DNA of 64,000 bases from Planctomycetaceae bacterium (GTDB lineage: Bacteria; Planctomycetota; Phycisphaerae; Sedimentisphaerales; Anaerohalosphaeraceae), in the NCBI GenBank assembly GCA_021372945.1, contig JAJFTK010000054.1, positions 20,691 to 84,690 on the forward strand, written 5' to 3'. The notes under the pieces were generated by a model. That model was not told the origin of the DNA. It made no database searches and worked only from the letters and a program-made list of their open reading frames with translations. Shown here one piece after another: positions 1 through 64,000 of this stretch. The position numbers were made by a program, and so were the translations under genes. Every line of letters begins with the position of its first letter. The first letter of the stretch is position 1.

Positions 1-306
1 AATGACAAGATCAGCCCTGGCGTCACCAGTCAAATCATGGTAAGCGCTCTCGACCGTAAACCTTCCTACGCTACTTTCGGAATACAGACGCTTTCTGTGC
101 TTCATGATTTCAAAGAAGCTCTTTCCCGATTCGGAGAAATAAGTGCGTACAGTGTAATCCTGAGGATAGTTGTGATAAACGGAATCTAATTCATACAAAA
201 ACTGCGGATAGATGTGATAGCCTATAATCAACAGAAGGAACAGAAGCAGCACGTTCAAAATGAGGCCAAGCCAAGTCGCCCTCTTATAAGTGCACCCTTT
301 TCTCAT
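1..306 (-). CDS. Membrane-anchored hypothetical protein, C-terminus cut by window edge
   Basis: The minus-strand frame is open from the ATG at 306 to the window edge, giving 102 codons with no stop. The protein starts with a short basic segment, MRKGCTYKR, followed by a hydrophobic stretch rich in Leu and Ile (about residues 13-30). This looks like an uncleaved signal anchor. The exported part ends at the edge in DLTGDARADLVI, which resembles the calcium-binding loop of FG-GAP/VCBS repeats (D-x-x-G-D-x-x-x-D-L). A weak purine-rich site (GAAAGGG) lies upstream. The gene is visibly more AT-rich than its neighbours. Function is unknown; a surface protein with an FG-GAP-like repeat is an inference from one motif. 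Confidence 0.6.
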   Translation of the reverse strand, partial: MRKGCTYKRATWLGLILNVLLLFLLLIIGYHIYPQFLYELDSVYHNYPQDYTVRTYFSESGKSFFEIMKHRKRLYSESSVGRFTVESAYHDLTGDARADLVI

Positions 307-340
307 CTAAGTCAGCCCTTTCTGCTGCATACTATCTACG

Positions 341-1441
341 TCATTCAAAAAGCAGGTCGGATTTGTATTCATAATTGGCGCGGAAGTAGGCGACGGCCTC
401 ATCGGCGGAGCGGAAGACCTTATTGGCGGTCTGGGTAATGAAGACAGAAGGGTCGCGGCGCGGCATCCATAGACAATAGACCTGTTTGGCGGCCTCATGG
501 GCGTGCTGAAGCTCGCGTTCCACGCCGGAAGAGAGGGCCGGTAGGCCGTCGGGCAACTCGGGGATGAAGCTGATGATCATGTCTGATTGGTCGATGAGGG
601 CAAAGTCGCGGGCGTATATCTGGCTGTTGATGTCGCGCTCGATCTGGCGGACTTCGCTGACATCCAGACTGATGGATTGGCCCAGGACCTCCACATCGAG
701 CGATTCTTTGCCGTCTTCCATTGCCTGCGTGGCATAATAAGGCAAATAGGCCTCTTCGACATCGCCGGGATCAAAACAGGTGAAAAGGGCCTTCATCGAG
801 GCGCGAAAGCGTTCGATCTGAGCGATGATGTCGGGCATGGCCGTGACATGGGTCATGGGAAAGCTCAGATAGGCCTTCTTGCGGCGGGGCTCAAAGGCAA
901 GGCGATAAAAGGTTTCGATGTTGCCCTTGCCGAACCCGCGTGCCAGTACATAATAGGGCGCTTCCGGGCAGGCGCCCTGCTGCATGAGATGCGTGGCCAG
1001 GGCCTCCTCTTCACGCCAGACGATGAGGTCCTTGAGCGTATGGCGGGTTTTGTGTTCCTGGCTGAGGCGCAGATGCAGCGGCTCGATGCCGTCGATCATG
1101 CAAACAAGCAGGTCGGGGCGGAGCTGGCGGATCTGGTAGAAGTCGAACGCCGGAAAGAGACCATGACGCCAGCGGAACGTGGCGTGGGTATTGACGATGA
1201 CGTGCTCGTGGTCGCCGGCGCGGGCGATGATGTCTTTGAAGACGCTGCGGCGAAGCGAGTGGAGGCGTCTAAGCGGGATGTCGAGAATGCGGCCCGGCGT
1301 GATATCCGGGGCCTCGGCGTACATCAGGCTGCCAATACTGAAAAGCTGGATAGTCTTTCCAAATCCTTTGGCATAGGCGCAGACATCTGTTAGATACTGT
1401 CTTTTGTCAATGCCGACCATTCCGGTAACGACGATAACCAT
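341..1441 (-). CDS. AAA/adenylate-kinase-like NTPase fused to a nucleoside 2-deoxyribosyltransferase-like domain
   Basis: This is a 366-residue soluble protein preceded by GGAGAGAAT and ATG. The N-terminal half opens like a nucleotide kinase, with a hydrophobic beta strand and then GMVGIDKR (residues 7-14). That is a Walker A-like loop in which the usual G-K-S/T ending is replaced by D-K-R. The C-terminal part (about 188-353) resembles the nucleoside 2-deoxyribosyltransferase/Rossmann fold: a strand AYLSFPMTHV, then RDFALIDQSDMII (278-290), then SSGVEREL (304-311). The last is the usual position of the catalytic Glu (G-x-x-x-E). Fusions of this kind occur as uncharacterised 'AAA family ATPase' proteins. 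The substrate is unknown; nucleotide or NAD-related chemistry is only a guess. It is transcribed divergently from the Hpt gene. Confidence 0.6.
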   Translation of the reverse strand: MVIVVTGMVGIDKRQYLTDVCAYAKGFGKTIQLFSIGSLMYAEAPDITPGRILDIPLRRLHSLRRSVFKDIIARAGDHEHVIVNTHATFRWRHGLFPAFDFYQIRQLRPDLLVCMIDGIEPLHLRLSQEHKTRHTLKDLIVWREEEALATHLMQQGACPEAPYYVLARGFGKGNIETFYRLAFEPRRKKAYLSFPMTHVTAMPDIIAQIERFRASMKALFTCFDPGDVEEAYLPYYATQAMEDGKESLDVEVLGQSISLDVSEVRQIERDINSQIYARDFALIDQSDMIISFIPELPDGLPALSSGVERELQHAHEAAKQVYCLWMPRRDPSVFITQTANKVFRSADEAVAYFRANYEYKSDLLFE

Positions 1442-1454
1442 ATTCTCTCCAAGA

Positions 1455-1481
1455 TTGCTGCTGTATCGAAAGTACTATAAT
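1455..1481 (+). promoter_or_regulatory. Candidate sigma70-type promoter for the Hpt gene
   Basis: TTGCTG (1455-1460) and TATAAT (1476-1481) are separated by 15 bases. A transcript from here would start near 1488, downstream of the in-frame ATG at 1480. This argues that translation begins further inside, at 1615. Confidence 0.45.
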
Positions 1482-1614
1482 GGGGCAAACAGGTCCTAAA
1501 TACAATAAGTTTTTTTCGCATTCATCTTATGCATCGGCAGTAAAAGGTCGATTTAATCCAAACCGAGAGACTGCAAACGACAAGACCGAGAAAAACAGGA
1601 AAATCGCAGCAAAG

Positions 1615-2028
1615 ATGAATTCCATGAACAATGACAATTACAGCGGCCCACAGGTTCCGGCGGATCCGACAGCGGCCATCGACTGGAAGGATCTTTATAA
1701 CCGCATTCCCGATGAGGCGCTCATCATTCAATTTGCGGCCTCATTTAAAGAGAATACGCATAGTTTGATCGAAAAGCTGGACGAATCGCTGCGGCAAAAC
1801 AACATCGAGCAGATCGAAGCCAACGCCCATGCGCTAAAAGGAGCGGCCGCGAACCTGGGGGCGGTATTGCTGGCCAAGGCCGCCTGGCAGCTTGAATATG
1901 CCGCACGCAACCGCCAATGCCCGCAGTTTCATTCCCAGATGCAGGCTATTCATTCTGAATACGCCGGCGTGATGGAGCTTTTGGCGCAGCCAAACTGGAT
2001 CGAGTTGGCCAAGACGTATCATTCCTGA
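1615..2028 (+). CDS. Hpt-domain phosphotransfer protein
   Basis: The product is about 137 residues and consists almost entirely of a histidine phosphotransfer four-helix domain. The phospho-acceptor motif is AHALKG with His72, followed by the helix ANLGAVLLAKAAWQLE, a classic Hpt signature (H-x-L-K-G). Hpt proteins relay phosphate between receiver domains in phosphorelays, and a stand-alone Hpt implies partner kinases elsewhere. The frame extends upstream to an ATG at 1480. That extension is low-complexity and begins inside the -10 box at 1476-1481, so I chose the ATG at 1615 (another ATG lies at 1624). No sensor kinase is adjacent. The only receiver in the window is a truncated remnant near 26.4 kb. 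Confidence 0.8.
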   Translation: MNSMNNDNYSGPQVPADPTAAIDWKDLYNRIPDEALIIQFAASFKENTHSLIEKLDESLRQNNIEQIEANAHALKGAAANLGAVLLAKAAWQLEYAARNRQCPQFHSQMQAIHSEYAGVMELLAQPNWIELAKTYHS

Positions 2029-2136
2029 ATATCGGATCTCCCTTGAGAATTCACTTGAAGTTTGTGCCGATTGCATAACAATGGTACCTCATTAAGCGGT
2101 ATAATACAGGTTGGACCAATTTTGAAGGGAGAGAAA

Positions 2137-2700
2137 ATGCGTACAAGAACGATTTATTTAATGGCGATCCTGCTGGCTGGGGGGTGCGTCCCATCACTGC
2201 ATTCGATCGTGACGGAAAAGACGCTGGTCTATGACCCGGCCTTTGTGGGAAAATTCCAAGTGGAAGATGCCGTTTGGACCGTAGCGGCTGATCCCAACGA
2301 AAAATCTTACGGCATCCAGATCCAGGAAAAGGAAGGCAAACAAAGTCTGCTCGTCGGGCGGATCGCCGAATTTCAGGGTCGGCGGTTCCTTGATCTTTAT
2401 CCATCCAATGATGAAAAGCTGAACACCGGCGACTGGTTCAATGCGCATATTCTGCCGGTGCATACGTTCTGGCAATTGGAGAAGGCGGACGGGCATTATA
2501 CGCTGAAGCCGCTGAACCCGGATACGGTAAAGGCGGTTTTGAAGGACAAGCCGCAGCTTGTCAAACACGAGCTGGTGGATGAAGATGATCGCGTGGTCCT
2601 AACGGATACGGCGGCAAAACTGCAGGATTTTCTGATCGCCGGACTGTCGATCGAGAAGTTTTACGGCGAGGCGTTCGAACTGAAGCCTTTGAAAGATTAG
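2137..2700 (+). CDS. Putative lipoprotein of unknown function
   Basis: The product is about 187 residues. The start at 2137 has a good ribosome site (AAGGGAGAG) and begins a type II-like signal, MRTRTIYLMAILLAGGC. Cys17 is the probable lipidation site, although the lipobox (AGGC) is relaxed. An in-frame upstream start at 2062 would place residues before the signal and is rejected. The mature part begins with an extended region like those of planctomycete lipoproteins of the type 'L-V-Y-D-P-A-x-V-G-K/T', followed by beta-rich sequence. It is probably anchored in the outer or cytoplasmic membrane facing the periplasm. A TATAAT at 2100-2105 may be its -10 box. It is followed directly by a hairpin with a T-run. 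Confidence 0.7.
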   Translation: MRTRTIYLMAILLAGGCVPSLHSIVTEKTLVYDPAFVGKFQVEDAVWTVAADPNEKSYGIQIQEKEGKQSLLVGRIAEFQGRRFLDLYPSNDEKLNTGDWFNAHILPVHTFWQLEKADGHYTLKPLNPDTVKAVLKDKPQLVKHELVDEDDRVVLTDTAAKLQDFLIAGLSIEKFYGEAFELKPLKD

Positions 2701-2727
2701 CGGCAACCTGCCGTGCAATAGGAATAT

Positions 2728-2760
2728 CACGGGCGAGACGCCCGTGTCACTGATTTTTTA
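2728..2760 (+). terminator. Hairpin plus T-run; also a member of a dispersed hairpin family
   Basis: CACGGGCG (2728-2735) pairs perfectly with CGCCCGTG (2739-2746) around an AGA loop. A run of six T follows at 2753-2758, as in an intrinsic terminator for the lipoprotein gene. The hairpin core matches the dispersed G-G-G-C-x-A-G-A-x-G-C-C-C elements at 48373 and 50515-50596. Confidence 0.65.
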
Positions 2761-2764
2761 GCGC

Positions 2765-3316
2765 CTAGGCAGGTCGGATTACTCTGCAGGGATTGCCGGC
2801 AGCGATTACGTTGTCGGGGATATCTTTAGTGACGATGCTTCCGGCGCCAATGGTGACGTTGCTGCCGACCTTCACGCCGGGGCACAAAATGGCGCCGCCG
2901 CCGATCCATACATTGTCGCCGATGCTGATGGGCTTGGCAAACTCTTTGCCCGTCAAACGCACGGCCGGGTCCGTTGGGTGCGCGGCCGTATAGATTTGGA
3001 CGTTGGGAGCAAGCAGCGCATTATCGCCGATCTTCACGGTGTTGACGTCGAGGATGACGCACCCGAAATTCGCGTAGAAATTGTCACCGATCTCGATATT
3101 GTACCCGTAATCGCAATAGAAGGACGGTTCGATGTAAAATGAACCCTTTGCTCGCAGCAGTTCGCGAAGGATGGCTTTTCGCCGATCGATCTCATCGGGC
3201 CCCGTTCGGTTAAACGCAAAGGTCAGCCGCCTGGCAAAGTCGCGCTCCCTGACAAGTTCCGCATCCAGTGAATTGTACAGTTCTCCCGCCAGCATCTTTT
3301 CTTTTTCGGTAGGCAT
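2765..3316 (-). CDS. maa: Maltose/galactoside O-acetyltransferase family (hexapeptide repeat)
   Basis: The product is 183 residues, the usual length for Maa/LacA/NodL-type sugar O-acetyltransferases. It begins MPTEKEKMLAGELYNS, a near-diagnostic Maa N-terminus. The rest is a left-handed beta helix built of hexapeptide repeats (for example IGDNFYAN, IGDNALLAP, IGDNVWIGGGAI, VGSNVTIGAGS). The catalytic His is His113 in the YTAAHP motif. These enzymes move acetyl from acetyl-CoA to a sugar hydroxyl and act as cytoplasmic trimers. The open frame continues upstream to 3901 without family resemblance, so the start is placed at 3316. It is divergent from bioA. The true acceptor sugar cannot be read from sequence. 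Confidence 0.88.
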   Translation of the reverse strand: MPTEKEKMLAGELYNSLDAELVRERDFARRLTFAFNRTGPDEIDRRKAILRELLRAKGSFYIEPSFYCDYGYNIEIGDNFYANFGCVILDVNTVKIGDNALLAPNVQIYTAAHPTDPAVRLTGKEFAKPISIGDNVWIGGGAILCPGVKVGSNVTIGAGSIVTKDIPDNVIAAGNPCRVIRPA

Positions 3317-3364
3317 GATGGGCAGTGTATCCGGCCTGCCTGCATACCGCCAGTAAAATGTGCC

Positions 3365-3393
3365 TTGACGCGACGGGGACTTTGACCCATAAT
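3365..3393 (+). promoter_or_regulatory. Promoter for bioA giving a leaderless transcript
   Basis: TTGACG (3365-3370) and CATAAT (3388-3393) have a 17-base spacer. Transcription would begin at about 3400-3401, exactly at the ATG of bioA. The alternative ATG at 3392 lies inside the -10 box and so cannot be translated from this promoter. Confidence 0.6.
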
Positions 3394-3400
3394 GGGTCGC

Positions 3401-4762
3401 ATGAATGAAAAAACGCGAGAACTGATCCAACAGGATAAGCAGTACCTGTGGCACCCGTTCACCCAAATGGCTGATTGGCTGGCGGGCGAGCCGCTTATCA
3501 TTGATTCGGGGGATGGCTTTTACCTGATCGATACCGAAGGCCGCCGCTATATTGACGGCGTGTGCAGTCTGTGGTGCAACGTGCACGGCCATCGCGTGCC
3601 GCAGATCGATGACGCCATCCGCGCGCAGCTCGATAAGATCGCCCACAGTACGCTGCTGGGGCTGGGGCAAACGGCCTCGATCGAGCTTGCTGAAAAACTG
3701 ATCCGGATCGCACCAGAGGGGCTGGCCAAGGTGTTTTATTCCGACAGCGGGGCCACGGCGGTGGAGATCGCCATCAAGATCGCCTGCCAATACTGGCGAA
3801 ATATCGGTCAGGGCACAAAGACCAAGTTTATCGCGCTGAAGGAGGCGTATCATGGCGATACGGTCGGGGCGGTCAGCGTAGGCGGGATGGAACTGTTTCA
3901 CGGGATCTTCAAGCCGCTGCTGTTTGAGACCTTATTTGCGCCGACGCCGCACCCATACCGTTTCGCGGGGACCTCAGATGAATGCCTGCAATTCAGTCTT
4001 TCGGCGGTTGAAACGCTGCTGCAATTGCACCCGGACCAGGTTGCGGGCATAATCGCTGAGCCGCTGGTACAGGGGGCGGCGGGGATGATCGTGCATCCGG
4101 CGGGGTTTTTGAAGGGCCTTGAGCGGCTGGCGCGAAAATATAATGTGCTGCTGATCGCCGACGAGGTGGCCACCGGATTCGGGCGGACGGGCAGGATGTT
4201 CGCCTGCGAGCATGAGGATGTGCAGCCCGACCTGATGTGCATTGCCAAGGGCATCAGCGGCGGATACCTGCCGCTGGCGGCGACGCTGGCAACACAGAAG
4301 CTCTTCGACGCGTTTGCGGTGGCCGGCGACGTCAGCAAGACATTCTATCACGGCCACACATACACCGGCAATGCGCTGGCGTGCGCGGCGGCGATTGCTT
4401 CGCTGGAGCTGTTTGAACAAAACCGCATCCTCGAAAGCCTGCCCGCCAAGATTCAGTTAGTTAAGGAGTACTTCGGCCGGTTTAGAAATCTACCCTATGT
4501 CGGCGATGTCCGCCAATGCGGCATGATGGGCGGTATCGAACTTGTCCTCGATAAGCAGAGCAAGTCGCCGTTCCCGCCGGAATGGAAGATCGGCGCCAAG
4601 GTTTGCGCCGCCATGCGGTCCCGGGGTGCCATCATGCGTCCACTGGAAGACGTTATCGTCCTCATGCCGGCGGTGGGAATGGATATACAGACTTTAACTG
4701 CTTTGCTAGACATCATCGAAAACACATTGATCAGAGATTTGCCTGAAATTGTGAATCTGTGA
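3401..4762 (+). CDS. bioA: Adenosylmethionine-8-amino-7-oxononanoate aminotransferase
   Basis: This PLP-dependent class III aminotransferase makes 7,8-diaminopelargonate in biotin synthesis, using S-adenosylmethionine as amino donor. The product is 453 residues. The N-terminus KQYLWHPFTQM is the BioA signature for substrate recognition. The PLP-binding Asp lies in LLIADEVATGFGRTG (Asp254) and the Schiff-base Lys in IAKGISGGYLPLAATL (Lys283). The start at 3401 is chosen because the promoter places transcription there. An ATG nine bases upstream falls in the -10 box. bioD follows after 60 bases, so the two probably form an operon. bioB and bioF are not in this window. Family assignment is secure. 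Confidence 0.95.
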   Translation: MNEKTRELIQQDKQYLWHPFTQMADWLAGEPLIIDSGDGFYLIDTEGRRYIDGVCSLWCNVHGHRVPQIDDAIRAQLDKIAHSTLLGLGQTASIELAEKLIRIAPEGLAKVFYSDSGATAVEIAIKIACQYWRNIGQGTKTKFIALKEAYHGDTVGAVSVGGMELFHGIFKPLLFETLFAPTPHPYRFAGTSDECLQFSLSAVETLLQLHPDQVAGIIAEPLVQGAAGMIVHPAGFLKGLERLARKYNVLLIADEVATGFGRTGRMFACEHEDVQPDLMCIAKGISGGYLPLAATLATQKLFDAFAVAGDVSKTFYHGHTYTGNALACAAAIASLELFEQNRILESLPAKIQLVKEYFGRFRNLPYVGDVRQCGMMGGIELVLDKQSKSPFPPEWKIGAKVCAAMRSRGAIMRPLEDVIVLMPAVGMDIQTLTALLDIIENTLIRDLPEIVNL

Positions 4763-4822
4763 CAGAGCCGCCAGGATTGCTCAGACGGCCAAAGCCTTCG
4801 GCTTTAAACGGTGTAAACTGAA

Positions 4823-5563
4823 ATGGCGCTGGATTTAAATCTGCCAAAAAAGAATGGTCTCTTCATTACCGGTACTGACACCGGCGTGGGAAAAACCCTC
4901 GTCACCGGCGCGATCGCGTCCATCCTGTGCGAGCAGGGCGTAAAGGTCGGTGTCTTTAAGCCCATCGCGTCGGGCTGCCGGCACGACCGCGCCGGCCTTG
5001 TCAGTGTTGATGCCGAGTTTCTTGCCCTGTGCGCCCAAACCGATTATCCCCTCAGCATCCTTGCGCCCGTCTGCTACAAAACTCCGGCGGCCCCGGTCAC
5101 GTGTGCCGAGGTCGAAGGGCGGCCCGTGAATTATGAGGCCATTGGTTCGGCGTACAGATATCTTTGCCAGAACTGCGATGTCGTTCTCGTTGAGGGCATC
5201 GGCGGCGCGATGGTCCCCATCGACCCGCGGCATACGATCCTCGATCTGGCCGTTGAATTTGATTTGCCGGCCGTCGTGGTTGCGCGGCCAAGGCTCGGCA
5301 CCATCAACCACAGTCTGCTGACGATCGAGGCGATTCGCCACGCCGGCCTGCCCGTGGCGGGCGTTGTGATTTGCGGCTATGACCCGGCGAGCGAGGATGC
5401 TGCGGAGCGGACGGCTGGCGATGTCATCTGTAATTTCGCCCAAACCAACCTGCTGGCGATTGTTCCGCGTGATGAAGCATCGTGCGTCGAAGAAGGGCGG
5501 CTTGGCAGCGGGGTCGTAGAGGCCTTGCGCAAGGTCAATTGGAAGCAGATTACGTGCGGTTAA
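4823..5563 (+). CDS. bioD: ATP-dependent dethiobiotin synthetase
   Basis: BioD closes the ureido ring of dethiobiotin from diaminopelargonate, CO2 and ATP, the step after BioA. The product is 246 residues, slightly longer than usual because of about ten extra N-terminal residues. The P-loop is GTDTGVGKT (17-25). Other family motifs are KPIASGCR, the acidic VEGIGGAMVPI and VVARPRLGTINHSLLT. It lies 60 bases downstream of bioA. The gap contains a small hairpin, AAAGCC-TTC-GGCTTT (4791-4805), with no T-run after it, so read-through is likely. The 3' end is followed by the nadB promoter. Confidence 0.94.
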   Translation: MALDLNLPKKNGLFITGTDTGVGKTLVTGAIASILCEQGVKVGVFKPIASGCRHDRAGLVSVDAEFLALCAQTDYPLSILAPVCYKTPAAPVTCAEVEGRPVNYEAIGSAYRYLCQNCDVVLVEGIGGAMVPIDPRHTILDLAVEFDLPAVVVARPRLGTINHSLLTIEAIRHAGLPVAGVVICGYDPASEDAAERTAGDVICNFAQTNLLAIVPRDEASCVEEGRLGSGVVEALRKVNWKQITCG

Positions 5564-5589
5564 ATCGCGGCGCCGCCGCTATTAAATAT

Positions 5590-5618
5590 TTGCCAAGAGG
5601 CATCGCCAGGGGTAGAAT
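5590..5618 (+). promoter_or_regulatory. Promoter for nadB
   Basis: TTGCCA (5590-5595) and TAGAAT (5613-5618) have a 17-base spacer. The predicted start near 5625 leaves a leader of about 35 bases that includes the AGAAAGG ribosome site before the ATG at 5661. Confidence 0.55.
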
Positions 5619-5660
5619 CTTTTATTTGATCGACTTGTTTTTTTGAAGAAAGGTATATCC

Positions 5661-7274
5661 ATGCCTACGCGGCAAGCGGAAATCCGGCGCTATCTTGTGC
5701 CGGTCAATACGGTTTCGACCAAACAGATGTTTACGGATTGCCTGGTGATCGGCAGCGGGATCGCCGGCCTGCGGGCGGCACTGGAAGCGGCGGAAAGCTG
5801 CACGGTGACGCTGGTCTGCAAGGGCTCAGTCTCTGACAGCAACACGTGGAATGCGCAAGGCGGCGTGGCCAGCGTCCTGGCGGCAGAGGACAGTTTTGAG
5901 TCTCACATCGACGATACGCTCAGAACGGGCGGCGGCATCTGCGACCGCGCGGTTGTCGAAAGGGTGGTCAGGGAAGGGCCGGACCTGATCCGGCAGTTGA
6001 TGGATTGGGGGACGGAATTTGACCGCGTCGAAGGCAAGATGGATATCTCGCTGGAGGGCGGGCACAGCCATGCCCGGATCATTCACTCCCACGGCGATTC
6101 GACGGGACGCGGCATCGCCGAAACGCTGGTCCGCAAGGTCCGGCAAAATCGCAACATCAACCTGATCGAGAATTTTTTCGCCATTGACCTGCTCAGCGGG
6201 CCGCAGCGCGAGTGCGTCGGCGTGCTCGGCTGGCAAGCGCCCGCCGAGGTGCAGATGATCTGGGCGGGTGTCACCATCCTGGCCACCGGCGGCGCCGGCC
6301 GGCTGTACCGCGAAACGACCAATCCCGAATGCGCGACCGCCGACGGTCTGGGAATGGCCTGGCGCGCCGGGGCGGTGCTGCGCGATATGGAATTCATGCA
6401 GTTTCACCCGACAACGCTGTATATCGCCGGAGCGTCACGCGCCCTGATGACCGAGACGCTGCGCGGCGAAGGGGGCATTCTGCGCGACGTTAACGGCGTG
6501 CCGTTCATGAAAGAATATGACCCGCGCGCCGAACTTGCGCCGCGCGACGTGGTCAGCCGCGCGATCCTGGACCGTATGCTCAAAACCCAATCGACGCACG
6601 TCTATCTGGACATCCGCCATTTTGACAAAGACCGCTTTCACAGCCGGTTTCCGTTCATCAGCGAGCTTTGCGAGAGCTTCGATATCGACGTATCGACGGA
6701 CCTGATCCCGGTGCGGCCCAGCGCCCATTACATGGTCGGCGGCGTCAAGACGGATGCCGAGGCGGCCACGAATATCCCGCGTCTGCTGGCCTGCGGCGAA
6801 GTGGCCTCGACAGGGCTGCACGGCGCCAACCGGCTGGGCAGCAATTCGCTGCTGGAGGGGCTTGTGTACGGCAAGATCGCCGGCAAGACGGCCATTCACC
6901 TGGTCAGCACGCTGGGAACGGTGGGCTATCAGCGCATGCAGTTGGAGATCCCGCCGTCGGACCGCAGCCTGCTGGACGCCGACGACGTCCGCAATTCGTT
7001 GCGGGCGCTCATGTGGCGAAACGTGGGCATCACGCGCCGGCAAACGCCGCTGAGCGAAGCCATTGAGATCATCCGCTTCTGGCAGCGGTATGTGATGGAT
7101 AAGGTCTTCACGAATCCGTTCGGCTGGGAGTGTCAGAACATGCTGACCGTTGCGCTCTTGATGGCGCATGCCGCCGAGCAGCGCAAGGAATCCCGCGGCG
7201 TGCATTTCCGCCAGGACTTCCCGCAGCGGGATGATGAGAACTTCGCCCGTCACATCGAACTGGTCAGGGAATGA
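5661..7274 (+). CDS. nadB: L-aspartate oxidase
   Basis: NadB is an FAD enzyme that oxidises L-aspartate to iminoaspartate, the first step of de novo NAD synthesis. The product is 537 residues. The FAD dinucleotide fold is LVIGSGIAGLRAA (29-40). Later motifs include SDSNTWNAQGGVA, EGGHSHARIIHSHGDSTG, MEFMQFHPTTLY, APRDVVSRAI and STGLHGANRLGSNSLLEGL, all typical of NadB as opposed to fumarate reductase. ATG 5661 has AGAAAGG eight bases upstream; the frame-extending TTG at 5643 has no such support. nadA and nadC are absent from the window. The last ~50 bases of the gene are duplicated about 1 kb downstream, flanking the next gene. Confidence 0.94.
   Translation: MPTRQAEIRRYLVPVNTVSTKQMFTDCLVIGSGIAGLRAALEAAESCTVTLVCKGSVSDSNTWNAQGGVASVLAAEDSFESHIDDTLRTGGGICDRAVVERVVREGPDLIRQLMDWGTEFDRVEGKMDISLEGGHSHARIIHSHGDSTGRGIAETLVRKVRQNRNINLIENFFAIDLLSGPQRECVGVLGWQAPAEVQMIWAGVTILATGGAGRLYRETTNPECATADGLGMAWRAGAVLRDMEFMQFHPTTLYIAGASRALMTETLRGEGGILRDVNGVPFMKEYDPRAELAPRDVVSRAILDRMLKTQSTHVYLDIRHFDKDRFHSRFPFISELCESFDIDVSTDLIPVRPSAHYMVGGVKTDAEAATNIPRLLACGEVASTGLHGANRLGSNSLLEGLVYGKIAGKTAIHLVSTLGTVGYQRMQLEIPPSDRSLLDADDVRNSLRALMWRNVGITRRQTPLSEAIEIIRFWQRYVMDKVFTNPFGWECQNMLTVALLMAHAAEQRKESRGVHFRQDFPQRDDENFARHIELVRE
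7222..7272 (+). repeat. Direct repeat, copy 1 (nadB 3' end)
   Basis: This 51-base stretch encodes the last residues of NadB (QRDDENFARHIELVRE) and recurs at 8207-8256. The second copy has one C-to-T change and one missing G. The two copies bracket the AT-rich membrane-protein gene. Confidence 0.85.
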
Positions 7275-7295
7275 GCACCATAAGGAGGGTAAACA

Positions 7296-8195
7296 GTGAA
7301 AAACTTGTCAAAACGATTGATTTTACATTGCAGTTTGACAATAGGGGTGTTCGTTGGCTTAGGGATGATTGCTGTTCCCGGTCCTCATGGCGGGTTGGCC
7401 ATGTTAATGCCGTATATCATAGGATTATTAAATCCTTCCAGGAGCGATCTGCTGTCATTTCTACTGATCTATCCCCCGATTCTTTTATTGGCTGCATCTG
7501 GATTTATTAGGAAAGATATCTATCGCATTGTCTGTTCTCATGTTTCGGTTCTAGTTCTGGTTGTCTTTTTCTGCAGTTTTATTCAAAATGTCGATCCACC
7601 TGTGCGTTACATTGCATTTATTACGGGTGGTCTGTTTTTTGCCTCAGCGATTCTTTCGTTCATACTACCTGTTTTCCTGCAGCGAACACTTGTTTATTCC
7701 AAGAAGCTCATAGTTGGTGAAAGTCTTGCTTCGCTTGTTTTGATTGCTCTGTCCGCAAGTGCAACCACTTTTCAGTGGTTGCCTGAAAAGAAAGTGCCGT
7801 TGAAAATACATTCGTGTGAAACAAATCTTCAATTGATTGGTCAACTCGTTGAGCTTTACGTGATCTCTCACCAGGATTACCCTTCTTGTCCTGAATGGTC
7901 TGATGCTATGGCAGAAACAGGTTCTTACATTGAACAGACATTCATGCGCTGTCCGTTGGCAAGCCAAGGTAAATGCCATTATGCGATGAATCAGCATGTC
8001 ACGAAAGACTCACCTGCGGATACGGTGTTGATATTTGAGTCTAATTCGGGCTGGAATCTGTACGGCGGCATAGATATGGCAAATACGACGCGTCATTCAG
8101 GATGCTATGTTCTGTTCAATGACAAACACGTCGAATTTGCTTCGCCAGATGAGTTGCAGAAACTTAACTGGGGTGGTGATCCAAATCAGCCATGA
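7296..8195 (+). CDS. Polytopic membrane protein with prepilin-like (DUF1559-type) C-terminal tail
   Basis: The product is 299 residues. The GTG start at 7296 has a strong AAGGAGGG site five bases upstream. The N-terminal half has about six hydrophobic segments between residues 13 and 157. The C-terminal half resembles the globular region of planctomycete type II secretion-like pseudopilins: a Cys followed by N-L-x-x-I-G and a helix, then HQDYPSCPEW, RCPLA, CHYAMNQHV, and a terminal HSGCYVLFNDKHVEF. The last corresponds to the H-x9-D-G-like tail. It lacks the prepilin peptidase site. The gene is visibly AT-richer than nadB and is flanked by the two 50-base repeats, so it looks acquired. Function is unknown. 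Confidence 0.7.
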   Translation: MKNLSKRLILHCSLTIGVFVGLGMIAVPGPHGGLAMLMPYIIGLLNPSRSDLLSFLLIYPPILLLAASGFIRKDIYRIVCSHVSVLVLVVFFCSFIQNVDPPVRYIAFITGGLFFASAILSFILPVFLQRTLVYSKKLIVGESLASLVLIALSASATTFQWLPEKKVPLKIHSCETNLQLIGQLVELYVISHQDYPSCPEWSDAMAETGSYIEQTFMRCPLASQGKCHYAMNQHVTKDSPADTVLIFESNSGWNLYGGIDMANTTRHSGCYVLFNDKHVEFASPDELQKLNWGGDPNQP

Positions 8196-8206
8196 CAAAG
8201 AGACAT

Positions 8207-8256
8207 CGCAGCGGGATGATGAGAACTTTGCCCTCACATCGAACTGGTCAGGGAAT
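8207..8256 (+). repeat. Direct repeat, copy 2 (relic of nadB 3' end)
   Basis: A near-identical copy of 7222-7272 with a one-base deletion that would break the nadB frame. It is untranslated here, immediately after the inserted membrane-protein gene. The arrangement resembles a target duplication or att-like pair. Confidence 0.85.
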
Positions 8257-8385
8257 AACCCAGGTTTGACCCGCTTTCAGCGAAACAGTTTCATTTTTCA
8301 ATAAAATCCGGATAGAGTGCGCCCGCGTCTGTCCAGTATAATAATGGTCTCGGTTGGAATACTTGATTTGACAAGGGCATAACGA

Positions 8386-8565
8386 ATGTTGAGCAATTCT
8401 TTTTCGTTGAACGGACAGATCGCCTTTATCACAGGCGGCGGGTCCGATATCGGGCAAAGCGTCGCCCAATGCATGGCGGCGGCAGGATCCAGAGTCGTCG
8501 TTTGCGGACGCCGCGAGCAGGCCCTGGAAAACACGTGCCGCCGGATCGGTGGCAGCGTTTCGACA
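8386..8565 (+). pseudogene. Short-chain dehydrogenase/reductase, N-terminal fragment only
   Basis: The frame starts at ATG 8386 and encodes about 60 residues of a classical SDR N-terminus: FSLNGQIAFITGGGSDIG (the T-G-x-x-x-G-x-G cofactor motif) and then SRVVVCGRREQALENT, the NAD(P)-selecting strand. The homology stops abruptly at about residue 60. The frame runs on directly into mannonate dehydratase sequence, and no Ser-Tyr-Lys catalytic region is present. SDR-type D-mannonate oxidoreductases often sit beside uxuA, so the natural reading is a deletion that joined two neighbouring genes of a glucuronate/mannonate pathway. A TATAAT lies at 8337-8342 upstream. Not expected to be functional. Confidence 0.8.
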
Positions 8566-8998
8566 CTTGCCGCCCATCCCGATGACCCGCCGATGAAAAC
8601 CATGCGGCTGCAGCCGCGGCTGGTCTATCAGCCGCAACTCTATGATCGCCTGATTTCCGTCAACCCCAGCCGAGCCAACAAGCTGGAATTCTGCATCGGT
8701 ACGCTTGCTGAAATGTCGAAGGCGATATCTATCAAGTTGTAGACCATTACACAGCACAAAACCGCGTCGCCTACATCTACATCCGCAATATCCGCGGCAA
8801 GATGCCGTCCTACCGCGAGACCTTCATCGATGACGGCGACGTGGACATGCGCAAAATCATCCGCATTCTGAAGAAAAACGATTACGCCGGCGTCCTGATC
8901 CCCGACCATCCCCGCAAATGACCTGCGCCGCCCCATGGCATGCCGGCATGGCCCACGCCCTCGGCTACCTGAAAGGCCTGTTGGATTCTGCCGAATAA
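8566..8998 (+). pseudogene. uxuA: Mannonate dehydratase, C-terminal part with two frameshifts
   Basis: Reading across frames gives a recognisable UxuA C-terminal third. AAHPDDPP and YDRLISVNPSRANKLEFC lie in the first frame. After a one-base loss near 8716 comes GDIYQVVDHYTAQNRVAYI and FIDDGDVDM. After a second one-base loss in a C-run near 8912 comes QMTCAAPWHAGMAHALGYL, ending at the TAA at 8996-8998. UxuA converts D-mannonate to 2-keto-3-deoxygluconate. The N-terminal two thirds are gone, replaced by the SDR fragment. The two frameshifts alone could be sequencing errors, but the deletion/fusion cannot be explained that way. This is a decayed sugar-acid locus. Confidence 0.85.
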
Positions 8999-9014
8999 AC
9001 CGGCCAAATCCCGT

Positions 9015-9043
9015 TTGAACAAAACCTCGTCCGATGGTATAGT
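9015..9043 (+). promoter_or_regulatory. Promoter of the RNase P RNA gene
   Basis: TTGAAC (9015-9020), a 17-base spacer and TATAGT (9038-9043) lie seven bases before the predicted 5' end of rnpB. This is a near-consensus housekeeping promoter. Confidence 0.75.
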
Positions 9044-9050
9044 ACCGGTT

Positions 9051-9432
9051 TGAGCGGGTCGGACGGTTGCCGGGTTGAAAGACACCCGGAGGAAAGTCCG
9101 AGCAGGACAGGGCACGGTGGCGGCTAACGGCCGCCCGGGGCGACCCGCGGGAAAGTGCCGCAGAAACGACACAGCCGATGACCTTTCGGGGTACAGGCAA
9201 TGGTGAAATGGTGCGGTAAGAGCGCACCGCGCCGCCGGTAACGGCGACGGCAGGGCAAACCCCACCGCCTGCAAGACCAAGCAGCCGCGTGTTCGGCCCG
9301 AACGCCATCGCGGCGGGTAGGTTGCTTGCCGAATGCCAAAGTGTTCGGCAGAGCCGGCCGGCAACGGCCGGTCCAGTGTAATGACCGTCATCCGCTTCGG
9401 CGGAGACAGAACTCGGCTTACAGACCCGCTCA
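9051..9432 (+). ncRNA. rnpB: RNase P RNA, bacterial type A
   Basis: This is the catalytic RNA that trims the 5' leaders of tRNA precursors. The hallmark conserved regions are present: GAGGAAAGTCCGAGC near the 5' end (about 9090), the central GCAGGGCAAACCCC region (about 9252), and ACAGAACTCGGCTTACAGAC at the 3' end. The terminal P1 helix is TGAGCGGGTC (9051-9060) paired with GACCCGCTCA (9423-9432). The length of about 380 bases is normal for type A. Open frames drawn through this region on the other strand are artefacts. Confidence 0.97.
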
Positions 9433-9488
9433 TTTCTTATTGATGATTGTCGATAGAGGATTGACGATTGTTTGAACGGAAGCTGACA

Positions 9489-11588
9489 ATGAAGATCGTA
9501 CCATCGATTTGCGTGGTTGCCCTTTGTACCGTATTTGCCTGGGCTGATCCTGTTGACCGGTTTGCGTTGGTGAGCCGGCATGATGTTCACATCGACAAGT
9601 TTGAGGAGTTTTCGCCGCTGTCGGTCGGCAACGGCAAGTTTGCCTTCACCGCTGACGTCACAGGTCTTCAAACCTTTCCCGAAGCCTACGCCGACGGTAT
9701 CCCTCTGACCACAATGGCCGAGTGGGGCTGGCACTCGTTTCCAAATACGAACAATTACAAGCTCGAAGACACGTTTGTCATGGTCGATACCGCCGGCCGT
9801 CCCGTGCCCTACGACAGCAATCAAAAAGGCCCGGCGGCTGACTATCTCCGTGCCAATCCGCACCAGATTACACTCGGCCTGCTCGGCCTTGTTCTGACCA
9901 AAGCCGACGGCACAAAAGCCGCGCAGGACGACATCAAGAACATCGACCAGCAGCTTACGTTGTGGGGAGGGCTTCTCTCCAGCCGTTTTGAGTTCGACGG
10001 TCAGCCTGTTACCGTGCAAACCTGCGTCCACCCGCAGTTCGATATGGTTGCGGTCAAAATAGAATCGCCCCTGATCCCACAGGGCCGCATCGGCGTTTCG
10101 CTCCGCTTCCCGTATGCCGCCGGAACATCGGGCCGCGACCCTGCCGACTGGTCGGCGCCCCAAAAGCACCAGACCAAATTGCAGCCGTCGGCGCCGTTTC
10201 AATCGCTCTTTGAACGCGTCATGGATGACAAGCGTTATTACTGCCGCGCCGCTTATTCAGAAGGGGCTAAAATTGACAGAACCGACCGGCATGAATACCA
10301 TTTTACCCCCGCCAAATCCTCTCACCCGTTCGAGTTTAACGTGCTGTTCCAGGAAACGCCCGAATTTGGTGAAACGGTCTCCTTTGAGCAGACGCAATTA
10401 CTTGCCGCCGAAAGCTGGGAAATCTTCTGGTCTACTGGCGGCACGATTGACCTGTCCGAAAGCACCGATGTTCGCTGGAAGGAACTGGAACGGCGCATTG
10501 TCCTGTCGCAATACCTGACTGCCATACAATCCAACCAAAAATATCCGCCCGCTGAAACAGGCCTGACCTGCAACAGTTGGTTCGGCAAGTTCCATCTTGA
10601 AATGCACTGGTGGCACAGTGTTCATTTTGCCCTGTGGGACCGCCTGCCCATGCTGGAGCGCAGCCTTTCATGGTACAGCGATATTCTGCCGGCGGCGCGT
10701 CAGATTGCCGAGCGCCAGGGGTACAAGGGTGTCCGCTGGCCTAAGATGACCAGTCCCTCCGGCCAGGATTCGCCGTCGGGGATCGGGCCGTTTCTCATCT
10801 GGCAGCAGCCGCACCCGATCTATTTTGCGGAACTGGTCTATCGACAAAAGCCCACGGCGGAAACGCTGGAGCAATATAAGGACATCGTTTTTGAGACCGC
10901 CGCATTCATGGCTTCGTTTGCCCGATGGGACGATGCCAGCGAGAGTTTCGTGCTCGGCCCGCCGGTGATCCCGGCGCAGGAGAATTATAAGTACGCGGAT
11001 ACGTATAATCCAACGTATGAACTGTGTTACTGGTATTGGGGCCTTGAGATGGCGCAGAAATGGCGCACCCGTCTGGGGCTGGAGGTTGAGGCAAGCTGGC
11101 AGCACGTGCTCAACAATTTCTCGCTGCTGCCGGAACGCGACGGCATCTACACCGCGATCGAACCGGAGCCGTATACGAAAACTTCTGACCATCCGTCGAT
11201 GCTGGCGGCTTTGGGGGTGCTGCCGGCGACGCCGCTGGTGGACGCGGAAACGATGAAAAAGACCGCCGAATGGGTGTACGCCAACTGGCAGTGGGCCGAC
11301 ACATGGGGATGGGATTACCCGATGCTGGCGATGACGGCGGCGCGAGTCGGATTGCCCGAACTGGCGATCGACGCGTTCTTCATCGAATCGAAAAAGAATC
11401 TTTATTGGCGTAACGGCCACAATTACCAGCGTGAAAATCTTCCTCTGTATCTGCCGGGTAACGGCGGGTTGTTGACGGCGGTGGTGATGATGGCCGCCGG
11501 GTGGGACGGCTGCCCCGACCGCCCGGCACCCGGGTTTCCTGAAAAGGGCTGGGTGGTCAAATTCGAAAACCTCAATAAGATGCCGTAA
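9489..11588 (+). CDS. Secreted six-hairpin glycosidase-like protein (GH65/GH95-like clan)
   Basis: The product is 699 residues. The start at ATG 9489 gives a clear type I signal peptide, [19 protein letters not shown], with cleavage after AWA. The N-terminal beta-sandwich region carries [21 protein letters not shown], and the C-terminal part is rich in Trp and aromatic (alpha/alpha)6-barrel motifs ([52 protein letters not shown]). This architecture matches inverting six-hairpin glycosidases and phosphorylases of the GH65/GH95 type. The exact family and substrate cannot be decided by eye. It sits 28 bases upstream of the tandem GH95 gene and probably shares its operon, suggesting joint attack on a fucose- or galactose-containing glycan. 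Confidence 0.72.
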
Positions 11589-11616
11589 TCTATTGTTAAA
11601 GCCTCGGAGAAAACAC

Positions 11617-14600
11617 ATGAATCGAAAAATGCTCTGCTTGTTCTTCTTTGCTGTGACCGTTTGCGGTATATTCGCCGAAACTGGGTGGGACCATTACAAA
11701 TTGTGGTACAATAAACCTGCGTCCGAGTGGCTCCAGGCGCTTCCCGTCGGCAATGGCCGACTCGGCGCCATGGTCTATGGCGGCGTTTTCGAGGAAACGA
11801 TCCAGCTCAATGATGACACCGTTTGGGCCGGTCCGCCGGTGGCGCAAATCAAACCCGGCTTTCAAGAGGCGATGCAAAAGGCAAGACAACTCTGGTTTGA
11901 TGGGCAGTATACAGAGGCCGAGCGAACGATGCAGGGGGCGATGGCGGCGGAAGTGGAGCCGCGGAGCTATCAAACGCTCGGGGAATTTCATCTCAAGATG
12001 CTCGCAAGTCCGGAAGGGGCCGAATACAAGAATTATCGCCGCGAGCTGGACCTGGACAGGGCGGTGGCCACGACCTCTTTTACGCTCAACGGCGTGACTT
12101 ATACGCGCCAGGTATTCTCATCAAAACCCGCGCGGGTCATCGTGGTTCGGATGACGGCTGATAAACCGGGGATGCTTTCGCTGGAGGCGTCCCTGGACCG
12201 GCGTGCGGATTGTACGCTGGAGACTTCACAAGGCACGCTCGACATACTCGGACAGGCGCAGCACGAGAGCAAGCATTTGGGAGTGAAGTATCATTGCCGC
12301 GTCCGCGCGCAGGTTGAGGGCAGCGCGGGGGGACGGCTGATCTCGAAGGAAAAAGGGCTGCGGATCGAGAATGCGGATACGGTTACGTTCTTTATTTCTT
12401 CCTCGACGGATTACAACATCAGCGATCCGGCAAAGCCGCTGACCCATGATCGGCGAGCTGCCTGTGACAAGACCATCGCCGAGGCGATGGCGCTGGACTA
12501 TCCTGCATTGCTGCAGGCCCATGTCACCGAACAGCAGCGGCTGTTTCGAAGATGCGGCCTTGACCTCGGCGGGTGGGAAAAGGATAGTGTGCCGACGGAT
12601 CAGAGGCTTGCGGCCATGAAGGAAGGCGTGGAGGATCCCTCGCTGGCGGCGCTGTATTTTCAGTACGGGCGCTACCTGCTGATGTCCAGTTCGCGGCCGG
12701 GGGATCTGCCGGCGAACTTGCAGGGCATCTGGGCAGATAAGATTCGCCAGCCGTGGAACGCCGATTATCACATCAATATCAACATCCAGATGAATTACTG
12801 GCCCGCTGAGATCACGAATCTGTCGGAGTGCCATGAGCCATTTTTCGATTTTGTCGAACACCTGACTGGGGCGGGGCAAAAAGCCGCCAGCCAGGCCTAC
12901 GGCTGCCGCGGAATGACGGCCTCGCATACCACGGATGCCTGGCTGTTCAGTGTTCCTTTCGGGTCTGTGAAATGGGGGTTGTGGCCGCACGGGCTGGGAT
13001 GGTGCTCGCAGCATTTCATGGAACATTACCGTTTCACCGGAGATCGCACGTTTTTACAGCAGCGGGCCTGGCCCGTGCTGAAGGACTGTGCCCTGTTCTA
13101 CCTGGATTACCTGACCCCGGATCCTCGCACGGGAAAGCTCGTATCGGGGCTGGAGAATTCGCCGGAGAATACGTACCTGACGCCGGACGGGGCCAAGGCG
13201 AATGTCTCGATGGGCGGCGCGATGAGCCAGCAGATCATCTGGGATGTGTTTACCAATACGCTTGAGGCGGCGACGATCCTGGGGATCGATGATGAATTTG
13301 TTCGCTCGGTGAAGTCGGCCAAAGATAACCTGGCCGCGCCGCAGATTGGCGCCGATGGGCGTCTGATGGAGTGGGCGCTGCCGTTTGAAGAGGCCGAGCC
13401 CGGGCATCGTCATATGTCGCATCTCTTTGCGCTGCATCCCGGCCGTCAGTACAATATCTACGACAGCCCCGAGATGGTTGCCGCGGCTCGCAAGACGATC
13501 GATTACCGGCTGGCGCGCGGCGGCGGGCACACGGGCTGGTCGCGGGCGTGGATCATCAGTTTCTGGTCACGCTTCCATGAACCCCAAAAGGCCTACGAGA
13601 ACCTGGTCGCGCTTTTTACAAACAGCACGCTCTCGAACCTGTTTGACAATCATCCGCCGTTCCAGATCGACGGCAACTTTGGCGGAACCGCCGGGATCGC
13701 CGAGATGCTCTTGCAGTCGCACGTGGGTGATTCGGAAAAGGGCTACCTGGTCGAGCTTCTGCCGGCGCTTCCGAAAGCATGGGCCGACGGACACGTCAGC
13801 GGGCTTTGCGCCCGCGGCGGATATGAAGTGGACATTACATGGAAGGACGGTGTCCTGCAGGAAGCGGCGGTTCGCAGTAAACTGGGTCAGCGAGGCCGCA
13901 TTCAGTATGGCCGGACGATTCTTCCGATCACGCTGCAGGCAGGCCAATCCAAGACGTTTAGCGCCGGCGAGTTTCAGGCGCCCCAGACGCCCGCTAATGC
14001 CAATGCGCTGGTGCTTTGGTATTCCAGGCCTGCCGAGAAATGGGAGCAGGCGCTTCCGGTTGGCAACGGCCGCATGGGCGCGATGGTCTTCGGGCAAACG
14101 GCGGCCGAGCGGATCCAATTTAATGAAGATACGCTCTGGACCGGTCAGCCGCAAACGTATCAGCATCCGGGGGCGGCCGAGGTTCTGCCGGAACTGCGGA
14201 AGCTTTTGTTTGAGGGCAAGCAGAAAGAGGCTGAGCAGCTTGCGTCGGAACGATTCATGTCGGTCCCGCTGAAGCAATGCGCCTACCAGCCGTGTGGCGA
14301 TCTGCGGCTTACTTTCGACGGGCATGATTCGTTCTCCGATTATAAGCGCAGTCTGGATATCGAAAATGCTGTTGCGGATGTCGCTTATACGAGCAATGGC
14401 GTGCGTTTCAAGCGGGAGATATTCGCCAGCTACCCCGACCGGATCATCGCCGTGCGGCTGACCGCCGATAAGCCCGGGGGCCTGTCATTTGGGGCTTCGT
14501 TCGATTCGCCGCATAAGGAACACCAGCAAAAGGCGATTGGCTCGGATGGATTGGTCCTGTCTGGACGAGTGACCAAGCGAGGCGATAATGATACGGAGAG

Positions 14601-16245
14601 CCTGCTGCGTTTCCAGGCGCAAATGGCGATCAAGGCAGAAGGAGGCAAGGTTGAGGCGTCGGATGATCGCATCTCGGTAAGCGGCGCAGACAGCGCGACC
14701 ATTCTTTTGACCGCGGCCACCAGCTATGTCAATTATAACGACATTTCGAAGGATCCGGCGGCCGTTTGCAGTAAGGTCATGGAGTCGGCACTTACCCAAT
14801 CTTATGAGGATTTGAAAGCGCGGCATGTTGACGATTACCGCAAGCTGTTTGGCCGTGTGAAGCTGGACCTTGGGACGACGCCTGCGGCACAGCAGGAGAC
14901 GGATGCCCGGATCGCGAATTTCAAAACATCATCTGACCCGCAATTGGCAACGCTTTATTTTCAGTATGGGCGTTATTTGCTGATCGCCTCCAGCCGTGAG
15001 GGTTCGCAGCCGGCGAACCTGCAGGGCGTGTGGAACGAGAGCCTGACGCCGCCGTGGGGCAGCAAGTACACGGTGAATATCAATACCGAGATGAACTACT
15101 GGCCCGCCGAGATGACGAATCTGTCCGAATGCGCCGAGCCGCTTTTTGGGATGATCGCCGATTGTTCAAAAACCGGGGCGCTGACGGCCAAGACTTTTTA
15201 CGACTGTCCCGGCTGGGTGCTGCACCACAATACGGATCTGTGGCGCGGAACCGCCGCCATCAATGCCTCAAATCACGGGATCTGGCCCACCGGCGGGGCG
15301 TGGCTGTGTCAGCATTTGTGGCTGCATTATCAATACACGCAGGATGTCGATTTCCTGCGGACACGGGCCTACCCGATCCTCAAATCCGCCGCGGAATTCT
15401 TTGCCGCTTACCTGGTCGAGGATCCTCGCACACCCGAGAAATGGCTCATTTCCGGGCCGTCCAATTCGCCTGAGCAGGGCGGCTTGGTGATGGGACCAAC
15501 AATGGATCATCAGATCATCCGCAGCCTGTTCGGCTGGTGCATCGAGGCCAGCCAGATACTGGATGTCGATGCCCAGTTTCGCAGCAGGCTGATGGAACTG
15601 CGCGGCCGGATCGCGCCGGACAAGGTCGGTCAGCACGGCCAGTTGCAGGAATGGCTGGAGGACGTCGACGATCCGAAGAATCAGCATCGCCATGCCTCTC
15701 ACATGTGGGGCCTTCACCCCGGCAATGAAATCACCCGCGACGGTACGCCCCAGCTTTACGCGGCGGCTCGCAAGTCGCTCGAAATGCGCGGCGATGGCGG
15801 CACCGGCTGGTCGATGGGCTGGAAGATCAACCTCTGGGCACGGCTGCACGACGGCGACCACGCGTACACGATGCTGTCCAATCAGCTCACGCCGGAGCGC
15901 ACGCTGCCGAACCTGTTCGATACGCATCCGCCGTTCCAGATCGACGGCAACTTCGGGGCCGCCTCCGGCATCGGCGAGATGCTGCTGCAATCGCATGCCG
16001 GATTTATCGAGCTGCTTGCCGCATTGCCGTCCGCCTGGCCGGCCGGTTCCGTCAAGGGTATGCGGGCCAGGGGCGGGTTCGAGGTCGATATGGCCTGGCA
16101 AGACGGCCGGCTGACGCAGGCGACCATCAAGAGCCTTGCCGGGCAGCCATGCCTTGTGCAATACCGCGGCGCAACGCTGAACCTGAAACTGCAAAAGGGT
16201 GAATCGAAAATCCTCACAGCAGGCGATTTTGAACCGAAATTCTAA
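11617..16245 (+). CDS. Secreted tandem double-GH95 glycosidase (alpha-L-fucosidase family)
   Basis: The product is 1542 residues with signal peptide [20 protein letters not shown]. It contains two complete GH95 modules in one chain, about 26-785 and 797-1540. Each starts with LW-Y[17 protein letters not shown] and continues with QLNDDTVW or QFNEDTLW, then PANLQG-I/V-W. Each has the catalytic-site Asn pair in [12 protein letters not shown] (module 1) or [12 protein letters not shown] (module 2), the Glu in ENSPEN or SNSPEQ, and [10 protein letters not shown] with the conserved Asp (about 683 and 1442). GH95 enzymes are inverting 1,2-alpha-L-fucosidases, some being alpha-L-galactosidases. Usual family length is about 750-800 residues for one module. 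The modules are clearly divergent, so the duplication is old. ATG 11617 follows a CGGAGA site; an upstream TTG is rejected. Confidence 0.93.
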
Positions 16246-16257
16246 TCGAGTAGTCGT

Positions 16258-17559
16258 ATGAATCAGTCTGTGCCTTCGAATAAGAGTGCCTTTGAGGAAG
16301 CGAAGAAGGTTCTGCCCGGCGGTGTGAATTCGCCGGTGCGGGCCTTTGGCGGTGTCGATGTTGACCCGGTTTTTATCGCTTCCGCTCAAGGCGCCTACGT
16401 CAACAGCATAGAAGGCAAGCAGTACATTGATTACGTTGGGTCGTGGGGGCCGATGATCCTTGGGCATGCCCATCCGCAGGTGGTCGAGGCGATCCAGCAA
16501 GCGGCCAGCAAAGGCGCTTCGTTTGGCGCTCCGACGTTGGCCGAGACGGAGCTTGCCAACAGAATCATCGCGGCTGTTCCATCCATTGAACAGGTGCGGC
16601 TGGTCAGCAGCGGCACGGAAGCGGCGATGACGGCGGTGCGCCTGGCGCGCGGCTTTTCCGGCCGCGACTTGATCATCAAGATGAGCGGGTGCTATCACGG
16701 TCATTGTGACGCGATGCTCGTCAGCGCCGGTTCAGGACTGGCCGAGCACGGGATGCCATCGAGTGCGGGCGTTCCGGCGAGCATCGCCGAGCAAACGCTC
16801 ATCGTGCCGTTCAACGACTTGCAGGCAGTTCGCATTGCGTTTGAGAAAAATAGGGGGCGCGTTGCGGGTATCATCGTGGAACCAGTCGCCGCCAATATCG
16901 GCGTTGTCGTGCCGGAAGAAGGGTATTTGCAGGGCCTTCGCCGCTTGTGCGATGAAAACGATGCGATTCTGATATTTGACGAGGTCATTACCGGTTTTCG
17001 GGTGGCGTATGGCGGCGTGCAGCAGCGATATGGCATTGCCGCGGATATCACGTGCCTGGGCAAGATCATCGGCGGGGGCCTGCCGCTGGCGGCGGTCGGG
17101 GGACGCAGGCAGATCATGTCAAAGCTGGCTCCGCTGGGGCCGGTTTATCAGGCGGGCACGCTGAGCGGCAACCCGCTGGCGACCGCCGCGGCGAATGTCA
17201 CGCTGGACTTGCTGGCCCGTCCGGGGGTGTACGAGAAGCTGGAACAGACGTCGGCGGCGTTGGAGGACGGGCTGCGCCGGTCGGCCCGGAAGGCGCAAGC
17301 CGCAGTGACGATCAACCGCGTGGGTTCGCTTTTAAGCTGCTTCTTCACGGAAAAGCCGGTGCGCAATTTTGCGGATGTGCAAAGTACGAACATCCGGCAG
17401 TTCAAGACGTTCTTTTCGACGATGCTGGAACAGGGCATTTACCTGGCCCCGAGTGCCTATGAGGCGTGGTTTGTAAGCCTTGCACATACCGAAAAAGAGA
17501 TTGAAAAAACCATCAATGTCGCATATTATGCTTTTTGCAAAGCACAAAATACGAGATAA
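16258..17559 (+). CDS. hemL: Glutamate-1-semialdehyde 2,1-aminomutase
   Basis: HemL is a PLP enzyme that converts glutamate-1-semialdehyde to 5-aminolevulinate, the entry step to tetrapyrroles by the C5 pathway. The product is 433 residues, the usual length. Motifs are LPGGVNSPVRAF at the N-terminus, SSGTEAAMTAVRLARG, CYHGHCDAMLVSAGSG, the PLP Asp in LIFDEVITGFRV, and the catalytic Lys269 in CLGKIIGGGLPLAAVGG. It follows the GH95 gene by 12 bases, although no functional link is obvious. The other haem genes (hemA, hemB) are not in the window. A membrane-protein gene follows 14 bases downstream. Confidence 0.96.
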   Translation: MNQSVPSNKSAFEEAKKVLPGGVNSPVRAFGGVDVDPVFIASAQGAYVNSIEGKQYIDYVGSWGPMILGHAHPQVVEAIQQAASKGASFGAPTLAETELANRIIAAVPSIEQVRLVSSGTEAAMTAVRLARGFSGRDLIIKMSGCYHGHCDAMLVSAGSGLAEHGMPSSAGVPASIAEQTLIVPFNDLQAVRIAFEKNRGRVAGIIVEPVAANIGVVVPEEGYLQGLRRLCDENDAILIFDEVITGFRVAYGGVQQRYGIAADITCLGKIIGGGLPLAAVGGRRQIMSKLAPLGPVYQAGTLSGNPLATAAANVTLDLLARPGVYEKLEQTSAALEDGLRRSARKAQAAVTINRVGSLLSCFFTEKPVRNFADVQSTNIRQFKTFFSTMLEQGIYLAPSAYEAWFVSLAHTEKEIEKTINVAYYAFCKAQNTR

Positions 17560-17573
17560 GGACTGGAGAAAAA

Positions 17574-18449
17574 ATGGAACCTATTCCTTCAAAGCCGCAT
17601 GATATGGTTGATGTAACGGATTCGCTGGAGGCGGTCGATGCCGCCCGAGGCATGAGATTCTTCCTGTTCTGGTTTGTTCTTTTTCCTGGTTTGATCGTTC
17701 TCCAATTGATTTTCTGGCTGCATTACGTTGGGCGGATCGCGCCGAAGGAGACCTCGGAGCCGACGGTATCGTGGGTTGAGGCTTTGTCGCAATATGGACT
17801 GATCTCGCTTGCGGCACAGTTACCGCAGGAGCAGCAGGCCGACGAAGCCGGGCAAGCAGCCGCTGAGAGTTCGCAGGGTACGGCAATTGAGCAGCCCGCC
17901 GACGCCGGACAGCAGGTGACCCAGGCAGAGATCGAACAGGGGGTTTCGGAGGTGACGGGCTCCAAGCCGGATATGGCGGCAGTGGAACCTTCGCCGGATG
18001 AACAGCCTGAGGAAAGCGGTAATATGCTGGCGAAGCTGAAATTGCCGTTCCTTCTGGCCAAGGGGATTGTGCAGGTCTGCAACTTCCTCATCCTGTTTGC
18101 GGCGATTCTTTATTGTTTGATCCTGCTGCTTTGCCTGAAGATATCGCTGGTAGGGCGGCTGGGCGGCCTGTTCCACATTACCAAGTCTTTCCTGATCTCC
18201 CTGCTGCTGCTGGTCGTGCTTGTTCCGTGGCAGGTGCTGCTGCCTCATGTGATGGTGGGCACGCTCTGGCGGCCGGACGAATTATTCAGCGGATGGACGA
18301 ATATGCAGGATTCTGCTTTCTGGCAGGTGCTGTATTTTCTGCGGTTTACGGGTCTGTGGCTGCTGGCGCTGGTGCTGCTGTTCTGGTCCCGCACGCGCTT
18401 TGTCAAATGGCGCCGTGCGACGCTGCGCCGTCTTGGCGTCCTGCGCTAA
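17574..18449 (+). CDS. Four-helix membrane protein with acidic Gln/Glu-rich loop, unknown function
   Basis: The product is 291 residues. ATG 17574 has an AAGGACTGGAG site, while an earlier in-frame start would overlap hemL. Predicted membrane segments are 28-50, 168-190, 205-226 and 252-272. Between the first and second lies a long low-complexity stretch (about 82-148) rich in Gln, Glu, Ala and Pro. It ends in a basic tail (RTRFVKWRRATLRRLG). I do not recognise the family. The close spacing to hemL upstream and to the zinc-ribbon membrane protein downstream suggests a single transcription unit. Confidence 0.65.
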   Translation: MEPIPSKPHDMVDVTDSLEAVDAARGMRFFLFWFVLFPGLIVLQLIFWLHYVGRIAPKETSEPTVSWVEALSQYGLISLAAQLPQEQQADEAGQAAAESSQGTAIEQPADAGQQVTQAEIEQGVSEVTGSKPDMAAVEPSPDEQPEESGNMLAKLKLPFLLAKGIVQVCNFLILFAAILYCLILLLCLKISLVGRLGGLFHITKSFLISLLLLVVLVPWQVLLPHVMVGTLWRPDELFSGWTNMQDSAFWQVLYFLRFTGLWLLALVLLFWSRTRFVKWRRATLRRLGVLR

Positions 18450-18452
18450 CGG

Positions 18453-18475
18453 AACGCAGGCTTCCAGCCTGCGTT
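18453..18475 (+). repeat. Perfect intergenic hairpin
   Basis: AACGCAGGC (18453-18461) pairs perfectly with GCCTGCGTT (18467-18475) around TTCCA. There is no T-run, so it is not a classical terminator. The flanking GGAACGCAGG also occurs at 48361, just before another hairpin, suggesting a dispersed intergenic element. Confidence 0.6.
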
Positions 18476-18497
18476 GCCAATCAGAAAGGCTCTGGCA

Positions 18498-18869
18498 ATG
18501 GACAACGAACACTCAGGCGGCGATGAAATCTTTGAAGAACCCATCGCCGACGAAAATCCAAATCAGTCGGGTCTGCCCCTTTGCCCCAATTGTCTGACGC
18601 CTTGCAGCCCGCACGATTACTATTGCCCCAATTGCGGCTCTAATTCGCCAGTCAACCCACTGGCGACGTACATGCCGTTGCAGAGCATTCGCTTCGAAGC
18701 GGGCGTCTATGGCCAGCTTTGGCGAAAATGCTGGAGCCCCCAAACCCATCTGCTCAAACGAATAGCATACATCTTGGTTTTCGTACTGTTTGTGCCCGTG
18801 TTGCTGGTAATAGGGCTTCCAGTCCTGCTGTGTCAAAAACCAAAACCGCACAAAGCAGAAACAACATGA
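18498..18869 (+). CDS. Small zinc-ribbon membrane protein
   Basis: The product is 123 residues. ATG 18498 is preceded by AGAAAGG at seven bases; an earlier in-frame start at 18474 lies in the hairpin element. After an acidic N-terminus it has a four-Cys zinc ribbon, CPNC (Cys29, Cys32) and CPNCG (Cys43, Cys46), with an extra Cys36. A single membrane segment follows near the C-terminus (about 93-115) and then a short Lys-rich tail. Such zinc-ribbon/one-TM proteins are common in planctomycetes and usually uncharacterised. It is likely cotranscribed with the preceding membrane protein. Function is unknown. Confidence 0.7.
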   Translation: MDNEHSGGDEIFEEPIADENPNQSGLPLCPNCLTPCSPHDYYCPNCGSNSPVNPLATYMPLQSIRFEAGVYGQLWRKCWSPQTHLLKRIAYILVFVLFVPVLLVIGLPVLLCQKPKPHKAETT

Positions 18870-18948
18870 TTCAGGGATCACTTATTTTTTTTACTTTGTC
18901 ATTTTGCATTGATTTTTAATATTTGATTTAGTGGCAAGGGGCAGTCTA

Positions 18949-19839
18949 TTGAAAGAAAGAATCTCCTTTATTGGCATGGGCATCATGGGCACGCCGATGG
19001 CGGCCAACCTGCTCAAGGCAGGCTATCCGTTGACCGTTTATACGCGCACACGGTCGAAGGCAGAGCCGCTGCTCGCGGCGGGGGCGGCCTGGGACGATTC
19101 GCCTGCGCAGGCTGCAAGTTCGGCCGATGTTGTGATCACTTGTCTTCCGGATACGCCGGATGTCGAACAGGTTCTGCTTGGCCCACAGGGAGTGACCGAA
19201 TCGGCGCGCGAGGGCCTGGTTTGTATCGACATGTCCACGATCAGCCCCGAAGCCACAAGGCGCATGTCCGAGGAGCTCTTGGCCAAAGGCACGGTCCTTC
19301 TTGATGCCCCTGTTTCCGGCGGGCAGATCGGCGCGGTCGAGGGCAAGCTGTCGATCATGGTCGGGGGGCCGGCGGAGGCGCTGGACCGGGTCCGCTCCGT
19401 TCTCGATTGTCTTGGCCGCGCCGTCACCCATTGCGGGCCATCGGGCTGCGGCCAACTGACCAAACTGGCCAACCAGGTCATGGTCATTCACACGATCATG
19501 AGTATCGCCGAGGGACTTGCCTTCGCCGAACGGGCCGGCCTCAATCTTGAAACCACGCATGCCGTGACCTGCGCGGGGGCCGCTTACAGTCACTCGCTGA
19601 AGGTGCTGGGGGCCAAGATCCTGGCAGGCGATATGAAGCCGGCGTTCATGGTCGATCTGCAGCTTAAAGACCTGCGGCTCATCATGGAGACCGCTCGCCA
19701 GACGGGCCAGCCGCTTCCGGGGACGGCGCTGGCGATGCAGCTTTTGCAGTCACTTTCAGCGCAGGGACGCGGACGCGACGGCACCCAGGCCCTGATCGAT
19801 ATTCTCCGGCAGCTTGCGGGCAAAATGGCTTCTCGCTAA
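18949..19839 (+). CDS. Beta-hydroxyacid dehydrogenase (3-hydroxyisobutyrate / tartronate semialdehyde reductase family)
   Basis: The product is about 296 residues, the normal family length. The NAD(P) fold is ISFIGMGIMGTPMAANLLKAG (GxGxxG near residues 9-14). The substrate-binding motif is DAPVSGGQIGAVEGKLSIMVGG, and the catalytic Lys lies in GCGQLTKLANQVMV. The C-terminal helical domain is complete. I prefer the TTG at 18949 because AAGGGG sits seven bases upstream and the chain then starts directly before the first strand. A GTG at 18931 would add six residues. The exact substrate (3-hydroxyisobutyrate, tartronate semialdehyde, or another) cannot be assigned from sequence and there is no pathway neighbour. 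Confidence 0.88.
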   Translation: MKERISFIGMGIMGTPMAANLLKAGYPLTVYTRTRSKAEPLLAAGAAWDDSPAQAASSADVVITCLPDTPDVEQVLLGPQGVTESAREGLVCIDMSTISPEATRRMSEELLAKGTVLLDAPVSGGQIGAVEGKLSIMVGGPAEALDRVRSVLDCLGRAVTHCGPSGCGQLTKLANQVMVIHTIMSIAEGLAFAERAGLNLETTHAVTCAGAAYSHSLKVLGAKILAGDMKPAFMVDLQLKDLRLIMETARQTGQPLPGTALAMQLLQSLSAQGRGRDGTQALIDILRQLAGKMASR

Positions 19840-19878
19840 AACCATGTCGCTTGTTTTACGTAGAGTGGGTTTAGGCGA

Positions 19879-19906
19879 TTGTTCCCCGCCGTTTCATTGA
19901 TAGAAT
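19879..19906 (+). promoter_or_regulatory. Promoter for mtnA giving a leaderless transcript
   Basis: TTGTTC (19879-19884) and TAGAAT (19901-19906) are 16 bases apart. Transcription would begin at about 19913, the ATG itself. Confidence 0.5.
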
Positions 19907-19912
19907 GGACTT

Positions 19913-20989
19913 ATGGAGCTTGAAATGACAGAGTTGACCATACCTCGAACGCTGCGCTGGAAGAGCGGCAGCGGCGGCTGCCTTGAACTGATCGACCAGC
20001 GGCGGCTGCCAGGTGAGCTGAAGTATATCCAGTGCACCACCTGCGCCGAGCTGTTCGATGCGATCGTTACTCTGGCGGTCCGCGGCGCTCCGGCGATTGG
20101 GGTGGCAGCCGCGTTTGGGGTTTGCCTGGGACTTCGAACGCTGGCGGACAATGCCTCGGCGACGGAGGCGCTCGAGAACATTGAACAGACATGCCGATAC
20201 CTGGCCTCCAGCCGGCCGACCGCGATCAATCTATTTAGAGCCCTCGAGCGGATGCAGAAGAAGGCCCAACAGCTTTCGTACACGATGCCTAACCTGACGA
20301 CGGCGAGCTTCAAACAAGCTCTGCTCGCCGAGGCGCAGGCGATCGAAAGAGAAGACCAGGACATGTGTTTGGCGATCGGCCGGTGCGGGCAGTCCCTGAT
20401 CCCTGACGGCGGGGCGATCCTGACGCACTGCAACGCCGGGGCGTTGGCGACGGCTGGAATCGGCACCGCGCTTGCGCCGATGTACACAGCCCACCGGGCG
20501 GGCAAACGGTTCCGGGTCTATGTCGATGAGACGCGGCCGCTTTTGCAGGGCGCCCGGCTGACGGCCTGGGAGTTGACTCACGCGGGGATTGAGGCGATTT
20601 TGATCTGCGACAACATGGCGGCCTCGCTGATGCAGAAGGGACAGGTTTCGGCTGTGATCACGGGCGCCGACCGCATCGCGGCCAATGGCGATACAGCCAA
20701 CAAGATCGGCACGCTGGGCCTGAGTATTATAGCAAAGTTTTACGACGTTGGGTTCTATGCGGCCGCGCCTTCGACCACGTTTGATATGACGATCGCAAGC
20801 GGCGACCAGATCCCGATCGAACAGCGCAGCGCCGACGAAGTTCGCTTGATACAAGGCGTTTGCGTCAGTCCAAAAGAGATTGCTGCCGTTAACCCTGCAT
20901 TTGATGTGACGCCGCATGAGAACATCACCGCCTTCATTACCGATCGCGGCTTGTTTGGTCCCGGCGAAATAGGGAGACAGGGTCTTTGA
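19913..20989 (+). CDS. mtnA: S-methyl-5-thioribose-1-phosphate isomerase
   Basis: MtnA converts methylthioribose-1-phosphate to the ribulose form in methionine salvage; related enzymes take 5-deoxyribose-1-phosphate. The product is 358 residues, the usual length. Motifs are AVRGAPAIGVAAAFG near the N-terminus, the catalytic-Cys loop THCNAGALATAGIGTALAP, the Asp-bearing ITGADRIAANGDTANKIGTL, and the C-terminal IPIEQRSADEV. No ribosome site precedes the ATG at 19913, in keeping with the promoter position. An internal ATG at 19925 is possible. No other salvage gene is nearby, so it may act in methylthioadenosine or 5-deoxyadenosine clearance. Confidence 0.95.
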   Translation: MELEMTELTIPRTLRWKSGSGGCLELIDQRRLPGELKYIQCTTCAELFDAIVTLAVRGAPAIGVAAAFGVCLGLRTLADNASATEALENIEQTCRYLASSRPTAINLFRALERMQKKAQQLSYTMPNLTTASFKQALLAEAQAIEREDQDMCLAIGRCGQSLIPDGGAILTHCNAGALATAGIGTALAPMYTAHRAGKRFRVYVDETRPLLQGARLTAWELTHAGIEAILICDNMAASLMQKGQVSAVITGADRIAANGDTANKIGTLGLSIIAKFYDVGFYAAAPSTTFDMTIASGDQIPIEQRSADEVRLIQGVCVSPKEIAAVNPAFDVTPHENITAFITDRGLFGPGEIGRQGL

Positions 20990-21026
20990 AGACAAAGTCC
21001 TGAAGCGGGTTACGGCCGCGCGGGAC

Positions 21027-22682
21027 TCAGTTTTTTTTCCATACCTGGATTTCCGGGCTTACGCCTTCCGCGGGCATGATCGGCCAGCAGGCCAGGGACA
21101 TCCAGTTCTTTTTTGGATTCAACACACGGGTATGACGAAACGCGGCCGATCGCTCGTATTGCATCTGGTTGCTGGCCAATGCCTTACGCAGTCCCAGCGC
21201 CTCAGGAGTTTGCAGGTTGAGCCATTCATCGGAAGTGATGATGTACGGCGGCAGTTTATTCTGCTCCGCAAGCATCTGCTGCAGGGACGGCACGCTCCAA
21301 TTTTCGATCACCTTATAGCCATACCGATTCAACTTTGGCCCATAAGGTCTGCGGATGCAGGATAGCACAGGCGTTTCCCGGGAGACATTTTGAACGAACC
21401 ATTCAGCCGTTCGCGTCCGTGAATCTCTGGCCAATTCAAAAACCAGTGCGGCGCAGTAAAGAGCCGAACAAATCAGCCCGGCGGCGCCGGCTCCAAGCGC
21501 GGCCCGGCTCCATAATCGGCTGCGTTGCTGCCAAACCTGCGCCGCCGCGAAACCCACCGGCAGGTAGAAGAGCCCCATTATCGGCAGATAGTAGCGAATA
21601 TAACTCATTTTAATCTGCATGGATACGGCGACATAGAAGAACACCAGGGGGAAAACAATCGCCAGCGTATTGAAAAGCAGGTGCTTGCGCATCGTGACGG
21701 CAAGCGAGACCACGATCATTGCGATAAGCGGCCAACCGATGGCGCAGTAAAACTGTCTCAGCGTTCCGACCAACTGCGGCAGATACCCCGCAAACTCCTG
21801 GTTAAAATCCTTCACCCCTCGGCCGCCGACCCAAACCCCCATGCGTTCCCAGTACGCCATTGGCCAGGGGATGATATTCTGCAAGAGCGCAAACAAGAAT
21901 CCAAAAACGGCGATCGCCAGGAGCGTGTTGCGGCTTGCCAATCCCCGCAGGCTTGTTTTCCAGTTGCGCGAACTGGCATACAGCTTCTGCAAGCGCAGTC
22001 CCGTATAGGCCACCGCAAACGCCGCCGCGTAAAAAAGCACCGGATCCTTCGTTGCACAGGCAAACGCGAACATTGCCCCCATCGCGACATGATCCTTCCA
22101 CTTATTCAAGGCCGTGCTGCGCAGCATAAAATAAAAACCTGCCGTGATCCACAGCATGGAGGGAACATCCACGCATGTCGTATGGCTATAATAAACGAAA
22201 CCATACGTAAGCGCGGTGCAGACCGCCGCTATGAATCCCGCCCACGAACTGCTGTAATAAAATCGTCCTGCCAGGTAAATGAATACCACCGTCAGCGCCG
22301 ACATGATCAGCACGTTCACGCGTGAAATTCTGGCCAGTGTTTCCAGCCGCGATGGCGTTATGACCTGCGCGCGCGTCTGTCCATTGAAGGTGACAGGCTC
22401 GGGCTTGCGTTCCCAGCCATTGATAAAAACCTTGTAGATCGTTCCGTCGATTAGAAATTGCAGCCGCGGATATTTATAGTCCCACTTGCCGTATAATTTG
22501 GGCATCTCACGCAGAACCGTAATCCCTTCTATCGAATCCGGCGACCACGGAACATATCCATCCATGCCCCAGTTGAACGCAAAAAGGTTCAAGACCAAAT
22601 TCAGGCAGACGGCGATAAAAAGGAAGGGCCCATCCTTTTTCCAAAAAGATCGGCCCTTTGTCTCTTTCAAACGTTTCTTCAT
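21027..22682 (-). CDS. PMT/ArnT-like membrane glycosyltransferase (GT-C fold)
   Basis: The product is 551 residues with about ten hydrophobic segments and a soluble C-terminal domain of about 120 residues. The first periplasmic loop carries the acidic motif WSPDSIEG. The following region, with KLYGKWDYKYPRLQF, fits the GT-C family that transfers sugars from polyprenyl-phosphate donors (PMT_2, ArnT, GT39/GT83). The donor would be an undecaprenyl- or dolichyl-type phosphosugar and the site of action the outer face of the cytoplasmic membrane. The acceptor is unknown. It lies 11 bases downstream of the NifU-like gene on the same strand, probably without functional linkage. Confidence 0.8.
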   Translation of the reverse strand: MKKRLKETKGRSFWKKDGPFLFIAVCLNLVLNLFAFNWGMDGYVPWSPDSIEGITVLREMPKLYGKWDYKYPRLQFLIDGTIYKVFINGWERKPEPVTFNGQTRAQVITPSRLETLARISRVNVLIMSALTVVFIYLAGRFYYSSSWAGFIAAVCTALTYGFVYYSHTTCVDVPSMLWITAGFYFMLRSTALNKWKDHVAMGAMFAFACATKDPVLFYAAAFAVAYTGLRLQKLYASSRNWKTSLRGLASRNTLLAIAVFGFLFALLQNIIPWPMAYWERMGVWVGGRGVKDFNQEFAGYLPQLVGTLRQFYCAIGWPLIAMIVVSLAVTMRKHLLFNTLAIVFPLVFFYVAVSMQIKMSYIRYYLPIMGLFYLPVGFAAAQVWQQRSRLWSRAALGAGAAGLICSALYCAALVFELARDSRTRTAEWFVQNVSRETPVLSCIRRPYGPKLNRYGYKVIENWSVPSLQQMLAEQNKLPPYIITSDEWLNLQTPEALGLRKALASNQMQYERSAAFRHTRVLNPKKNWMSLACWPIMPAEGVSPEIQVWKKN

Positions 22683-22693
22683 GCCTGCGGGAT

Positions 22694-22951
22694 TTAGTTC
22701 ACTGCAACAACCTGCTTAACGTCGGTCACCTTTTGCCTGAGCATGCGTTCCACGCCCATCCTCAGCGTCATCTGTGCCCCCGGGCAGCCTCTGCAGGCGC
22801 CTTGGAGCCTCACGCGGACGGTTTTATCAGGGTCAATGCCCACCAGTTCAATATCGCCGCCGTCATTTTGCAGCATAGGACGGATGGAATCGATCACTTC
22901 GGTTACTTTGGCTTCAAACGACTTTTCGCCGCATCCACAATTATCGCACAT
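22694..22951 (-). CDS. NifU-like Fe-S scaffold protein with N-terminal Cys cluster
   Basis: The product is 85 residues, a stand-alone NifU C-terminal (Nfu) domain for assembling and handing over [4Fe-4S] clusters. The conserved core is MLQNDGGDIELVGID and GACRGCPGAQMTL, with the cluster Cys53 and Cys56. The start is fixed by AGGAG eight bases upstream of ATG 22951. Unusually, the protein begins MCDNCGCG, adding three Cys (2, 5, 7) before the domain. These could form a second metal site. Nfu proteins load housekeeping Fe-S enzymes, and the hydrogenase cluster in this window would be one client, by inference only. Confidence 0.92.
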   Translation of the reverse strand: MCDNCGCGEKSFEAKVTEVIDSIRPMLQNDGGDIELVGIDPDKTVRVRLQGACRGCPGAQMTLRMGVERMLRQKVTDVKQVVAVN

Positions 22952-23061
22952 ATATAGACTCCTAATCTAAAGTAGACTACATTATATACAGACTTTTACG
23001 CTTGAACAAGAGAAGAATTCAAAAAGTGAACTTCGATGGTCCGGAAAACCACCCCAAGAAT

Positions 23062-23415
23062 CTAGCTGCTCACCTCAATCAGTTCAGGATCGCTCTGGGC
23101 CCGCATGATGACCTCTTCACAAGAGATACAGCTTTCGGCGCTCAGGCGAATGCTCGAGTCCCTGCCTAAAAGCACGATCTTGAATTGCCCCGGAACTATG
23201 CCCAGTTCGTTCCTCAGATCGGCATTCGCTGAATCGGATTCGAGAATCTCCTCGATTTGAATGTCATAAGTATCAAGTGCACATCTGCTCCCCGATAGGG
23301 CATCCATCTGCAACTGATATAACCGATCATCTCGAGAAGGGGAAAAAACAAATAAATGCCTTTTGCCGGATTGCTCTTCGGTCAGTTTTTCAATTTTTCT
23401 GAGTCCTTCTCGCAT
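23062..23415 (-). CDS. DUF4174-like protein
   Basis: The product is 117 residues, preceded by AAGGAG seven bases before ATG 23415. The pattern KRHLFVFSPSRDDRLYQLQMDAL, then an alpha/beta segment ending DTYDIQIEEIL, then GIVPGQFKIVLLGRDSSIRLS matches the DUF4174 thioredoxin-like fold (L-L-V-F-A-P-S ... F-x-V-x-L-x-G-K-D-G). Family members are usually exported, but this one has no signal peptide and starts with a charged helix. It has only two closely spaced Cys (SCISC, near residue 95) and lacks a classical thioredoxin CxxC in the expected N-terminal place. Biochemical function of the family is unknown. Confidence 0.6.
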   Translation of the reverse strand: MREGLRKIEKLTEEQSGKRHLFVFSPSRDDRLYQLQMDALSGSRCALDTYDIQIEEILESDSANADLRNELGIVPGQFKIVLLGRDSSIRLSAESCISCEEVIMRAQSDPELIEVSS

Positions 23416-23634
23416 AATCCGCTCCTTTCAGCCGGAAATATTATAAACTCGCCTTTATCCTTTTGCTACGAAAATATTGCCGCTGAGCCCGCTTTATTTT
23501 GTATTTTTCCGTTTTTTTTGCTATGCAGCGGCATTTCAGCAAGAACTAGGCAATTCTCTTAGTCGAAATCAGCTTGATGCGCAGTGTTTTGAATGCATGA
23601 AAAAGCAATATGCGGGCGGATGATAAACTAGCTA

Positions 23635-23662
23635 TTGAACGTTAAGAATGCCAGTCTATAAT
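23635..23662 (+). promoter_or_regulatory. Promoter for ubiE giving a leaderless transcript
   Basis: TTGAAC (23635-23640), a 16-base spacer and a consensus TATAAT (23657-23662) end eight bases before the ATG at 23671. The -35 hexamer is identical to that of rnpB. No ribosome site precedes the gene. Confidence 0.65.
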
Positions 23663-23670
23663 GATGACCT

Positions 23671-24417
23671 ATGAATGCCTCAAACGCTATGACCGAAAGG
23701 ACGAAATTTGTATTCGACCCGATCGCGCCGCACTACGACCGGTGCAATCATTTATTCAGCTTTGGGCTGGACAGGCGATGGCGCGAGGCGCTGGTCCGCG
23801 CCGCCTGTCCGCAGCTCAATGAGGACGTCCTCGATATTTGTACGGGCACTGGCGATGTTGTTTTTGACGTGCTGAGATACAGCCCCGCGCGAAAGGTGAC
23901 CGGGATCGATCTCAGCGAACCGATGATCCACCTGGCACAGGAGAAACAGATACTGCTTGGCTCACGAAAGTGGATGCGCCAGGCGAGACTTTGCTGGAAA
24001 ACCGCGGATATCATGTCGGCGGGCCTGGCGGACGGCGGTTATGACCTGGCCACGTGCGCCTTTGGGATACGAAACATCGCGGATAGGTCCAAAGCGTTCC
24101 ATGAATTGAACCGGCTGCTCAGGCCAAATGGCCGGCTTGCCATCCTGGAGTTCTCATTGCCCTCAAACCCGCTCGTCCGGCTGGTTTATCGATTTTATCT
24201 GCAGATCCTGATGCCTGTTTTTGGCCGCGCGGTGACAGGCCGGCGCGATGCGCTCCGATATCTTTCAAAATCAATTGTTCACTGGCATACATCGGTTGAC
24301 TTCAGGCAGGAACTCTCCGCGGCCGGATTTAACGAAATTCGCAGTAAAGCTCTGACCCTCGGTATTGTTACGCTCTGGCTGGCCCGCAAGGACGATCAGA
24401 GGCCGTACGGGTCATAA
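23671..24417 (+). CDS. ubiE: Demethylmenaquinone / ubiquinone C-methyltransferase (UbiE/MenG)
   Basis: This SAM-dependent methyltransferase carries out the last C-methylation of menaquinone (or ubiquinone). The product is 248 residues, the usual length. N-terminal VFDPIAPHYDRCNHLFSFGLDRRWR is the UbiE/COQ5 signature. The SAM motif is VLDICTGTGDVVFD (53-66). DLATCAFGIRNIAD and LEFSLPSNPLVRLVYRFY complete the family pattern. In an anaerobe the substrate would be demethylmenaquinone (MenG). It overlaps the convergent YbaK-like gene by 22 bases. Its promoter appears to specify an mRNA starting at the initiation codon. Confidence 0.95.
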   Translation: MNASNAMTERTKFVFDPIAPHYDRCNHLFSFGLDRRWREALVRAACPQLNEDVLDICTGTGDVVFDVLRYSPARKVTGIDLSEPMIHLAQEKQILLGSRKWMRQARLCWKTADIMSAGLADGGYDLATCAFGIRNIADRSKAFHELNRLLRPNGRLAILEFSLPSNPLVRLVYRFYLQILMPVFGRAVTGRRDALRYLSKSIVHWHTSVDFRQELSAAGFNEIRSKALTLGIVTLWLARKDDQRPYGS

Positions 24418-24914
24418 AAGAACGGGTCAAACGGCATAGATTCTATCTCGTCCGGCATTGCCGAATAGCTGAAACTGCAAATCTGCGGTTTAACGAGTTT
24501 GCGGTAATCCTTCATCTTCATCCAAACCGACTGGTCGTGTTTGCCGCTGAAGAACACAATTTCCTTATCCCTGGCAAGGGTTTTATCCATAAGAGTGGGA
24601 AGGTTGTAGAGATTGCCGAACGGCGGCTCTGCCCCCAACTCACTATCGGCGAAAAGCCTTTGAAGCTCCTCTTCACTAGCCAACTCGACAGAATCGGTCC
24701 GAAAATGTTTTTGCAGGGCGTAAATATCGATCTTCCGATCCGCCGGAAGGACGCAAACCGTATACTCACCATCGACTTTAACCACGACCGCTTTGGCAAC
24801 CTGGCGGGGCGGGATCTCTTCGACCGTGGCCAACTGATCGGCGGTGAAAACAGGTTTGTGCTCCGAAATCCTGAACTTTGATCGATTTTCGTTTAAGTAT
24901 TCTATGACGGTCAT
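24396..24914 (-). CDS. YbaK/ProX-type aminoacyl-tRNA editing domain protein
   Basis: The product is 172 residues. The frame starts at ATG 24914 with AAGGGGA upstream. The YbaK/EbsC fold is recognised from the N-terminal FRISEHKPVFTADQLATVEE, the conserved catalytic-Lys strand AKAVVVKVDGEYTVCVLPAD, and the later GAEPPFGNLYNLPTLMDKTL. The last corresponds to the G-x-x-x-P-G/F motif. Such stand-alone domains hydrolyse mischarged aminoacyl-tRNAs (Ala-tRNAPro, Cys-tRNAPro). The C-terminal about 30 residues (ending FDPFFYDPYGL) extend past the fold. It is convergent with, and overlaps, ubiE. Which tRNA it edits is not predictable. Confidence 0.85.
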   Translation of the reverse strand: MTVIEYLNENRSKFRISEHKPVFTADQLATVEEIPPRQVAKAVVVKVDGEYTVCVLPADRKIDIYALQKHFRTDSVELASEEELQRLFADSELGAEPPFGNLYNLPTLMDKTLARDKEIVFFSGKHDQSVWMKMKDYRKLVKPQICSFSYSAMPDEIESMPFDPFFYDPYGL

Positions 24915-25092
24915 GATCTGTCCCCTTATTCTTAAGTCAACTTTTCAGTCCCTTCAAACAGGTGTGACAGCACCGCATGGGGCTATTGCTTATTACGATC
25001 TGAAAACTTCCAGGTTGTTCAAAGAAACAAAAAATCAGCGATGGCCAGGGCAAAAATACTCGAATTCGATCCAAATACAAATTGCCGGGCTG

Positions 25093-26175
25093 CTAGTCCG
25101 CAAGGGCCTCGAGGATTCCGTGGATGTCCACATGTTCGCCGACCAGGGTTCGCAGCCGCAGGACCTTGTCCATGTCGTAGGAGCGGATCTTAAAGCCCAA
25201 GTCCTTCATGCGGGCGCTGACTTTGTAGGTGTCGTCATTGCTGAAAAGCACGGGGATCTGGCTGCTCTTGAGCAGCGGTTCGATGGTTGGGTGCGGTTCA
25301 AAGCCGCCGGTCAGGATGATGCCTCCGCTGGGCGTGCCGCGCGACAGGAGCAGGATCGCGATGAGGATGTTATCGACGCGGTCACCGGGCATAATGACCA
25401 GGGTATTTTCGTGGATGTACTTGATGGCGTTCTGGGGTTCCATGGCGGCCACGACCGTTTCTTCGATAATATTGGAGAGTCCCTCGTGTCCGCACAGAAC
25501 CTGGTAATTGAATTCTTCGGCAAGCTGTCCCAGCGTGAAGGTGGTCAAATGCTTGTCATAGGGGATCGCGCCGATAAGGCGCGTACCCATCAGAGCCAGT
25601 CCTTTTTCGACGGTCTGCCTGACCTTATCATATTTTTCCGCAATGACCTTGTTCAAGATGACGCCGATGATCTCGACATCGTGGTTGCCAAAGAGCGCCA
25701 TGCTCAAGGCGATCTCATCGAGCGGTTTGCCAATGCCTCCGGCGGTTACGATAATGACCTTGGCGCCGAGCAATTGGGCGACGCGGGCATTGGAAAGTCC
25801 AAAACAGCTTCCCACGCCGGCGTGGCCGGTTCCTTCATAGATGAGGACCTGGTGGGCCTTGGAGAGCCGTTCATGGCAATGCAGGATCTGGTCCTCCAGC
25901 GGTTTAACATTTGGGTTCTCGATGAACTTGCGGGTAAAATCGCTTTCGATGGCGATGGGGCTCAGGTAGTAGGGTTCTTCCTTCATATTGAAGACTTCGT
26001 GCATCAGTACGCCGTCTTCGTCGATGTTTTTGTCGTGATAGCGCACATAGTGCTGGCCCACGGGTTTGCAGTAGCCGGGGTTAATGCCCTTGTCATGCAG
26101 AAGCTGCATGAGGCCCAGGCTGAACGAGGTTTTTCCACAATCCCTGAGGGTGGCGCTGATATAGAGCGGCTTCAT
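25093..26175 (-). CDS. BioD-like P-loop NTPase with DRTGG domain (phosphotransacetylase N-terminal-like)
   Basis: The product is 360 residues. The N-terminal domain is a dethiobiotin-synthetase-like/CobB-like NTPase, with P-loop ATLRDCGKTS (8-17), KPVGQ, IYEGTGHAGVGS and VIIVTAGGIGKPLDEI. The C-terminal part (about 205-320) is a DRTGG domain, with KYIHENTLVIMPGDRVDNILIAILL and GIILTGGFEP. This pair is the regulatory half of some Pta enzymes, but here the acetyltransferase domain is absent. Such stand-alone proteins are often annotated 'AAA family ATPase/cobyrinic acid synthase-like' and are not well characterised. I chose ATG 26175 (GGAGA upstream) over 26190. A TATAAT on this strand lies at 26211-26206. 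Confidence 0.82.
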   Translation of the reverse strand: MKPLYISATLRDCGKTSFSLGLMQLLHDKGINPGYCKPVGQHYVRYHDKNIDEDGVLMHEVFNMKEEPYYLSPIAIESDFTRKFIENPNVKPLEDQILHCHERLSKAHQVLIYEGTGHAGVGSCFGLSNARVAQLLGAKVIIVTAGGIGKPLDEIALSMALFGNHDVEIIGVILNKVIAEKYDKVRQTVEKGLALMGTRLIGAIPYDKHLTTFTLGQLAEEFNYQVLCGHEGLSNIIEETVVAAMEPQNAIKYIHENTLVIMPGDRVDNILIAILLLSRGTPSGGIILTGGFEPHPTIEPLLKSSQIPVLFSNDDTYKVSARMKDLGFKIRSYDMDKVLRLRTLVGEHVDIHGILEALAD

Positions 26176-26254
26176 GGGTCTCCATTTCAATTAAGTACGG
26201 GCACCATTATAAACGCACAGCCGGGAATTTGCACCTAAATAAAGACCGCTGCAT

Positions 26255-26647
26255 TCAAGAGGCGATCCATGGCTGATCGGAGGCGGAGGCAGTCTGAGAT
26301 CGGATGCCGGTATTCTGAGAGTCAGCGGAAATATCTATGATGGGGCGGCCAGCCGGCCGGCTTTTGCAGATCAAAGGAATAATATGGACCAGTTTGTCGA
26401 ACTCGCCGCATTTGGTTACATAAGCCGATGCGCCTGCATCTAACATGGCTTTTTTCTGTTCGGCCTCGTCGTACATGGAAAGGCCGATAATCTTAATATG
26501 CGGAAGCCGGCTGTGGATGGCTTGGGTTGCGGCAATTCCGTTCAGGCGGGGCATATTAAAATCCATCAGAACCACATCGGGCAGATACTGAGCGAGTCGG
26601 CCTGCCGCAGCAGACTGGCCGATGTCAACGTAGGAACCGGCTTTCGG
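26255..26647 (-). pseudogene. Truncated response-regulator receiver domain
   Basis: The frame is open from just after a TGA (26650-26648) to 26255. Translated, it gives a receiver domain missing its first ~30 residues: VDIGQSAAAGRLAQYLPDVV, then the phospho-acceptor Asp in LMDFNMPRLNG, Ser in IIGLSMYDE, and the conserved Lys in AYVTKCGEF. The first strand with its acidic Asp pair, which chelates Mg, is absent, and no ATG exists before the codon preceding the phospho-Asp. No DNA-binding output domain follows; the C-terminus is a Ser/Gln/Ala-rich tail. It looks like a relic of a NarL/LuxR-type regulator. An ATG-started 106-residue product could still be made but should not fold as a receiver. 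Confidence 0.72.
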
Positions 26648-26709
26648 TCAGCGCAAAAAAACGATACGCTCCGTGCAGGAACTCTCCTGTACATTGCGCA
26701 GCATGGCGG

Positions 26710-27195
26710 TTAAGCGGGATTTTTGAGTTCCTTTTGTATTGCCTTTAGGAATTCATCCACGCGATCTTGAAGCTCAGCCGTCAAGTTCATCTGCTGCTCG
26801 ATAGAGGCGGGTTCTATGCCGAAAATGACAATTTCTTCAGGTGACTGGCCGAGCATTCGAGCTAATTCGAGAACTTTGATGATATCGATCTCGTGCAGGG
26901 AGAGATGCGTGAGTTTCTTAATGGAATTTACATCATCAGGTGTGAAGCGTTTGATCGTGCCCGGCTTTAGTCCCATTTTGGCGCAATCGATCAGGATGAC
27001 TTTCCTGCGTCCGGCGATGATATGCAAGAGGCTCATCCCGCCGCAGCCGCCGTCATAGTATTCGACTGTTTCGGAAGGAAGTGTTCCGGCGGCGGCTAGT
27101 TTGGCCAAACGATTGACGAGTTCAACGCCAATGCCTTCATCGGCCATCAGCGGATTGCCGAGCCCTATCACGATCACTGGTTTTAGATCTGCCAT
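26710..27195 (-). CDS. [NiFe] hydrogenase maturation endopeptidase
   Basis: The product is about 161 residues of peptidase family M52 (HyaD/HybD/HycI/HoxW type). This family cuts the C-terminal extension of the hydrogenase large subunit after nickel insertion. Motifs are VIVIGLGNPLMADEGIGVEL with the metal-binding Asp/Glu, YYDGGCGGMSLLHIIAG, and VILIDCAKMGLKPG. His residues follow in the LTHLSLHEIDI region. It lies 3 kb from hydA, whose C-terminus carries a cleavable tail after DPCISCSTH, so HydA is the natural substrate. The TTG codon just before ATG 27195 is probably not used. The -10 box at 27209-27204 makes the transcript nearly leaderless. Confidence 0.93.
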   Translation of the reverse strand: MADLKPVIVIGLGNPLMADEGIGVELVNRLAKLAAAGTLPSETVEYYDGGCGGMSLLHIIAGRRKVILIDCAKMGLKPGTIKRFTPDDVNSIKKLTHLSLHEIDIIKVLELARMLGQSPEEIVIFGIEPASIEQQMNLTAELQDRVDEFLKAIQKELKNPA

Positions 27196-27203
27196 CAAGA
27201 CAA

Positions 27204-27231
27204 AGTATAGACCTCATGCGCAAAACGGCAA
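27204..27231 (-). promoter_or_regulatory. Candidate promoter for the hydrogenase protease
   Basis: On the minus strand, TTGCCG (27231-27226) and TATACT (27209-27204) are 16 bases apart. The -10 box ends eight bases before the ATG at 27195. No ribosome site is seen. Confidence 0.45.
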
Positions 27232-27233
27232 AC

Positions 27234-27262
27234 AAAAAAAGCCGGACGAAGATCGCCCGGCT
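27234..27262 (-). terminator. Intrinsic terminator after the sigma/anti-sigma-like operon
   Basis: Read on the minus strand, AGCCGGGCGA pairs with TCGTCCGGCT (27262-27253 with 27249-27240; one G-T pair) around TCT, then seven T. It ends transcription of the gene at 27329-28516 just before the hydrogenase protease promoter. Confidence 0.85.
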
Positions 27263-27328
27263 GTTCGGAGTTCACACTTATTGTGTAACCCTGCAAAAAC
27301 AAGCTAAAGCTTGGACTCTTACAAGCTG

Positions 27329-28516
27329 TCATTGCGGTAACTGGTCGGCCGGCACGTCCTCAACGCGCAAGTCGCCGTAGATGACGCGATAATCCTGCGC
27401 ATCCTTGGGCTTGTACCAGAAGATGGCTTTGGATGCGTCTCCAACTTTCACGCCATTTCCGGCGTAGTGCCAGTCCTTGTGGCCCTTGGCTTCAAAGAGC
27501 GTCAGGAACATCATGCCTTTCATGAAACTAACGCCAAGCTGTTTGGACTCTTCCGGCGATAAATTCAATTTGGTTACAGCGCCTTCCAGCAGCGGCACCT
27601 TCTTCATATAATCATCGACCGTGATACTCTCGGGAAAATAGCCATCGGTAAACAGTTCGGTCCAGACCTTAAGTCCGGCGATAAAATCCTGTTCCGTCGC
27701 GTCGGAAAGATCCATTTGGGCTTCCTCCAGCGTATAGCCTGCCGGAAGGTCCATGCTGACCAGCGCATCGTCCACCGGAACATCGAATTCAAAATTCTTC
27801 AGGGTCGTCGTTTGCGGACCGATGCCCAGCGTGATCTTCACAGGCAGCGACGTCTTTACGTCCGCCCAAATCTCGATCTTCACATGTTCGCTGCCGGCGG
27901 CGTAGCCAACTACCTTTCTGCCGTCGAGTTCTTTGACCCCCAATTTGACAGGGGCATATTGAGGCTCCGTCTGCGTCTGCACCTGGCGGATCGTCTCGCG
28001 GACGAACTTCAGGAACTCCTCCGTTCCGAGCCCGAGCGGCCCCTTCATATCGAAATAAGATCCCGTCTTCTTTTCATGCTGCAGGACGAGCATCCTGCTG
28101 TTTTCGGTATCGAGGATCATCGTCATGCCCGGCATGGTTGAAATGGTCCTGCGAATACGGCTGCCCTTCACGATGTCGTGCATGGTCGTGCCGGACTCTT
28201 CAAGACCAGTAATAAAATCATAGATCAGGGTTTGCGCCGTCATGAGGGGGCGTACGATGTCGGCAAACGTCGGCTGCACAAATGCGACTTGTGTCCATAT
28301 CACAAACCCTACGATCAGAACGGCCGCGGCGGCCGTCAGCTTTGTCATTCGTGTTTTCATGAATGTTCTCCACGCGTTTGGCTTTACAGAAACATTGTTC
28401 TGTTGGGCCGTTTCCAAGCGGCCCAGCAGGTCGTCAAGGACGGCCTGGTTGACTGTTGGATTGGTTTTCACTTTGATGTCTTTGAGCGTCTGTTTTATTT
28501 GGTCTGTCGGTCTCAT
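27329..28516 (-). CDS. One-pass membrane protein coupled to an ECF sigma factor (putative anti-sigma/LolA-like sensor)
   Basis: The product is 395 residues. A cytoplasmic N-terminus of about 55 residues (MRPTDQIKQTLKDIKVKTNP, LDDLLGRLE) is followed by one membrane segment, MTKLTAAAAVLIVGFVIW. A large exported domain follows with beta-rich repeats, resembling LolA/DUF2092-type lipoprotein-binding folds (MPGMTMILDTENSRMLVL, DVKTSLPVKITL, FEFDVPVDDALVSMDLPAGY). Its ATG overlaps the stop of the sigma factor gene (ATGA), implying translational coupling. Such sigma/one-TM pairs are abundant in Phycisphaerae. I infer that the N-terminal segment binds the sigma factor. No HxxxCxxC zinc anti-sigma motif is visible, so that role is unproven. 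Confidence 0.75.
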   Translation of the reverse strand: MRPTDQIKQTLKDIKVKTNPTVNQAVLDDLLGRLETAQQNNVSVKPNAWRTFMKTRMTKLTAAAAVLIVGFVIWTQVAFVQPTFADIVRPLMTAQTLIYDFITGLEESGTTMHDIVKGSRIRRTISTMPGMTMILDTENSRMLVLQHEKKTGSYFDMKGPLGLGTEEFLKFVRETIRQVQTQTEPQYAPVKLGVKELDGRKVVGYAAGSEHVKIEIWADVKTSLPVKITLGIGPQTTTLKNFEFDVPVDDALVSMDLPAGYTLEEAQMDLSDATEQDFIAGLKVWTELFTDGYFPESITVDDYMKKVPLLEGAVTKLNLSPEESKQLGVSFMKGMMFLTLFEAKGHKDWHYAGNGVKVGDASKAIFWYKPKDAQDYRVIYGDLRVEDVPADQLPQ

Positions 28517-29058
28517 ACTGTCACCTCGCCATTCAATAATGACCGCAGTTTAGTGATGCCGTACCGGTATCGGCTTAGAACGGTTTTAATGGAGGTTTGC
28601 TGCATCGCGGCGATCGTGCTGAATTTCATCTGGCCCTGCACGTGCAGAATGACGGCTTCACGCTGCTCGTAGGGTAATTGGGCCATCGCGCCGCGGAACT
28701 GCTCGAACGCCTCGTCCTGCAGGAGCCATTGTTCGGGCCGATCGAAGCCGCCGGCAGGCGGATCAATCTCGTCAATGCCGACCTCACGATGCCGCGCCTT
28801 GGCACGATTCACATTGCGGGCTCGATTGGCGACGCAGGTCGTCAGGTAGCCTCGCAGGCTGCCGGTCACGCTGAACGTACCGATGCAGTCGATGAAACTG
28901 ATAAACGCATCATGCACGGTATCTTCAGCCTGGCTGGTATCGGTTAAAAGCCCTGCGGCGATTCGCAGCAGGTCATCCCTGTACTTTTCGTAGATCCGGC
29001 ACAGGCTCGACCGATCCCCTTTCCTGAGTTTCCAAATCAGCATTTTGTCTTCGATCAC
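28513..29058 (-). CDS. ECF-family RNA polymerase sigma factor
   Basis: The product is about 181 residues. Region 2 carries LIWKLRKGDRSSLCRIYEKY, QAEDTVHDAFISFI (the -10 recognition and melting helices) and RGYLTTCVANRARNVNRAK. Region 4 carries LPYEQREAVILHVQGQMKFSTIA and a recognition helix, TSIKTVLSRYRYGITKLRSLL. I place the start at the GTG at 29058, six bases after GGAGA, rather than the frame-first TTG at 29073 or ATG 29043. The resulting VIEDKMLIWKLRKGD matches typical planctomycete ECF N-termini. The downstream membrane protein overlaps by four bases. No C-terminal extension is present. Confidence 0.92.
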   Translation of the reverse strand: MIEDKMLIWKLRKGDRSSLCRIYEKYRDDLLRIAAGLLTDTSQAEDTVHDAFISFIDCIGTFSVTGSLRGYLTTCVANRARNVNRAKARHREVGIDEIDPPAGGFDRPEQWLLQDEAFEQFRGAMAQLPYEQREAVILHVQGQMKFSTIAAMQQTSIKTVLSRYRYGITKLRSLLNGEVTV

Positions 29059-29165
29059 AGCATTTCTCCGCAAATCTTGACGTCCGGTCGTCAGCTATAA
29101 CACACCGGAACTGCTGGAAATACTTTAACAACGGAAAGATTTTTTTAATGGGCGTATGAGGCGAA

Positions 29166-30098
29166 TCAAAGGGGACGGATCTGAACTTCAATTTTCTGCC
29201 GAGCCTGCCGCCAGGACATTTCAGGGTAAAAACCAAACGCCAGGGCAGATGCGGCCTTTGTGGCGGCAATAAGGGCCTTTTCGGGTCCGACGTGCAGGTT
29301 TGCAGCCAAACCCGCCAGAAGAAAATCGCCGCATCCCACGCTTTTGAGGATGCGCTGACGGAGCATGGCCCTGCAGGAAAAGGCCCTTTTTGAATCCAGC
29401 AGAATGGCTCCTTTTTTGCCGCGGCTGACAAGTACGTAGCGCGTGCGTTCGCATAGCGGCCGGGCGGCGCCAATGATCTGGGCGGCAGTGTTGCCGACAG
29501 GCCTGCCTGACAATTCAGATAATTCCTCAAGATTCGGTTTGATCAGCATTAAAGGAATGGATTCAACGATTTGCTTATATGCGGGCCCGGAGGAATCCAA
29601 GCCAATGCGAGCTCCTTTTCTCTGCAATTTTTGGATCAGCCGGATGATCCTGTCGGAGTGTTCGGCAGGCATTGAGCCGGCAAATAGGATGACGCTGCGA
29701 GAATGAACCATCGCCGTCAGATCGTCTGAAAGTTTGTCAATCGTTTGGTCAGCGGCTAAATTGCACTGAGCGCGCAGATGCATTTCACGTTTGTTGACCG
29801 TATCGACAACAGTGACGTTTTGGCGCGTTCGACCGTTCACCGGCGTTAAGGCCAGATGAATGAGCGGGTCGTGGATGGCCAGGCTCAATTGATCGTAGTC
29901 TTGCAGCCCCCAAAGACCCGCCGCGGTGTTTTCAATGCCCATCCAGGCCAGTGCGCGGCTGATGTTCAAGGCCTTCCCCGCGGCAACGATCGTCTGCCGG
30001 TCGAGCGGCTTGTGGTCAGCCCAGTCCAGACCGGCAGCATAGCATGTGATATCCCATGCCGGACACAAGCCAACCGTGATGATGGATCGTTTTCTCAT
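29166..30098 (-). CDS. PfkB-family sugar kinase (1-phosphofructokinase-like)
   Basis: The product is 310 residues. The overall pattern matches the 1-phosphofructokinase/tagatose-6-phosphate kinase branch of PfkB: N-terminal VGLCPAWDITCYA, AAGKALNISRALAWMG, then IKPNLEELSELSGRPV, and the catalytic loop VGCGDFLLAGLAANL. That loop contains the catalytic Asp; the usual G-A-G-D reads G-C-G-D here. These enzymes phosphorylate sugar phosphates with ATP, for example fructose-1-P to fructose-1,6-bisphosphate. No PTS gene is nearby, so the substrate is uncertain. On the minus strand a consensus TATAAT (30115-30110) lies 11 bases before ATG 30098, leaving almost no leader. Confidence 0.86.
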   Translation of the reverse strand: MRKRSIITVGLCPAWDITCYAAGLDWADHKPLDRQTIVAAGKALNISRALAWMGIENTAAGLWGLQDYDQLSLAIHDPLIHLALTPVNGRTRQNVTVVDTVNKREMHLRAQCNLAADQTIDKLSDDLTAMVHSRSVILFAGSMPAEHSDRIIRLIQKLQRKGARIGLDSSGPAYKQIVESIPLMLIKPNLEELSELSGRPVGNTAAQIIGAARPLCERTRYVLVSRGKKGAILLDSKRAFSCRAMLRQRILKSVGCGDFLLAGLAANLHVGPEKALIAATKAASALAFGFYPEMSWRQARQKIEVQIRPL

Positions 30099-30139
30099 CT
30101 CGGCCTGCCATTATAGAGCAAGACGAAATCGGTTTAAAA

Positions 30140-30167
30140 CAAAAAAGCCCTGCCTTGGGGCAGGGCT
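30140..30167 (-). terminator. Intrinsic terminator of the hydrogenase operon
   Basis: On the minus strand, AGCCCTGCC and GGCAGGGCT form a perfect nine-base stem around CCAA, followed by TTTTTTG. It lies 23 bases after the hydA stop codon. Confidence 0.88.
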
Positions 30168-30189
30168 CGAAAGACACCTGAGTGTATTC

Positions 30190-31575
30190 TTAGCGGGTAA
30201 ATTCCACATGGAGATAATGCGTGGAGCAGGAAATGCAGGGGTCGTAGGCCCGCACGAGCATTTCCATCTTCTGCCGGAGGGCATCTTCGCCTTCGTGCAT
30301 AAACTGCGGCACGAGTTTTTCAAAGTCCGCCTGGATATTGGCATGGTTCTGGTTCGTGGGGATGCAGCAGTTGCCCCACGTGCATTCGCCTTTCTTGTCG
30401 AACTCGTACGCGTGGAACAGAATGCCGCGCGGCGCCTCGATGGCTGCATAGCCGCGTCCGGCACGCAGTCGAACCTGAACGGGCTCAAACCGGGTGCCTC
30501 GGGTCAGCAGTTTATCGATCAGCTCCAGGCTGGCTTCCACCACGTGTGCGGTTTCGGCAAGCTGGGCGACGCTGTTCATATACGGGTTGCTGCAGCCTTT
30601 TTTGAGGCCGAACATCTCGGCGACTTTTTTGCCCAGCGGGCTGAGCAAGTGTCCGTTGTTATTAAAGCGGGCAAGCGCCCCGGCAAAGTAGGAATTGCGG
30701 TGCCATTTGGCCCACTTGGCAGTCGATTGCGCCACCATGTACTCATTGGCCACGTTTTCCCATTTGTTGACGGGCATATCGGGCTGGCCGTTCAGGTCGG
30801 TGCTGGTGATGGTGCCGTGATAGAAGGTGTAAGTCGGCGGATTGGTTTGCCGCAGCGAAACGTATTCGGTCGGACGCTCGAAATTGGGCAGATTGCCCGC
30901 GACGCTGAGCACGACCTTGCAGATATCCACCAGGTCGGGCACGACATCCTCCAGGGTCTTCTTGAGATCGCGCAACTCCTGCTCGGTCGGGACCCTGGTC
31001 ATTCCGCCTGGAGTGAGCGTGATCGGGTGCGTGATGCGGCCGGCCAGCAGGGCCGACATCTGGTTGGCCACGCGATGCGCCTTGACGATCTTCAGCACGG
31101 CCTGCGTGGCCTTGGGGACCAGCGAGACCACCGATTTTTCGCCGAACAGGTCCGGCGCGACCAGGTAACCCACGTGCAGGACGTGGCTTTGAAGCTGTTC
31201 GCTGTAGTGCATCAGGTGACGGACCAGGTCCGTCTGTTCGCTGACGGCCAGGCCCAGGGCGTCTTCCACGGCCTTGGTGGCGACCAGCGAATGGCTGATG
31301 CTGCAAATGCCGCAGATACGGCTGACAATGGTCTGGATGTCATCGTAGCGGCGGCCGCGCACCATGGCCTCGAAAAAGCGGGGCGCCTCGGGCACCTGCC
31401 ACTGACATTTTTCAATGATCCCGTTCTTGATATTGACCACGATGTTGCCGTGGCCTTCAACGCGCGTGATGTGATGCACGCTGATGTTGATGTCTTTACC
31501 GCTTTTGACATTGACCACGACTTTACCCTCTTTCCCGGCTTGAGCGTTTGTTATTTGATTGACGTCTTTGTTCAT
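30190..31575 (-). CDS. hydA: [NiFe] hydrogenase large (catalytic) subunit, group 3 NAD(P)-linked type
   Basis: This subunit holds the NiFe(CN)2CO centre that makes or oxidises H2. The product is 461 residues. Nickel ligands are in RICGICSISHS (Cys88, Cys91) and in the C-terminal DPCISCSTH (Cys447, Cys450). The protein ends eight residues after His453 (YLHVEFTR), a tail that a maturation protease must remove. The candidate protease is encoded at 26.7 kb. The N-terminus contains HHITRVEGHGNIVV, the usual L0 motif. With hydB, hydG and hydD upstream in that order, this matches the cytoplasmic group 3b 'sulfhydrogenase' heterotetramer, which couples H2 to NADP(H). It is the last gene of the rex-linked operon. 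Confidence 0.96.
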   Translation of the reverse strand: MNKDVNQITNAQAGKEGKVVVNVKSGKDINISVHHITRVEGHGNIVVNIKNGIIEKCQWQVPEAPRFFEAMVRGRRYDDIQTIVSRICGICSISHSLVATKAVEDALGLAVSEQTDLVRHLMHYSEQLQSHVLHVGYLVAPDLFGEKSVVSLVPKATQAVLKIVKAHRVANQMSALLAGRITHPITLTPGGMTRVPTEQELRDLKKTLEDVVPDLVDICKVVLSVAGNLPNFERPTEYVSLRQTNPPTYTFYHGTITSTDLNGQPDMPVNKWENVANEYMVAQSTAKWAKWHRNSYFAGALARFNNNGHLLSPLGKKVAEMFGLKKGCSNPYMNSVAQLAETAHVVEASLELIDKLLTRGTRFEPVQVRLRAGRGYAAIEAPRGILFHAYEFDKKGECTWGNCCIPTNQNHANIQADFEKLVPQFMHEGEDALRQKMEMLVRAYDPCISCSTHYLHVEFTR

Positions 31576-31588
31576 GTCGTTTCTATCC

Positions 31589-32320
31589 TTACTTGCTGTT
31601 AAACAGCACCATCTTCTGTTTCAAATCATCGACGGTCAACCCGTACAGGGTCATCACCTCCTGTGCCGCATCCACGTTGGGATTCTCGGCCATTCCGCGG
31701 CAGCCAAAGCATCGCCAGCCGGCCGACGGGCAGGGCGCGCCGCAGCCGGCGCGAGTGATCGGCCCCAGGCAGATCTGGTTGTACTCATAGCGGCAGATGG
31801 TCTCCTTGGCCTTGCATTCGACGCACACGGGGTAGTCCGGCACAAACGGTTTTTTGCCGACCAGCAGCGAGCGGATGATCTGGGCGAACTCGGCGCCGTT
31901 GATCGGGCAGCCGGGGATCTTGAAATCCACCTGCACGACCTCGTCGACGGCCTTGGTGCGTTCGGTATTCAGGTGCTGCATCTGGCCGTCTTTGCCGTAA
32001 ACGCACTGACGCACTTCATTGAAGTCGAAATTATTCTTCATTTTGTTGACGCCGCCGATGACGGCACAGGCGCCCAGCGCGATCAGGATCTTGGCGCGGC
32101 TGCGGATGATCTCCAGCCGGTGCTCGTCCTCTTCACGCGTGATCGAGCCTTCGATGATGGCGATGTCGTACTCGTGGCTCTGTTCGCTCATGGCCTCGCG
32201 CCATTCGACCACATCCACGACGTCGATGAGCTTGAGAATGTCTTCCTCCAGGTTCACGATCTGAAGCTGGCAGCCTTCACAACAGGCAAAATCGAAAATT
32301 GCTACTCTTGGTTTAGTCAT
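31589..32320 (-). CDS. hydD: [NiFe] hydrogenase small (delta) subunit
   Basis: The product is 243 residues and carries the Fe-S clusters that connect the NiFe centre to the flavin subunit. The proximal cluster motif is FACCEGCQLQ (Cys14, Cys17), followed by GALGAC-type LIALGACAVIGG, then IPGCPINGAEF, and the C-terminal CLGPITRAGCGAPCPSAGWRCFGCRG. No twin-arginine signal is present, as expected for a cytoplasmic enzyme. ATG 32320 with GGAGG ten bases upstream is chosen. The frame runs upstream to 32359, but this would overlap hydG and lacks a site. Only two bases separate it from the hydG stop codon. Confidence 0.95.
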   Translation of the reverse strand: MTKPRVAIFDFACCEGCQLQIVNLEEDILKLIDVVDVVEWREAMSEQSHEYDIAIIEGSITREEDEHRLEIIRSRAKILIALGACAVIGGVNKMKNNFDFNEVRQCVYGKDGQMQHLNTERTKAVDEVVQVDFKIPGCPINGAEFAQIIRSLLVGKKPFVPDYPVCVECKAKETICRYEYNQICLGPITRAGCGAPCPSAGWRCFGCRGMAENPNVDAAQEVMTLYGLTVDDLKQKMVLFNSK

Positions 32321-32322
32321 TG

Positions 32323-33159
32323 TTATATCGCCTCCGGCACTGTCGCCAAATCGCTCCATCGAAAGACCGGCCCATCCTGGCAGACATACTTGTCATTGAT
32401 CTGGCAGTGACCGCATTTTCCGACGCCGCATTTCATTCTTCGTTCCAGGTTGACATAGATCTGATCGTCCGGCACCCCCACTTCGGCCAGGGCCATCAAC
32501 ACGAACTTGTACATGACGGGCGGCCCGCAGACCAGCACGCGGCTCTTGGGCAGGTCGCTTTCGATCTTAGGGATGAGCGTGGTGACGACGCCGACGTTGC
32601 CGTCCCAGCAGTCATGGGCGGTATCGATCGTTTCTATAACGGTCATGTCCTTGCGTTCCTGCCACAGGGCGATCTCTTCACGGTACAGCCGCATGTCGTA
32701 GCACTTGGTGCCGATGAGCACGGTGATGCTGCCGTAATCGCTGCGATGATCCAGGGCATAACGGATGAACGACCGCTGCGGCACCAGCCCGATGCCGCCG
32801 CAGATAAACACGAGGTCCTCGCCCTTAGCCTGCTCGATGGGATACGTGGAGCCGTACGGCCCGCGGATGCCGACCTTGTGACCGACTTCCATCTTGTGGA
32901 TGACCTTGGTCACACTGCCGACGTTGCGCACCACCAGTTCAAGCCCTTTCTGCGTGGGCGATGAGGAAATGGAAATCGGCGCCTCTCCGATCCCGGCCAC
33001 CGAGACCTCGACAAACTGTCCCGGCGTGTACTGCCAGTCGCCGCCGCTTTCCTTTTCCAGATGCAGGAACAGCTCGGTCCCATTGAGCATCCGGCGTTTG
33101 GAGATGACGGCCAGCTCCGGCAGGTAAATATCTTTCTGACCTTTGCAGCATTCACACAT
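32323..33159 (-). CDS. hydG: Hydrogenase gamma subunit, FAD/NAD(P)H- and 2Fe-2S-binding
   Basis: The product is 278 residues of the ferredoxin-NADP reductase/dihydroorotate dehydrogenase electron-transfer type. It has a beta-barrel FAD domain (PGQFVEVSVAGIGEAPISIS), then a nucleotide-binding domain with FICGGIGLVPQRSFIRYAL and VLVCGPPVMYKFVL. A C-terminal 2Fe-2S site follows (MKCGVGKCGHCQI and VCQDGPVF). It passes electrons between HydD/HydB and NAD(P). The N-terminus MCECCKG adds a small Cys cluster. AAAGGAG precedes ATG 33159. The preference for NADPH or NADH cannot be settled by eye. Subunit order beta-gamma-delta-alpha is that of Pyrococcus-type hydrogenases. Confidence 0.94.
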   Translation of the reverse strand: MCECCKGQKDIYLPELAVISKRRMLNGTELFLHLEKESGGDWQYTPGQFVEVSVAGIGEAPISISSSPTQKGLELVVRNVGSVTKVIHKMEVGHKVGIRGPYGSTYPIEQAKGEDLVFICGGIGLVPQRSFIRYALDHRSDYGSITVLIGTKCYDMRLYREEIALWQERKDMTVIETIDTAHDCWDGNVGVVTTLIPKIESDLPKSRVLVCGPPVMYKFVLMALAEVGVPDDQIYVNLERRMKCGVGKCGHCQINDKYVCQDGPVFRWSDLATVPEAI

Positions 33160-33194
33160 CGTATAATTCTCCTTTTACAGTTTCAAAGCGCAGG

Positions 33195-34235
33195 TTAGCC
33201 GATTTCCGTTCGTTTCATCAGTTCGTTATAGACCTCGACAGGGTTGGCGATCTTGGCGGTGCAGGCGGTAATGCAGCGCCCGCAGCCCACGCAGGCGATC
33301 TGGCCGTCGATCTTGGCCGGAACGTACTTGCCCTTTCGATACAGGCGATGACGAAAACGGTCGGCACGTTTCTTGCGGAAGTTGTGATCGCCGGCGACGG
33401 TGGCGAAGTTCTGCAGCAGGCACCCGTCCCACGCCCGGTAGCGGCAGCCGGTCTTAAGGTCCCAGTTGACCTCGTCCTGCACATCAAAGCAGTAGCAGGT
33501 CGGGCACACCTGGTTGCACGATCCGCACGAATAGCACAATCTCGCCTTTTCCTCCCACACAGGATGCTGATAGCTTTTTTCCAGCAGCTTGGGCAGGAAC
33601 GAGGGCTTGCAGTCCAATTTGTGCTGATTGAGCCATCCTTCATTTTTGTCCCAGACGGCCTTACGGGCGCCGAGGTCGTTCTGTGACGCGTCCCTGGCGC
33701 CATTCATCAGGCTCAGCAATTCCTTGCCCTTGTCCGTTGCGACCTCGACGACGTACGACGAACCGATATTTGTGACGAGCATGTCATAGCCATGGTCGAT
33801 CGTGGCGGTATTCATCGATGAGGCAAAGACGTTCGGGCTGGGCCGGGCCACATCGCAGGCGATGACGGTGATCTGTTTGCGCCGGTTCATGTAATGAACA
33901 TCGTATTCGCCCTGGCTGAAAAGCATATCCATCTGATTGATCGCGGCCATGTCATAAGGGTGCACGCCGATCAGGACGGTCTTCTGCTGATGGCAGACCG
34001 ATTGGCTCTGGCCGTTGACCTGGAAGGTCAGCAGGTTCTCTTGCTGCGGCAGGACGTATTTTTTGGGCGGCAGGATCGTCACGTCGTAATCCAGACGCAG
34101 ATCCTGCGCGGATTTGAGATCGTCAAAAGCGAACCGGTCGCCCTTGGCCTGCACTCCAACCACTCTCCGGTCGGAGGCGATCAAAGCGCTGACGAACGAC
34201 TTGAATTGTTCCTTGGTTACTGTGTGTACGCTCAT
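33195..34235 (-). CDS. hydB: Hydrogenase beta subunit, 4Fe-4S protein
   Basis: The product is about 346 residues of the sulfhydrogenase beta/anaerobic sulfite reductase A family. The N-terminal half is alpha/beta with GVHPYDMAAINQMD and VIACDVARPSPNVFA. The C-terminal part carries two four-Cys clusters, CYSCGSCNQVCPTCYC and CVGCGRCITACTAKI, so it is an electron relay. It is the first structural gene after rex. The start at 34235 is preceded by GAGGAAA at about 12 bases; an ATG at 34253 has a closer AGGA and would add six residues. I mildly prefer 34235 because the chain then begins MSVHTVTKEQF, as in homologues. Confidence 0.93.
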   Translation of the reverse strand: MSVHTVTKEQFKSFVSALIASDRRVVGVQAKGDRFAFDDLKSAQDLRLDYDVTILPPKKYVLPQQENLLTFQVNGQSQSVCHQQKTVLIGVHPYDMAAINQMDMLFSQGEYDVHYMNRRKQITVIACDVARPSPNVFASSMNTATIDHGYDMLVTNIGSSYVVEVATDKGKELLSLMNGARDASQNDLGARKAVWDKNEGWLNQHKLDCKPSFLPKLLEKSYQHPVWEEKARLCYSCGSCNQVCPTCYCFDVQDEVNWDLKTGCRYRAWDGCLLQNFATVAGDHNFRKKRADRFRHRLYRKGKYVPAKIDGQIACVGCGRCITACTAKIANPVEVYNELMKRTEIG

Positions 34236-34278
34236 GGTTTCTAATTTCCTCATTCCTGTTTATTGTTCTCTGTTAACC

Positions 34279-34893
34279 CTATAGATAATAGGGCAGTGTT
34301 CCCAGTTCCATCGCAAGGTCGATACTGATGACCTTAATGCGTTTAGGCGTTTCCAGATAGCAGGGCGACAGACTCAAAATGCCCTTGATGCCGGCCTTGA
34401 TGAGCTGATCGGCACAGGTCTGCGCCGCTTCGGCCGGTACGGCCAGGATCGCCAGTTGTATGCCGCGTGAACCGACGGACCCGATGCGGCTGACATCTTC
34501 GATCGTGCGTCCGCCAATGCGGCGGCCGATCTTCTGGCGATCGTTGTCGAAAACGGCGGCGATGTCAAAACCAAACAGCGAGAAGCCGTGATAGGAGGCA
34601 ATGGCGGTTCCCAGGCGACCGGCGCCCACCAGCGCCGCCCGCTGCGTGATATTGAGCTTGAGGATGCTGCGGATCTGCTCGGCGGTCGATTGCACGGGGT
34701 AGCCGATCCCTCGCGTGCCGAAGGCCCCGAAGTAGGAAAGGTCCTTGCGGATCTGCGGGGGATTCAAATGCAGGCGCTCGGCGAGCAGTTGGCTGGAGAT
34801 ATACCCCTGGTTCTCGCTTTGCAGCGTTGAAAAGGCCCGTAAATACCGGGGCATTCGCCGAATCGTCTCTTCCGGGATCTTGCGATACTTCAT
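34279..34893 (-). CDS. rex: Redox-sensing transcriptional repressor Rex
   Basis: Rex senses the NADH/NAD+ ratio and leaves its operators when NADH rises. The product is 204 residues. The winged helix is RMPRYLRAFSTLQ to NPPQIRKDLSYFGAFGTRGIGY, an almost invariant Rex stretch. The Rossmann domain has ALVGAGRLGTAIASY, and the C-terminus contains the domain-swapped helix. ATG 34893 is chosen because AAAGGA lies about ten bases before it and the family start MKYRKIPEETIRRM fits. A frame-first ATG at 34929 would add residues and overlap an operator. It is followed 43 bases later by hydB. Rex-type operators at 34914 and 35077 suggest autoregulation and control of the hydrogenase. Confidence 0.96.
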   Translation of the reverse strand: MKYRKIPEETIRRMPRYLRAFSTLQSENQGYISSQLLAERLHLNPPQIRKDLSYFGAFGTRGIGYPVQSTAEQIRSILKLNITQRAALVGAGRLGTAIASYHGFSLFGFDIAAVFDNDRQKIGRRIGGRTIEDVSRIGSVGSRGIQLAILAVPAEAAQTCADQLIKAGIKGILSLSPCYLETPKRIKVISIDLAMELGTLPYYL

Positions 34894-34913
34894 GGATCCA
34901 AGTCCTTTTGTGT

Positions 34914-34931
34914 TTGCGCTCACATTCACAA
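34914..34931 (-). promoter_or_regulatory. Imperfect Rex operator in the rex leader
   Basis: Forward-strand TTGCGC-N6-TCACAA matches 10 of the 12 conserved positions of TTGTGA-N6-TCACAA. It lies between the predicted transcription start (about 34935) and the rex ATG, where a bound repressor would block elongation. This implies autoregulation of rex-hydBGDA. Confidence 0.55.
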
Positions 34932-34941
34932 ACCCGCGTCA

Positions 34942-34970
34942 AACATAAAAGTTTGGAATCGCACTGTCAA
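34942..34970 (-). promoter_or_regulatory. Promoter of the rex-hydBGDA operon
   Basis: On the minus strand, a consensus TTGACA (34970-34965) and TATGTT (34947-34942) are separated by 17 bases. Confidence 0.65.
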
Positions 34971-35047
34971 GGACGAAATAACGAATTCTCTGGTACAACA
35001 AACAATTTTTTATTGTGAAAAGAGCATAAAAAAGGGGAAATAAACCC

Positions 35048-35075
35048 TTGGTCTCTACGAACATTTTTATATGAT
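35048..35075 (+). promoter_or_regulatory. Promoter of the TerB-like gene
   Basis: TTGGTC (35048-35053) and TATGAT (35070-35075) are 16 bases apart. The predicted start at about 35082 falls inside the perfect Rex operator at 35077-35094. Confidence 0.5.
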
Positions 35076-35076
35076 G

Positions 35077-35094
35077 TTGTGAAACAAATCACAA
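35077..35094. promoter_or_regulatory. Perfect Rex operator
   Basis: TTGTGA-AACAAA-TCACAA is an exact match to the Rex consensus. It overlaps the predicted start site of the rightward TerB-like transcript, about 110 bases upstream of the leftward rex promoter. A weaker half-site, TTGTGA (35013-35018), lies between them. Confidence 0.85.
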
Positions 35095-35199
35095 GATGTC
35101 AAAATCGCTTCCTGAAGGGATTACGCTGGAAAACTGTGAACCCTTGCGTTATGAATGCATTTGACAGGCGATATTTTTGCGCATTAGGAGAGAAAGGAT

Positions 35200-35769
35200 A
35201 TGAAAAATCAGGATTTTCAAAGCAGACACGGCAAGCGGCTGGAGGACCTTTTCTTTCATCAGCAGGACCAGCTTCTAATCGAACAGTTTCATCGCATGGA
35301 GCAGATGAAGAAAACCAAGGAATGTCTGTCCAAGGTTTCAGGCATCAAGGATGACGAGGTGCTCAACAGGCTGATGGAACTGGACATTCCGCCCCAGATC
35401 GCGGCGTCGTTGGCGTTCATTCCTCTCATCGAAGTGGCCTGGGCGGATGGCAAGGTAGAGGAAAAGGAAAGAGGAGCGGTTTTGAAGGCGGCCTCGAAAT
35501 CGTTCTTTGCCGAATCCGCGGGGGATATGACTTTGCTGGCGCAATGGCTCAGCAAGCGTCCGCCGCGAAGTTTGCTGGACGCATGGACACACTACATGGA
35601 AGGGCTATGCCAAAGCCTGACGCCCGTTCAAAGAGAACACCTCAAACAGGAACTCATCGGCCATGCGCGACAGGTCGCCGAGGCCGCCGGCGGCTTTCTC
35701 GGCCTGACCAGCAAGATCTCTGAGGCCGAACGCAAAACCCTCGAATACCTCGAATCCGTCTTCGATTAG
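35200..35769 (+). CDS. TerB-like (tellurite resistance fold) protein
   Basis: The product is 189 residues, all helical and soluble. The core IAASLAFIPLIEVAWADGKVEEKERGAVLKAA is the TerB-like signature (A-D-G-x-v-x-x-x-E). An N-terminal helical segment precedes it, and C-terminal helices end in KISEAERKTLEYLESVF. GGAGAGAAAGGAT precedes ATG 35200. TerB-like domains are found in tellurite and stress-response proteins, and their biochemical activity is unclear. The gene is divergent from rex and carries a perfect Rex operator at its promoter. Control by redox state is therefore likely, which is more informative than the domain name. Confidence 0.78.
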   Translation: MKNQDFQSRHGKRLEDLFFHQQDQLLIEQFHRMEQMKKTKECLSKVSGIKDDEVLNRLMELDIPPQIAASLAFIPLIEVAWADGKVEEKERGAVLKAASKSFFAESAGDMTLLAQWLSKRPPRSLLDAWTHYMEGLCQSLTPVQREHLKQELIGHARQVAEAAGGFLGLTSKISEAERKTLEYLESVFD

Positions 35770-35993
35770 ATCATAGATGCGACCTCAAGGCAGCGGTTTA
35801 CGCAAGTGAATTTGCAGGCTCTTCCTCCAAGACGCTTTTTAAGACTTTGATCATACAGGCATCCGCATTGTTACCATACAAAACCAATTCTTGTACTTTG
35901 TACGTCAGGGCAGTTATGATGCAACATGCCGATTCTAGTACAAATACCTGTAATTTAGAGAAATTTTGCTTGCATCAGCGAACAAATGTGATA

Positions 35994-36013
35994 ATATCGT
36001 AATATTACGATAT
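35994..36013. promoter_or_regulatory. Perfect 20-base palindromic operator upstream of the ArsR-family gene
   Basis: ATATCGTAAT followed by ATTACGATAT is a perfect inverted repeat, 25 bases before the ATG at 36039. Its AT-rich dyad is the usual type of ArsR/SmtB-family operator. It probably mediates autoregulation and control of the downstream flavoprotein gene. Confidence 0.75.
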
Positions 36014-36038
36014 ATGAATATATGTGAGGCAAAGAGCC

Positions 36039-36350
36039 ATGAACACCCAGAGCATCCAGGAAAACCTGCTTTCTGACGAGACATTGGACAGGGCAGCCGA
36101 CTGTCTGAAGGTGATGGCGCATCCGGTGCGGCTGAGGATCGTGAATATCCTCATGCTCGGAGAATACGCCGTTCACGAGATTGCCGCGTTATCCCAGACG
36201 AGCCCCAATCAAACGTGCGAGCACCTCCGCCTTCTGAAGGGTCACGGCCTTCTTACCAGTTTGCGGTGCGGCCGCACGGTCTATTATAAAATCACGTCCC
36301 CGCAATTGCCGGGCCTGATCGAATGCATCCGAAAGAACTGTTCGCGATGA
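36039..36350 (+). CDS. ArsR/SmtB-family transcriptional regulator
   Basis: The product is 103 residues, one winged-helix domain. Motifs are DCLKVMAHPVRLRIVNILM, the recognition region IAALSQTSPNQTCEHLRLLKGHGLL, and the wing RCGRTVYYKI. The metal-binding CxC of classical ArsR is replaced (YAVHEI). Five Cys are scattered (ADC, QTC, RCG, ECI, NCS), so thiol- or persulfide-based sensing as in BigR/SqrR is possible, but the Cys positions need comparison. The gene starts at ATG 36039 after GAGGCAAAGAG, not at the GTG 36024. It lies 31 bases before a sulfur-transfer flavoprotein, which is the probable target. Confidence 0.9.
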   Translation: MNTQSIQENLLSDETLDRAADCLKVMAHPVRLRIVNILMLGEYAVHEIAALSQTSPNQTCEHLRLLKGHGLLTSLRCGRTVYYKITSPQLPGLIECIRKNCSR

Positions 36351-36381
36351 ATGCACCTAACTCATTTACAGGAGTTTAGAT

Positions 36382-38823
36382 ATGTCACATACTAAGAGAG
36401 TCTTGATCGTCGGCGGCGTCGCCGGCGGTGCCTCGGCGGCCGCAAGGCTTCGCAGGCTGGATGAACACGCTGAAATTATCATTTTTGAACGCGGCGAACA
36501 CGTGTCTTTTGCCAATTGCGGGCTGCCTTACCATATCGGTGGTATGATCGCCGACCGCAGCCGCCTCCTGGTTCAGACGCCGGCGGCGTTGAAGAAGAAC
36601 ATGAATATCGAGGCCAGGACCCGTTCGCAGGTCGTGCAGATCGACCGCGAAAACAAGCAGATCAAGGTGCGAGACCTGTCCGCAAATAAAGAATACAGCG
36701 AGACTTATGACTACCTGATCCTTAGTCCCGGGGCGGAACCGTTTAAGCCTGCCATTGCGGGCGCGGATCTGCCGCACATCTATACGCTGCGTTCCATCTC
36801 GGATATGGATGTCATCAAGAAGCAGATCGATGAAGACAAAGCCCGGAGGGCCGTCATTGTCGGCGGCGGCTACATCGGCCTTGAAATGGCCGAAGCACTG
36901 GCCGAAAGAGGCGTCAAGACGGCCCTGGTCGAGGTCAATCCGCAAGTGATGAACACGATGGATCCGGAAATGGCCGCACCGCTTCATCAGGAACTGCGGC
37001 TTCACGGCATCGATTTGCACCTGGGCAGCAGTCTGACGGAAATACAGCCCGGGCTCAAAGCCGTGCTCAGCAGCGGTACAACGATCGAAACGGACCTGGT
37101 TTTGCTGGCGATCGGCGTGCGCCCAGATGCGGCGCTGGCGCGGCAGGCGGGCTTGCAGGTCGGCAGCCGCGGCGGCATCGTCGTCAACGCGCAGATGCAG
37201 ACCAGCGATCCATATATCTATGCCGTGGGCGACGCCGTCGAGATCGAAGATTTTGTAACGGGCCAGCAGACGGTGATCCCGCTGGCGGGTCCGGCGAATC
37301 GGCAGGGGCGCATTGCGGCGGACAACATCTGTGGGGTTAAGTCCTCTTACCGCGGCACGCAGGGCACGGCGATCTGCAAGATATTTAACCTGGCCGCCGC
37401 GGTCACGGGCATGAACGAAAAGACCCTGAAACGCCAGGGCATGCCTTACGAAAAGGTCTATGTTCATCCGTTCAGCCATGCCGGCTATTATCCGGGCGCG
37501 GTGCCGATTAGCCTGAAACTGCTGTTTGACCGCGGCTCCGGGCGGATACTCGGCGCCCAGGCGGTCGGAGCAGGCGGGGTGGACAAGCGGATCGATGTAA
37601 TCGCAACGGCCATGCGGGCCGGTTTGACGGTGCATGACCTGAAGGACCTGGAACTTTCCTACGCGCCGCCGTACGGTTCGGCCAAGGACCCCGTGAACTA
37701 CGCGGGATTCGTTGCCGCAAATGCGATCAGCGGCGATATGCCGATCATTCATCATGATGCTCTGGAAGGCAGGGTGCTGCTCGATGTTCGCACTCCGGCC
37801 GAGGCGCAGGCGGGCACGATCCCCGGTTCGATCAACGTGCCTCTGGACCAGCTCAGGTCGCGTTTGAGCGAATTGCCCAAAGACAAAGAGATTGCGGCGT
37901 TTTGCCAGGTGGGGTTGCGGGGGTACCTGGCGTGCCGTATTTTGAACCAGTCAGGCTTCAGGTCGAGCAATCTTTCGGGAGGCTATAAAACATGGTCGGC
38001 CGCAAAGGCAATCCGGGCGGCGCAGACGCCTGCGGGAAGGCAAGGTATGAACGAAGCCAAAAGCAAACAGAACGACGTTAAGAATGTTAGCGCGGATGCC
38101 CGGATTCTCCGGCGGATCGACGCCTGCGGGTTGCAGTGTCCCGGTCCGATCCTGCGGCTCAAACAGGCGGTTGACGAGATCCAGACCGGTCAGGCCGTAC
38201 AGATTACAACGACCGACCCGGGCTTTGCGGCCGATATTAAGGGATGGTGCAGCAGCACCGGCAGCACGCTGCATTCATTAACGCTGGGCAAGGGACAGTA
38301 CGAGGCCGTCATTGTCAAAGGCGCGCTGGAGCCTGCCCCAAAAGCCGCCGCTTCAAAGAACAAAACCCTTGTTGTGTTCAGCGGCGATTTCGATAAGGCC
38401 ATGGCTGCCTTCATCATCGCCAATGGGGCCGCTTCGATGGGCGGCAAGGTCACGATGTTCTTCACGTTTTGGGGTCTGAACCTGCTGCGAAAACCCGTAT
38501 CTGCGCCCGTTGACAAGACCTTCATTGAGCGAATGTTCGGCTGGATGATGCCGCGTGGCGCCGAGAGAACGACGCTTTCCAAGATGAATATGGCCGGCCT
38601 GGGTACGAAGATGATCAAGTTCATCATGAAGAGCAAGAACGTATCGCCCTTGTCGGAACTGGTGGACAAGGCCAGAGCCGCCGGCGTGCGGATGGTGGCA
38701 TGCAGCATGTCGATGGACCTCATGGGCATCAAAAAAGAGGAGCTGCTTGAAGGCATCGAGGAAGGCGGAGTGGCCACGTACCTGAACCAGGCGGAGGAAG
38801 CCGGAGTCAATCTCTTTATTTAA
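36382..38823 (+). CDS. Four-domain sulfur-metabolism fusion: CoA-disulfide reductase-like, rhodanese, TusA, DsrE
   Basis: The product is 813 residues. Domain 1 (about 5-450) is an FAD/NAD(P)H disulfide oxidoreductase of the CoA-disulfide reductase/NADH:persulfide oxidoreductase type, with VLIVGGVAGGASAA and active Cys46 in SFANCGLPYHIGG. Domain 2 (about 465-550) is a rhodanese with active Cys508 in FCQVGLRG. Domain 3 (about 575-645) is TusA/SirA, with Cys586 in CGLQCPGPILRLK. Domain 4 (about 655-813) is a DsrE/DsrF-like fold (VVFSGDFDKAMAAFIIANGAA). Together they could reduce or relay persulfide sulfur from thiols. AGGAG precedes the ATG. It is downstream of an ArsR-family gene and is followed by a strong terminator. 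Confidence 0.93.
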   Translation: MSHTKRVLIVGGVAGGASAAARLRRLDEHAEIIIFERGEHVSFANCGLPYHIGGMIADRSRLLVQTPAALKKNMNIEARTRSQVVQIDRENKQIKVRDLSANKEYSETYDYLILSPGAEPFKPAIAGADLPHIYTLRSISDMDVIKKQIDEDKARRAVIVGGGYIGLEMAEALAERGVKTALVEVNPQVMNTMDPEMAAPLHQELRLHGIDLHLGSSLTEIQPGLKAVLSSGTTIETDLVLLAIGVRPDAALARQAGLQVGSRGGIVVNAQMQTSDPYIYAVGDAVEIEDFVTGQQTVIPLAGPANRQGRIAADNICGVKSSYRGTQGTAICKIFNLAAAVTGMNEKTLKRQGMPYEKVYVHPFSHAGYYPGAVPISLKLLFDRGSGRILGAQAVGAGGVDKRIDVIATAMRAGLTVHDLKDLELSYAPPYGSAKDPVNYAGFVAANAISGDMPIIHHDALEGRVLLDVRTPAEAQAGTIPGSINVPLDQLRSRLSELPKDKEIAAFCQVGLRGYLACRILNQSGFRSSNLSGGYKTWSAAKAIRAAQTPAGRQGMNEAKSKQNDVKNVSADARILRRIDACGLQCPGPILRLKQAVDEIQTGQAVQITTTDPGFAADIKGWCSSTGSTLHSLTLGKGQYEAVIVKGALEPAPKAAASKNKTLVVFSGDFDKAMAAFIIANGAASMGGKVTMFFTFWGLNLLRKPVSAPVDKTFIERMFGWMMPRGAERTTLSKMNMAGLGTKMIKFIMKSKNVSPLSELVDKARAAGVRMVACSMSMDLMGIKKEELLEGIEEGGVATYLNQAEEAGVNLFI

Positions 38824-38850
38824 GTATTAATATGCCTTCATTGGATCATT

Positions 38851-38897
38851 AAGGCCGAAAAGCGAGAACCCGCTTCTTCTCTTTTCGGCCTTTTTTT
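38851..38897 (+). terminator. Intrinsic terminator after the sulfur-transfer flavoprotein
   Basis: AAGGCCGAAAAG (38851-38862) pairs perfectly with CTTTTCGGCCTT (38881-38892), and the T-run continues to 38897. Confidence 0.9.
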
Positions 38898-39002
38898 AAC
38901 TGGATTTGCATGCTCGACTGGCTATAATCGCATAGAATCTGCCCATCCTTGGGATTTATCTACGCAGAAAAAGGATATGGTTGAACGGATTGGACCATCC
39001 AC

Positions 39003-42000
39003 ATGGCAAATAGTATGCTTGTTTTGATTTCCGTGCTTATTTCCAGCGGGTTAGGCGAAGCGCGTGACTCATCGCTGCTGGCGGGCCAGGACCTGCACGT
39101 ATCTGCTGCGACGATGGTTTCGTGTGCCGATCCGACGCCTGAGTGGGACCAGGTGCTGCTGATGGATGACGGGGTTTCCATCCAGGTCGGAGATAATCTG
39201 CTCGGCAGCAAAAGCGCGGTGGTTTGGCTGCGTAAACAAGGCGGCGAGCAGGCGGAATTCGGGACCGGCATATCGTACGTGGCACGGGTTTATCTTGAAG
39301 GGAATATTACGGTTCAGCAAGGACAGCAGGCCAAGTCCACATCGATGATGCACTTTGACGTCAGCGGCGCCGAGGTGCTGCTGGCTGAGTTTCGCGTGAC
39401 GGGACAGGTTTTCGCCGTCACCGATGAGAAGACACAGATCGAGCGAGATTTTTTGACGGATTACGAGCTTTATTCCCGCGCCTCGGAGGCTGCACAGGCG
39501 ATTCCCTCGGGGCCGACACTGCCGGCGGAGTCGATGGTGCCTGATCCGGCCCGCGTGGCGGCAAGTCCCGCCGGATCGCCGGAGAAGGCGCCCAAATTGC
39601 CTGACGCGGTTGCCAGGCAGTTGAAAGAAAGCGAGGCGGCGGCACAAAAGGAACTTGCACCCAAGACCGAGAAAACGCAAGCGGCCGAGCCGCCGACCGA
39701 AGTTTTTCCGGTGCATGTGTCGGCGGTTTGGGAACCGGCGCCGATGATCGAACGGATCGCTCTGCCCGACGGCACTCAGGCGGTTACCGCTTCGGGACGC
39801 TTCTACGTGTGGCAGAAACGATCGGCCGATCAGACGATCGAGTTCATGGCGGACAATCTTGTGCTGTTTCTTGGCAGTGCGCCGTTTGCTCTTGAGCCCA
39901 AGAAAGACAATTCGCAGATTGGTTCGGGGGCGGTGGATTCGGTTTATCTGTCGGGCAATATTGTGATGACCGAGGGGCCCAGGACCACCCGGGCCGACGA
40001 GATCTATTACGATTTCGTGAATCAGCGGGCGCTGGTGATCAACGCCAGCATGCGGATGTTCGATGAGGGGCGGCAAATCCCGATCTACCTGCGCGCCAAA
40101 CAGATCGGCCGCGTCAGCAAGGACATTTTTGAGGCCCAGGATATTACGCTGACCAACAGCGAGTTCTATTTCCCGCAGATCTCGGTGACCGCCTCCAAGA
40201 TGGTGCTGCTGACGGGAGAGGCGCTCCAGCAGCGTCAGCGGCTTGCGGAGCGGGCCGACCAGAAGGCCAAAATGGAAGGTCAGCTTTATGATGTGCGGGC
40301 GAAAGCGGGCGATTTTTCAATTTTCAAATGGTCGCGTCTGACGACGGATTTTCAGCGTCCGGACCTGCCGATCAGCCGTATTCGGTTTGGCAGCGATTCC
40401 GAATTCGGCACTTCGATCGAGACGCAATGGTACCTGACGCGATTGCTGGGCATGACCGAACCGGAATGGCTCAAGAGCCGGTTGAATGTCGATTATTACA
40501 GCAAGCGCGGGCCCGGAGCCGGAGTGGATGCCGAATATGAGACGGACAAAGCGTATGGCGAACTGATAAGTTATATCATTGATGATCACGGAGAAGACGA
40601 CCTGGGCCGCATCGCCAGCCGCAGGAATCTTGAACCGGAGCAGGACCTTCGCGGCCGGTTCAGTTTCCGCCATCATGAATACCTGCCGGACGATTGGCAG
40701 TTGACGCTGGAGGTCAGTTACCTGTCGGACCGCAACTTTCTTGAGTGGCTGTATCGCAATGATTTCTATACCGAGAAAGAACAGGAGACCCTGGTTTACC
40801 TGAAGAAGATCAAGGATAACTGGGGCTTTTCGATCTTAGGCAAGATGCGGATCAACGATTTTCAGACAACGACGGAAGAACTGCCCAGTATCGAATATCA
40901 TCGCACGGGCCAATCGTTCTGGAATGATCAATTCACATTTTACAGCGATACGCAGGTGGCCCGGTTTCGCAATCGCTACGATGATGATGCGGTGCTGGGA
41001 CCGCAGCAAACGAGCAACTTCTACACGTTTGCTTCGACTCGCAACGAGATCGATCTGCCGCTGAGCCTGGAAACCTTCAAGCTGGTTCCGTTTGCGGCCG
41101 CCAGCTACGGCTATGAAGATAATTACGGCTGGGAGCAAGACCTGTTTGGCAGAAGCCTGGCCGGCGAGGACCAGGTGGTGCTGGGCGAGTTCGGGCTTCG
41201 CGGGGCCACGATGTTCTGGAAAGATGACCCCTACGCGCGTTCTGAGTTTTGGGATGTGCGAGGGATCCGTCACATTGTGACGCCGTATTTTGAAACCGTG
41301 AATTACAATGCCAATGATTCGGCGGCCGACATGCGGGATGTCACGCACGTGGGGGTGTTGCAGCGATGGCAGACGCACCGCGGCAGTGAAGAAAACATTC
41401 GCACGCTTGACTGGATGCGGCTCAACGTCGAGGCGACTTGGGTCAAGGATGACGCAAGCTCGTCCATCGGACCGGCCAATACCTATGGTCCGGCGGCGTT
41501 TGTTTACAATGATCCGTCGATCCCACTGCTGCTCAGGCGGGACGAGAGCTTTTACGGCATGGCAAGGGACACGATAACGGGAGAATACATCTGGCGATTG
41601 TCCGACACGATGTCGATGCTCAGCGACATCAATTACGATATGAACAGCGGCCATCTCCAGCAGCTCAATATCGGCGTCAGCCGGTTCGTTTACCCGGATC
41701 TGAGCTATTATATCGGTTCGCGTTACCTGCGTCCGATCCTGGTGGAGATCGATGAGAACGATGACGGGGTTCTGGACATCAGCGAAAAGGGTTCGCATTC
41801 GTTCGTGACGGCGGTCAGTTACCGGATCAACCCGCGCTATGTCGCATCGTTCTCGCAGGAGTACAATTTTGATTTCGGCAAGGCGATTCGAAGTGATTTT
41901 TCACTGCTTCGGCAGTATCATCGGTTGTATTACGCTTTAAGTTTCTCGTTCGATGAGTCGCTCAAACGCAACTCGGTCATGGTCAGCATCTGGCCGCAGG

Positions 42001-42068
42001 GAGTGGATGAGCTGGCGATCGGTTCTCGCCGGTATGTCGATGTTGTGGGCCAGCCGATCGAAGACTGA
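39003..42068 (+). CDS. LptD/OstA-like outer-membrane assembly protein
   Basis: The product is 1021 residues. A short hydrophobic N-terminus (MLVLISVLISSGLGEA) can act as a signal. It is followed by OstA-like beta-jellyroll regions (about 25-150 and 230-400; DGVSIQVGDNLLGSKSAVVWL, SGNIVMTEGPRTTRADEIYY), with an Ala/Pro/Lys-rich linker between. The C-terminal half is a large beta-barrel with alternating aromatic strands (RGRFSFRHHEYLPDDWQLTL, FSFDESLKRNSVMVSIWPQG). LptD inserts lipopolysaccharide into the outer membrane. Planctomycete versions diverge strongly from the proteobacterial one, so the role is inferred from architecture. A TATAAT at 38923-38928 may serve it. No good ribosome site precedes ATG 39003. 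Confidence 0.75.
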   Translation: MANSMLVLISVLISSGLGEARDSSLLAGQDLHVSAATMVSCADPTPEWDQVLLMDDGVSIQVGDNLLGSKSAVVWLRKQGGEQAEFGTGISYVARVYLEGNITVQQGQQAKSTSMMHFDVSGAEVLLAEFRVTGQVFAVTDEKTQIERDFLTDYELYSRASEAAQAIPSGPTLPAESMVPDPARVAASPAGSPEKAPKLPDAVARQLKESEAAAQKELAPKTEKTQAAEPPTEVFPVHVSAVWEPAPMIERIALPDGTQAVTASGRFYVWQKRSADQTIEFMADNLVLFLGSAPFALEPKKDNSQIGSGAVDSVYLSGNIVMTEGPRTTRADEIYYDFVNQRALVINASMRMFDEGRQIPIYLRAKQIGRVSKDIFEAQDITLTNSEFYFPQISVTASKMVLLTGEALQQRQRLAERADQKAKMEGQLYDVRAKAGDFSIFKWSRLTTDFQRPDLPISRIRFGSDSEFGTSIETQWYLTRLLGMTEPEWLKSRLNVDYYSKRGPGAGVDAEYETDKAYGELISYIIDDHGEDDLGRIASRRNLEPEQDLRGRFSFRHHEYLPDDWQLTLEVSYLSDRNFLEWLYRNDFYTEKEQETLVYLKKIKDNWGFSILGKMRINDFQTTTEELPSIEYHRTGQSFWNDQFTFYSDTQVARFRNRYDDDAVLGPQQTSNFYTFASTRNEIDLPLSLETFKLVPFAAASYGYEDNYGWEQDLFGRSLAGEDQVVLGEFGLRGATMFWKDDPYARSEFWDVRGIRHIVTPYFETVNYNANDSAADMRDVTHVGVLQRWQTHRGSEENIRTLDWMRLNVEATWVKDDASSSIGPANTYGPAAFVYNDPSIPLLLRRDESFYGMARDTITGEYIWRLSDTMSMLSDINYDMNSGHLQQLNIGVSRFVYPDLSYYIGSRYLRPILVEIDENDDGVLDISEKGSHSFVTAVSYRINPRYVASFSQEYNFDFGKAIRSDFSLLRQYHRLYYALSFSFDESLKRNSVMVSIWPQGVDELAIGSRRYVDVVGQPIED

Positions 42069-42122
42069 CCCAACGGGAAACGATTAAACCCATTAACCTT
42101 TTTTTTATGTATGGAGTGATTT

Positions 42123-43073
42123 ATGGCTTTAGTGACTTCGAAAAAGATGTTTCAAATGGCGTACAAGAATGGTTACGCCGTTGGCGCATTTAACGTCAAC
42201 AACATGGAAATTACGCAGGGAATCGTCGCGGCGGTGGCCGAAGAGAAAGCGCCCCTCATCCTTCAGATCTCGCGCGGCGCGCGGTCCTACGCGAGCATGA
42301 GTTACCTGAAGGCCATCATAGACGTGGCGGTGAAGGAAAACCCGGACATCCCGATCTGCATGCACCTGGATCACGGCGATACGTTCGAGACGTGCAAGCA
42401 GTGCGTGGACGACGGCTTTACGTCCGTGATGATCGACGGCTCTCATAATTCATTTGAAGAGAACATCAGGATCACCAAGCAGGTGGTGGATTACGCCCAT
42501 GCTCACAAGGTAGCGGTCGAAGCGGAGTTGGGCCAGCTCGGGGGTATCGAAGAGGACGTCGTTGGATTGTCGCACGATGATGTCATGAAGCACCTGACGG
42601 ACCCGGAGCAGGCGGTCGAATTTGTTCATCGTACGGGTGTGGATTCCCTGGCGGTGGCGATCGGGACCAGCCACGGGGCCTATAAATTTAAGACCGCACC
42701 CAAATTGGCCCTTGACGTAGTGGAGAAGATTCAAAAAAAGCTGCCCGGTTTCCCGCTGGTCATGCACGGGTCGAGCAGCGTATTGCCTGAATTCAAGGAG
42801 CTTATCAATAAATATGGCGGCAAGATGCCGGATGCCATGGGAGTTCCGGAGTCGGCGATTACAGAAGCCAGCAAGAAGGCGGTATGCAAGGTCAATATTG
42901 ACACCGATCTGCGGATGGCATTGACCGCCAAGATCAGAGAGGTATTCGCGACGAAGCCTGGCGAGTTTGACCCGCGTCATTACCTGGGGCCGGGCCGCGA
43001 AGCGATCAAGCAGATGGTCAAGCATAAGCTGCATGTGCTGGGATGTGCCGGCAAGGCCGCTGAATGCCTGTAA
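42123..43073 (+). CDS. fba: Class II fructose-bisphosphate aldolase
   Basis: This zinc enzyme splits fructose-1,6-bisphosphate into dihydroxyacetone phosphate and glyceraldehyde-3-phosphate. The product is 316 residues. Motifs are YAVGAFNVNNMEITQGIV, the catalytic/zinc ICMHLDHGDTFE, VAVEAELGQLGG, the zinc His in VMHGSSSVLPEF, and VCKVNIDTDLRMALTAKIRE with the phosphate-binding Asn-Ile-Asp-Thr-Asp. A GGAG site precedes ATG 42123. With tkt, pfkA and a PfkB kinase in the window it belongs to central sugar metabolism. A long hairpin follows the stop codon. Confidence 0.97.
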   Translation: MALVTSKKMFQMAYKNGYAVGAFNVNNMEITQGIVAAVAEEKAPLILQISRGARSYASMSYLKAIIDVAVKENPDIPICMHLDHGDTFETCKQCVDDGFTSVMIDGSHNSFEENIRITKQVVDYAHAHKVAVEAELGQLGGIEEDVVGLSHDDVMKHLTDPEQAVEFVHRTGVDSLAVAIGTSHGAYKFKTAPKLALDVVEKIQKKLPGFPLVMHGSSSVLPEFKELINKYGGKMPDAMGVPESAITEASKKAVCKVNIDTDLRMALTAKIREVFATKPGEFDPRHYLGPGREAIKQMVKHKLHVLGCAGKAAECL

Positions 43074-43105
43074 AAAACCAAGTAGGCAAGTTCAAGAAGT
43101 TGATC

Positions 43106-43134
43106 GGCGGGGCGGTCGCAGAGACTGTCCCGCC
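43106..43134 (+). terminator. Hairpin after fba, terminator-like
   Basis: GGCGGGGCGGTC pairs with GACTGTCCCGCC (two G-T pairs) around GCAGA. The tail is only partly T-rich (TGTTTGAGTTTC), so termination may be incomplete. Confidence 0.55.
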
Positions 43135-43166
43135 TGTTTGAGTTTCCGTGCGGAGAGTTGTCCAGA

Positions 43167-45434
43167 ATGAAAGTATCGGTGCTACTATCTTTGACGTTAT
43201 CCATCTTCGGGTTTTTTCTACTGACCGGCAGTTCGTGTTATCCGGACAAGACCTCTTCCAGAGGTGTCAGCCTGCACCCGGCAGCCGTGGCCGCTGCGCC
43301 CGCAACGGCGCCATCGCCTACCGTTGCGGCAGTGGAGCTCATCACAAAAGGTGATTTTGAGCAGGCCGCTCAACTGATCCAGAGTAAGCCGGACGCGGAA
43401 AGCGGCGAATTGACCAAGTTGATCAGCCGTTACGATTCGCTGCAGCAGTCGCGGCTTGAGGAACGGCAAAAGGCACTGCAGGAGCAGATGGAGGAACTGG
43501 ATAAGATCCGGCAGAAGACCGTGGATAAACAGGTCCTGGACGTCAACGATATTGATGACGCGATGATCGCCGTGATCAGGGCGCGGGAATTTACGCCCGA
43601 CCAGCAGAAGGATCAAATCCTGGAAGATCCGTTCGTCAAAAAGGTATTGGACCAGCTCAAATCCAATGCCGCCGCCAATGAGGCCAACGGCAAATGGATC
43701 GATGCGTACGCGCACAGTTATTACTGGCTTACGCTGCTGTATGAAGACGATAAGGACATCCGCAACAAGGCGGAGGAATTGACCGAGCTGGCGGAGATCG
43801 AACTGGCGCTGAAAGACAGCAACTGCAGCGAAAGCGCCCGCGAGCGATTCGAAGGGATCGAGCCGGTGATGTTCCTGCGGGCGCTGCACTTGCTGGACAG
43901 CAATTATGTGCGTGTGGTCGAGTATGGCGCCATGGCGGACAAGGCCCTGCACCGCTGCCGGCTGCTCGGTCAGGTCCTGGCCAACACCAAGGAGAATCTG
44001 GCCTGGTCGGCGGATGCGGAGGCGGTCCGCAAATGGCAATCGGGATTGGAGGCGGTCAAGACACAGCTCGCTCGAGAATTCCCGGAAAATGAAAAGATGA
44101 AGGCCGAGAACCTTGCGGAGCTGCTGGAGGATATCCTGGCGCTGGATTCGATCACGTTGAAGCTGCCGAACGAGGCGATGATCGCGGAGTTCACGGAGGC
44201 CGCGTTCGAGGCGCTGGATCCGTTTACGAATATGGTCTGGCCGTGGGCGGTGAAGGATTTCGAAAAGAGCATGACGCAGCAGTTCACGGGGATCGGGGTA
44301 GAGATCTCGAAGAGTTCGGGGACGCTGAAGGTCGTTAGTCTGCTGCCGGACACGCCGGCCTATAAGTCGGGAATGGACGCCGGCGACGAGATCGTGGCTG
44401 TCAACGGCGAAGAAACCAAGGAGATGACGATCTACTGCGCGGTGAGCAAGATCACCGGAGGGCCCAAGGGAACGAAGGTGCTGCTGAAGCTGCGGCGGCC
44501 CTCGACCGGTGAGATCAAAGAACTGAATATCACGCGCGATAAGATCGTTGTGAACTCGCTGAGGGGATGGACCCGTCAGTCCGACGGCGCCTGGGATTAT
44601 ATGATCGACCCGGACAACGCAGTCGGCTACGTTCGCTTAACCGCGTTTACCGAGACAACGGGAGAGGATTTGGACGCGGTCCTTAAGCAGCTCGAAAAGA
44701 AGGGCCTCAAAGGCCTCATCCTGGATCTGCGATTCAACAGCGGCGGCTACCTGCAGGCGGCAGCGGATGTGGTTGACCTGTTCGTCGAAGAAGGCGTCAT
44801 CGTCAAGAGCAATCCGCGGCATGGGTTTGCCACCTATGAGATCGCTCACCGCAGCGGGACGCATCCGAATTTTCCGATGGTCGTTCTGATCAACGAGGCC
44901 AGCGCCAGCGCTTCGGAGATCGTGGCCGGCGCGCTGCAGGACCCAAAACACCAGCGTGCCACGCTGGTGGGGGAACGCAGCTACGGCAAAGGCAGTGTCC
45001 AGGTCGTGACGCCCTTTACGGGCGGCGGTTCGCAGTTGAAATACACGGTGGCGTACTATCATTTGCCCAGCGATCAGCAGGTCAAGAATCGCTATCAAAT
45101 GGAGAAATTGAATCGTAAGGACTGGGGCATCGCTCCCGACGTGGAAGTGAAGATGCTCAGTAACGAACTGAAGAGCATGATTGACCTGCAGCGTGACAAC
45201 GACGTGCTGTTTCGAACGGACCACCAGGACGGAGATAGCGGGTCCAGCCGGCATACAGTCGATGAGACCGTGTTCCGGGATCCGCAGCTTTCGACGGCGC
45301 TGATCGTGGTGCAGAGCAAGATGGCCTCGCAAGGCACCGCACTGAAACTGAAGGATTATTCGCCGGAGGAGATCCGGGCGGCGCGGGCGGTCAAATCGTC
45401 TCTGGCTTCTCAAACCGAAGCGTCACAAGAGTAG
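43167..45434 (+). CDS. S41-family C-terminal processing protease (lipoprotein, with PDZ domain)
   Basis: The product is about 755 residues. ATG 43167 follows GGAGAG at nine bases. The signal MKVSVLLSLTLSIFGFFLLTGSSC suggests lipidation at Cys24. A helical N-terminal region of about 330 residues includes a charged coiled-coil (LEERQKALQEQMEELDKI). A PDZ domain follows (about 375-455; GIGVEISKSSGTLKVVSLLP, YKSGMDAGDEIVAVNGEE). The S41 protease core comes next, with GLILDLRFNSGGYL, the nucleophile Ser in NEASASASEIVAGAL (about 582) and Lys in GERSYGKGSVQ (about 607). These proteases cut exported proteins near their C-termini. It is larger than usual CtpA because of the helical front part. Confidence 0.92.
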   Translation: MKVSVLLSLTLSIFGFFLLTGSSCYPDKTSSRGVSLHPAAVAAAPATAPSPTVAAVELITKGDFEQAAQLIQSKPDAESGELTKLISRYDSLQQSRLEERQKALQEQMEELDKIRQKTVDKQVLDVNDIDDAMIAVIRAREFTPDQQKDQILEDPFVKKVLDQLKSNAAANEANGKWIDAYAHSYYWLTLLYEDDKDIRNKAEELTELAEIELALKDSNCSESARERFEGIEPVMFLRALHLLDSNYVRVVEYGAMADKALHRCRLLGQVLANTKENLAWSADAEAVRKWQSGLEAVKTQLAREFPENEKMKAENLAELLEDILALDSITLKLPNEAMIAEFTEAAFEALDPFTNMVWPWAVKDFEKSMTQQFTGIGVEISKSSGTLKVVSLLPDTPAYKSGMDAGDEIVAVNGEETKEMTIYCAVSKITGGPKGTKVLLKLRRPSTGEIKELNITRDKIVVNSLRGWTRQSDGAWDYMIDPDNAVGYVRLTAFTETTGEDLDAVLKQLEKKGLKGLILDLRFNSGGYLQAAADVVDLFVEEGVIVKSNPRHGFATYEIAHRSGTHPNFPMVVLINEASASASEIVAGALQDPKHQRATLVGERSYGKGSVQVVTPFTGGGSQLKYTVAYYHLPSDQQVKNRYQMEKLNRKDWGIAPDVEVKMLSNELKSMIDLQRDNDVLFRTDHQDGDSGSSRHTVDETVFRDPQLSTALIVVQSKMASQGTALKLKDYSPEEIRAARAVKSSLASQTEASQE

Positions 45435-45488
45435 CCGACGCGCAGAACCAAAAGCGAATTCACCAATCACAAAAGGAATTGAACGGAT

Positions 45489-46985
45489 ATGGCAGAACAG
45501 CCGTTGACGCCTGCGAGCAAACTGGAGCAGCAGCGCTACGATAAATTGCAGAAGATCCGCCAATTGGGGCGGGACCCTTACGGCGGGCGATTCGATGGGG
45601 CGCAGTCTGCGCGGCAGGTGAAATCAGAGTATCGCGATGACCAGCCGGGTCAGCGGGCCTGCTGCGCGGGGCGCATTGTCCTGCTGCGCGATATCGGCAA
45701 GCTGATCTTCATTACGCTGCGCGATTCCACGGGGACGATCCAGCTTGGGCTGAGCCGCCAATTGATGGAAGCGGACTGGCCTTTCCTGAAGCTGCTGGAC
45801 CTGGGCGATATTGTTGGCGCGCAGGGGCAGTTGGGCAAGACCAAGACGGGCGAGATCACCATCTGGGCCGAGGAGGTGACTTTGCTCAGCAAGGCGCTGC
45901 TTCCCCCGCCGGAGAAATGGCACGGTCTGGCCGATGTTGATATGCGCTACCGCATGCGGTACGTGGACCTTTGGTCCAATCCCGAGGTGCTCCAGAGATT
46001 TCAAACGCGCAGCGCGATCATTTCCTCCATCCGCGTCTTTCTGAGCCAGAGAGAATTTTTGGAAGTGGAGACGCCGATGATGCAGGCGCAGGCCGGCGGG
46101 GCGGCGGCAAGGCCGTTCGTGACTCACCATAATTCGCTGGATCTGGAGCTTTTTCTTCGGATCGCTCCGGAGTTATTTCTTAAGCGTCTTTTGGTCGGCG
46201 GCATGGAGAAGATCTTCGAGATCAATCGCAATTTCCGGAACGAAGGCCTCAGCACGCGCCACAATCCTGAGTTTACCATGATGGAACTGTACCAGGCGTA
46301 TGCCGATTACTGCGTCATGATGGATCTGACGGAGGAATTGATAAGCAGCCTGATCGCCGCTCATTGTTCGGGTGTTCAACTGCCGTTTGGACCAATGCAG
46401 ATCGATTACAGCCGGCCGTGGCGCCGCGCCAGATACGCCGATTTGCTGAAGGAGCACGCCGGATGCGATATCGACGACATTGCGGCGGTCAGACAAAAGG
46501 CCTGCGAACTGGGCATTAACGCCGCTGACAAGGATGACGCGGTTGTCATCAATGAAGTCTTTGAAGCCACCGTCGAGCAGCACCTGATCAATCCGACGTT
46601 TGTCATCGATTACCCGGCCGCGATCTGCCCATTGACACGGCGCAGCAAGAGCGACCCGCGATACGCCGAACGGTTTGAGCTGTTTGTCGGCACAATGGAA
46701 CTGGCCAACGCATATACCGAACTGAACGATCCGGAGGTGCAGGATGCGAATTTCCGCCGGCAGCTTCGCGGGCTTTCGGAGGATGATACGATGGCCAAGA
46801 TGGACGAGGACTTCATCACGGCCCTCAAGTACGGCATGCCGCCGGCGGGCGGACTGGGCGTCGGCATCGATCGTCTCATCATGCTGCTGACCAACGCGAC
46901 CAGCATCCGCGACGTCGTGTTGTTTCCTTTACTCAAGCCTGTTGGGCCAAAGGCGGAAAACGCCGAGCAGACGAAACCATCGTAA
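45489..46985 (+). CDS. lysS: Lysyl-tRNA synthetase, class II
   Basis: LysS charges tRNA-Lys with lysine and ATP. The product is 498 residues, the usual length. The N-terminal OB-fold anticodon domain includes AGRIVLLRDIGKLIFITLRD. The class II core has motif 1 near FLSQREFLEVETPMM, motif 2 NRNFRNEGLSTRHNPEFTM and motif 3 GLGVGIDRLIMLLTN. AAAGGAA precedes ATG 45489. A short acidic C-terminal tail follows motif 3. The ABC permease genes begin 18 bases downstream, so lysS may be cotranscribed with the transporter. Confidence 0.97.
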   Translation: MAEQPLTPASKLEQQRYDKLQKIRQLGRDPYGGRFDGAQSARQVKSEYRDDQPGQRACCAGRIVLLRDIGKLIFITLRDSTGTIQLGLSRQLMEADWPFLKLLDLGDIVGAQGQLGKTKTGEITIWAEEVTLLSKALLPPPEKWHGLADVDMRYRMRYVDLWSNPEVLQRFQTRSAIISSIRVFLSQREFLEVETPMMQAQAGGAAARPFVTHHNSLDLELFLRIAPELFLKRLLVGGMEKIFEINRNFRNEGLSTRHNPEFTMMELYQAYADYCVMMDLTEELISSLIAAHCSGVQLPFGPMQIDYSRPWRRARYADLLKEHAGCDIDDIAAVRQKACELGINAADKDDAVVINEVFEATVEQHLINPTFVIDYPAAICPLTRRSKSDPRYAERFELFVGTMELANAYTELNDPEVQDANFRRQLRGLSEDDTMAKMDEDFITALKYGMPPAGGLGVGIDRLIMLLTNATSIRDVVLFPLLKPVGPKAENAEQTKPS

Positions 46986-47003
46986 TTACAGAACGGCGAC
47001 GTT

Positions 47004-48359
47004 TTGAAACATATCAGCTTATTACTTTGTTTGCGTTATCTGCAGCATCGCCGCATTGTGCTGCTGAGCGTGGCGGCTGTGGCGTTGAGCTGCGCGCTGC
47101 TGATTGTAACGGATAGTCTGTTTACGGGTTTCATCCAGACGATCGAAAGCAGCGTGGGCAGTCACTTGGGCGACATCGTTCTAGAGGCTCCCGCCGGATC
47201 GCTGATCACCGACTATGATGTCCTGGTCGATTCTCTCGTGAAGACCAACGAGGTTGAGGCGGCTACGGCGGTCCTGAGCAGCCAGGGACTCCTGCTGACG
47301 GCGCCGGGCAAGGCCAAAGGCGTCCAGGTATGGGGGATCGAATTGCCGCGGCGGTTAGCGGTCACGCCGCTGCAGCGATCGCTGCTTCGGCAAAAGACCA
47401 GTCCACCGGAACAGGTGGGTTTTGATGTTCCGGGTCAGCCTGACGTTATCGGCGGAATCATTGGGATCGGGGTTGCGGCCGGCCCGGATGAAGTTACCGA
47501 TGAGTACGATATGACTGCCGTCAAAGCGCTGATCGGTTCGCGGATGACGCTGACCACCGGTTCGGTGATCGAATCGAAGGACGCCGAAGGCAATGAACCG
47601 GCGGCCCCGCGCCTGTCGCGTAAAGTAATTCGTTTTTCGCTGGCGGACGTGGCAATGACCGGCGTGTACGACTTTGACAAGTCGTTTGTGATGCTGCCGC
47701 TGGAGGCGCTCTCGCAGTCGCTTTACCCGGATCAGCCGGTGTCGGCCAACCTGGTCCATATCCGTTTGGCTCCCGGGGCGGACCAGGATGAATCGCTGAA
47801 GGTTGTCCAGGGCGTGTGGCGCGACTTTGGCAAGGGACGGTTTGACTGGTATATGTTCGCGCAGATCAATTCCTCCAAGCAAATGCAGGCGTATATGATC
47901 CGCGAGTATAAAAAACAGATGGGAGTCCTTTTGCTCATCTTCGGACTTGTGAGCCTGGGCATTATTCTGCTGGTGTTCTGCGTTTTTTATTTGATCGTGA
48001 TGACGCGGCGCAAGGACATCGGGATCCTCAAAAGCTGCGGCCTGTCAAGCCCTTCGGTGGCGGCGATGTTCGTGCTGTTTGGGGCGGTCGTGGGGATCGT
48101 CGGGGCGTCGGCCGGCGTTGGTTTGGGCTGGCTGATCATCCGCCATATCAACGAGATCGAACACGTTATCGCGGCTGTTTTCCACATTAAATTGTGGAAA
48201 GCCAGTACTTATATGTTTACACAGATCCCCAATGTAATGCACTGGGGTTCAGTGCTGTGGGTGACGCTTGCCGGCATCGGGGCCGCCGCCGCGGGCTCCT
48301 TGATCCCGGCGGCCGCCGCAGCCCGCGTCAAACCGGTGCACACGTTGCAGTATGAATAA
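47004..48359 (+). CDS. ABC transporter permease, LolC/E-like (FtsX superfamily)
   Basis: The product is 451 residues. A membrane helix at about 15-38 is followed by a periplasmic domain of about 270 residues (MacB/LolE core-like; AAGPDEVTDEYDMTAVKALIG). Three membrane helices then lie at about 310-340, 360-390 and 415-440, with RRKDIGILKSCGLSSPSVAAMF between them. This is the coupling-helix signature of LolC/LolE/MacB permeases. With the next two genes it forms a two-permease/one-ATPase set like LolCDE, which extracts lipoproteins from the inner membrane. It starts with TTG at 47004, as no ATG fits, and the ribosome site is poor. Confidence 0.87.
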   Translation: MKHISLLLCLRYLQHRRIVLLSVAAVALSCALLIVTDSLFTGFIQTIESSVGSHLGDIVLEAPAGSLITDYDVLVDSLVKTNEVEAATAVLSSQGLLLTAPGKAKGVQVWGIELPRRLAVTPLQRSLLRQKTSPPEQVGFDVPGQPDVIGGIIGIGVAAGPDEVTDEYDMTAVKALIGSRMTLTTGSVIESKDAEGNEPAAPRLSRKVIRFSLADVAMTGVYDFDKSFVMLPLEALSQSLYPDQPVSANLVHIRLAPGADQDESLKVVQGVWRDFGKGRFDWYMFAQINSSKQMQAYMIREYKKQMGVLLLIFGLVSLGIILLVFCVFYLIVMTRRKDIGILKSCGLSSPSVAAMFVLFGAVVGIVGASAGVGLGWLIIRHINEIEHVIAAVFHIKLWKASTYMFTQIPNVMHWGSVLWVTLAGIGAAAAGSLIPAAAAARVKPVHTLQYE

Positions 48360-48372
48360 AGGAACGCAGGAA

Positions 48373-48396
48373 CACGGGCAAGATGCCCTTGATACC
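48373..48396 (+). repeat. Degenerate copy of the dispersed GGGC-AAGATGCCC hairpin
   Basis: CACGGGCAAGATGCCCTTG followed by ATACC matches the units at 50515-50596, with one stem position lost. It lies between the two permease genes. The ATG inside it (48383) is therefore unlikely to be the natural start of the second permease. Confidence 0.6.
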
Positions 48397-48397
48397 T

Positions 48398-49753
48398 ATG
48401 GTGAAATGGCTTTTGGCATGGCGGTATTTCTTGAAACGGCCGATCTCTTACCTGGCGGTCGCGGCGGTTTCCATGTGCGTCTTTATCGTCATCGTGGTGA
48501 TGACCGTGATGTCGGGACTGGTCCGGGAATTTAAGGCCAAGAACCACGCCTTCGTCGGCGATTGCGTGATTGAAACCGATTCGCTCGTGGGCTTTGGCTA
48601 CTATGAAGAATTTCTGTCTCGCCTGCAGGAGCAGTCTTTTGTCGAGGCCGTCTCGCCAGTGGCCAAGGGGATCGGGATGGCCGTAATCCCGCAAATCACG
48701 GGCGAGCAGAACATCGGCATCGAGATCAACGGGATCGATCCGGCCGCTCACAGCCGCACGACCAACTTCGCATCCATTCTGCATTACACGAAGAACAATG
48801 TCGAACGGGTCTTCAGCCCGTCGTACGACCCCGAGCTTGCCGGCTGCGTGGTCGGCGTAGATGTGATCCCGTATCGGCGGCAGGCCGACGGCAGTTATTA
48901 TTACTGGCAGCAGCCCGTTCCGGTCCAGATCGTGGTCAGCAGTTTCCCGCTGAATCTCAAAGGCGGCCTGCTTCGTTCGCTCGATCTGGTCAGCACGAAG
49001 ACTTTTTATTACAGCGATGATGTCCATAGCGGCCTGGTCCGGGTCGATGGCAACGCGGTGTTTATCCCGTTGGAGCAGGCGCAGGTTCTGTTCGGGATGG
49101 ACACGCCCTTTGCCCGCATCAGCGCCATTCATATCCGGTTTAAGGAGGGCACGCCTGTTCCCATCGGGACAGCCCGGGTGCGAGCGCTTTGGCAGGCGCA
49201 TGTCCAGTCCTGCAAAGGCCGGCCCGGAGCGGACCTGCTGGATGGCGTGCGAGTTCAAACGTGGCAGGAGAACCGCCGCAGCATCATTGCCCCAATGGAA
49301 AAAGAGGAAACGATGATGACCATGCTGTTCCTGATGCTTGGCGTCATCACGGTTTTCATTATATTTGTGGTTCTCTACATGATCGTGGCGCATAAGAGCA
49401 AGGATATTGGTATTCTAAAGAGTATCGGGCTTAATATGGCCGACATCCTGATGATCTTCCTGGTGTTCTCCGTGTTCATCGGGTCCATCGGCAGCCTGGT
49501 GGGCTCTGTCGGCGGAGCGGTCTTTCTTTACAACATAAACGACATTGAAGATTGGCTGTACGCCCACTATCATTGGCAGCTTTGGAACCGGGAGGTCTAT
49601 GCCATCGGCGATATTCCAAACCAACTCCAGCCGGAGCTGATTTTGTCGGTCTTCGGTGCGGCCATCGCCGCCTGCGTTGTCGGTGCGCTGGTGCCGGGCG
49701 TTCGTGCGGCCAGAATGAAGCCCGTGCAGAGTTTACAGGTCAATCAGTTATAG
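48398..49753 (+). CDS. ABC transporter permease, second LolC/E-like subunit
   Basis: The product is about 451 residues. The layout is the same as the preceding permease: membrane helix at about 12-40 (LAVAAVSMCVFIVIVVMTVM), a periplasmic domain, then three helices in the last 150 residues. The cytoplasmic coupling motif is HKSKDIGILKSIGLNMADILMIF. The two permeases are clearly paralogous in design but divergent. I place the start at ATG 48398 (MVKWLLAWRYF, a typical N-terminus). The upstream in-frame ATG at 48383 belongs to an intergenic hairpin repeat. The ATPase gene follows after nine bases. Confidence 0.87.
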   Translation: MVKWLLAWRYFLKRPISYLAVAAVSMCVFIVIVVMTVMSGLVREFKAKNHAFVGDCVIETDSLVGFGYYEEFLSRLQEQSFVEAVSPVAKGIGMAVIPQITGEQNIGIEINGIDPAAHSRTTNFASILHYTKNNVERVFSPSYDPELAGCVVGVDVIPYRRQADGSYYYWQQPVPVQIVVSSFPLNLKGGLLRSLDLVSTKTFYYSDDVHSGLVRVDGNAVFIPLEQAQVLFGMDTPFARISAIHIRFKEGTPVPIGTARVRALWQAHVQSCKGRPGADLLDGVRVQTWQENRRSIIAPMEKEETMMTMLFLMLGVITVFIIFVVLYMIVAHKSKDIGILKSIGLNMADILMIFLVFSVFIGSIGSLVGSVGGAVFLYNINDIEDWLYAHYHWQLWNREVYAIGDIPNQLQPELILSVFGAAIAACVVGALVPGVRAARMKPVQSLQVNQL

Positions 49754-49762
49754 GTGCAATAT

Positions 49763-50443
49763 ATGATAAAGGCCCTCAATATCGCTAAATCTTACCGGAT
49801 GGGTAAGGCAAAACTTGAAGTGCTTCGAGGAGTCAATTTTGCTGTCGAAAAGGGGCAGTTTGCCGCCATTGTCGGGGCCTCAGGCAGCGGCAAAAGCACT
49901 CTTTTGCATATTCTCGGGGCGTTGGACCAGCCCGACAGCGGCGTTGTATATTTTGAAAATGAACCGCTCAACCAATTCAAACGGTCGCGACTAAACAGAT
50001 ACCGCAATAAGACAGTTGGATTTGTCTTTCAATTCTATCATCTTTTAGATGAACTTACGGTCCTCGAAAACGTGCTGGCTCCAGCGATGGCGTCAGTAGG
50101 TACGATTGGGTGGATAAGAGTAAAAAACAAGATGACGCGGCGAGCCAAAGGCTTACTGGAGCAGTTTGGGCTCAGTGAGCGTCTGGTCCACAAACCGTAC
50201 GAACTGTCCGGCGGCGAACGGCAGCGAACGGCTCTGGCCCGGGCCCTGATCAATGAGCCGGCGCTTCTTTTGGCCGATGAGCCGACAGGAAATCTTGACT
50301 CCAAGACAGGACATGGTATCTTAGAGGTCTTGTCCTCGCTTAACCGGCAGGGCCAGACCATTATCATGGTTACGCACGACGAGCGGATCGCGGCGGGCGC
50401 GAATCGAACCATTCGGCTGGTCGATGGTAAAGCGGTCGGATAG
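49763..50443 (+). CDS. ABC transporter ATP-binding protein, LolD/MacB-like
   Basis: The product is about 226 residues, the normal size for a stand-alone LolD-type ATPase. It has Walker A VGASGSGKSTLLH, a Q-loop in VGFVFQFYHLLDELTVLENV, the ABC signature YELSGGERQRTALARAL, Walker B ALLLADEPTGNLD and the H-loop His in IIMVTHDERI. It powers the two permeases immediately upstream. A GTG nine bases upstream is an alternative start. Together the three genes most likely form a lipoprotein-release or MacB-like export system, consistent with an outer membrane in this organism. Confidence 0.93.
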   Translation: MIKALNIAKSYRMGKAKLEVLRGVNFAVEKGQFAAIVGASGSGKSTLLHILGALDQPDSGVVYFENEPLNQFKRSRLNRYRNKTVGFVFQFYHLLDELTVLENVLAPAMASVGTIGWIRVKNKMTRRAKGLLEQFGLSERLVHKPYELSGGERQRTALARALINEPALLLADEPTGNLDSKTGHGILEVLSSLNRQGQTIIMVTHDERIAAGANRTIRLVDGKAVG

Positions 50444-50484
50444 CAGTTGCGGATAAATGCCGGCTGGAAGTCGGCAGTTTATGA

Positions 50485-50596
50485 TGGCATGGCCGTCCCG
50501 GCCATGGTGTATTTTATGGGCAAGAGGCCCATGATACAGAAGAGCACGGGCAAGATGCCCGTGATACAAAAGAATACGGCAAGATGCCAGTGGTAC
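50485..50596 (+). repeat. Cluster of four hairpin repeat units between the ABC operon and the aminotransferase
   Basis: Four units of about 28-30 bases lie side by side. They are GGCATGGCC-GTCCC-GGCCATG (from 50485), TATGGGC-AAGAG-GCCCATGATAC (from 50515), CACGGGC-AAGAT-GCCCGTGATAC (from 50544) and TACGGC-AAGAT-GCCAGTGGTAC (from about 50574). Stem bases change in pairs between units (ATGGGC/GCCCAT versus ACGGGC/GCCCGT), so the hairpin is being conserved. No open frame fits here. Confidence 0.75.
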
Positions 50597-50609
50597 TTGG
50601 AGTTACTTT

Positions 50610-51470
50610 ATGGGATTGAAGATCTGGCTGCAAGACAGGCTTGTTGACGAAGCGGACGCCAAGGTTTCCGTGTTTGACCACGGACTGCTTTACGGCGATG
50701 GTGTCTTTGAAGGCATTCGGATTTATGGAGGCAAGATATTCGAATGCAAGGCGCATCTGGACCGGCTATATGAGTCGGCGAAGGTTATTTTGCTGAGGGT
50801 CCCGCTTTCGCCGGAGCAGATGGCCGAGGCGCTGAGGCAAACCGTGCAGGCCAATCGGATCGAAGACGGCTACATCCGGCTTGTGGTGACGCGGGGCATC
50901 GGCGATCTGGGGATCGACCCGAATAACTGCCGCCACGGCGCCACGGTTATCATTATTGCCTCGGCCATCCGGCTGTACTCGGAAGAATTCTACGAAAAAG
51001 GGATGAAAGTGGTCAGCGTATCGACCATCCGCAACCATCCGCTCTCTTGTCCGCCGCAGGTCAAGAGCATGAATTACCTCAATAACATTTTCGCCAAGAT
51101 CGAAGCTAATCTTGCCGGCGCCGGCGAGGCCATCATGTACAATCATCTCGGGTATGTGGCCGAGGCGTCCGGCGACAATGTGTTCGTGGTGAAAGACGGC
51201 GTCTTGGTTGCGCCGCCCGTGGAAGCCGGGTCGCTCAATGGGATCACGCGCCAGGTCGTGATGCGCCTGGCCCGCAGCGAAGGGATCACGGTCATCGAAA
51301 AGAATCTCACGCGTTTTGATCTGTATGTCGCCGATGAGATGTTTTTAACCGGGACAGCCGCTGAAGTTATCGGTGTCGTTGAGATGGACGGCCGAGTGAT
51401 CGGCGACGGCAAGCCCGGTCCTCTTACACGGCAATTGAGAAAAGTCTTTTTCGCGTACGCGCGAAGTTAG
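50610..51470 (+). CDS. ilvE: Class IV aminotransferase (branched-chain amino acid aminotransferase)
   Basis: The product is 286 residues. This fold type IV PLP enzyme interconverts Leu/Ile/Val and their keto acids; D-amino acid aminotransferase and 4-amino-4-deoxychorismate lyase share the fold. Motifs are VFDHGLLYGDGVFEGIRIYGG, YIRLVVTRGIGDLGIDPNNC, the catalytic Lys in CPPQVKSMNYLNNIFAKIEA, GYVAEASGDNVFVVKDG and the phosphate-binding LNGITRQVVMRLA. The length and E-G-I-R motif favour IlvE over Dat. The gene starts immediately after the hairpin cluster, with GGAG eight bases upstream. Confidence 0.9.
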   Translation: MGLKIWLQDRLVDEADAKVSVFDHGLLYGDGVFEGIRIYGGKIFECKAHLDRLYESAKVILLRVPLSPEQMAEALRQTVQANRIEDGYIRLVVTRGIGDLGIDPNNCRHGATVIIIASAIRLYSEEFYEKGMKVVSVSTIRNHPLSCPPQVKSMNYLNNIFAKIEANLAGAGEAIMYNHLGYVAEASGDNVFVVKDGVLVAPPVEAGSLNGITRQVVMRLARSEGITVIEKNLTRFDLYVADEMFLTGTAAEVIGVVEMDGRVIGDGKPGPLTRQLRKVFFAYARS

Positions 51471-51497
51471 CAACGCCAAAACAGGAGGCGGGCCTTA

Positions 51498-52448
51498 TTG
51501 CAGGTGATGCTTTTTGAAAGTCTGAGAGCTGAATTGGACCAGGTTCATGACCTCCTGGGGTCTCTGGTCAGAACAGAGGACCCGCAGCTTCGCCCTTTTC
51601 TGCAAACACTGTCCGAGCGGCGGGGCAAGCTGCTGCGCCCAGCGCTTGTTCTTCTTTGCGGCAAGGCCGTTTCCTCGATCACGCAGGTACACATCCATTT
51701 AGCCGCGACGGTCGAGTTGGTTCACACGGCGTCTCTGCTGCATGATGATGTGATCGACCAGGCCGCCATCCGGCGGCACCAGTTTACCGCCAACGCCCAA
51801 TGGGGCAATACCGTGGCGGTGCTCATGGGTGATTATGTGCTGAGCAAGGCGTTCTCTCTGATGACGGAGTGCACGCCTCGAGAAGCGGCGATCCTTTTGT
51901 GCCGCACCGCCGAGACGCTGTGCACAGGAGAACTTAAGCAAAACCTCTTGAAAGGCAATCTGGCGCTGGCCGAGCAGGACTATCTGGATATTATCCAGGC
52001 CAAGACCGCCGCGCTGTTTGAAACCAGCTGCCGGTTGGGTGCGCTGGCCTCAAACGCCGATCCTTCGCAGGCCGAGGCGCTGGGCGCTTACGGACGCAAT
52101 CTGGGGATGTCGTTCCAGATCATGGACGATTTGCGCGACCTCGTGGGCGATCCGGAGTGTGCCGGCAAGACACTCGGCACGGATCTTCTGCAGGAGAAAC
52201 TTACGATGGCGGTGATCCACTGGCTTAATTCCAACCCCGCGGAAAAAGATCAAAGACGCCAAATGCTTACGAACCTGTCGGGCGAGACGCTCGTTGGGAT
52301 CCTGCAGGATTCGGGAAGCGTCCATTACGCGCGCGCGCAGGCGGAAGCTTACGGCAGCGCCGCCATAGAGGCCCTATCCGTCTTTCCCTGTTCGCCGATG
52401 GCTTGCGAGCTGGCCGCGCTGGCCGAGCAGATCGTACGGTCTTGTTGA
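51498..52448 (+). CDS. Polyprenyl diphosphate synthase
   Basis: The product is 316 residues. This trans-prenyltransferase extends isoprenoid diphosphates for quinone side chains. The first aspartate-rich motif is LLHDDVIDQAAIRRH and the second MDDLRDLVGDPE, followed by KTLGTDLLQEKLTM. GKLLRPALVLLCG marks the start of the core. The start at the TTG 51498 is supported by AGGAGG nine bases before it; the next ATG (51507) would be too far from that site. It resembles heptaprenyl/octaprenyl synthases. With UbiE/MenG in the window, a menaquinone role is a reasonable inference. Confidence 0.92.
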   Translation: MQVMLFESLRAELDQVHDLLGSLVRTEDPQLRPFLQTLSERRGKLLRPALVLLCGKAVSSITQVHIHLAATVELVHTASLLHDDVIDQAAIRRHQFTANAQWGNTVAVLMGDYVLSKAFSLMTECTPREAAILLCRTAETLCTGELKQNLLKGNLALAEQDYLDIIQAKTAALFETSCRLGALASNADPSQAEALGAYGRNLGMSFQIMDDLRDLVGDPECAGKTLGTDLLQEKLTMAVIHWLNSNPAEKDQRRQMLTNLSGETLVGILQDSGSVHYARAQAEAYGSAAIEALSVFPCSPMACELAALAEQIVRSC

Positions 52449-52526
52449 TGGGGCTCAAAAAAGAGCGACGCGTTGGAAACGGCGATCTTGCTTTCGTCAT
52501 CCTGTTCCGCAATCGTCTGCGACTAG

Positions 52527-53117
52527 TCAACTTGGACTGCCATCTGTGCCGCCGCAGCGCAGGCCGGGCAGTTTATACGGACTCAACTTTCCCTTACTGA
52601 CCTCGCTAATCTCTTCGATGGAATAAAAGGCGTTTGGATTGTGGGTCTTGAGAATGGCGACAACGTCGGCGACGGCGCGTCTGGGAACGATCGTAAGAAT
52701 GATCTTCATCGGGCCCAGGGCGCCGGCTCCGTCGGTAGTGGTGATGCCGTAGCGGCGTGCCTTAATGGCGTCGATCAGTGCGTCGGCATTCTCATGGGTC
52801 AGAATACGCACCAGCATCACCCCCAGCGAGAGTTTCTCGATCAGCGTCATGCCCACAAAAACGCCGGTCGAATAGCCTGCGGCATAGGCAATATAACACA
52901 TGGGATTGGTCAGATTTTTCATGATCTGCCCGATGACGATGAGCCAGATCAGCACCTCCCAGAAACCGGCGACCGCGGCCAGTTTTTTGTAGCCCCGCGA
53001 TACAAAAAAAGTGCGGCCCGTGCCCAGCGTCACATCGCATATGCGGGCCAGATAGATCATCAGCGGGAGAATCGCCCAAGCAAAAAAAGCGGGATGTGAT
53101 TCAATCCAGTCAAACAT
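52527..53117 (-). CDS. UPF0316/DUF2179 membrane protein
   Basis: The product is 196 residues. ATG 53117 has GGAGG five bases upstream; the frame-first start at 53153 is rejected. Three membrane helices cover about residues 15-105 (AILPLMIYLARICDVTLGTGRTFFV, FWEVLIWLIVIGQIM). A cytoplasmic DUF2179-type alpha/beta domain follows (GVMLVRILTHENADALIDAIKARRYGITTTDG, PRRAVADVVAILKTHNPNAFYSIEEI). The R-x-C-D-V-T-L-G-T-x-R-T motif is characteristic of UPF0316 proteins. Their function is unknown; DUF2179 domains are thought to bind small ligands. It faces the polyprenyl synthase gene convergently. Confidence 0.9.
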   Translation of the reverse strand: MFDWIESHPAFFAWAILPLMIYLARICDVTLGTGRTFFVSRGYKKLAAVAGFWEVLIWLIVIGQIMKNLTNPMCYIAYAAGYSTGVFVGMTLIEKLSLGVMLVRILTHENADALIDAIKARRYGITTTDGAGALGPMKIILTIVPRRAVADVVAILKTHNPNAFYSIEEISEVSKGKLSPYKLPGLRCGGTDGSPS

Positions 53118-53235
53118 ACAACCTCCATCATGAAGGATCTTTTCAACTCTCAACCGATATCACGAACTTCACAAAAAAGCCAGCCGCATGTTCATTGAGG
53201 CGATGTCCGCACAACTCCTGCAGCCCGAGGGGCGC

Positions 53236-53270
53236 AAAAAAAAGGCCGGATCCAAACGGGCCGGCCCTTT
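53236..53270 (-). terminator. Intrinsic terminator after the outer-membrane barrel gene
   Basis: On the minus strand, GGCCGG and CCGGCC form a stem around an 11-base loop, followed by eight T. It lies about 20 bases after the stop codon of the barrel gene. Confidence 0.82.
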
Positions 53271-53290
53271 ATATTCCTTTACGTTACAGC

Positions 53291-54103
53291 TTAGAATGCG
53301 AAGCTGTAGGAAATGCCTCCCCAGAGCTCGTCTTCGGTATTGACGGTGTCTTCGAAGGAGTTCTGGAAATAGATCGCCGGAACGACCTTGGCGCCGGTGA
53401 ACGGGCAGGTCATCGCGGTGCTCAGTCCCCATACCATGTGGGACCAGTCATGATCCACGCCACGGCCGCCGACCCCATCATTGTAAACAATGTCCCATGA
53501 GAAGGTCAAAGGCAGACTGGGCGCTTGATCCAGCGCGAAGCTGTAATTGAATCCCACCAGGTAGATCGTCCCTGAGAAGTCGCGATGAAGTCCATCGCCC
53601 TGCGAGGGCCACATCTGAAAGACGGCGGCGTGCGGAACGATGCCGCCATCGAACAGCCGCGGCATTTCGGCGGTCACGAACGCTTCCTGCAGGTCGGCGT
53701 CGCGTGAAGGCATGTCAATGAAATCGTAATAACGCCAGCCGACCATGTAATCGGTCTTCCACGGGCAGCTTTCATTCACGGTGCCGCTGTAGGCCAGCGT
53801 GTAATTGTACTCCGTGGCGTTGACGCGGCTGCCGTCCGGATAGATGCCGATGCCGTCGCCGCTGCCGCCGGCATAGCTCATCCACAGGTTGGCGCTGAAG
53901 CCGCTGCCAAGGTCAAGATCCACGCTTGGCTGCCAGGCGCCTACATCATCCAGTTTGTCAAAGCCGCGCCAGATGTACTTGGACGTGTACGATAGATCCA
54001 CTGTCGCAAACGGCTCCTTGGCGACCGTTCCCGCGGTGTCGGCGGCAACCGCCAGAGCTGCTGCACCGCACAAGACTGCCAATCCCAAAACCACTCTCTT
54101 CAT
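53291..54103 (-). CDS. Outer-membrane beta-barrel protein, putative porin
   Basis: The product is 270 residues with signal peptide MKRVVLGLAVLCGAAALAVA. The mature chain begins with FATVDLSYTSKYIWRGFDKLDD, a pattern seen in TorF-like putative porins ('Y-x-S-x-Y-I/V-W/F-R-G'). It alternates hydrophobic and polar residues in strands and ends in GGISYSFAF, with a C-terminal Phe as in outer-membrane barrels targeted by BAM. It is probably a 12-stranded barrel. The ligand is unknown. The gene is monocistronic, with a terminator directly downstream. Confidence 0.78.
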   Translation of the reverse strand: MKRVVLGLAVLCGAAALAVAADTAGTVAKEPFATVDLSYTSKYIWRGFDKLDDVGAWQPSVDLDLGSGFSANLWMSYAGGSGDGIGIYPDGSRVNATEYNYTLAYSGTVNESCPWKTDYMVGWRYYDFIDMPSRDADLQEAFVTAEMPRLFDGGIVPHAAVFQMWPSQGDGLHRDFSGTIYLVGFNYSFALDQAPSLPLTFSWDIVYNDGVGGRGVDHDWSHMVWGLSTAMTCPFTGAKVVPAIYFQNSFEDTVNTEDELWGGISYSFAF

Positions 54104-54301
54104 TTCTGATCTCCTAAAACAAATTTAATAACCTGGACGCACATTCCGTCGTTCGTCCCTAATCGCGCAACAAAAGGGGCTTGTACCATCTCCTGATAGA
54201 ATCGGCAAACGAAGTTGTGAATCTACAGAAATCCTACAAGAATGCAAGAAAAAAATGGATGAAAACGGTTTCGCCGGAGAAAGATGCGCAGCGGCAAGCG
54301 A

Positions 54302-55750
54302 TCAGATCGCGGCGCTGGCATGGTAAAGCTGCTTGGCCTGTCCAACCAGGTAGAAACTGCCGGTGACGCAAATCAGGTCTTCTTTTGAGATCGCGCTTTC
54401 GCCGATGCGAATGGCTTCCTTGAGGGAAAGCGAAGTCTGACACATTTTGCCGCAGAGCTCGGAGTACATCTCCGCCAATTCTGAAGGGGATACAGCCTTT
54501 GGAGAATTACTCCTCGTGAAGATCACTTTATCGGCGCCGTACTGAAGTTCGTTCAGCATACCGGGGATATCTTTGTCGTTGTTGCAGCCAAAGATGATGA
54601 CCAAAGAATCATAAGGCACATGCTGACCAATCGCCTGTATCAATGCGCGAATGCTGGCGGCGTTGTGGGCGGCATCCACCAGGATCCGGGGGTCCTGATG
54701 GATTATTTCCATCCGACCTTCCATTTTGACACTGTTTAAGCCGACGATCGCCTTTTGATCGTCAATGGTGTAGCCTTTGTTTTTGAGCCCATCGAGCATG
54801 GCCAGGGCCAGCCCGCAATTGACCGCCTGGTGTTCTCCGGGAAGCGGCACCCGCAAATGTTCGAACCGGCTGGTTGAAGTGGTCAGGCAAATACGGGTAT
54901 GCGGGCCGTGTTCACGCGAACTCTCGAACCGGTAGGAAAAGTCGATGTCCTTGCCGGTTACGGTCAACGGCGCCTTCAAGGCGGTGGCCTGTTTCTTTAA
55001 GACTCGCATCGCCAGCGGATCCTGTTGGACAGTGATGACGGGGATGCCTTTTTTGATGACGCCAGCCTTTTCTTTGGCGATGCTGTCCAGCGTCGGCCCC
55101 AGCAGGTTCTGGTGGTCGATGCTGATCGGGGTGATCCCAACCAATTCGGGAACAACCACGTTGGTACTATCGAGCCTGCCGCCCAGGCCGGTCTCGATCA
55201 CCGCCAAATCGACCTGTTTGTCCGCAAAATAAAGAAACGCCGCGGCTGTCATGATCTCGAAGAACGTCGGCCCGCTTTGTTTTTTCAACAATTTTTCTAC
55301 AACCGGCTCAATGCGGTTCATCAGATCAAGCATATCTTTTTTGCTGATCATCACAGAACCGATCGAAATCCGTTCGTGCAGCGTGATCACGTGAGGGGAC
55401 GTGTAGAGTCCGACCTTGAAGCCATTGGCCTCCAGCATGCGAGCAAGCATGGTGGCGGTGGATCCCTTGCCTTTAGTACCTGCTATATGGACGGACTTTA
55501 TCTTATTGTGAGGGTTGCCCAGTCCTTTGAGAAGCTCGTTCATGCGGTCCAAGTCGAACGTTGTTACGTTATAGCGCAACCGCCCCTGCTTCTCATAGTC
55601 TGTTTTATCAAAGAGATATTGCAGAGCCTGTTCATAGGTTCGAAAGGCCTTTGCAGCTCGTTTGACAGTTACAACAGAAGCGGATGAGGGTTTTTTAGAG
55701 CTCGACGTCTTTTGAGTCTTCTTCCCTGTGCTTTTACTTATTATTGCCAT
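54302..55750 (-). CDS. folC: Bifunctional folylpolyglutamate synthase / dihydrofolate synthase
   Basis: FolC adds glutamate to dihydropteroate and to folates. The product is about 482 residues. The Mur-ligase fold has P-loop AGTKGKGSTATMLA (90-103), FEIMTAAAFLYFADKQVDLAVIETGLGGRLDSTN (the family signature) and DAAHNAASIRALIQAI in the C-terminal domain. A Lys/Ser/Thr-rich extension of about 28 residues precedes the usual start of the family and is probably disordered. ATG 55750 is chosen because the promoter upstream puts the transcript start a few bases before it. A frame-first ATG at 55771 lies above the start site. Confidence 0.95.
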   Translation of the reverse strand: MAIISKSTGKKTQKTSSSKKPSSASVVTVKRAAKAFRTYEQALQYLFDKTDYEKQGRLRYNVTTFDLDRMNELLKGLGNPHNKIKSVHIAGTKGKGSTATMLARMLEANGFKVGLYTSPHVITLHERISIGSVMISKKDMLDLMNRIEPVVEKLLKKQSGPTFFEIMTAAAFLYFADKQVDLAVIETGLGGRLDSTNVVVPELVGITPISIDHQNLLGPTLDSIAKEKAGVIKKGIPVITVQQDPLAMRVLKKQATALKAPLTVTGKDIDFSYRFESSREHGPHTRICLTTSTSRFEHLRVPLPGEHQAVNCGLALAMLDGLKNKGYTIDDQKAIVGLNSVKMEGRMEIIHQDPRILVDAAHNAASIRALIQAIGQHVPYDSLVIIFGCNNDKDIPGMLNELQYGADKVIFTRSNSPKAVSPSELAEMYSELCGKMCQTSLSLKEAIRIGESAISKEDLICVTGSFYLVGQAKQLYHASAAI

Positions 55751-55759
55751 ACTCCAAAA

Positions 55760-55788
55760 ATCATACCACAAATGGGTAACCGAGTCAA
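55760..55788 (-). promoter_or_regulatory. Promoter for folC with almost no leader
   Basis: On the minus strand, TTGACT (55788-55783) and TATGAT (55765-55760) have a 17-base spacer. The -10 box ends nine bases before ATG 55750. Confidence 0.6.
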
Positions 55789-56115
55789 TTGAATACGCGG
55801 ATTTTGCACAAAAAACAGCGTTGAAATCTCATTGTAGCTGCCATAAGTGGCTTTTGTACAAGAGGATATAAAATTTCATCCAATGAGAAATTTTCAGGTT
55901 TAGCCATTAGTGCAAGCTAATTACACGATAAGTACACATGCTTGTCATTGGAAGCTTGTGAAACGCTTTTTAGAAATCTATTTACGTTTTTGCGTTCATT
56001 TGAGCGTGCCGGATTTAATCGTTCATTTAGAACAAGAAGCCCTTGCAAGAGCCAAGTTTAGTGAGTATTATGACCATTTCTATGACCAAAATTAGCTATT
56101 TTATGAGGAAATCGC
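55789..56115. other. AT-rich intergenic region between folC and tkt
   Basis: About 330 bases of clearly AT-rich sequence. A 61-codon frame (55910-56095) exists, but it has no ribosome site and its product resembles nothing I know. A partly inverted pair, AAAATTTC and GAAATTTT, lies at about 55870-55895. GAGGAAA just before 56116 is the tkt ribosome site. No RNA gene is recognised. Confidence 0.5.
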
Positions 56116-58146
56116 ATGGAAAAGACCATTAAAGTAACCGGCTTATCAGAACTCGATTTACAATGTGTACAAACAATCCGGTTTTTGGCCATGGACGCTG
56201 TCCAGGCAGCCAAGTCCGGTCATCCTGGGATGCCGATGGGTATGGCGCCGGCAGCCTATTCTCTATGGATGCGGCACATGCGTTTCAATCCGGCCGACCC
56301 AAAATGGATTAATCGCGATCGATTTGTTCTTTCCGCCGGCCACGGCAGCATGCTTCTGTATTCGCTGTTGCATCTGTGCGGCTTCGATCTGCCGCTGGAT
56401 GAATTGAAACGTTTTCGTCAGTTAGGCAGCAAGACGCCGGGCCACCCTGAGTTCGGCCATACGCCGGGCGTGGAAGTGACGACCGGCCCATTGGGACAGG
56501 GCATCTCCAACGCGGTTGGGATGGCGATCGCTCAAAAGTACCTGGCCGCACGCTACAACCAGGGCGACCACAAGATTTTTGACTACAAGATCTTTACGAT
56601 TTCTGGCGACGGATGTCTCGAAGAGGGCGTCAGCCATGAGAGCAGCAGCCTTGCCGGCCATTTGGGACTGGACAACCTGATCGTCATTTATGACGACAAC
56701 CATATCACGATCGATGGCAAAACGAGCCTGTCCTTCAGTGAGGAGGTGGCCAAGCGGTACCGCGGCTATGGTTGGAATGTCATCGAGATCGGCGGCGACG
56801 GCCATGACATCGCCGCCTTTGACAAGGCTGTGGAATACGCCAAGGCCCAGAGCGAACGGCCGACGATGATCAAACTGCGGACGCATATCGGGTTTGGCAG
56901 TCCGAACTTCCAGGATACCCATACCGCCCACGGAGCCCCGCTTGGGGTCGATGAGATCAAGCTGATCAAACAGAGCTACGGATGGGACCCGGAAAAGAGT
57001 TTTGTGGTTCCTGCCGAAGTATCAAAACACATGGCGCAATGCAGGCAGAAGGGACAAGCGCTGCAATCCGATTACCAGGAGACCTTCAAGCAATGGGCCA
57101 AGTCCAATCCGGGGCTTGCCCGCGAACTTCAGGATGGGCTTGAGGGCAAACTGGCGATCGACGAGAGCAAGCTGCCGACCTTTGACCCGGCGACTCCGGT
57201 GGCGACGCGTTCTGCTTCCGGCAAGATGATCCAGGCGGTCATGCCGGGATTGCCGCTGATCTTGGGCGGCTCGGCGGACCTGACGCCGTCGAACAACACG
57301 CATTTCAAAGAAGCGACTGATTTCGCGAAGGACAACCGGGGGGGCCGTTACATTCGCTACGGGGTGCGCGAGCACGGGATGGGGGCGATCATGAACGGGA
57401 TCGCCGTCAGCGGGCCTCTGCGTCCTTACGGCGGGACCTTCCTGGTGTTCGCCGATTATATGCGTCCGGCGATCCGTTTGGCGGCGATGTCGCACTACCC
57501 GACGATCTTCGTGTTTACGCATGACAGTATCGGCGTCGGCGAGGATGGCCCGACGCACCAGCCGGTCGAGACGCTGGCGTCCCTGCGGATCATTCCCGAT
57601 CTATTGACGTTCCGCCCGGCCGACGCAAACGAGACGGTCCGCATGTGGAAGTACATTCTCAATTACAAGGGCGGGCCCGTGGCCACCGCCTTGACACGGC
57701 AGAACCTGCCCGTACTGGATCCGGCCAAGTACCCCAACATGAAGAACTTCGATAAGGGCGCTTATGTGCTGGTTGCTCAGGATAAACCGGATGTGCTGCT
57801 GCTGGCGACCGGGTCCGAGGTTGAGCTGGTCCTGAAGGCCGCCGAAAAGCTGGCGGCCGAGGGCGTCAAGGCGCAAGTGGTTTCGATGCCGTGCTGGGAA
57901 TTGTTCAAGAAGCAGGACGCCGCGTATATGAGCAGCGTGCTGCCGCAGGCCGTCAAAGCGCGGGTTGGCGTGGAAGCGGGTGTTCGCGACGGCTGGGATC
58001 GCTGGATCGGCGATGCGGGCCGTTTCGTCGGGATGAGCACGTTTGGCGCCTCCGGGCCCTACAAGGCGTGCTTCGAGAAATTTGGGCTCACGGTCGAAGC
58101 GGTCATCGCCGCTGCCAAAGACAGCATGGCAAACGTAAAAAAGTAA
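56116..58146 (+). CDS. tkt: Transketolase
   Basis: This thiamine diphosphate enzyme moves two-carbon units in the pentose phosphate pathway. The product is 676 residues, the usual length. Motifs are AKSGHPGMPMGMAPAAY, the DRFVLSAGHGSMLLYSLLHL segment, the ThDP-binding GDGCLEEGVSHESSSLAGHL ... DDN, GVREHGMGAIMNGIA in the middle domain and FVFTHDSIGVGEDGPTHQP. GAGGAAA precedes the ATG. pfkA follows 85 bases later on the same strand. Together with fba it makes up a sugar-phosphate interconversion set. Confidence 0.97.
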   Translation: MEKTIKVTGLSELDLQCVQTIRFLAMDAVQAAKSGHPGMPMGMAPAAYSLWMRHMRFNPADPKWINRDRFVLSAGHGSMLLYSLLHLCGFDLPLDELKRFRQLGSKTPGHPEFGHTPGVEVTTGPLGQGISNAVGMAIAQKYLAARYNQGDHKIFDYKIFTISGDGCLEEGVSHESSSLAGHLGLDNLIVIYDDNHITIDGKTSLSFSEEVAKRYRGYGWNVIEIGGDGHDIAAFDKAVEYAKAQSERPTMIKLRTHIGFGSPNFQDTHTAHGAPLGVDEIKLIKQSYGWDPEKSFVVPAEVSKHMAQCRQKGQALQSDYQETFKQWAKSNPGLARELQDGLEGKLAIDESKLPTFDPATPVATRSASGKMIQAVMPGLPLILGGSADLTPSNNTHFKEATDFAKDNRGGRYIRYGVREHGMGAIMNGIAVSGPLRPYGGTFLVFADYMRPAIRLAAMSHYPTIFVFTHDSIGVGEDGPTHQPVETLASLRIIPDLLTFRPADANETVRMWKYILNYKGGPVATALTRQNLPVLDPAKYPNMKNFDKGAYVLVAQDKPDVLLLATGSEVELVLKAAEKLAAEGVKAQVVSMPCWELFKKQDAAYMSSVLPQAVKARVGVEAGVRDGWDRWIGDAGRFVGMSTFGASGPYKACFEKFGLTVEAVIAAAKDSMANVKK

Positions 58147-58225
58147 GGAATATTCCTTAGCCGCGGATTAACACAGATTGACACAAATTCAATCCTGGTT
58201 AATCCTGTAAAAAAATTCAAGGGTT
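58144..58225 (+). repeat. Intergenic palindrome and dispersed-type sequence between tkt and pfkA
   Basis: TAAGGAAT-ATTCCTTA (58144-58159) is a perfect 16-base palindrome. It is followed by GCCGCGGATTAACACAGATT and similar text ending GGTTAATCCTG. This 'GATTAACACAGATT' wording recurs as an intergenic repeat in many unrelated bacterial genomes (general knowledge). No second copy is in this window. Confidence 0.4.
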
Positions 58226-58231
58226 AGGTTA

Positions 58232-59326
58232 ATGGCCAGACGTTTTCGTAAAATTGCCGTAATGACCGGCGGGGGCGACTGCCCGGGTCTTAACGCCGTT
58301 ATCCGCGCGGTCACCAAGACCGCGATCAACAAATACGGCATGGAAGTCTGGGGCGTTGAAGACGGTTACCTGGGCCTGATCGAAGATCGTATCCACCGGC
58401 TGCATTTTTCCGACGCCAGCAATATCCTGACCGTTGGAGGAACGATCCTTGGATCGTCTAATACCTCTAATCCGTTCGCGTTTCCGATCTCCACTAATGG
58501 GCGCACGCGTTTAACCGATGTTTCCGGTCTTTGCATGTCCAACCTGGCCAAACGGGGCATTGAAGCCTTGATCGCCATCGGCGGCGACGGCACCATGGCG
58601 TCGGCCGGCGAGTTCGCCAAAAAAGGTCTGACGATCATGGGGGTTCCCAAGACGATCGATAATGATATCTACGGCACAGATATTACGTTCGGATTCAACA
58701 CGGCCGTCAATACGGCCACGGATGCCATTGACAAGGTCCATACGACCGCCAGCTCGCATCATCGCGTCATGATCGTTGAAGTGATGGGCCGCTACGCAGG
58801 CTGGATCGCGCTGCACGCCGGAGCGGCGGGCGGGGCCGACATCATCCTGATGCCGGAGATGCCGTATGACATTGAAGTCGTAGCCGAATGCGTGCTGGCC
58901 CGGTCGAAAAAAGGCAAGCGATTCAGCATCGTGGTGATCGCCGAGGGTGCCAAGCCAAAGGGCGGTTCGATGGTCGTCTATAAGCGCGTAAAGAACAGCC
59001 CCGACCCCATTCGTCTGGGCGGAGTTTCGAGCATCCTGGCCGATCAATTGGAACGTGTGACGCGATTGTCCTGCCGTGCAGTGAATCTTGGTCACGTGCA
59101 GCGGGGCGGCTCGCCGACGCCGTTTGACCGAATTCTTGGCACGAATTTCGGTTTTCACGCGCTTGAACTGCTGGCCAAAGGCGCTACCAACCGGCTGGTC
59201 GTCTGGAAAGACGGCAAGCTCGGCGATATCCCTATCGCGCGGACCGCGGGCAAAACAAAGACCGTCAAACGGAATGATTCCCTGATCCTTGCCGCCAAAG
59301 GCGTCGGCACCAGCTTTGGGATATAG
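58232..59326 (+). CDS. pfkA: 6-phosphofructokinase (PfkA family; ATP or pyrophosphate donor unresolved)
   Basis: The product is 364 residues. It phosphorylates fructose-6-phosphate. Motifs are VMTGGGDCPGLNAVIRAV, GGTILGSSNTSNPF, IAIGGDGTMASA, the catalytic VPKTIDNDIYGTD, IVEVMGRYAGWIALHAG and LGHVQRGGSPTPFDR. At the two donor-deciding positions (E. coli Gly104 and Gly124) it has Gly (GGDG) and Lys (PKTIDND). Classical ATP enzymes have Gly/Gly and classical PPi enzymes Asp/Lys, so this mixed pair leaves the donor open. The usual GGTxLGSSR reads GGTILGSSN. The REP-like repeat field starts right after the gene. Confidence 0.93.
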   Translation: MARRFRKIAVMTGGGDCPGLNAVIRAVTKTAINKYGMEVWGVEDGYLGLIEDRIHRLHFSDASNILTVGGTILGSSNTSNPFAFPISTNGRTRLTDVSGLCMSNLAKRGIEALIAIGGDGTMASAGEFAKKGLTIMGVPKTIDNDIYGTDITFGFNTAVNTATDAIDKVHTTASSHHRVMIVEVMGRYAGWIALHAGAAGGADIILMPEMPYDIEVVAECVLARSKKGKRFSIVVIAEGAKPKGGSMVVYKRVKNSPDPIRLGGVSSILADQLERVTRLSCRAVNLGHVQRGGSPTPFDRILGTNFGFHALELLAKGATNRLVVWKDGKLGDIPIARTAGKTKTVKRNDSLILAAKGVGTSFGI

Positions 59327-59350
59327 CTCAAGCTGTCGCAATTTAATAGC

Positions 59351-59625
59351 TTTTACAGGGCGATGATGTTTTTGATTTGATGCCTGAACCTAAGGCGATG
59401 CTCTGGGCTAGAATACATCGGCCTTTCAGACCGTCTGCCGCGGGGCATTGCCCCTCAGTTCTTCGGGGCCGGCCCTGGCTGGAGTATATTGGCCTTTCGG
59501 GCCGCAATGGGTGCATCTGAAACTGATCAGATGGTTGTCAGGCAGCCTGAAAGGCTGGTTTTAAGCTAACCCAGGGCGCAGCCCTGGGCCGAAATCTCAA
59601 TAGGAGAGCCCGCCCTGAAGGGGCG
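59351..59625 (+). repeat. REP-like hairpin repeat field upstream of the IS200-like gene
   Basis: The stretch contains a degenerate copy of the unit CGATGATGTTTTTGATTTGA ... CTGGGCTAGAATACATCGGC (59351-59434). A diverged copy with CCCTGGCTGGAGTATATTGGC follows (about 59470-59500). Hairpins follow: AGCCTG-A-AAGGCT (about 59553), CCCAGGGC-GCA-GCCCTGGG (59570-59588) and CGCCC-TGAAG-GGGCG (59611-59625). The same modules recur on the other side of the transposase gene. Confidence 0.85.
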
Positions 59626-59638
59626 GTATAAAACAGCT

Positions 59639-60091
59639 ATGCCGCAATCTTTGGCCCAGATGTACGTGCATATTATTTTCGGCACCAAGGAACGCTATCC
59701 TTTTATCCATTCTGCTATTGAATTCGAACTTTACGCTTTCATCGGCGGCACGATTAAGAAAATGAATGGCATTCCATGCTTGATCAACGGAACGGCCGAT
59801 CACGTTCATGTTTTGTCTTCTCTGCCGAGAACAAAAAGCGTGTCTGATTATCTGGAGAAAATCAAAGGCGAAAGCAGCCGCTGGATCAAGACCAAAGGTG
59901 CTGAATACGAGAAATTTGCATGGCAAAACGGATATGGAGCCTTTTCAGTCAGCAGTTCGAAACTGGATTCCGTAAAACGCTATATCGCCGGGCAGAAAGA
60001 ACATCATCGAACGGTCACGTTTAAAGAAGAGTTTGTTGCGTTCCTGCAGAAGTACGGAATCGAATATAATGAACAATATTTGTGGGATTGA
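59639..60091 (+). CDS. IS200/IS605-like Y1 transposase, REP-associated (RAYT) type
   Basis: The product is 150 residues, a single HUH-type Y1 transposase domain. Motifs are LAQMYVHIIFGTKERYPF at the N-terminus, the metal-binding HUH motif in ADHVHVLSSLP, and the catalytic Tyr in LDSVKRYIAGQKEHHRT. The chain ends with GIEYNEQYLWD, a typical ending for this subfamily. It carries no TnpB partner and has no IS200 ends. Instead it is bracketed by copies of a hairpin repeat, as domesticated REP-associated tyrosine transposases are. Such enzymes cut and move single-stranded REP hairpins. The gene is intact, with no frameshift. Confidence 0.93.
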   Translation: MPQSLAQMYVHIIFGTKERYPFIHSAIEFELYAFIGGTIKKMNGIPCLINGTADHVHVLSSLPRTKSVSDYLEKIKGESSRWIKTKGAEYEKFAWQNGYGAFSVSSSKLDSVKRYIAGQKEHHRTVTFKEEFVAFLQKYGIEYNEQYLWD

Positions 60092-60096
60092 TTACT

Positions 60097-60344
60097 TTGC
60101 CCTTTCAGGGCAAAGATGTTTTTGATTTGATGTCTGAACCCAGGGCGGTGCCCTGGGCTAGAGTATATCGGCCTTTCAGGCCGTACAACTTTGAATACGC
60201 TATTTATGGAATTGGTTTTATTATGTTGCCCTTTCAGGGCGATGATGTTTTTGATTTGATTCCTGAACCCAGGGCGTCCTCGTTCGCCAAGGCTGCGGAA
60301 GGACAGGTTGCCCTGGGCTAGAGTACAGCGGCTTTTCAGGCCGC
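60097..60344 (+). repeat. Two REP-like three-hairpin units downstream of the IS200-like gene
   Basis: Unit A (60097-60183) holds TTGCCCT-TTC-AGGGCAA, the spacer GATGTTTTTGATTTGAT, CCCAGGGC-GGT-GCCCTGGG and CGGCCT-TTC-AGGCCG. Unit B (60226-60344) repeats this order almost exactly. In unit B, 33 bases (60277-60309, containing TTCGCCAAGGCTGCGGAAGG) are inserted in the loop of the middle hairpin. This accounts for most of the gap between the transposase and mfd. Confidence 0.88.
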
Positions 60345-60394
60345 ATGATTTTTACGGCGAGATGCCGACAACATTTCGGGCTCTCGGGCCGTAA

Positions 60395-63300
60395 GTGATA
60401 GTGTTGGATCTGAGTCAGGACAAAACGGTGCGTGCGATTGCCGCCCGACTGGCGAGTTATGACCCCGCAAAAGGGCCGGTAAACGTCAGCGGGACGTGGG
60501 GATCCTATGCGCGCCTGCTGGCGGCCCACCTGTGGAAAACGCTCAAACGGCCCGTTTTTTATATATGCCCCCATATTGATGACGCCGATGCCGCGGCCGA
60601 TGACCTCCAGGTTTTTGCAGGTGTTCCTGCACAGACGCTGCCGGTATGGGAGAGCCCTGATGAGGTTACGGATGCCACGGATGAGATCTTGGCGCAGCGG
60701 CTGCGGATGTCGCTGTGGATGGCGTCGCAGCAGCACGCAGAGCCGGACCATTTTCTCATCGCCACGTGCGTGCAGGCACTGAATCAGCCGGTGATACGCC
60801 CCGACACGCTCAGGCAGCAGGGGCTTTCGTTAAGCGCCGGCCAGACGGTCGAGCCTGAGTTGGTCGTCTCATGGCTCACGGACAATCGCTTTGAGCGGGT
60901 GGACAGCGTTGACCTGCCCGGCCAATTCGCGCAGCGAGGCGGCATCATCGATATATTCGCCCCGATCAGTTCCTTCGATTCACACGGGCAGCGGCCGTCG
61001 GATCTAAACGACTCGCGGCCCGTTCGCATCGAATTCTTTGGCGACCGCATTGAAAGCATCCGATCCATTAACCTGGACAGCCAGCTTTCCAGCGAGGCGG
61101 TGACCAGCCTGCAAATCAACGCGTCGCTTTCGACCATCCAGGCGGACAGCACTGAAATGTTCCTGAATCTGCTGCCGCCGGAGACATTGATCATTTTGGA
61201 GGAACCGGTCGAGACGGCCGAGGTTTCGGAGGTCTTCCTGAGCCGGCTTGAAAACCCCGCAGGCATGTACACGTGGCGAGCGGTTTACCAGGCGATCGGC
61301 CTGCACCCATGCCTGCAAATCAGCCGGTTCGCCGCGGCACAGGCCGATTTTCAACTGGATGTGACCAGCGCGCAGCAGTATGAGCATAAGTCAGGCACGA
61401 TCTGGAAGGATCAGCAGGGCGTTCTGGAGGAATTGGTCAAACAGTCCCAAAGCATGCAGGTGGATTTTTATTGCGACAGCCAGGCGGAGATCCAGCGGAT
61501 CAGCCAGATCCTCACGGGCGAAGGCGAGGGCATCCCGGAATCGTTCAAGCTGCTGACCGGTTTTGTGCATCAGGGCTTCATCGTCAATTCGCTAAATACG
61601 ATCGTCATCTCTCACCACGAGGTTTTCGGGCAGGTCTCCATCCGGCGAAGGATCCGGCGGATCCAGAGCGTGTCCAGCATTGACAGTCTGCTCGATCTGA
61701 AAAAAGGCGACTATGTCGTACACATCACCTACGGCATCGGCAAGTTTGTCGGCATCCAGATGATGGAAAAGGCCGGCACGCGCGCCGAGTATATCACGCT
61801 CGAATATGCCGACAAGGTGCAGATCCATGTGCCGGTTTCAAACATTCACCTTGTGCAGAAATTCGTCGGCTCTACACCCAAGCGTCCGCAGTTAAGCAGG
61901 ATCGGGACAAAGAAATGGGAAAAACAGAAGGAGAACGTTGCCAAGGGCGTCGAGGAGATGGCGGCCGAACTGCTGGATCTTCAGGCCCGGCGGCAGAAAC
62001 TCGGGGGCTTCAACTTCGGCGCCGACACGATCTGGCAGCGCGAGTTCGAAGAGTCCTTCCTCTATCAGGAGACGCCGGACCAGATGACCGCCGCTTCGCA
62101 GATCAAAGAGGATATGGCCTCAGAGCGTCCAATGGATCGGCTGCTGTGCGGAGACGTCGGTTACGGCAAGACGGAACTGGCGATGCGCGCGGCGTTCAAG
62201 GCCGTCCAGGCGGGTAAGCAGGTGGCGGTGCTGGTGCCGACGACGGTCTTGTGCGTGCAGCACGGCCGGACCTTCCGCCAGCGATTTGCCGATTTTCCCG
62301 TGCGGGTCGAGATCATCAACCGCTTCAATACCAGTAAGGAAACGCGCGAGATATTGAGCGATTGTCGCAAGGGGATGGTTGATATTCTCATCGGCACGCA
62401 TCGCCTGCTCAGCGATGATGTCGGGTTTAAGGATTTGGGGCTGTTGATCATTGATGAAGAGCAGCGGTTCGGCGTCGAACACAAGGAGCGGCTCAAACGC
62501 TTTCGCGTCAACGTCGATATCCTCACGATGACGGCCACGCCCATTCCGCGGACGCTGCACATGTCCATGATCGGGCTTCGCGACATCAGTTCGCTTTCGA
62601 CGCCGCCGCTGGATCGCAGGGCCGTCGTGACCAAGATCAGCCGCTTTACGGACGAGACTGTCCGCAAGGCCGTTGTGTTCGAGATCAATCGGCAGGGGCA
62701 GGTGTTCTTTCTCTATAATCGCGTGCAGAGCATTGAACGATTTGCCGACCAGGTCCGCACGATCATCAACGACGCTTCCATTCGGATCGACATCGCGCAT
62801 GGGCAGATGCGCAAGCATGAGCTGGAAGACGCGATGATCCGGTTCATTACCGGCCAGACGAGCGTGCTGATCTGCAGCACCATTATCGAATCCGGCATCG
62901 ATATCCCGAATGCCAACACGATGCTCATCAGCGACGCCGACCGCTTCGGGCTGGCGCAGCTGCATCAGCTTCGTGGACGCGTCGGCCGCTACAAGCACCG
63001 CGCGTATGCTTACATGCTGCTTCCGATGACGCGGACGATTACGCCGATTGCCGCTCGCAGGCTCAAGGCGATCGAAGAGTATTCGGAATTGGGCGCCGGT
63101 TTTAGGATCGCGCTGCGCGACCTGGAGATTCGCGGCGCGGGCAACATCCTGGGCGCTGAGCAGTCGGGCCATATTAATACCGTCGGGTATGAATTGTACT
63201 GTCGGCTGTTGAGCGAGGCGGTCAAACGCCTCAAGCATGAGCCCGTTGAGAAGGAGATCGACACCGTTATCGATCTTGGCTTTGAGACGTACATCCCAAA

Positions 63301-63676
63301 GAATTATATTCCCGCGGACCGCCAGCGGTTGGAGGTGTACAGGCGGATCGCATCGGCACGGACGTCCAAGGACCTGGACCGCCTGCGGCTGGAACTGCGG
63401 GATTTGTTTGGTCCGGTTCCTGAGCAGGTTGAGTTTCTTCTGCAGATTTCACAGATACGCCTGTGGGCGGCGGGTTGGAACGTGCAGAGCCTTACGGTAC
63501 AAGGGCCGGACCTGGTTTTTGTGTTTCCTGAGGATGCCTCCGGCGTGGACCTCTTTGCGCGGTACCCCGGTACGGTGCGCATCCCCGACCCGCGAACGGT
63601 TCATTTGCGGCTTGAAAAATCGTATTTTGAACCAAAAACGCTTTTGCCGATCCTGAGAAAGCTGCTCCGGCGGTAA
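60395..63676 (+). CDS. mfd: Transcription-repair coupling factor
   Basis: Mfd removes stalled RNA polymerase from DNA lesions and recruits UvrA. The product is 1093 residues. The N-terminal UvrB-like region includes RGGIIDIFAP and RIEFFGDRIESIRSI. The CarD-like RNA polymerase interaction domain has KKGDYVVHITYGIGKFVGI. The RecG-like motor has Walker A LLCGDVGYGKTELAMRAAF, the DEEQ box LLIIDEEQRFGV, TMTATPIPRTLHMSM, and the TRG region ELGAGFRIALRDLEIRGAGNILGAEQSGH. The C-terminal TRCF domain is present. The start at GTG 60395 is uncertain; GTG 60401 and TTG 60404 are alternatives, and no clear ribosome site is seen. Confidence 0.96.
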   Translation: MIVLDLSQDKTVRAIAARLASYDPAKGPVNVSGTWGSYARLLAAHLWKTLKRPVFYICPHIDDADAAADDLQVFAGVPAQTLPVWESPDEVTDATDEILAQRLRMSLWMASQQHAEPDHFLIATCVQALNQPVIRPDTLRQQGLSLSAGQTVEPELVVSWLTDNRFERVDSVDLPGQFAQRGGIIDIFAPISSFDSHGQRPSDLNDSRPVRIEFFGDRIESIRSINLDSQLSSEAVTSLQINASLSTIQADSTEMFLNLLPPETLIILEEPVETAEVSEVFLSRLENPAGMYTWRAVYQAIGLHPCLQISRFAAAQADFQLDVTSAQQYEHKSGTIWKDQQGVLEELVKQSQSMQVDFYCDSQAEIQRISQILTGEGEGIPESFKLLTGFVHQGFIVNSLNTIVISHHEVFGQVSIRRRIRRIQSVSSIDSLLDLKKGDYVVHITYGIGKFVGIQMMEKAGTRAEYITLEYADKVQIHVPVSNIHLVQKFVGSTPKRPQLSRIGTKKWEKQKENVAKGVEEMAAELLDLQARRQKLGGFNFGADTIWQREFEESFLYQETPDQMTAASQIKEDMASERPMDRLLCGDVGYGKTELAMRAAFKAVQAGKQVAVLVPTTVLCVQHGRTFRQRFADFPVRVEIINRFNTSKETREILSDCRKGMVDILIGTHRLLSDDVGFKDLGLLIIDEEQRFGVEHKERLKRFRVNVDILTMTATPIPRTLHMSMIGLRDISSLSTPPLDRRAVVTKISRFTDETVRKAVVFEINRQGQVFFLYNRVQSIERFADQVRTIINDASIRIDIAHGQMRKHELEDAMIRFITGQTSVLICSTIIESGIDIPNANTMLISDADRFGLAQLHQLRGRVGRYKHRAYAYMLLPMTRTITPIAARRLKAIEEYSELGAGFRIALRDLEIRGAGNILGAEQSGHINTVGYELYCRLLSEAVKRLKHEPVEKEIDTVIDLGFETYIPKNYIPADRQRLEVYRRIASARTSKDLDRLRLELRDLFGPVPEQVEFLLQISQIRLWAAGWNVQSLTVQGPDLVFVFPEDASGVDLFARYPGTVRIPDPRTVHLRLEKSYFEPKTLLPILRKLLRR

Positions 63677-63717
63677 TGGCTTCCGAACCGGGAAATTCCT
63701 GTGTTCGTACAACTATT

Positions 63718-63882
63718 ATGAAAGCGTTTGTGACTATTACAGTTTTCGTCGCCTTGAATTGCGTCGCTGCAAACGATCCTAACGCGGCGGCTCGCATTCG
63801 GCGCGATCCGAATACCGCCGGCAAGAAGGAGGTTCGCATGAAAGAACAGGACCAGAATAGGGTTCATCCGGTTAATGAGTAG
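63718..63882 (+). CDS. Small exported protein, unknown function
   Basis: The product is 54 residues. From ATG 63718 it begins with a signal-like sequence, MKAFVTITVFVALNCVAA, and continues as a very hydrophilic, Asn/Arg/Lys-rich peptide (ARIRRDPNTAGKKE). The Cys near the signal end (LNC) could alternatively be a lipidation site. The frame extends back to 63676, overlapping the mfd stop codon, but the added residues spoil the signal peptide. Its 3' end overlaps the opposite-strand transposase remnant by 19 bases. No family is recognised; it may be a chance frame. Confidence 0.4.
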   Translation: MKAFVTITVFVALNCVAANDPNAAARIRRDPNTAGKKEVRMKEQDQNRVHPVNE

Positions 63883-64000
63883 GTGGCATGGTGGAGGTGG
63901 AGGATCCGAAGTTTTAGGTATTCGTCATCTCTGTATCCGCAGGCTTGGCGTTGTAGCATTCCGATTTTGCGGTTCATTACTTCCAGTTTGCCCGTGCTGA
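63864..64000 (-). mobile_element. ISL3-like transposase, C-terminus only (runs off window)
   Basis: The minus strand is open from the right edge to a TGA at 63866-63864. The 44 residues read TGKLEVMNRKIGMLQRQACG, then YRDDEYLKLRILHLHHATYS. This matches the C-terminal end of DDE transposases of the ISL3/IS204 type: S-N-G-x-x-E-x-x-N-x-K-I-x-x-x-x-R-x-A-x-G-Y/F-R-D-x-x-Y-x-x-L-R. The Glu of the DDE triad corresponds to Glu in KLEVMN. The rest of the element, including whether it is intact, lies outside the window. No terminal inverted repeat is visible in the bases after the stop. Confidence 0.75.

Follow-up and report, generated by a model that had tools for sequence, protein, structure and literature searches.

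A membrane-protein gene between two direct copies of the nadB 3′ end: a possible scar of gene capture by host recombination

In Escherichia coli, where homology to the lacZ 3′ end was available on one side only, part of lacZ was duplicated in 56 of 60 Lac− clones, and the 14 duplications that were sequenced measured 109–950 bp (PMC3240628). The duplications, rare events in that study, are explained there by one crossover involving recircularised DNA from which part of the homology was missing; four of the 60 clones were true one-sided illegitimate events, with deletions and no duplications (PMC3240628). A single crossover with a circle has also been proposed for the displacement of Rhs tips (PMC2935791), and one-sided homology for the immunity-gene arrays of Vibrio (PMC5361080). 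The arrival of a gene behind a gene end by a recombinase-free route is therefore possible and already published.

The locus described here lies in a 64-kb stretch of DNA (hereafter the window, meaning the whole stretch that was analysed) on contig C52 of the draft genome of an uncultured planctomycete, of 3.58 Mb in 146 contigs. Bacteria commonly have single accessory genes at the ends of their operons, and the route by which these arrive is rarely visible. In a repeat search of the 64-kb window, the last 53 bases of nadB (7222–7274) were found again, in direct orientation, at 8207–8258, beyond a gene that encodes a protein of 299 amino acids. The features of the locus, in window coordinates, are:

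5661–7274, + strand: nadB (L-aspartate oxidase), intact, stop TGA; Pfam FAD_binding_2 and Succ_DH_flav_C, full-length alignment
7219–7231, no strand: TCCCGCAGCGGGA, a palindrome-like stretch of 13 bases on the left edge of the repeat; read from the sequence
7222–7274, + strand: direct repeat copy 1, the terminal 53 bases of nadB, stop TGA
7282–7289, + strand: Shine–Dalgarno-like AAGGAGGG of the 299-aa gene; read from the sequence
7296–8195, + strand: 299-aa gene, five membrane-like segments and a C-terminal pseudopilin-like domain; ORF with GTG start, hydropathy, family alignment
8207–8258, + strand: direct repeat copy 2, left over from a nadB 3′ end; it differs by a substitution and a deletion and retains a stop (TAA) in place
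8386–9000, + strand: decayed remnant, in which the beginning of a short-chain dehydrogenase is joined to broken UxuA pieces; Pfam
9051–9436, + strand: RNase P RNA (rnpB); Rfam RF00010

The gene at 5661–7274, which we take to be nadB from an earlier sequence-only reading and from knowledge of the family, is intact: completed by copy 1 of the repeat, it aligns with its relatives across all residues 1–537, and the insert that follows is bracketed by direct copies of its 3′ end. The 299-aa gene starts 21 bases past the nadB stop and has its own Shine–Dalgarno sequence. The only other ORF of at least 80 amino acids between the repeats is an antisense one of 110 amino acids, taken as spurious, and the insert holds one gene and neither an integrase nor a transposase, as the sequence-only reading had stated. 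Copy 2 is followed by the dehydrogenase/UxuA remnant, whose UxuA pieces (one with an internal stop) are the sole UxuA matches in the draft genome, and then by rnpB.

The duplication of about 50 bases of the nadB end after the 299-aa gene, with one substitution and one deletion, had likewise been claimed from the letters and was confirmed by the repeat search and by BLAST (E values of 3e-16 to 1e-19, varying with the query); the copies also differ at the second position of their stop codons (TGA in copy 1, TAA in copy 2). The repeat as detected spans 7222–7272 and 8207–8256 at 96% identity with one gap, and with the stop codon included the copies match to 7274 and 8258 (GAATGA/GAATAA). Since the match runs through the stop codon, the nadB end is the right end of the repeat, beyond which the flanks of the two copies share no similarity. 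The one-base deletion shifts the reading frame of copy 2, and the stop is retained at the same position. The ungapped halves of the repeat score 24 and 23, compared with a maximum of 14 in five first-order Markov shuffles of the window, and the repeat exceeds chance. Five other repeat pairs in the window outscore it, four of them around an IS200-type transposase gene at 59–60 kb and one within a large ORF (13625/15899). This transposase gene (IS200/IS605 type, 59639–60091; NF033573, above cut-off), in the region 59353–60343, is flanked by repeats at 59353–59434, 60103–60184 and 60232–60276, which include a match to the Rfam family Acido-Lenti-1 (60139–60183), an RNA family that at this locus may belong to a REP-like element or to the end of an IS200 sequence.

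Two explanations of the repeat bear directly on its sequence. The first is an assembly error in a metagenome-assembled genome, which is conceivable in a draft of so many contigs, with exact runs within the repeat of only 22–23 bases, near small k-mers. Copy 2, however, has a substitution, an indel, a stop codon and flanks of its own, and with such distinct sequence it should stem from real reads; we regard an error as very unlikely. According to the second, a staggered break was filled in while the gene was inserted, and direct repeats around an insert without a recombinase gene would indeed result. Target-site duplications of about 50 bases are nevertheless long for staggered-break events, and a repeat that ends exactly at the stop, with a stop in both copies, would be produced only by chance (about 3 in 16), which makes a target-site duplication of this length very unlikely.

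Hydropathy of the 299-aa protein revealed five membrane-like segments across residues 9–156 and a soluble tail after them, and residues ~165–297 constitute a family domain that was matched in 35 of the 60 genomes searched (own genome included). Hydropathy and the family alignment together support what had been proposed for this protein, namely a multi-pass membrane region fused to a pseudopilin-like tail. In the alignment (n = 42, i.e. the window gene and 41 of the 44 family genes, with L088, L095 and L111 omitted), W201, N232, F247, N254 and W292 are invariant and the family pattern reads C..NL..L..A..Y ... WCD.L ... F.CP...G.C.YA.N.N ... D.VLLFE..PGWNQ.GG ... GCNV.F.DG.VEFV ... L.W, while the N-terminal part, as read from the alignment, varies from zinc-ribbon-like to single-segment or multi-pass. 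The pseudopilin-like proteins of the H-X9-DG-CTERM and DUF1559 types display a similar C-terminal pattern around H...GCNV.F.DG.VEF, but the window protein has a five-segment membrane part and lies outside both models, matching neither TIGR04294 (H-X9-DG-CTERM) nor PF07596 (DUF1559). Two of five other family members scanned fall just under the TIGR04294 cut-off, and some relatives match the TIGR04294 or PF07596 models below their cut-offs. Scans of the 299-aa protein against Pfam (E 1) and NCBIfam (E 0.1) returned no families, a search by sequence of solved structures gave nothing better than E 0.12, and viral contigs, plasmids and phages gave no match. Among 392 genomes from the phylum, only its own genome was hit at E 1e-17, a threshold that most of the relatives matched in the 60 genomes would miss too.

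The closest family members come from other genera, and mostly from other families, at identities of no more than 41%. The genus itself carries several paralogs of the 299-aa gene. In the tree the branch of the gene is long and its nearest rows are other genera and families; a grouping with the genus paralogs was not rejected (p-AU 0.228) and a foreign origin is therefore not proven. Elsewhere in the family, region 2872–3444 of locus L093 consists of a family-like membrane part and then a 65-base remnant of the C-terminal domain, beside an intact member, and reads like an internal deletion.

The AT-richness of the 299-aa gene, also pointed out in the sequence-only reading, was borne out by its GC and GC3 values (0.43 and 0.41), compared with 0.63 and 0.81 for nadB and a window median GC3 of 0.69. 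Among 50 largely non-overlapping window ORFs of at least 100 amino acids it has the lowest GC, with the IS200-type transposase next. In part the low GC is typical of the family: of 44 family genes elsewhere, 36 are AT-richer than their surroundings (mean over all 44, −4.6 points; SD 5.2), and the drop of 13.1 points seen here is strong, yet inside the family range (−17 in L104 and −14 in L116).

Added DNA behind nadB fits the position of rnpB, which lies 1.8 kb past nadB here as compared with 28–1120 bases in 12 relatives; in one congener the distance is 4.7 kb. This survey comprised 54 relative rows, 15 with rnpB behind nadB (13 after merging two duplicates) and many of the others too short in DNA to tell. 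A second nadB tail was absent from all 123 other nadB entries, some of which are one genome counted twice (127 entries were surveyed over 300 to 6000 bases past nadB, four being our own locus under different ids); nine entries with matches of 13–35 bases, at E 2e-4 or worse, were counted as lacking it. The closest nadB relatives share 77–80% protein identity and the DNA past their nadB is unrelated to that of the window. Seven congeners have a nadB locus, and none has the family gene there or anything similar to the 1.8 kb that follows nadB in the window. Beside nadB, the family gene was found in none of the 31 (of 34) other family-bearing genomes in which nadB was located, the family and nadB searches covering the same 60 genomes, own genome included, and 80 nadB loci gave no family match. 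Neither a donor, with the gene behind nadB, nor an empty-site recipient was found among these relatives, the nearest of which have nadB proteins of ~80% identity. In congener G008 (locus L061), a 111-base repeat (6261–6371/6731–6840, 98% identical) starts ~40 bases past nadB.

The sequence-only reading had gone on to suggest a cassette that moves without its own recombinase, and this suggestion was not supported. Within the draft genome, the 22-base repeat end was found only at the two nadB-tail positions, even with up to three mismatches allowed, a second copy of the cassette DNA was lacking, and the flanks examined at the family loci outside Rhs arrays (40 loci in all) contain no duplicated host coding end, although some family genes lie near contig ends, with 57–770 bases on one side, where brackets could escape detection. 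Self-comparison of the 40 loci detected brackets in seven (L083, L093, L095, L097, L104, L105 and L107). None of these duplicates a host coding end outside Rhs arrays in the flanks examined, and we rejected the idea of a mobile cassette that duplicates host-gene ends across the family. In L093 it is the family gene's own tail that is repeated, and the main repeats of L083 and L097 are intergenic, that of L097 being pyrimidine-rich. The nearest thing to a second case was L095, in which a 41-base terminator-like sequence (2619–2659), 35 bases past an 834-aa ORF, recurs at 90% identity (4407–4446) four small ORFs later, 29 bases past the family gene; no coding end is duplicated there. A survey of 1.58 Mb of related DNA, made up of 142 stretches with some regions counted twice, considered ORFs of 120 amino acids or more and found 24 direct repeat pairs of 35–400 bases; only the nadB-tail repeat joins an ORF 3′ end to an intergenic copy.

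This uniqueness also bears on site-specific integration, in which the nadB 3′ end would have provided the attachment site for a small non-autonomous element, inserted by a tyrosine recombinase that either acted in trans or was lost afterwards, the repeats being attL and attR. Attachment sites in gene 3′ ends give such a layout and such repeat lengths, the restored gene end fits as well, and a crossover at such a site would leave the same arrangement; the genome also contains eight integrase-family (PF00589) matches, seven of them above cut-off. Contig C52 carries none of these matches, however, the insert is a single gene of less than 1 kb with no integrase inside it, and neither the draft genome nor the other nadB entries hold a further such site or tail. 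Integration of this kind is unlikely, if worth keeping in mind. An integron gene cassette would have an attC hairpin following its gene, along with an integron integrase; the repeat search of the window listed no inverted repeat within 8196–8260. What stands of the insertion into the nadB 3′ end proposed earlier is the insertion-like layout with an intact nadB; its reading as a moving cassette is not supported. A known recombinase-free route explains the layout.

The likeliest account, roughly as probable as all the other explanations combined, is that one event of gene capture via host recombination left this scar at the nadB 3′ end. The donor, direction, circle and crossover that we infer would be as follows. 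A related bacterium with the 299-aa gene behind its nadB would have been the source of DNA that entered the cell, bringing a piece of the nadB 3′ end together with that gene. One homologous crossover between this DNA, most likely with its ends joined into a small circle, and the resident nadB would then produce a full nadB with the donor TGA, the new gene, the truncated old nadB end with the recipient TAA and the old downstream DNA to rnpB, and the gene would need no recombinase of its own. Once captured, it would presumably be transcribed by read-through from the nadB operon and yield a membrane-anchored protein with a pseudopilin-like domain. The repeat ends at the gene stop, where donor and recipient homology would end because the DNA past nadB differs from the window in all seven congeners with a nadB locus and the coding end is conserved; a repeat ending at the nadB stop, with different stop codons (TGA and TAA) in its copies, is expected when two nadB alleles meet. 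Capture is also favoured by the intact nadB, the single occurrence of the repeat end and of the cassette DNA in the genome, the absence of comparable repeats from the related DNA surveyed, the distance to rnpB, a GC3 unlike that of the neighbours and the nearest family members being from other genera. Some 50 bases is a short homology for a RecA crossover, and capture is weakened by this, by the rarity of such events in E. coli (PMC3240628), by the AT-richness widespread in the family, by the failure to find a donor or empty site and by a foreign origin that is not proven. A one-sided illegitimate variant of the event fits less well, since the four clones of this type among the 60 described in E. 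coli had deletions (PMC3240628).

If the gene had instead been resident behind nadB, the nadB tail could have been copied behind it through template switching or through tandem duplication and a subsequent deletion, and transfer would be unnecessary. The several paralogs in the genus, the placement of the gene among them that was not rejected and the palindrome-like 13-mer at the left border of the repeat favour such a local duplication. It requires two steps or a template switch, however, no relative was found with the gene behind nadB, and the two copies have different stop codons at the same place; we rate it as rather unlikely. Because a near relative with an empty site was lacking among the relatives searched, integrase action and local duplication each retain some share of the probability beside capture by host recombination.

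The genomic contexts of the family offer a lead to its function. Directly behind an Rhs tip is the usual place of an immunity gene. In four of 40 family loci (L104, L105, L107 and L113) the family gene comes directly after an ORF with an Rhs-type end and a variable tip, its start lying −20 to +31 bases from the end of the tip ORF. An Rhs core above the TIGR03696 cut-off is present in L105, L107 and L113; L104, in which only a short Rhs-like fragment was seen by eye, resembles L113 in its tip (54% over 39 residues, E 1e-9) and is very probably an Rhs array. The tips of L104 and L113 have the stretch NCQ.ATAKA..CCL in common, and displaced core fragments and variable tips were observed in the Rhs arrays of L113 (597–1433 and 3338–4481), L105 (1479–8489) and L107 (2391–5369). 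The family gene is bracketed by duplicated Rhs core pieces in L105 and L107, and by copies of the short fragment in L104, brackets that have the known look of displaced Rhs tips. Relatives of the 299-aa gene thus occupy the immunity-gene position of Rhs loci, a useful lead from which a protective (immunity) role of the family protein may be guessed. The window gene follows nadB instead of standing directly behind an Rhs core and tip, and the one Rhs core match of its genome is on a contig other than C52.

Most family genes follow a co-directional neighbour. Among 41 family genes (L088, L095 and L111 omitted), 34 of the 39 with a visible upstream ORF follow a co-directional one, 31 of them within 200 bases, and several of the upstream ORFs resemble housekeeping genes by eye. 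Against control ORFs the tendency is weak: 37/42 family genes and 109/158 controls have a co-directional upstream neighbour (p 0.018, uncorrected), and 30/42 and 89/158, respectively, have one at no more than 200 bases (p 0.08). It is conceivable that an immunity-like family of membrane-anchored proteins in this planctomycete order spreads in a recombinase-free manner, its genes docking behind conserved gene ends, the route of Rhs tips being used at housekeeping genes also, and that the scar at nadB is still visible while older dockings have lost theirs; we consider this distinctly doubtful.

Should the event be a lone accident, which is what the evidence suggests, its value is chiefly that of a clear example, and with the old nadB end persisting behind the newcomer the route of arrival is testable in strain-level data. 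The link of an orphan membrane protein to genes in the Rhs immunity position provides a testable guess for the family. With integrative elements whose attachment sites lie at the 3′ ends of genes, the locus shares direct gene-end repeats around the insert, but the nadB insert has no integrase, consists of one gene and was found at no second place in the material searched. In the type VI immunity-gene arrays of Vibrio, which have been explained by homology-facilitated illegitimate recombination (PMC5361080), one-sided homology is proposed to anchor non-homologous genes without an integrase; unlike the nadB locus, those arrays gain effector–immunity modules in a secretion cluster. Displacement of Rhs C-terminal tips (PMC2935791) is alike in that a gene arrives after a conserved part and the old end is displaced downstream as a fragment, and relatives of the 299-aa gene participate in Rhs arrays (L105, L107, L113 and probably L104); the conserved part in the published account is the Rhs core, whereas here it is a housekeeping gene with an unchanged coding sequence. 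The duplicated lacZ 3′ ends of E. coli (PMC3240628) share with our locus a gene 3′ end, added DNA (in our case probably foreign), a truncated second end and the lack of a site-specific recombinase, but they are laboratory events with 1 kb of homology and duplications of 109–950 bp as reported, whereas the nadB duplication is natural and of ~50 bp.
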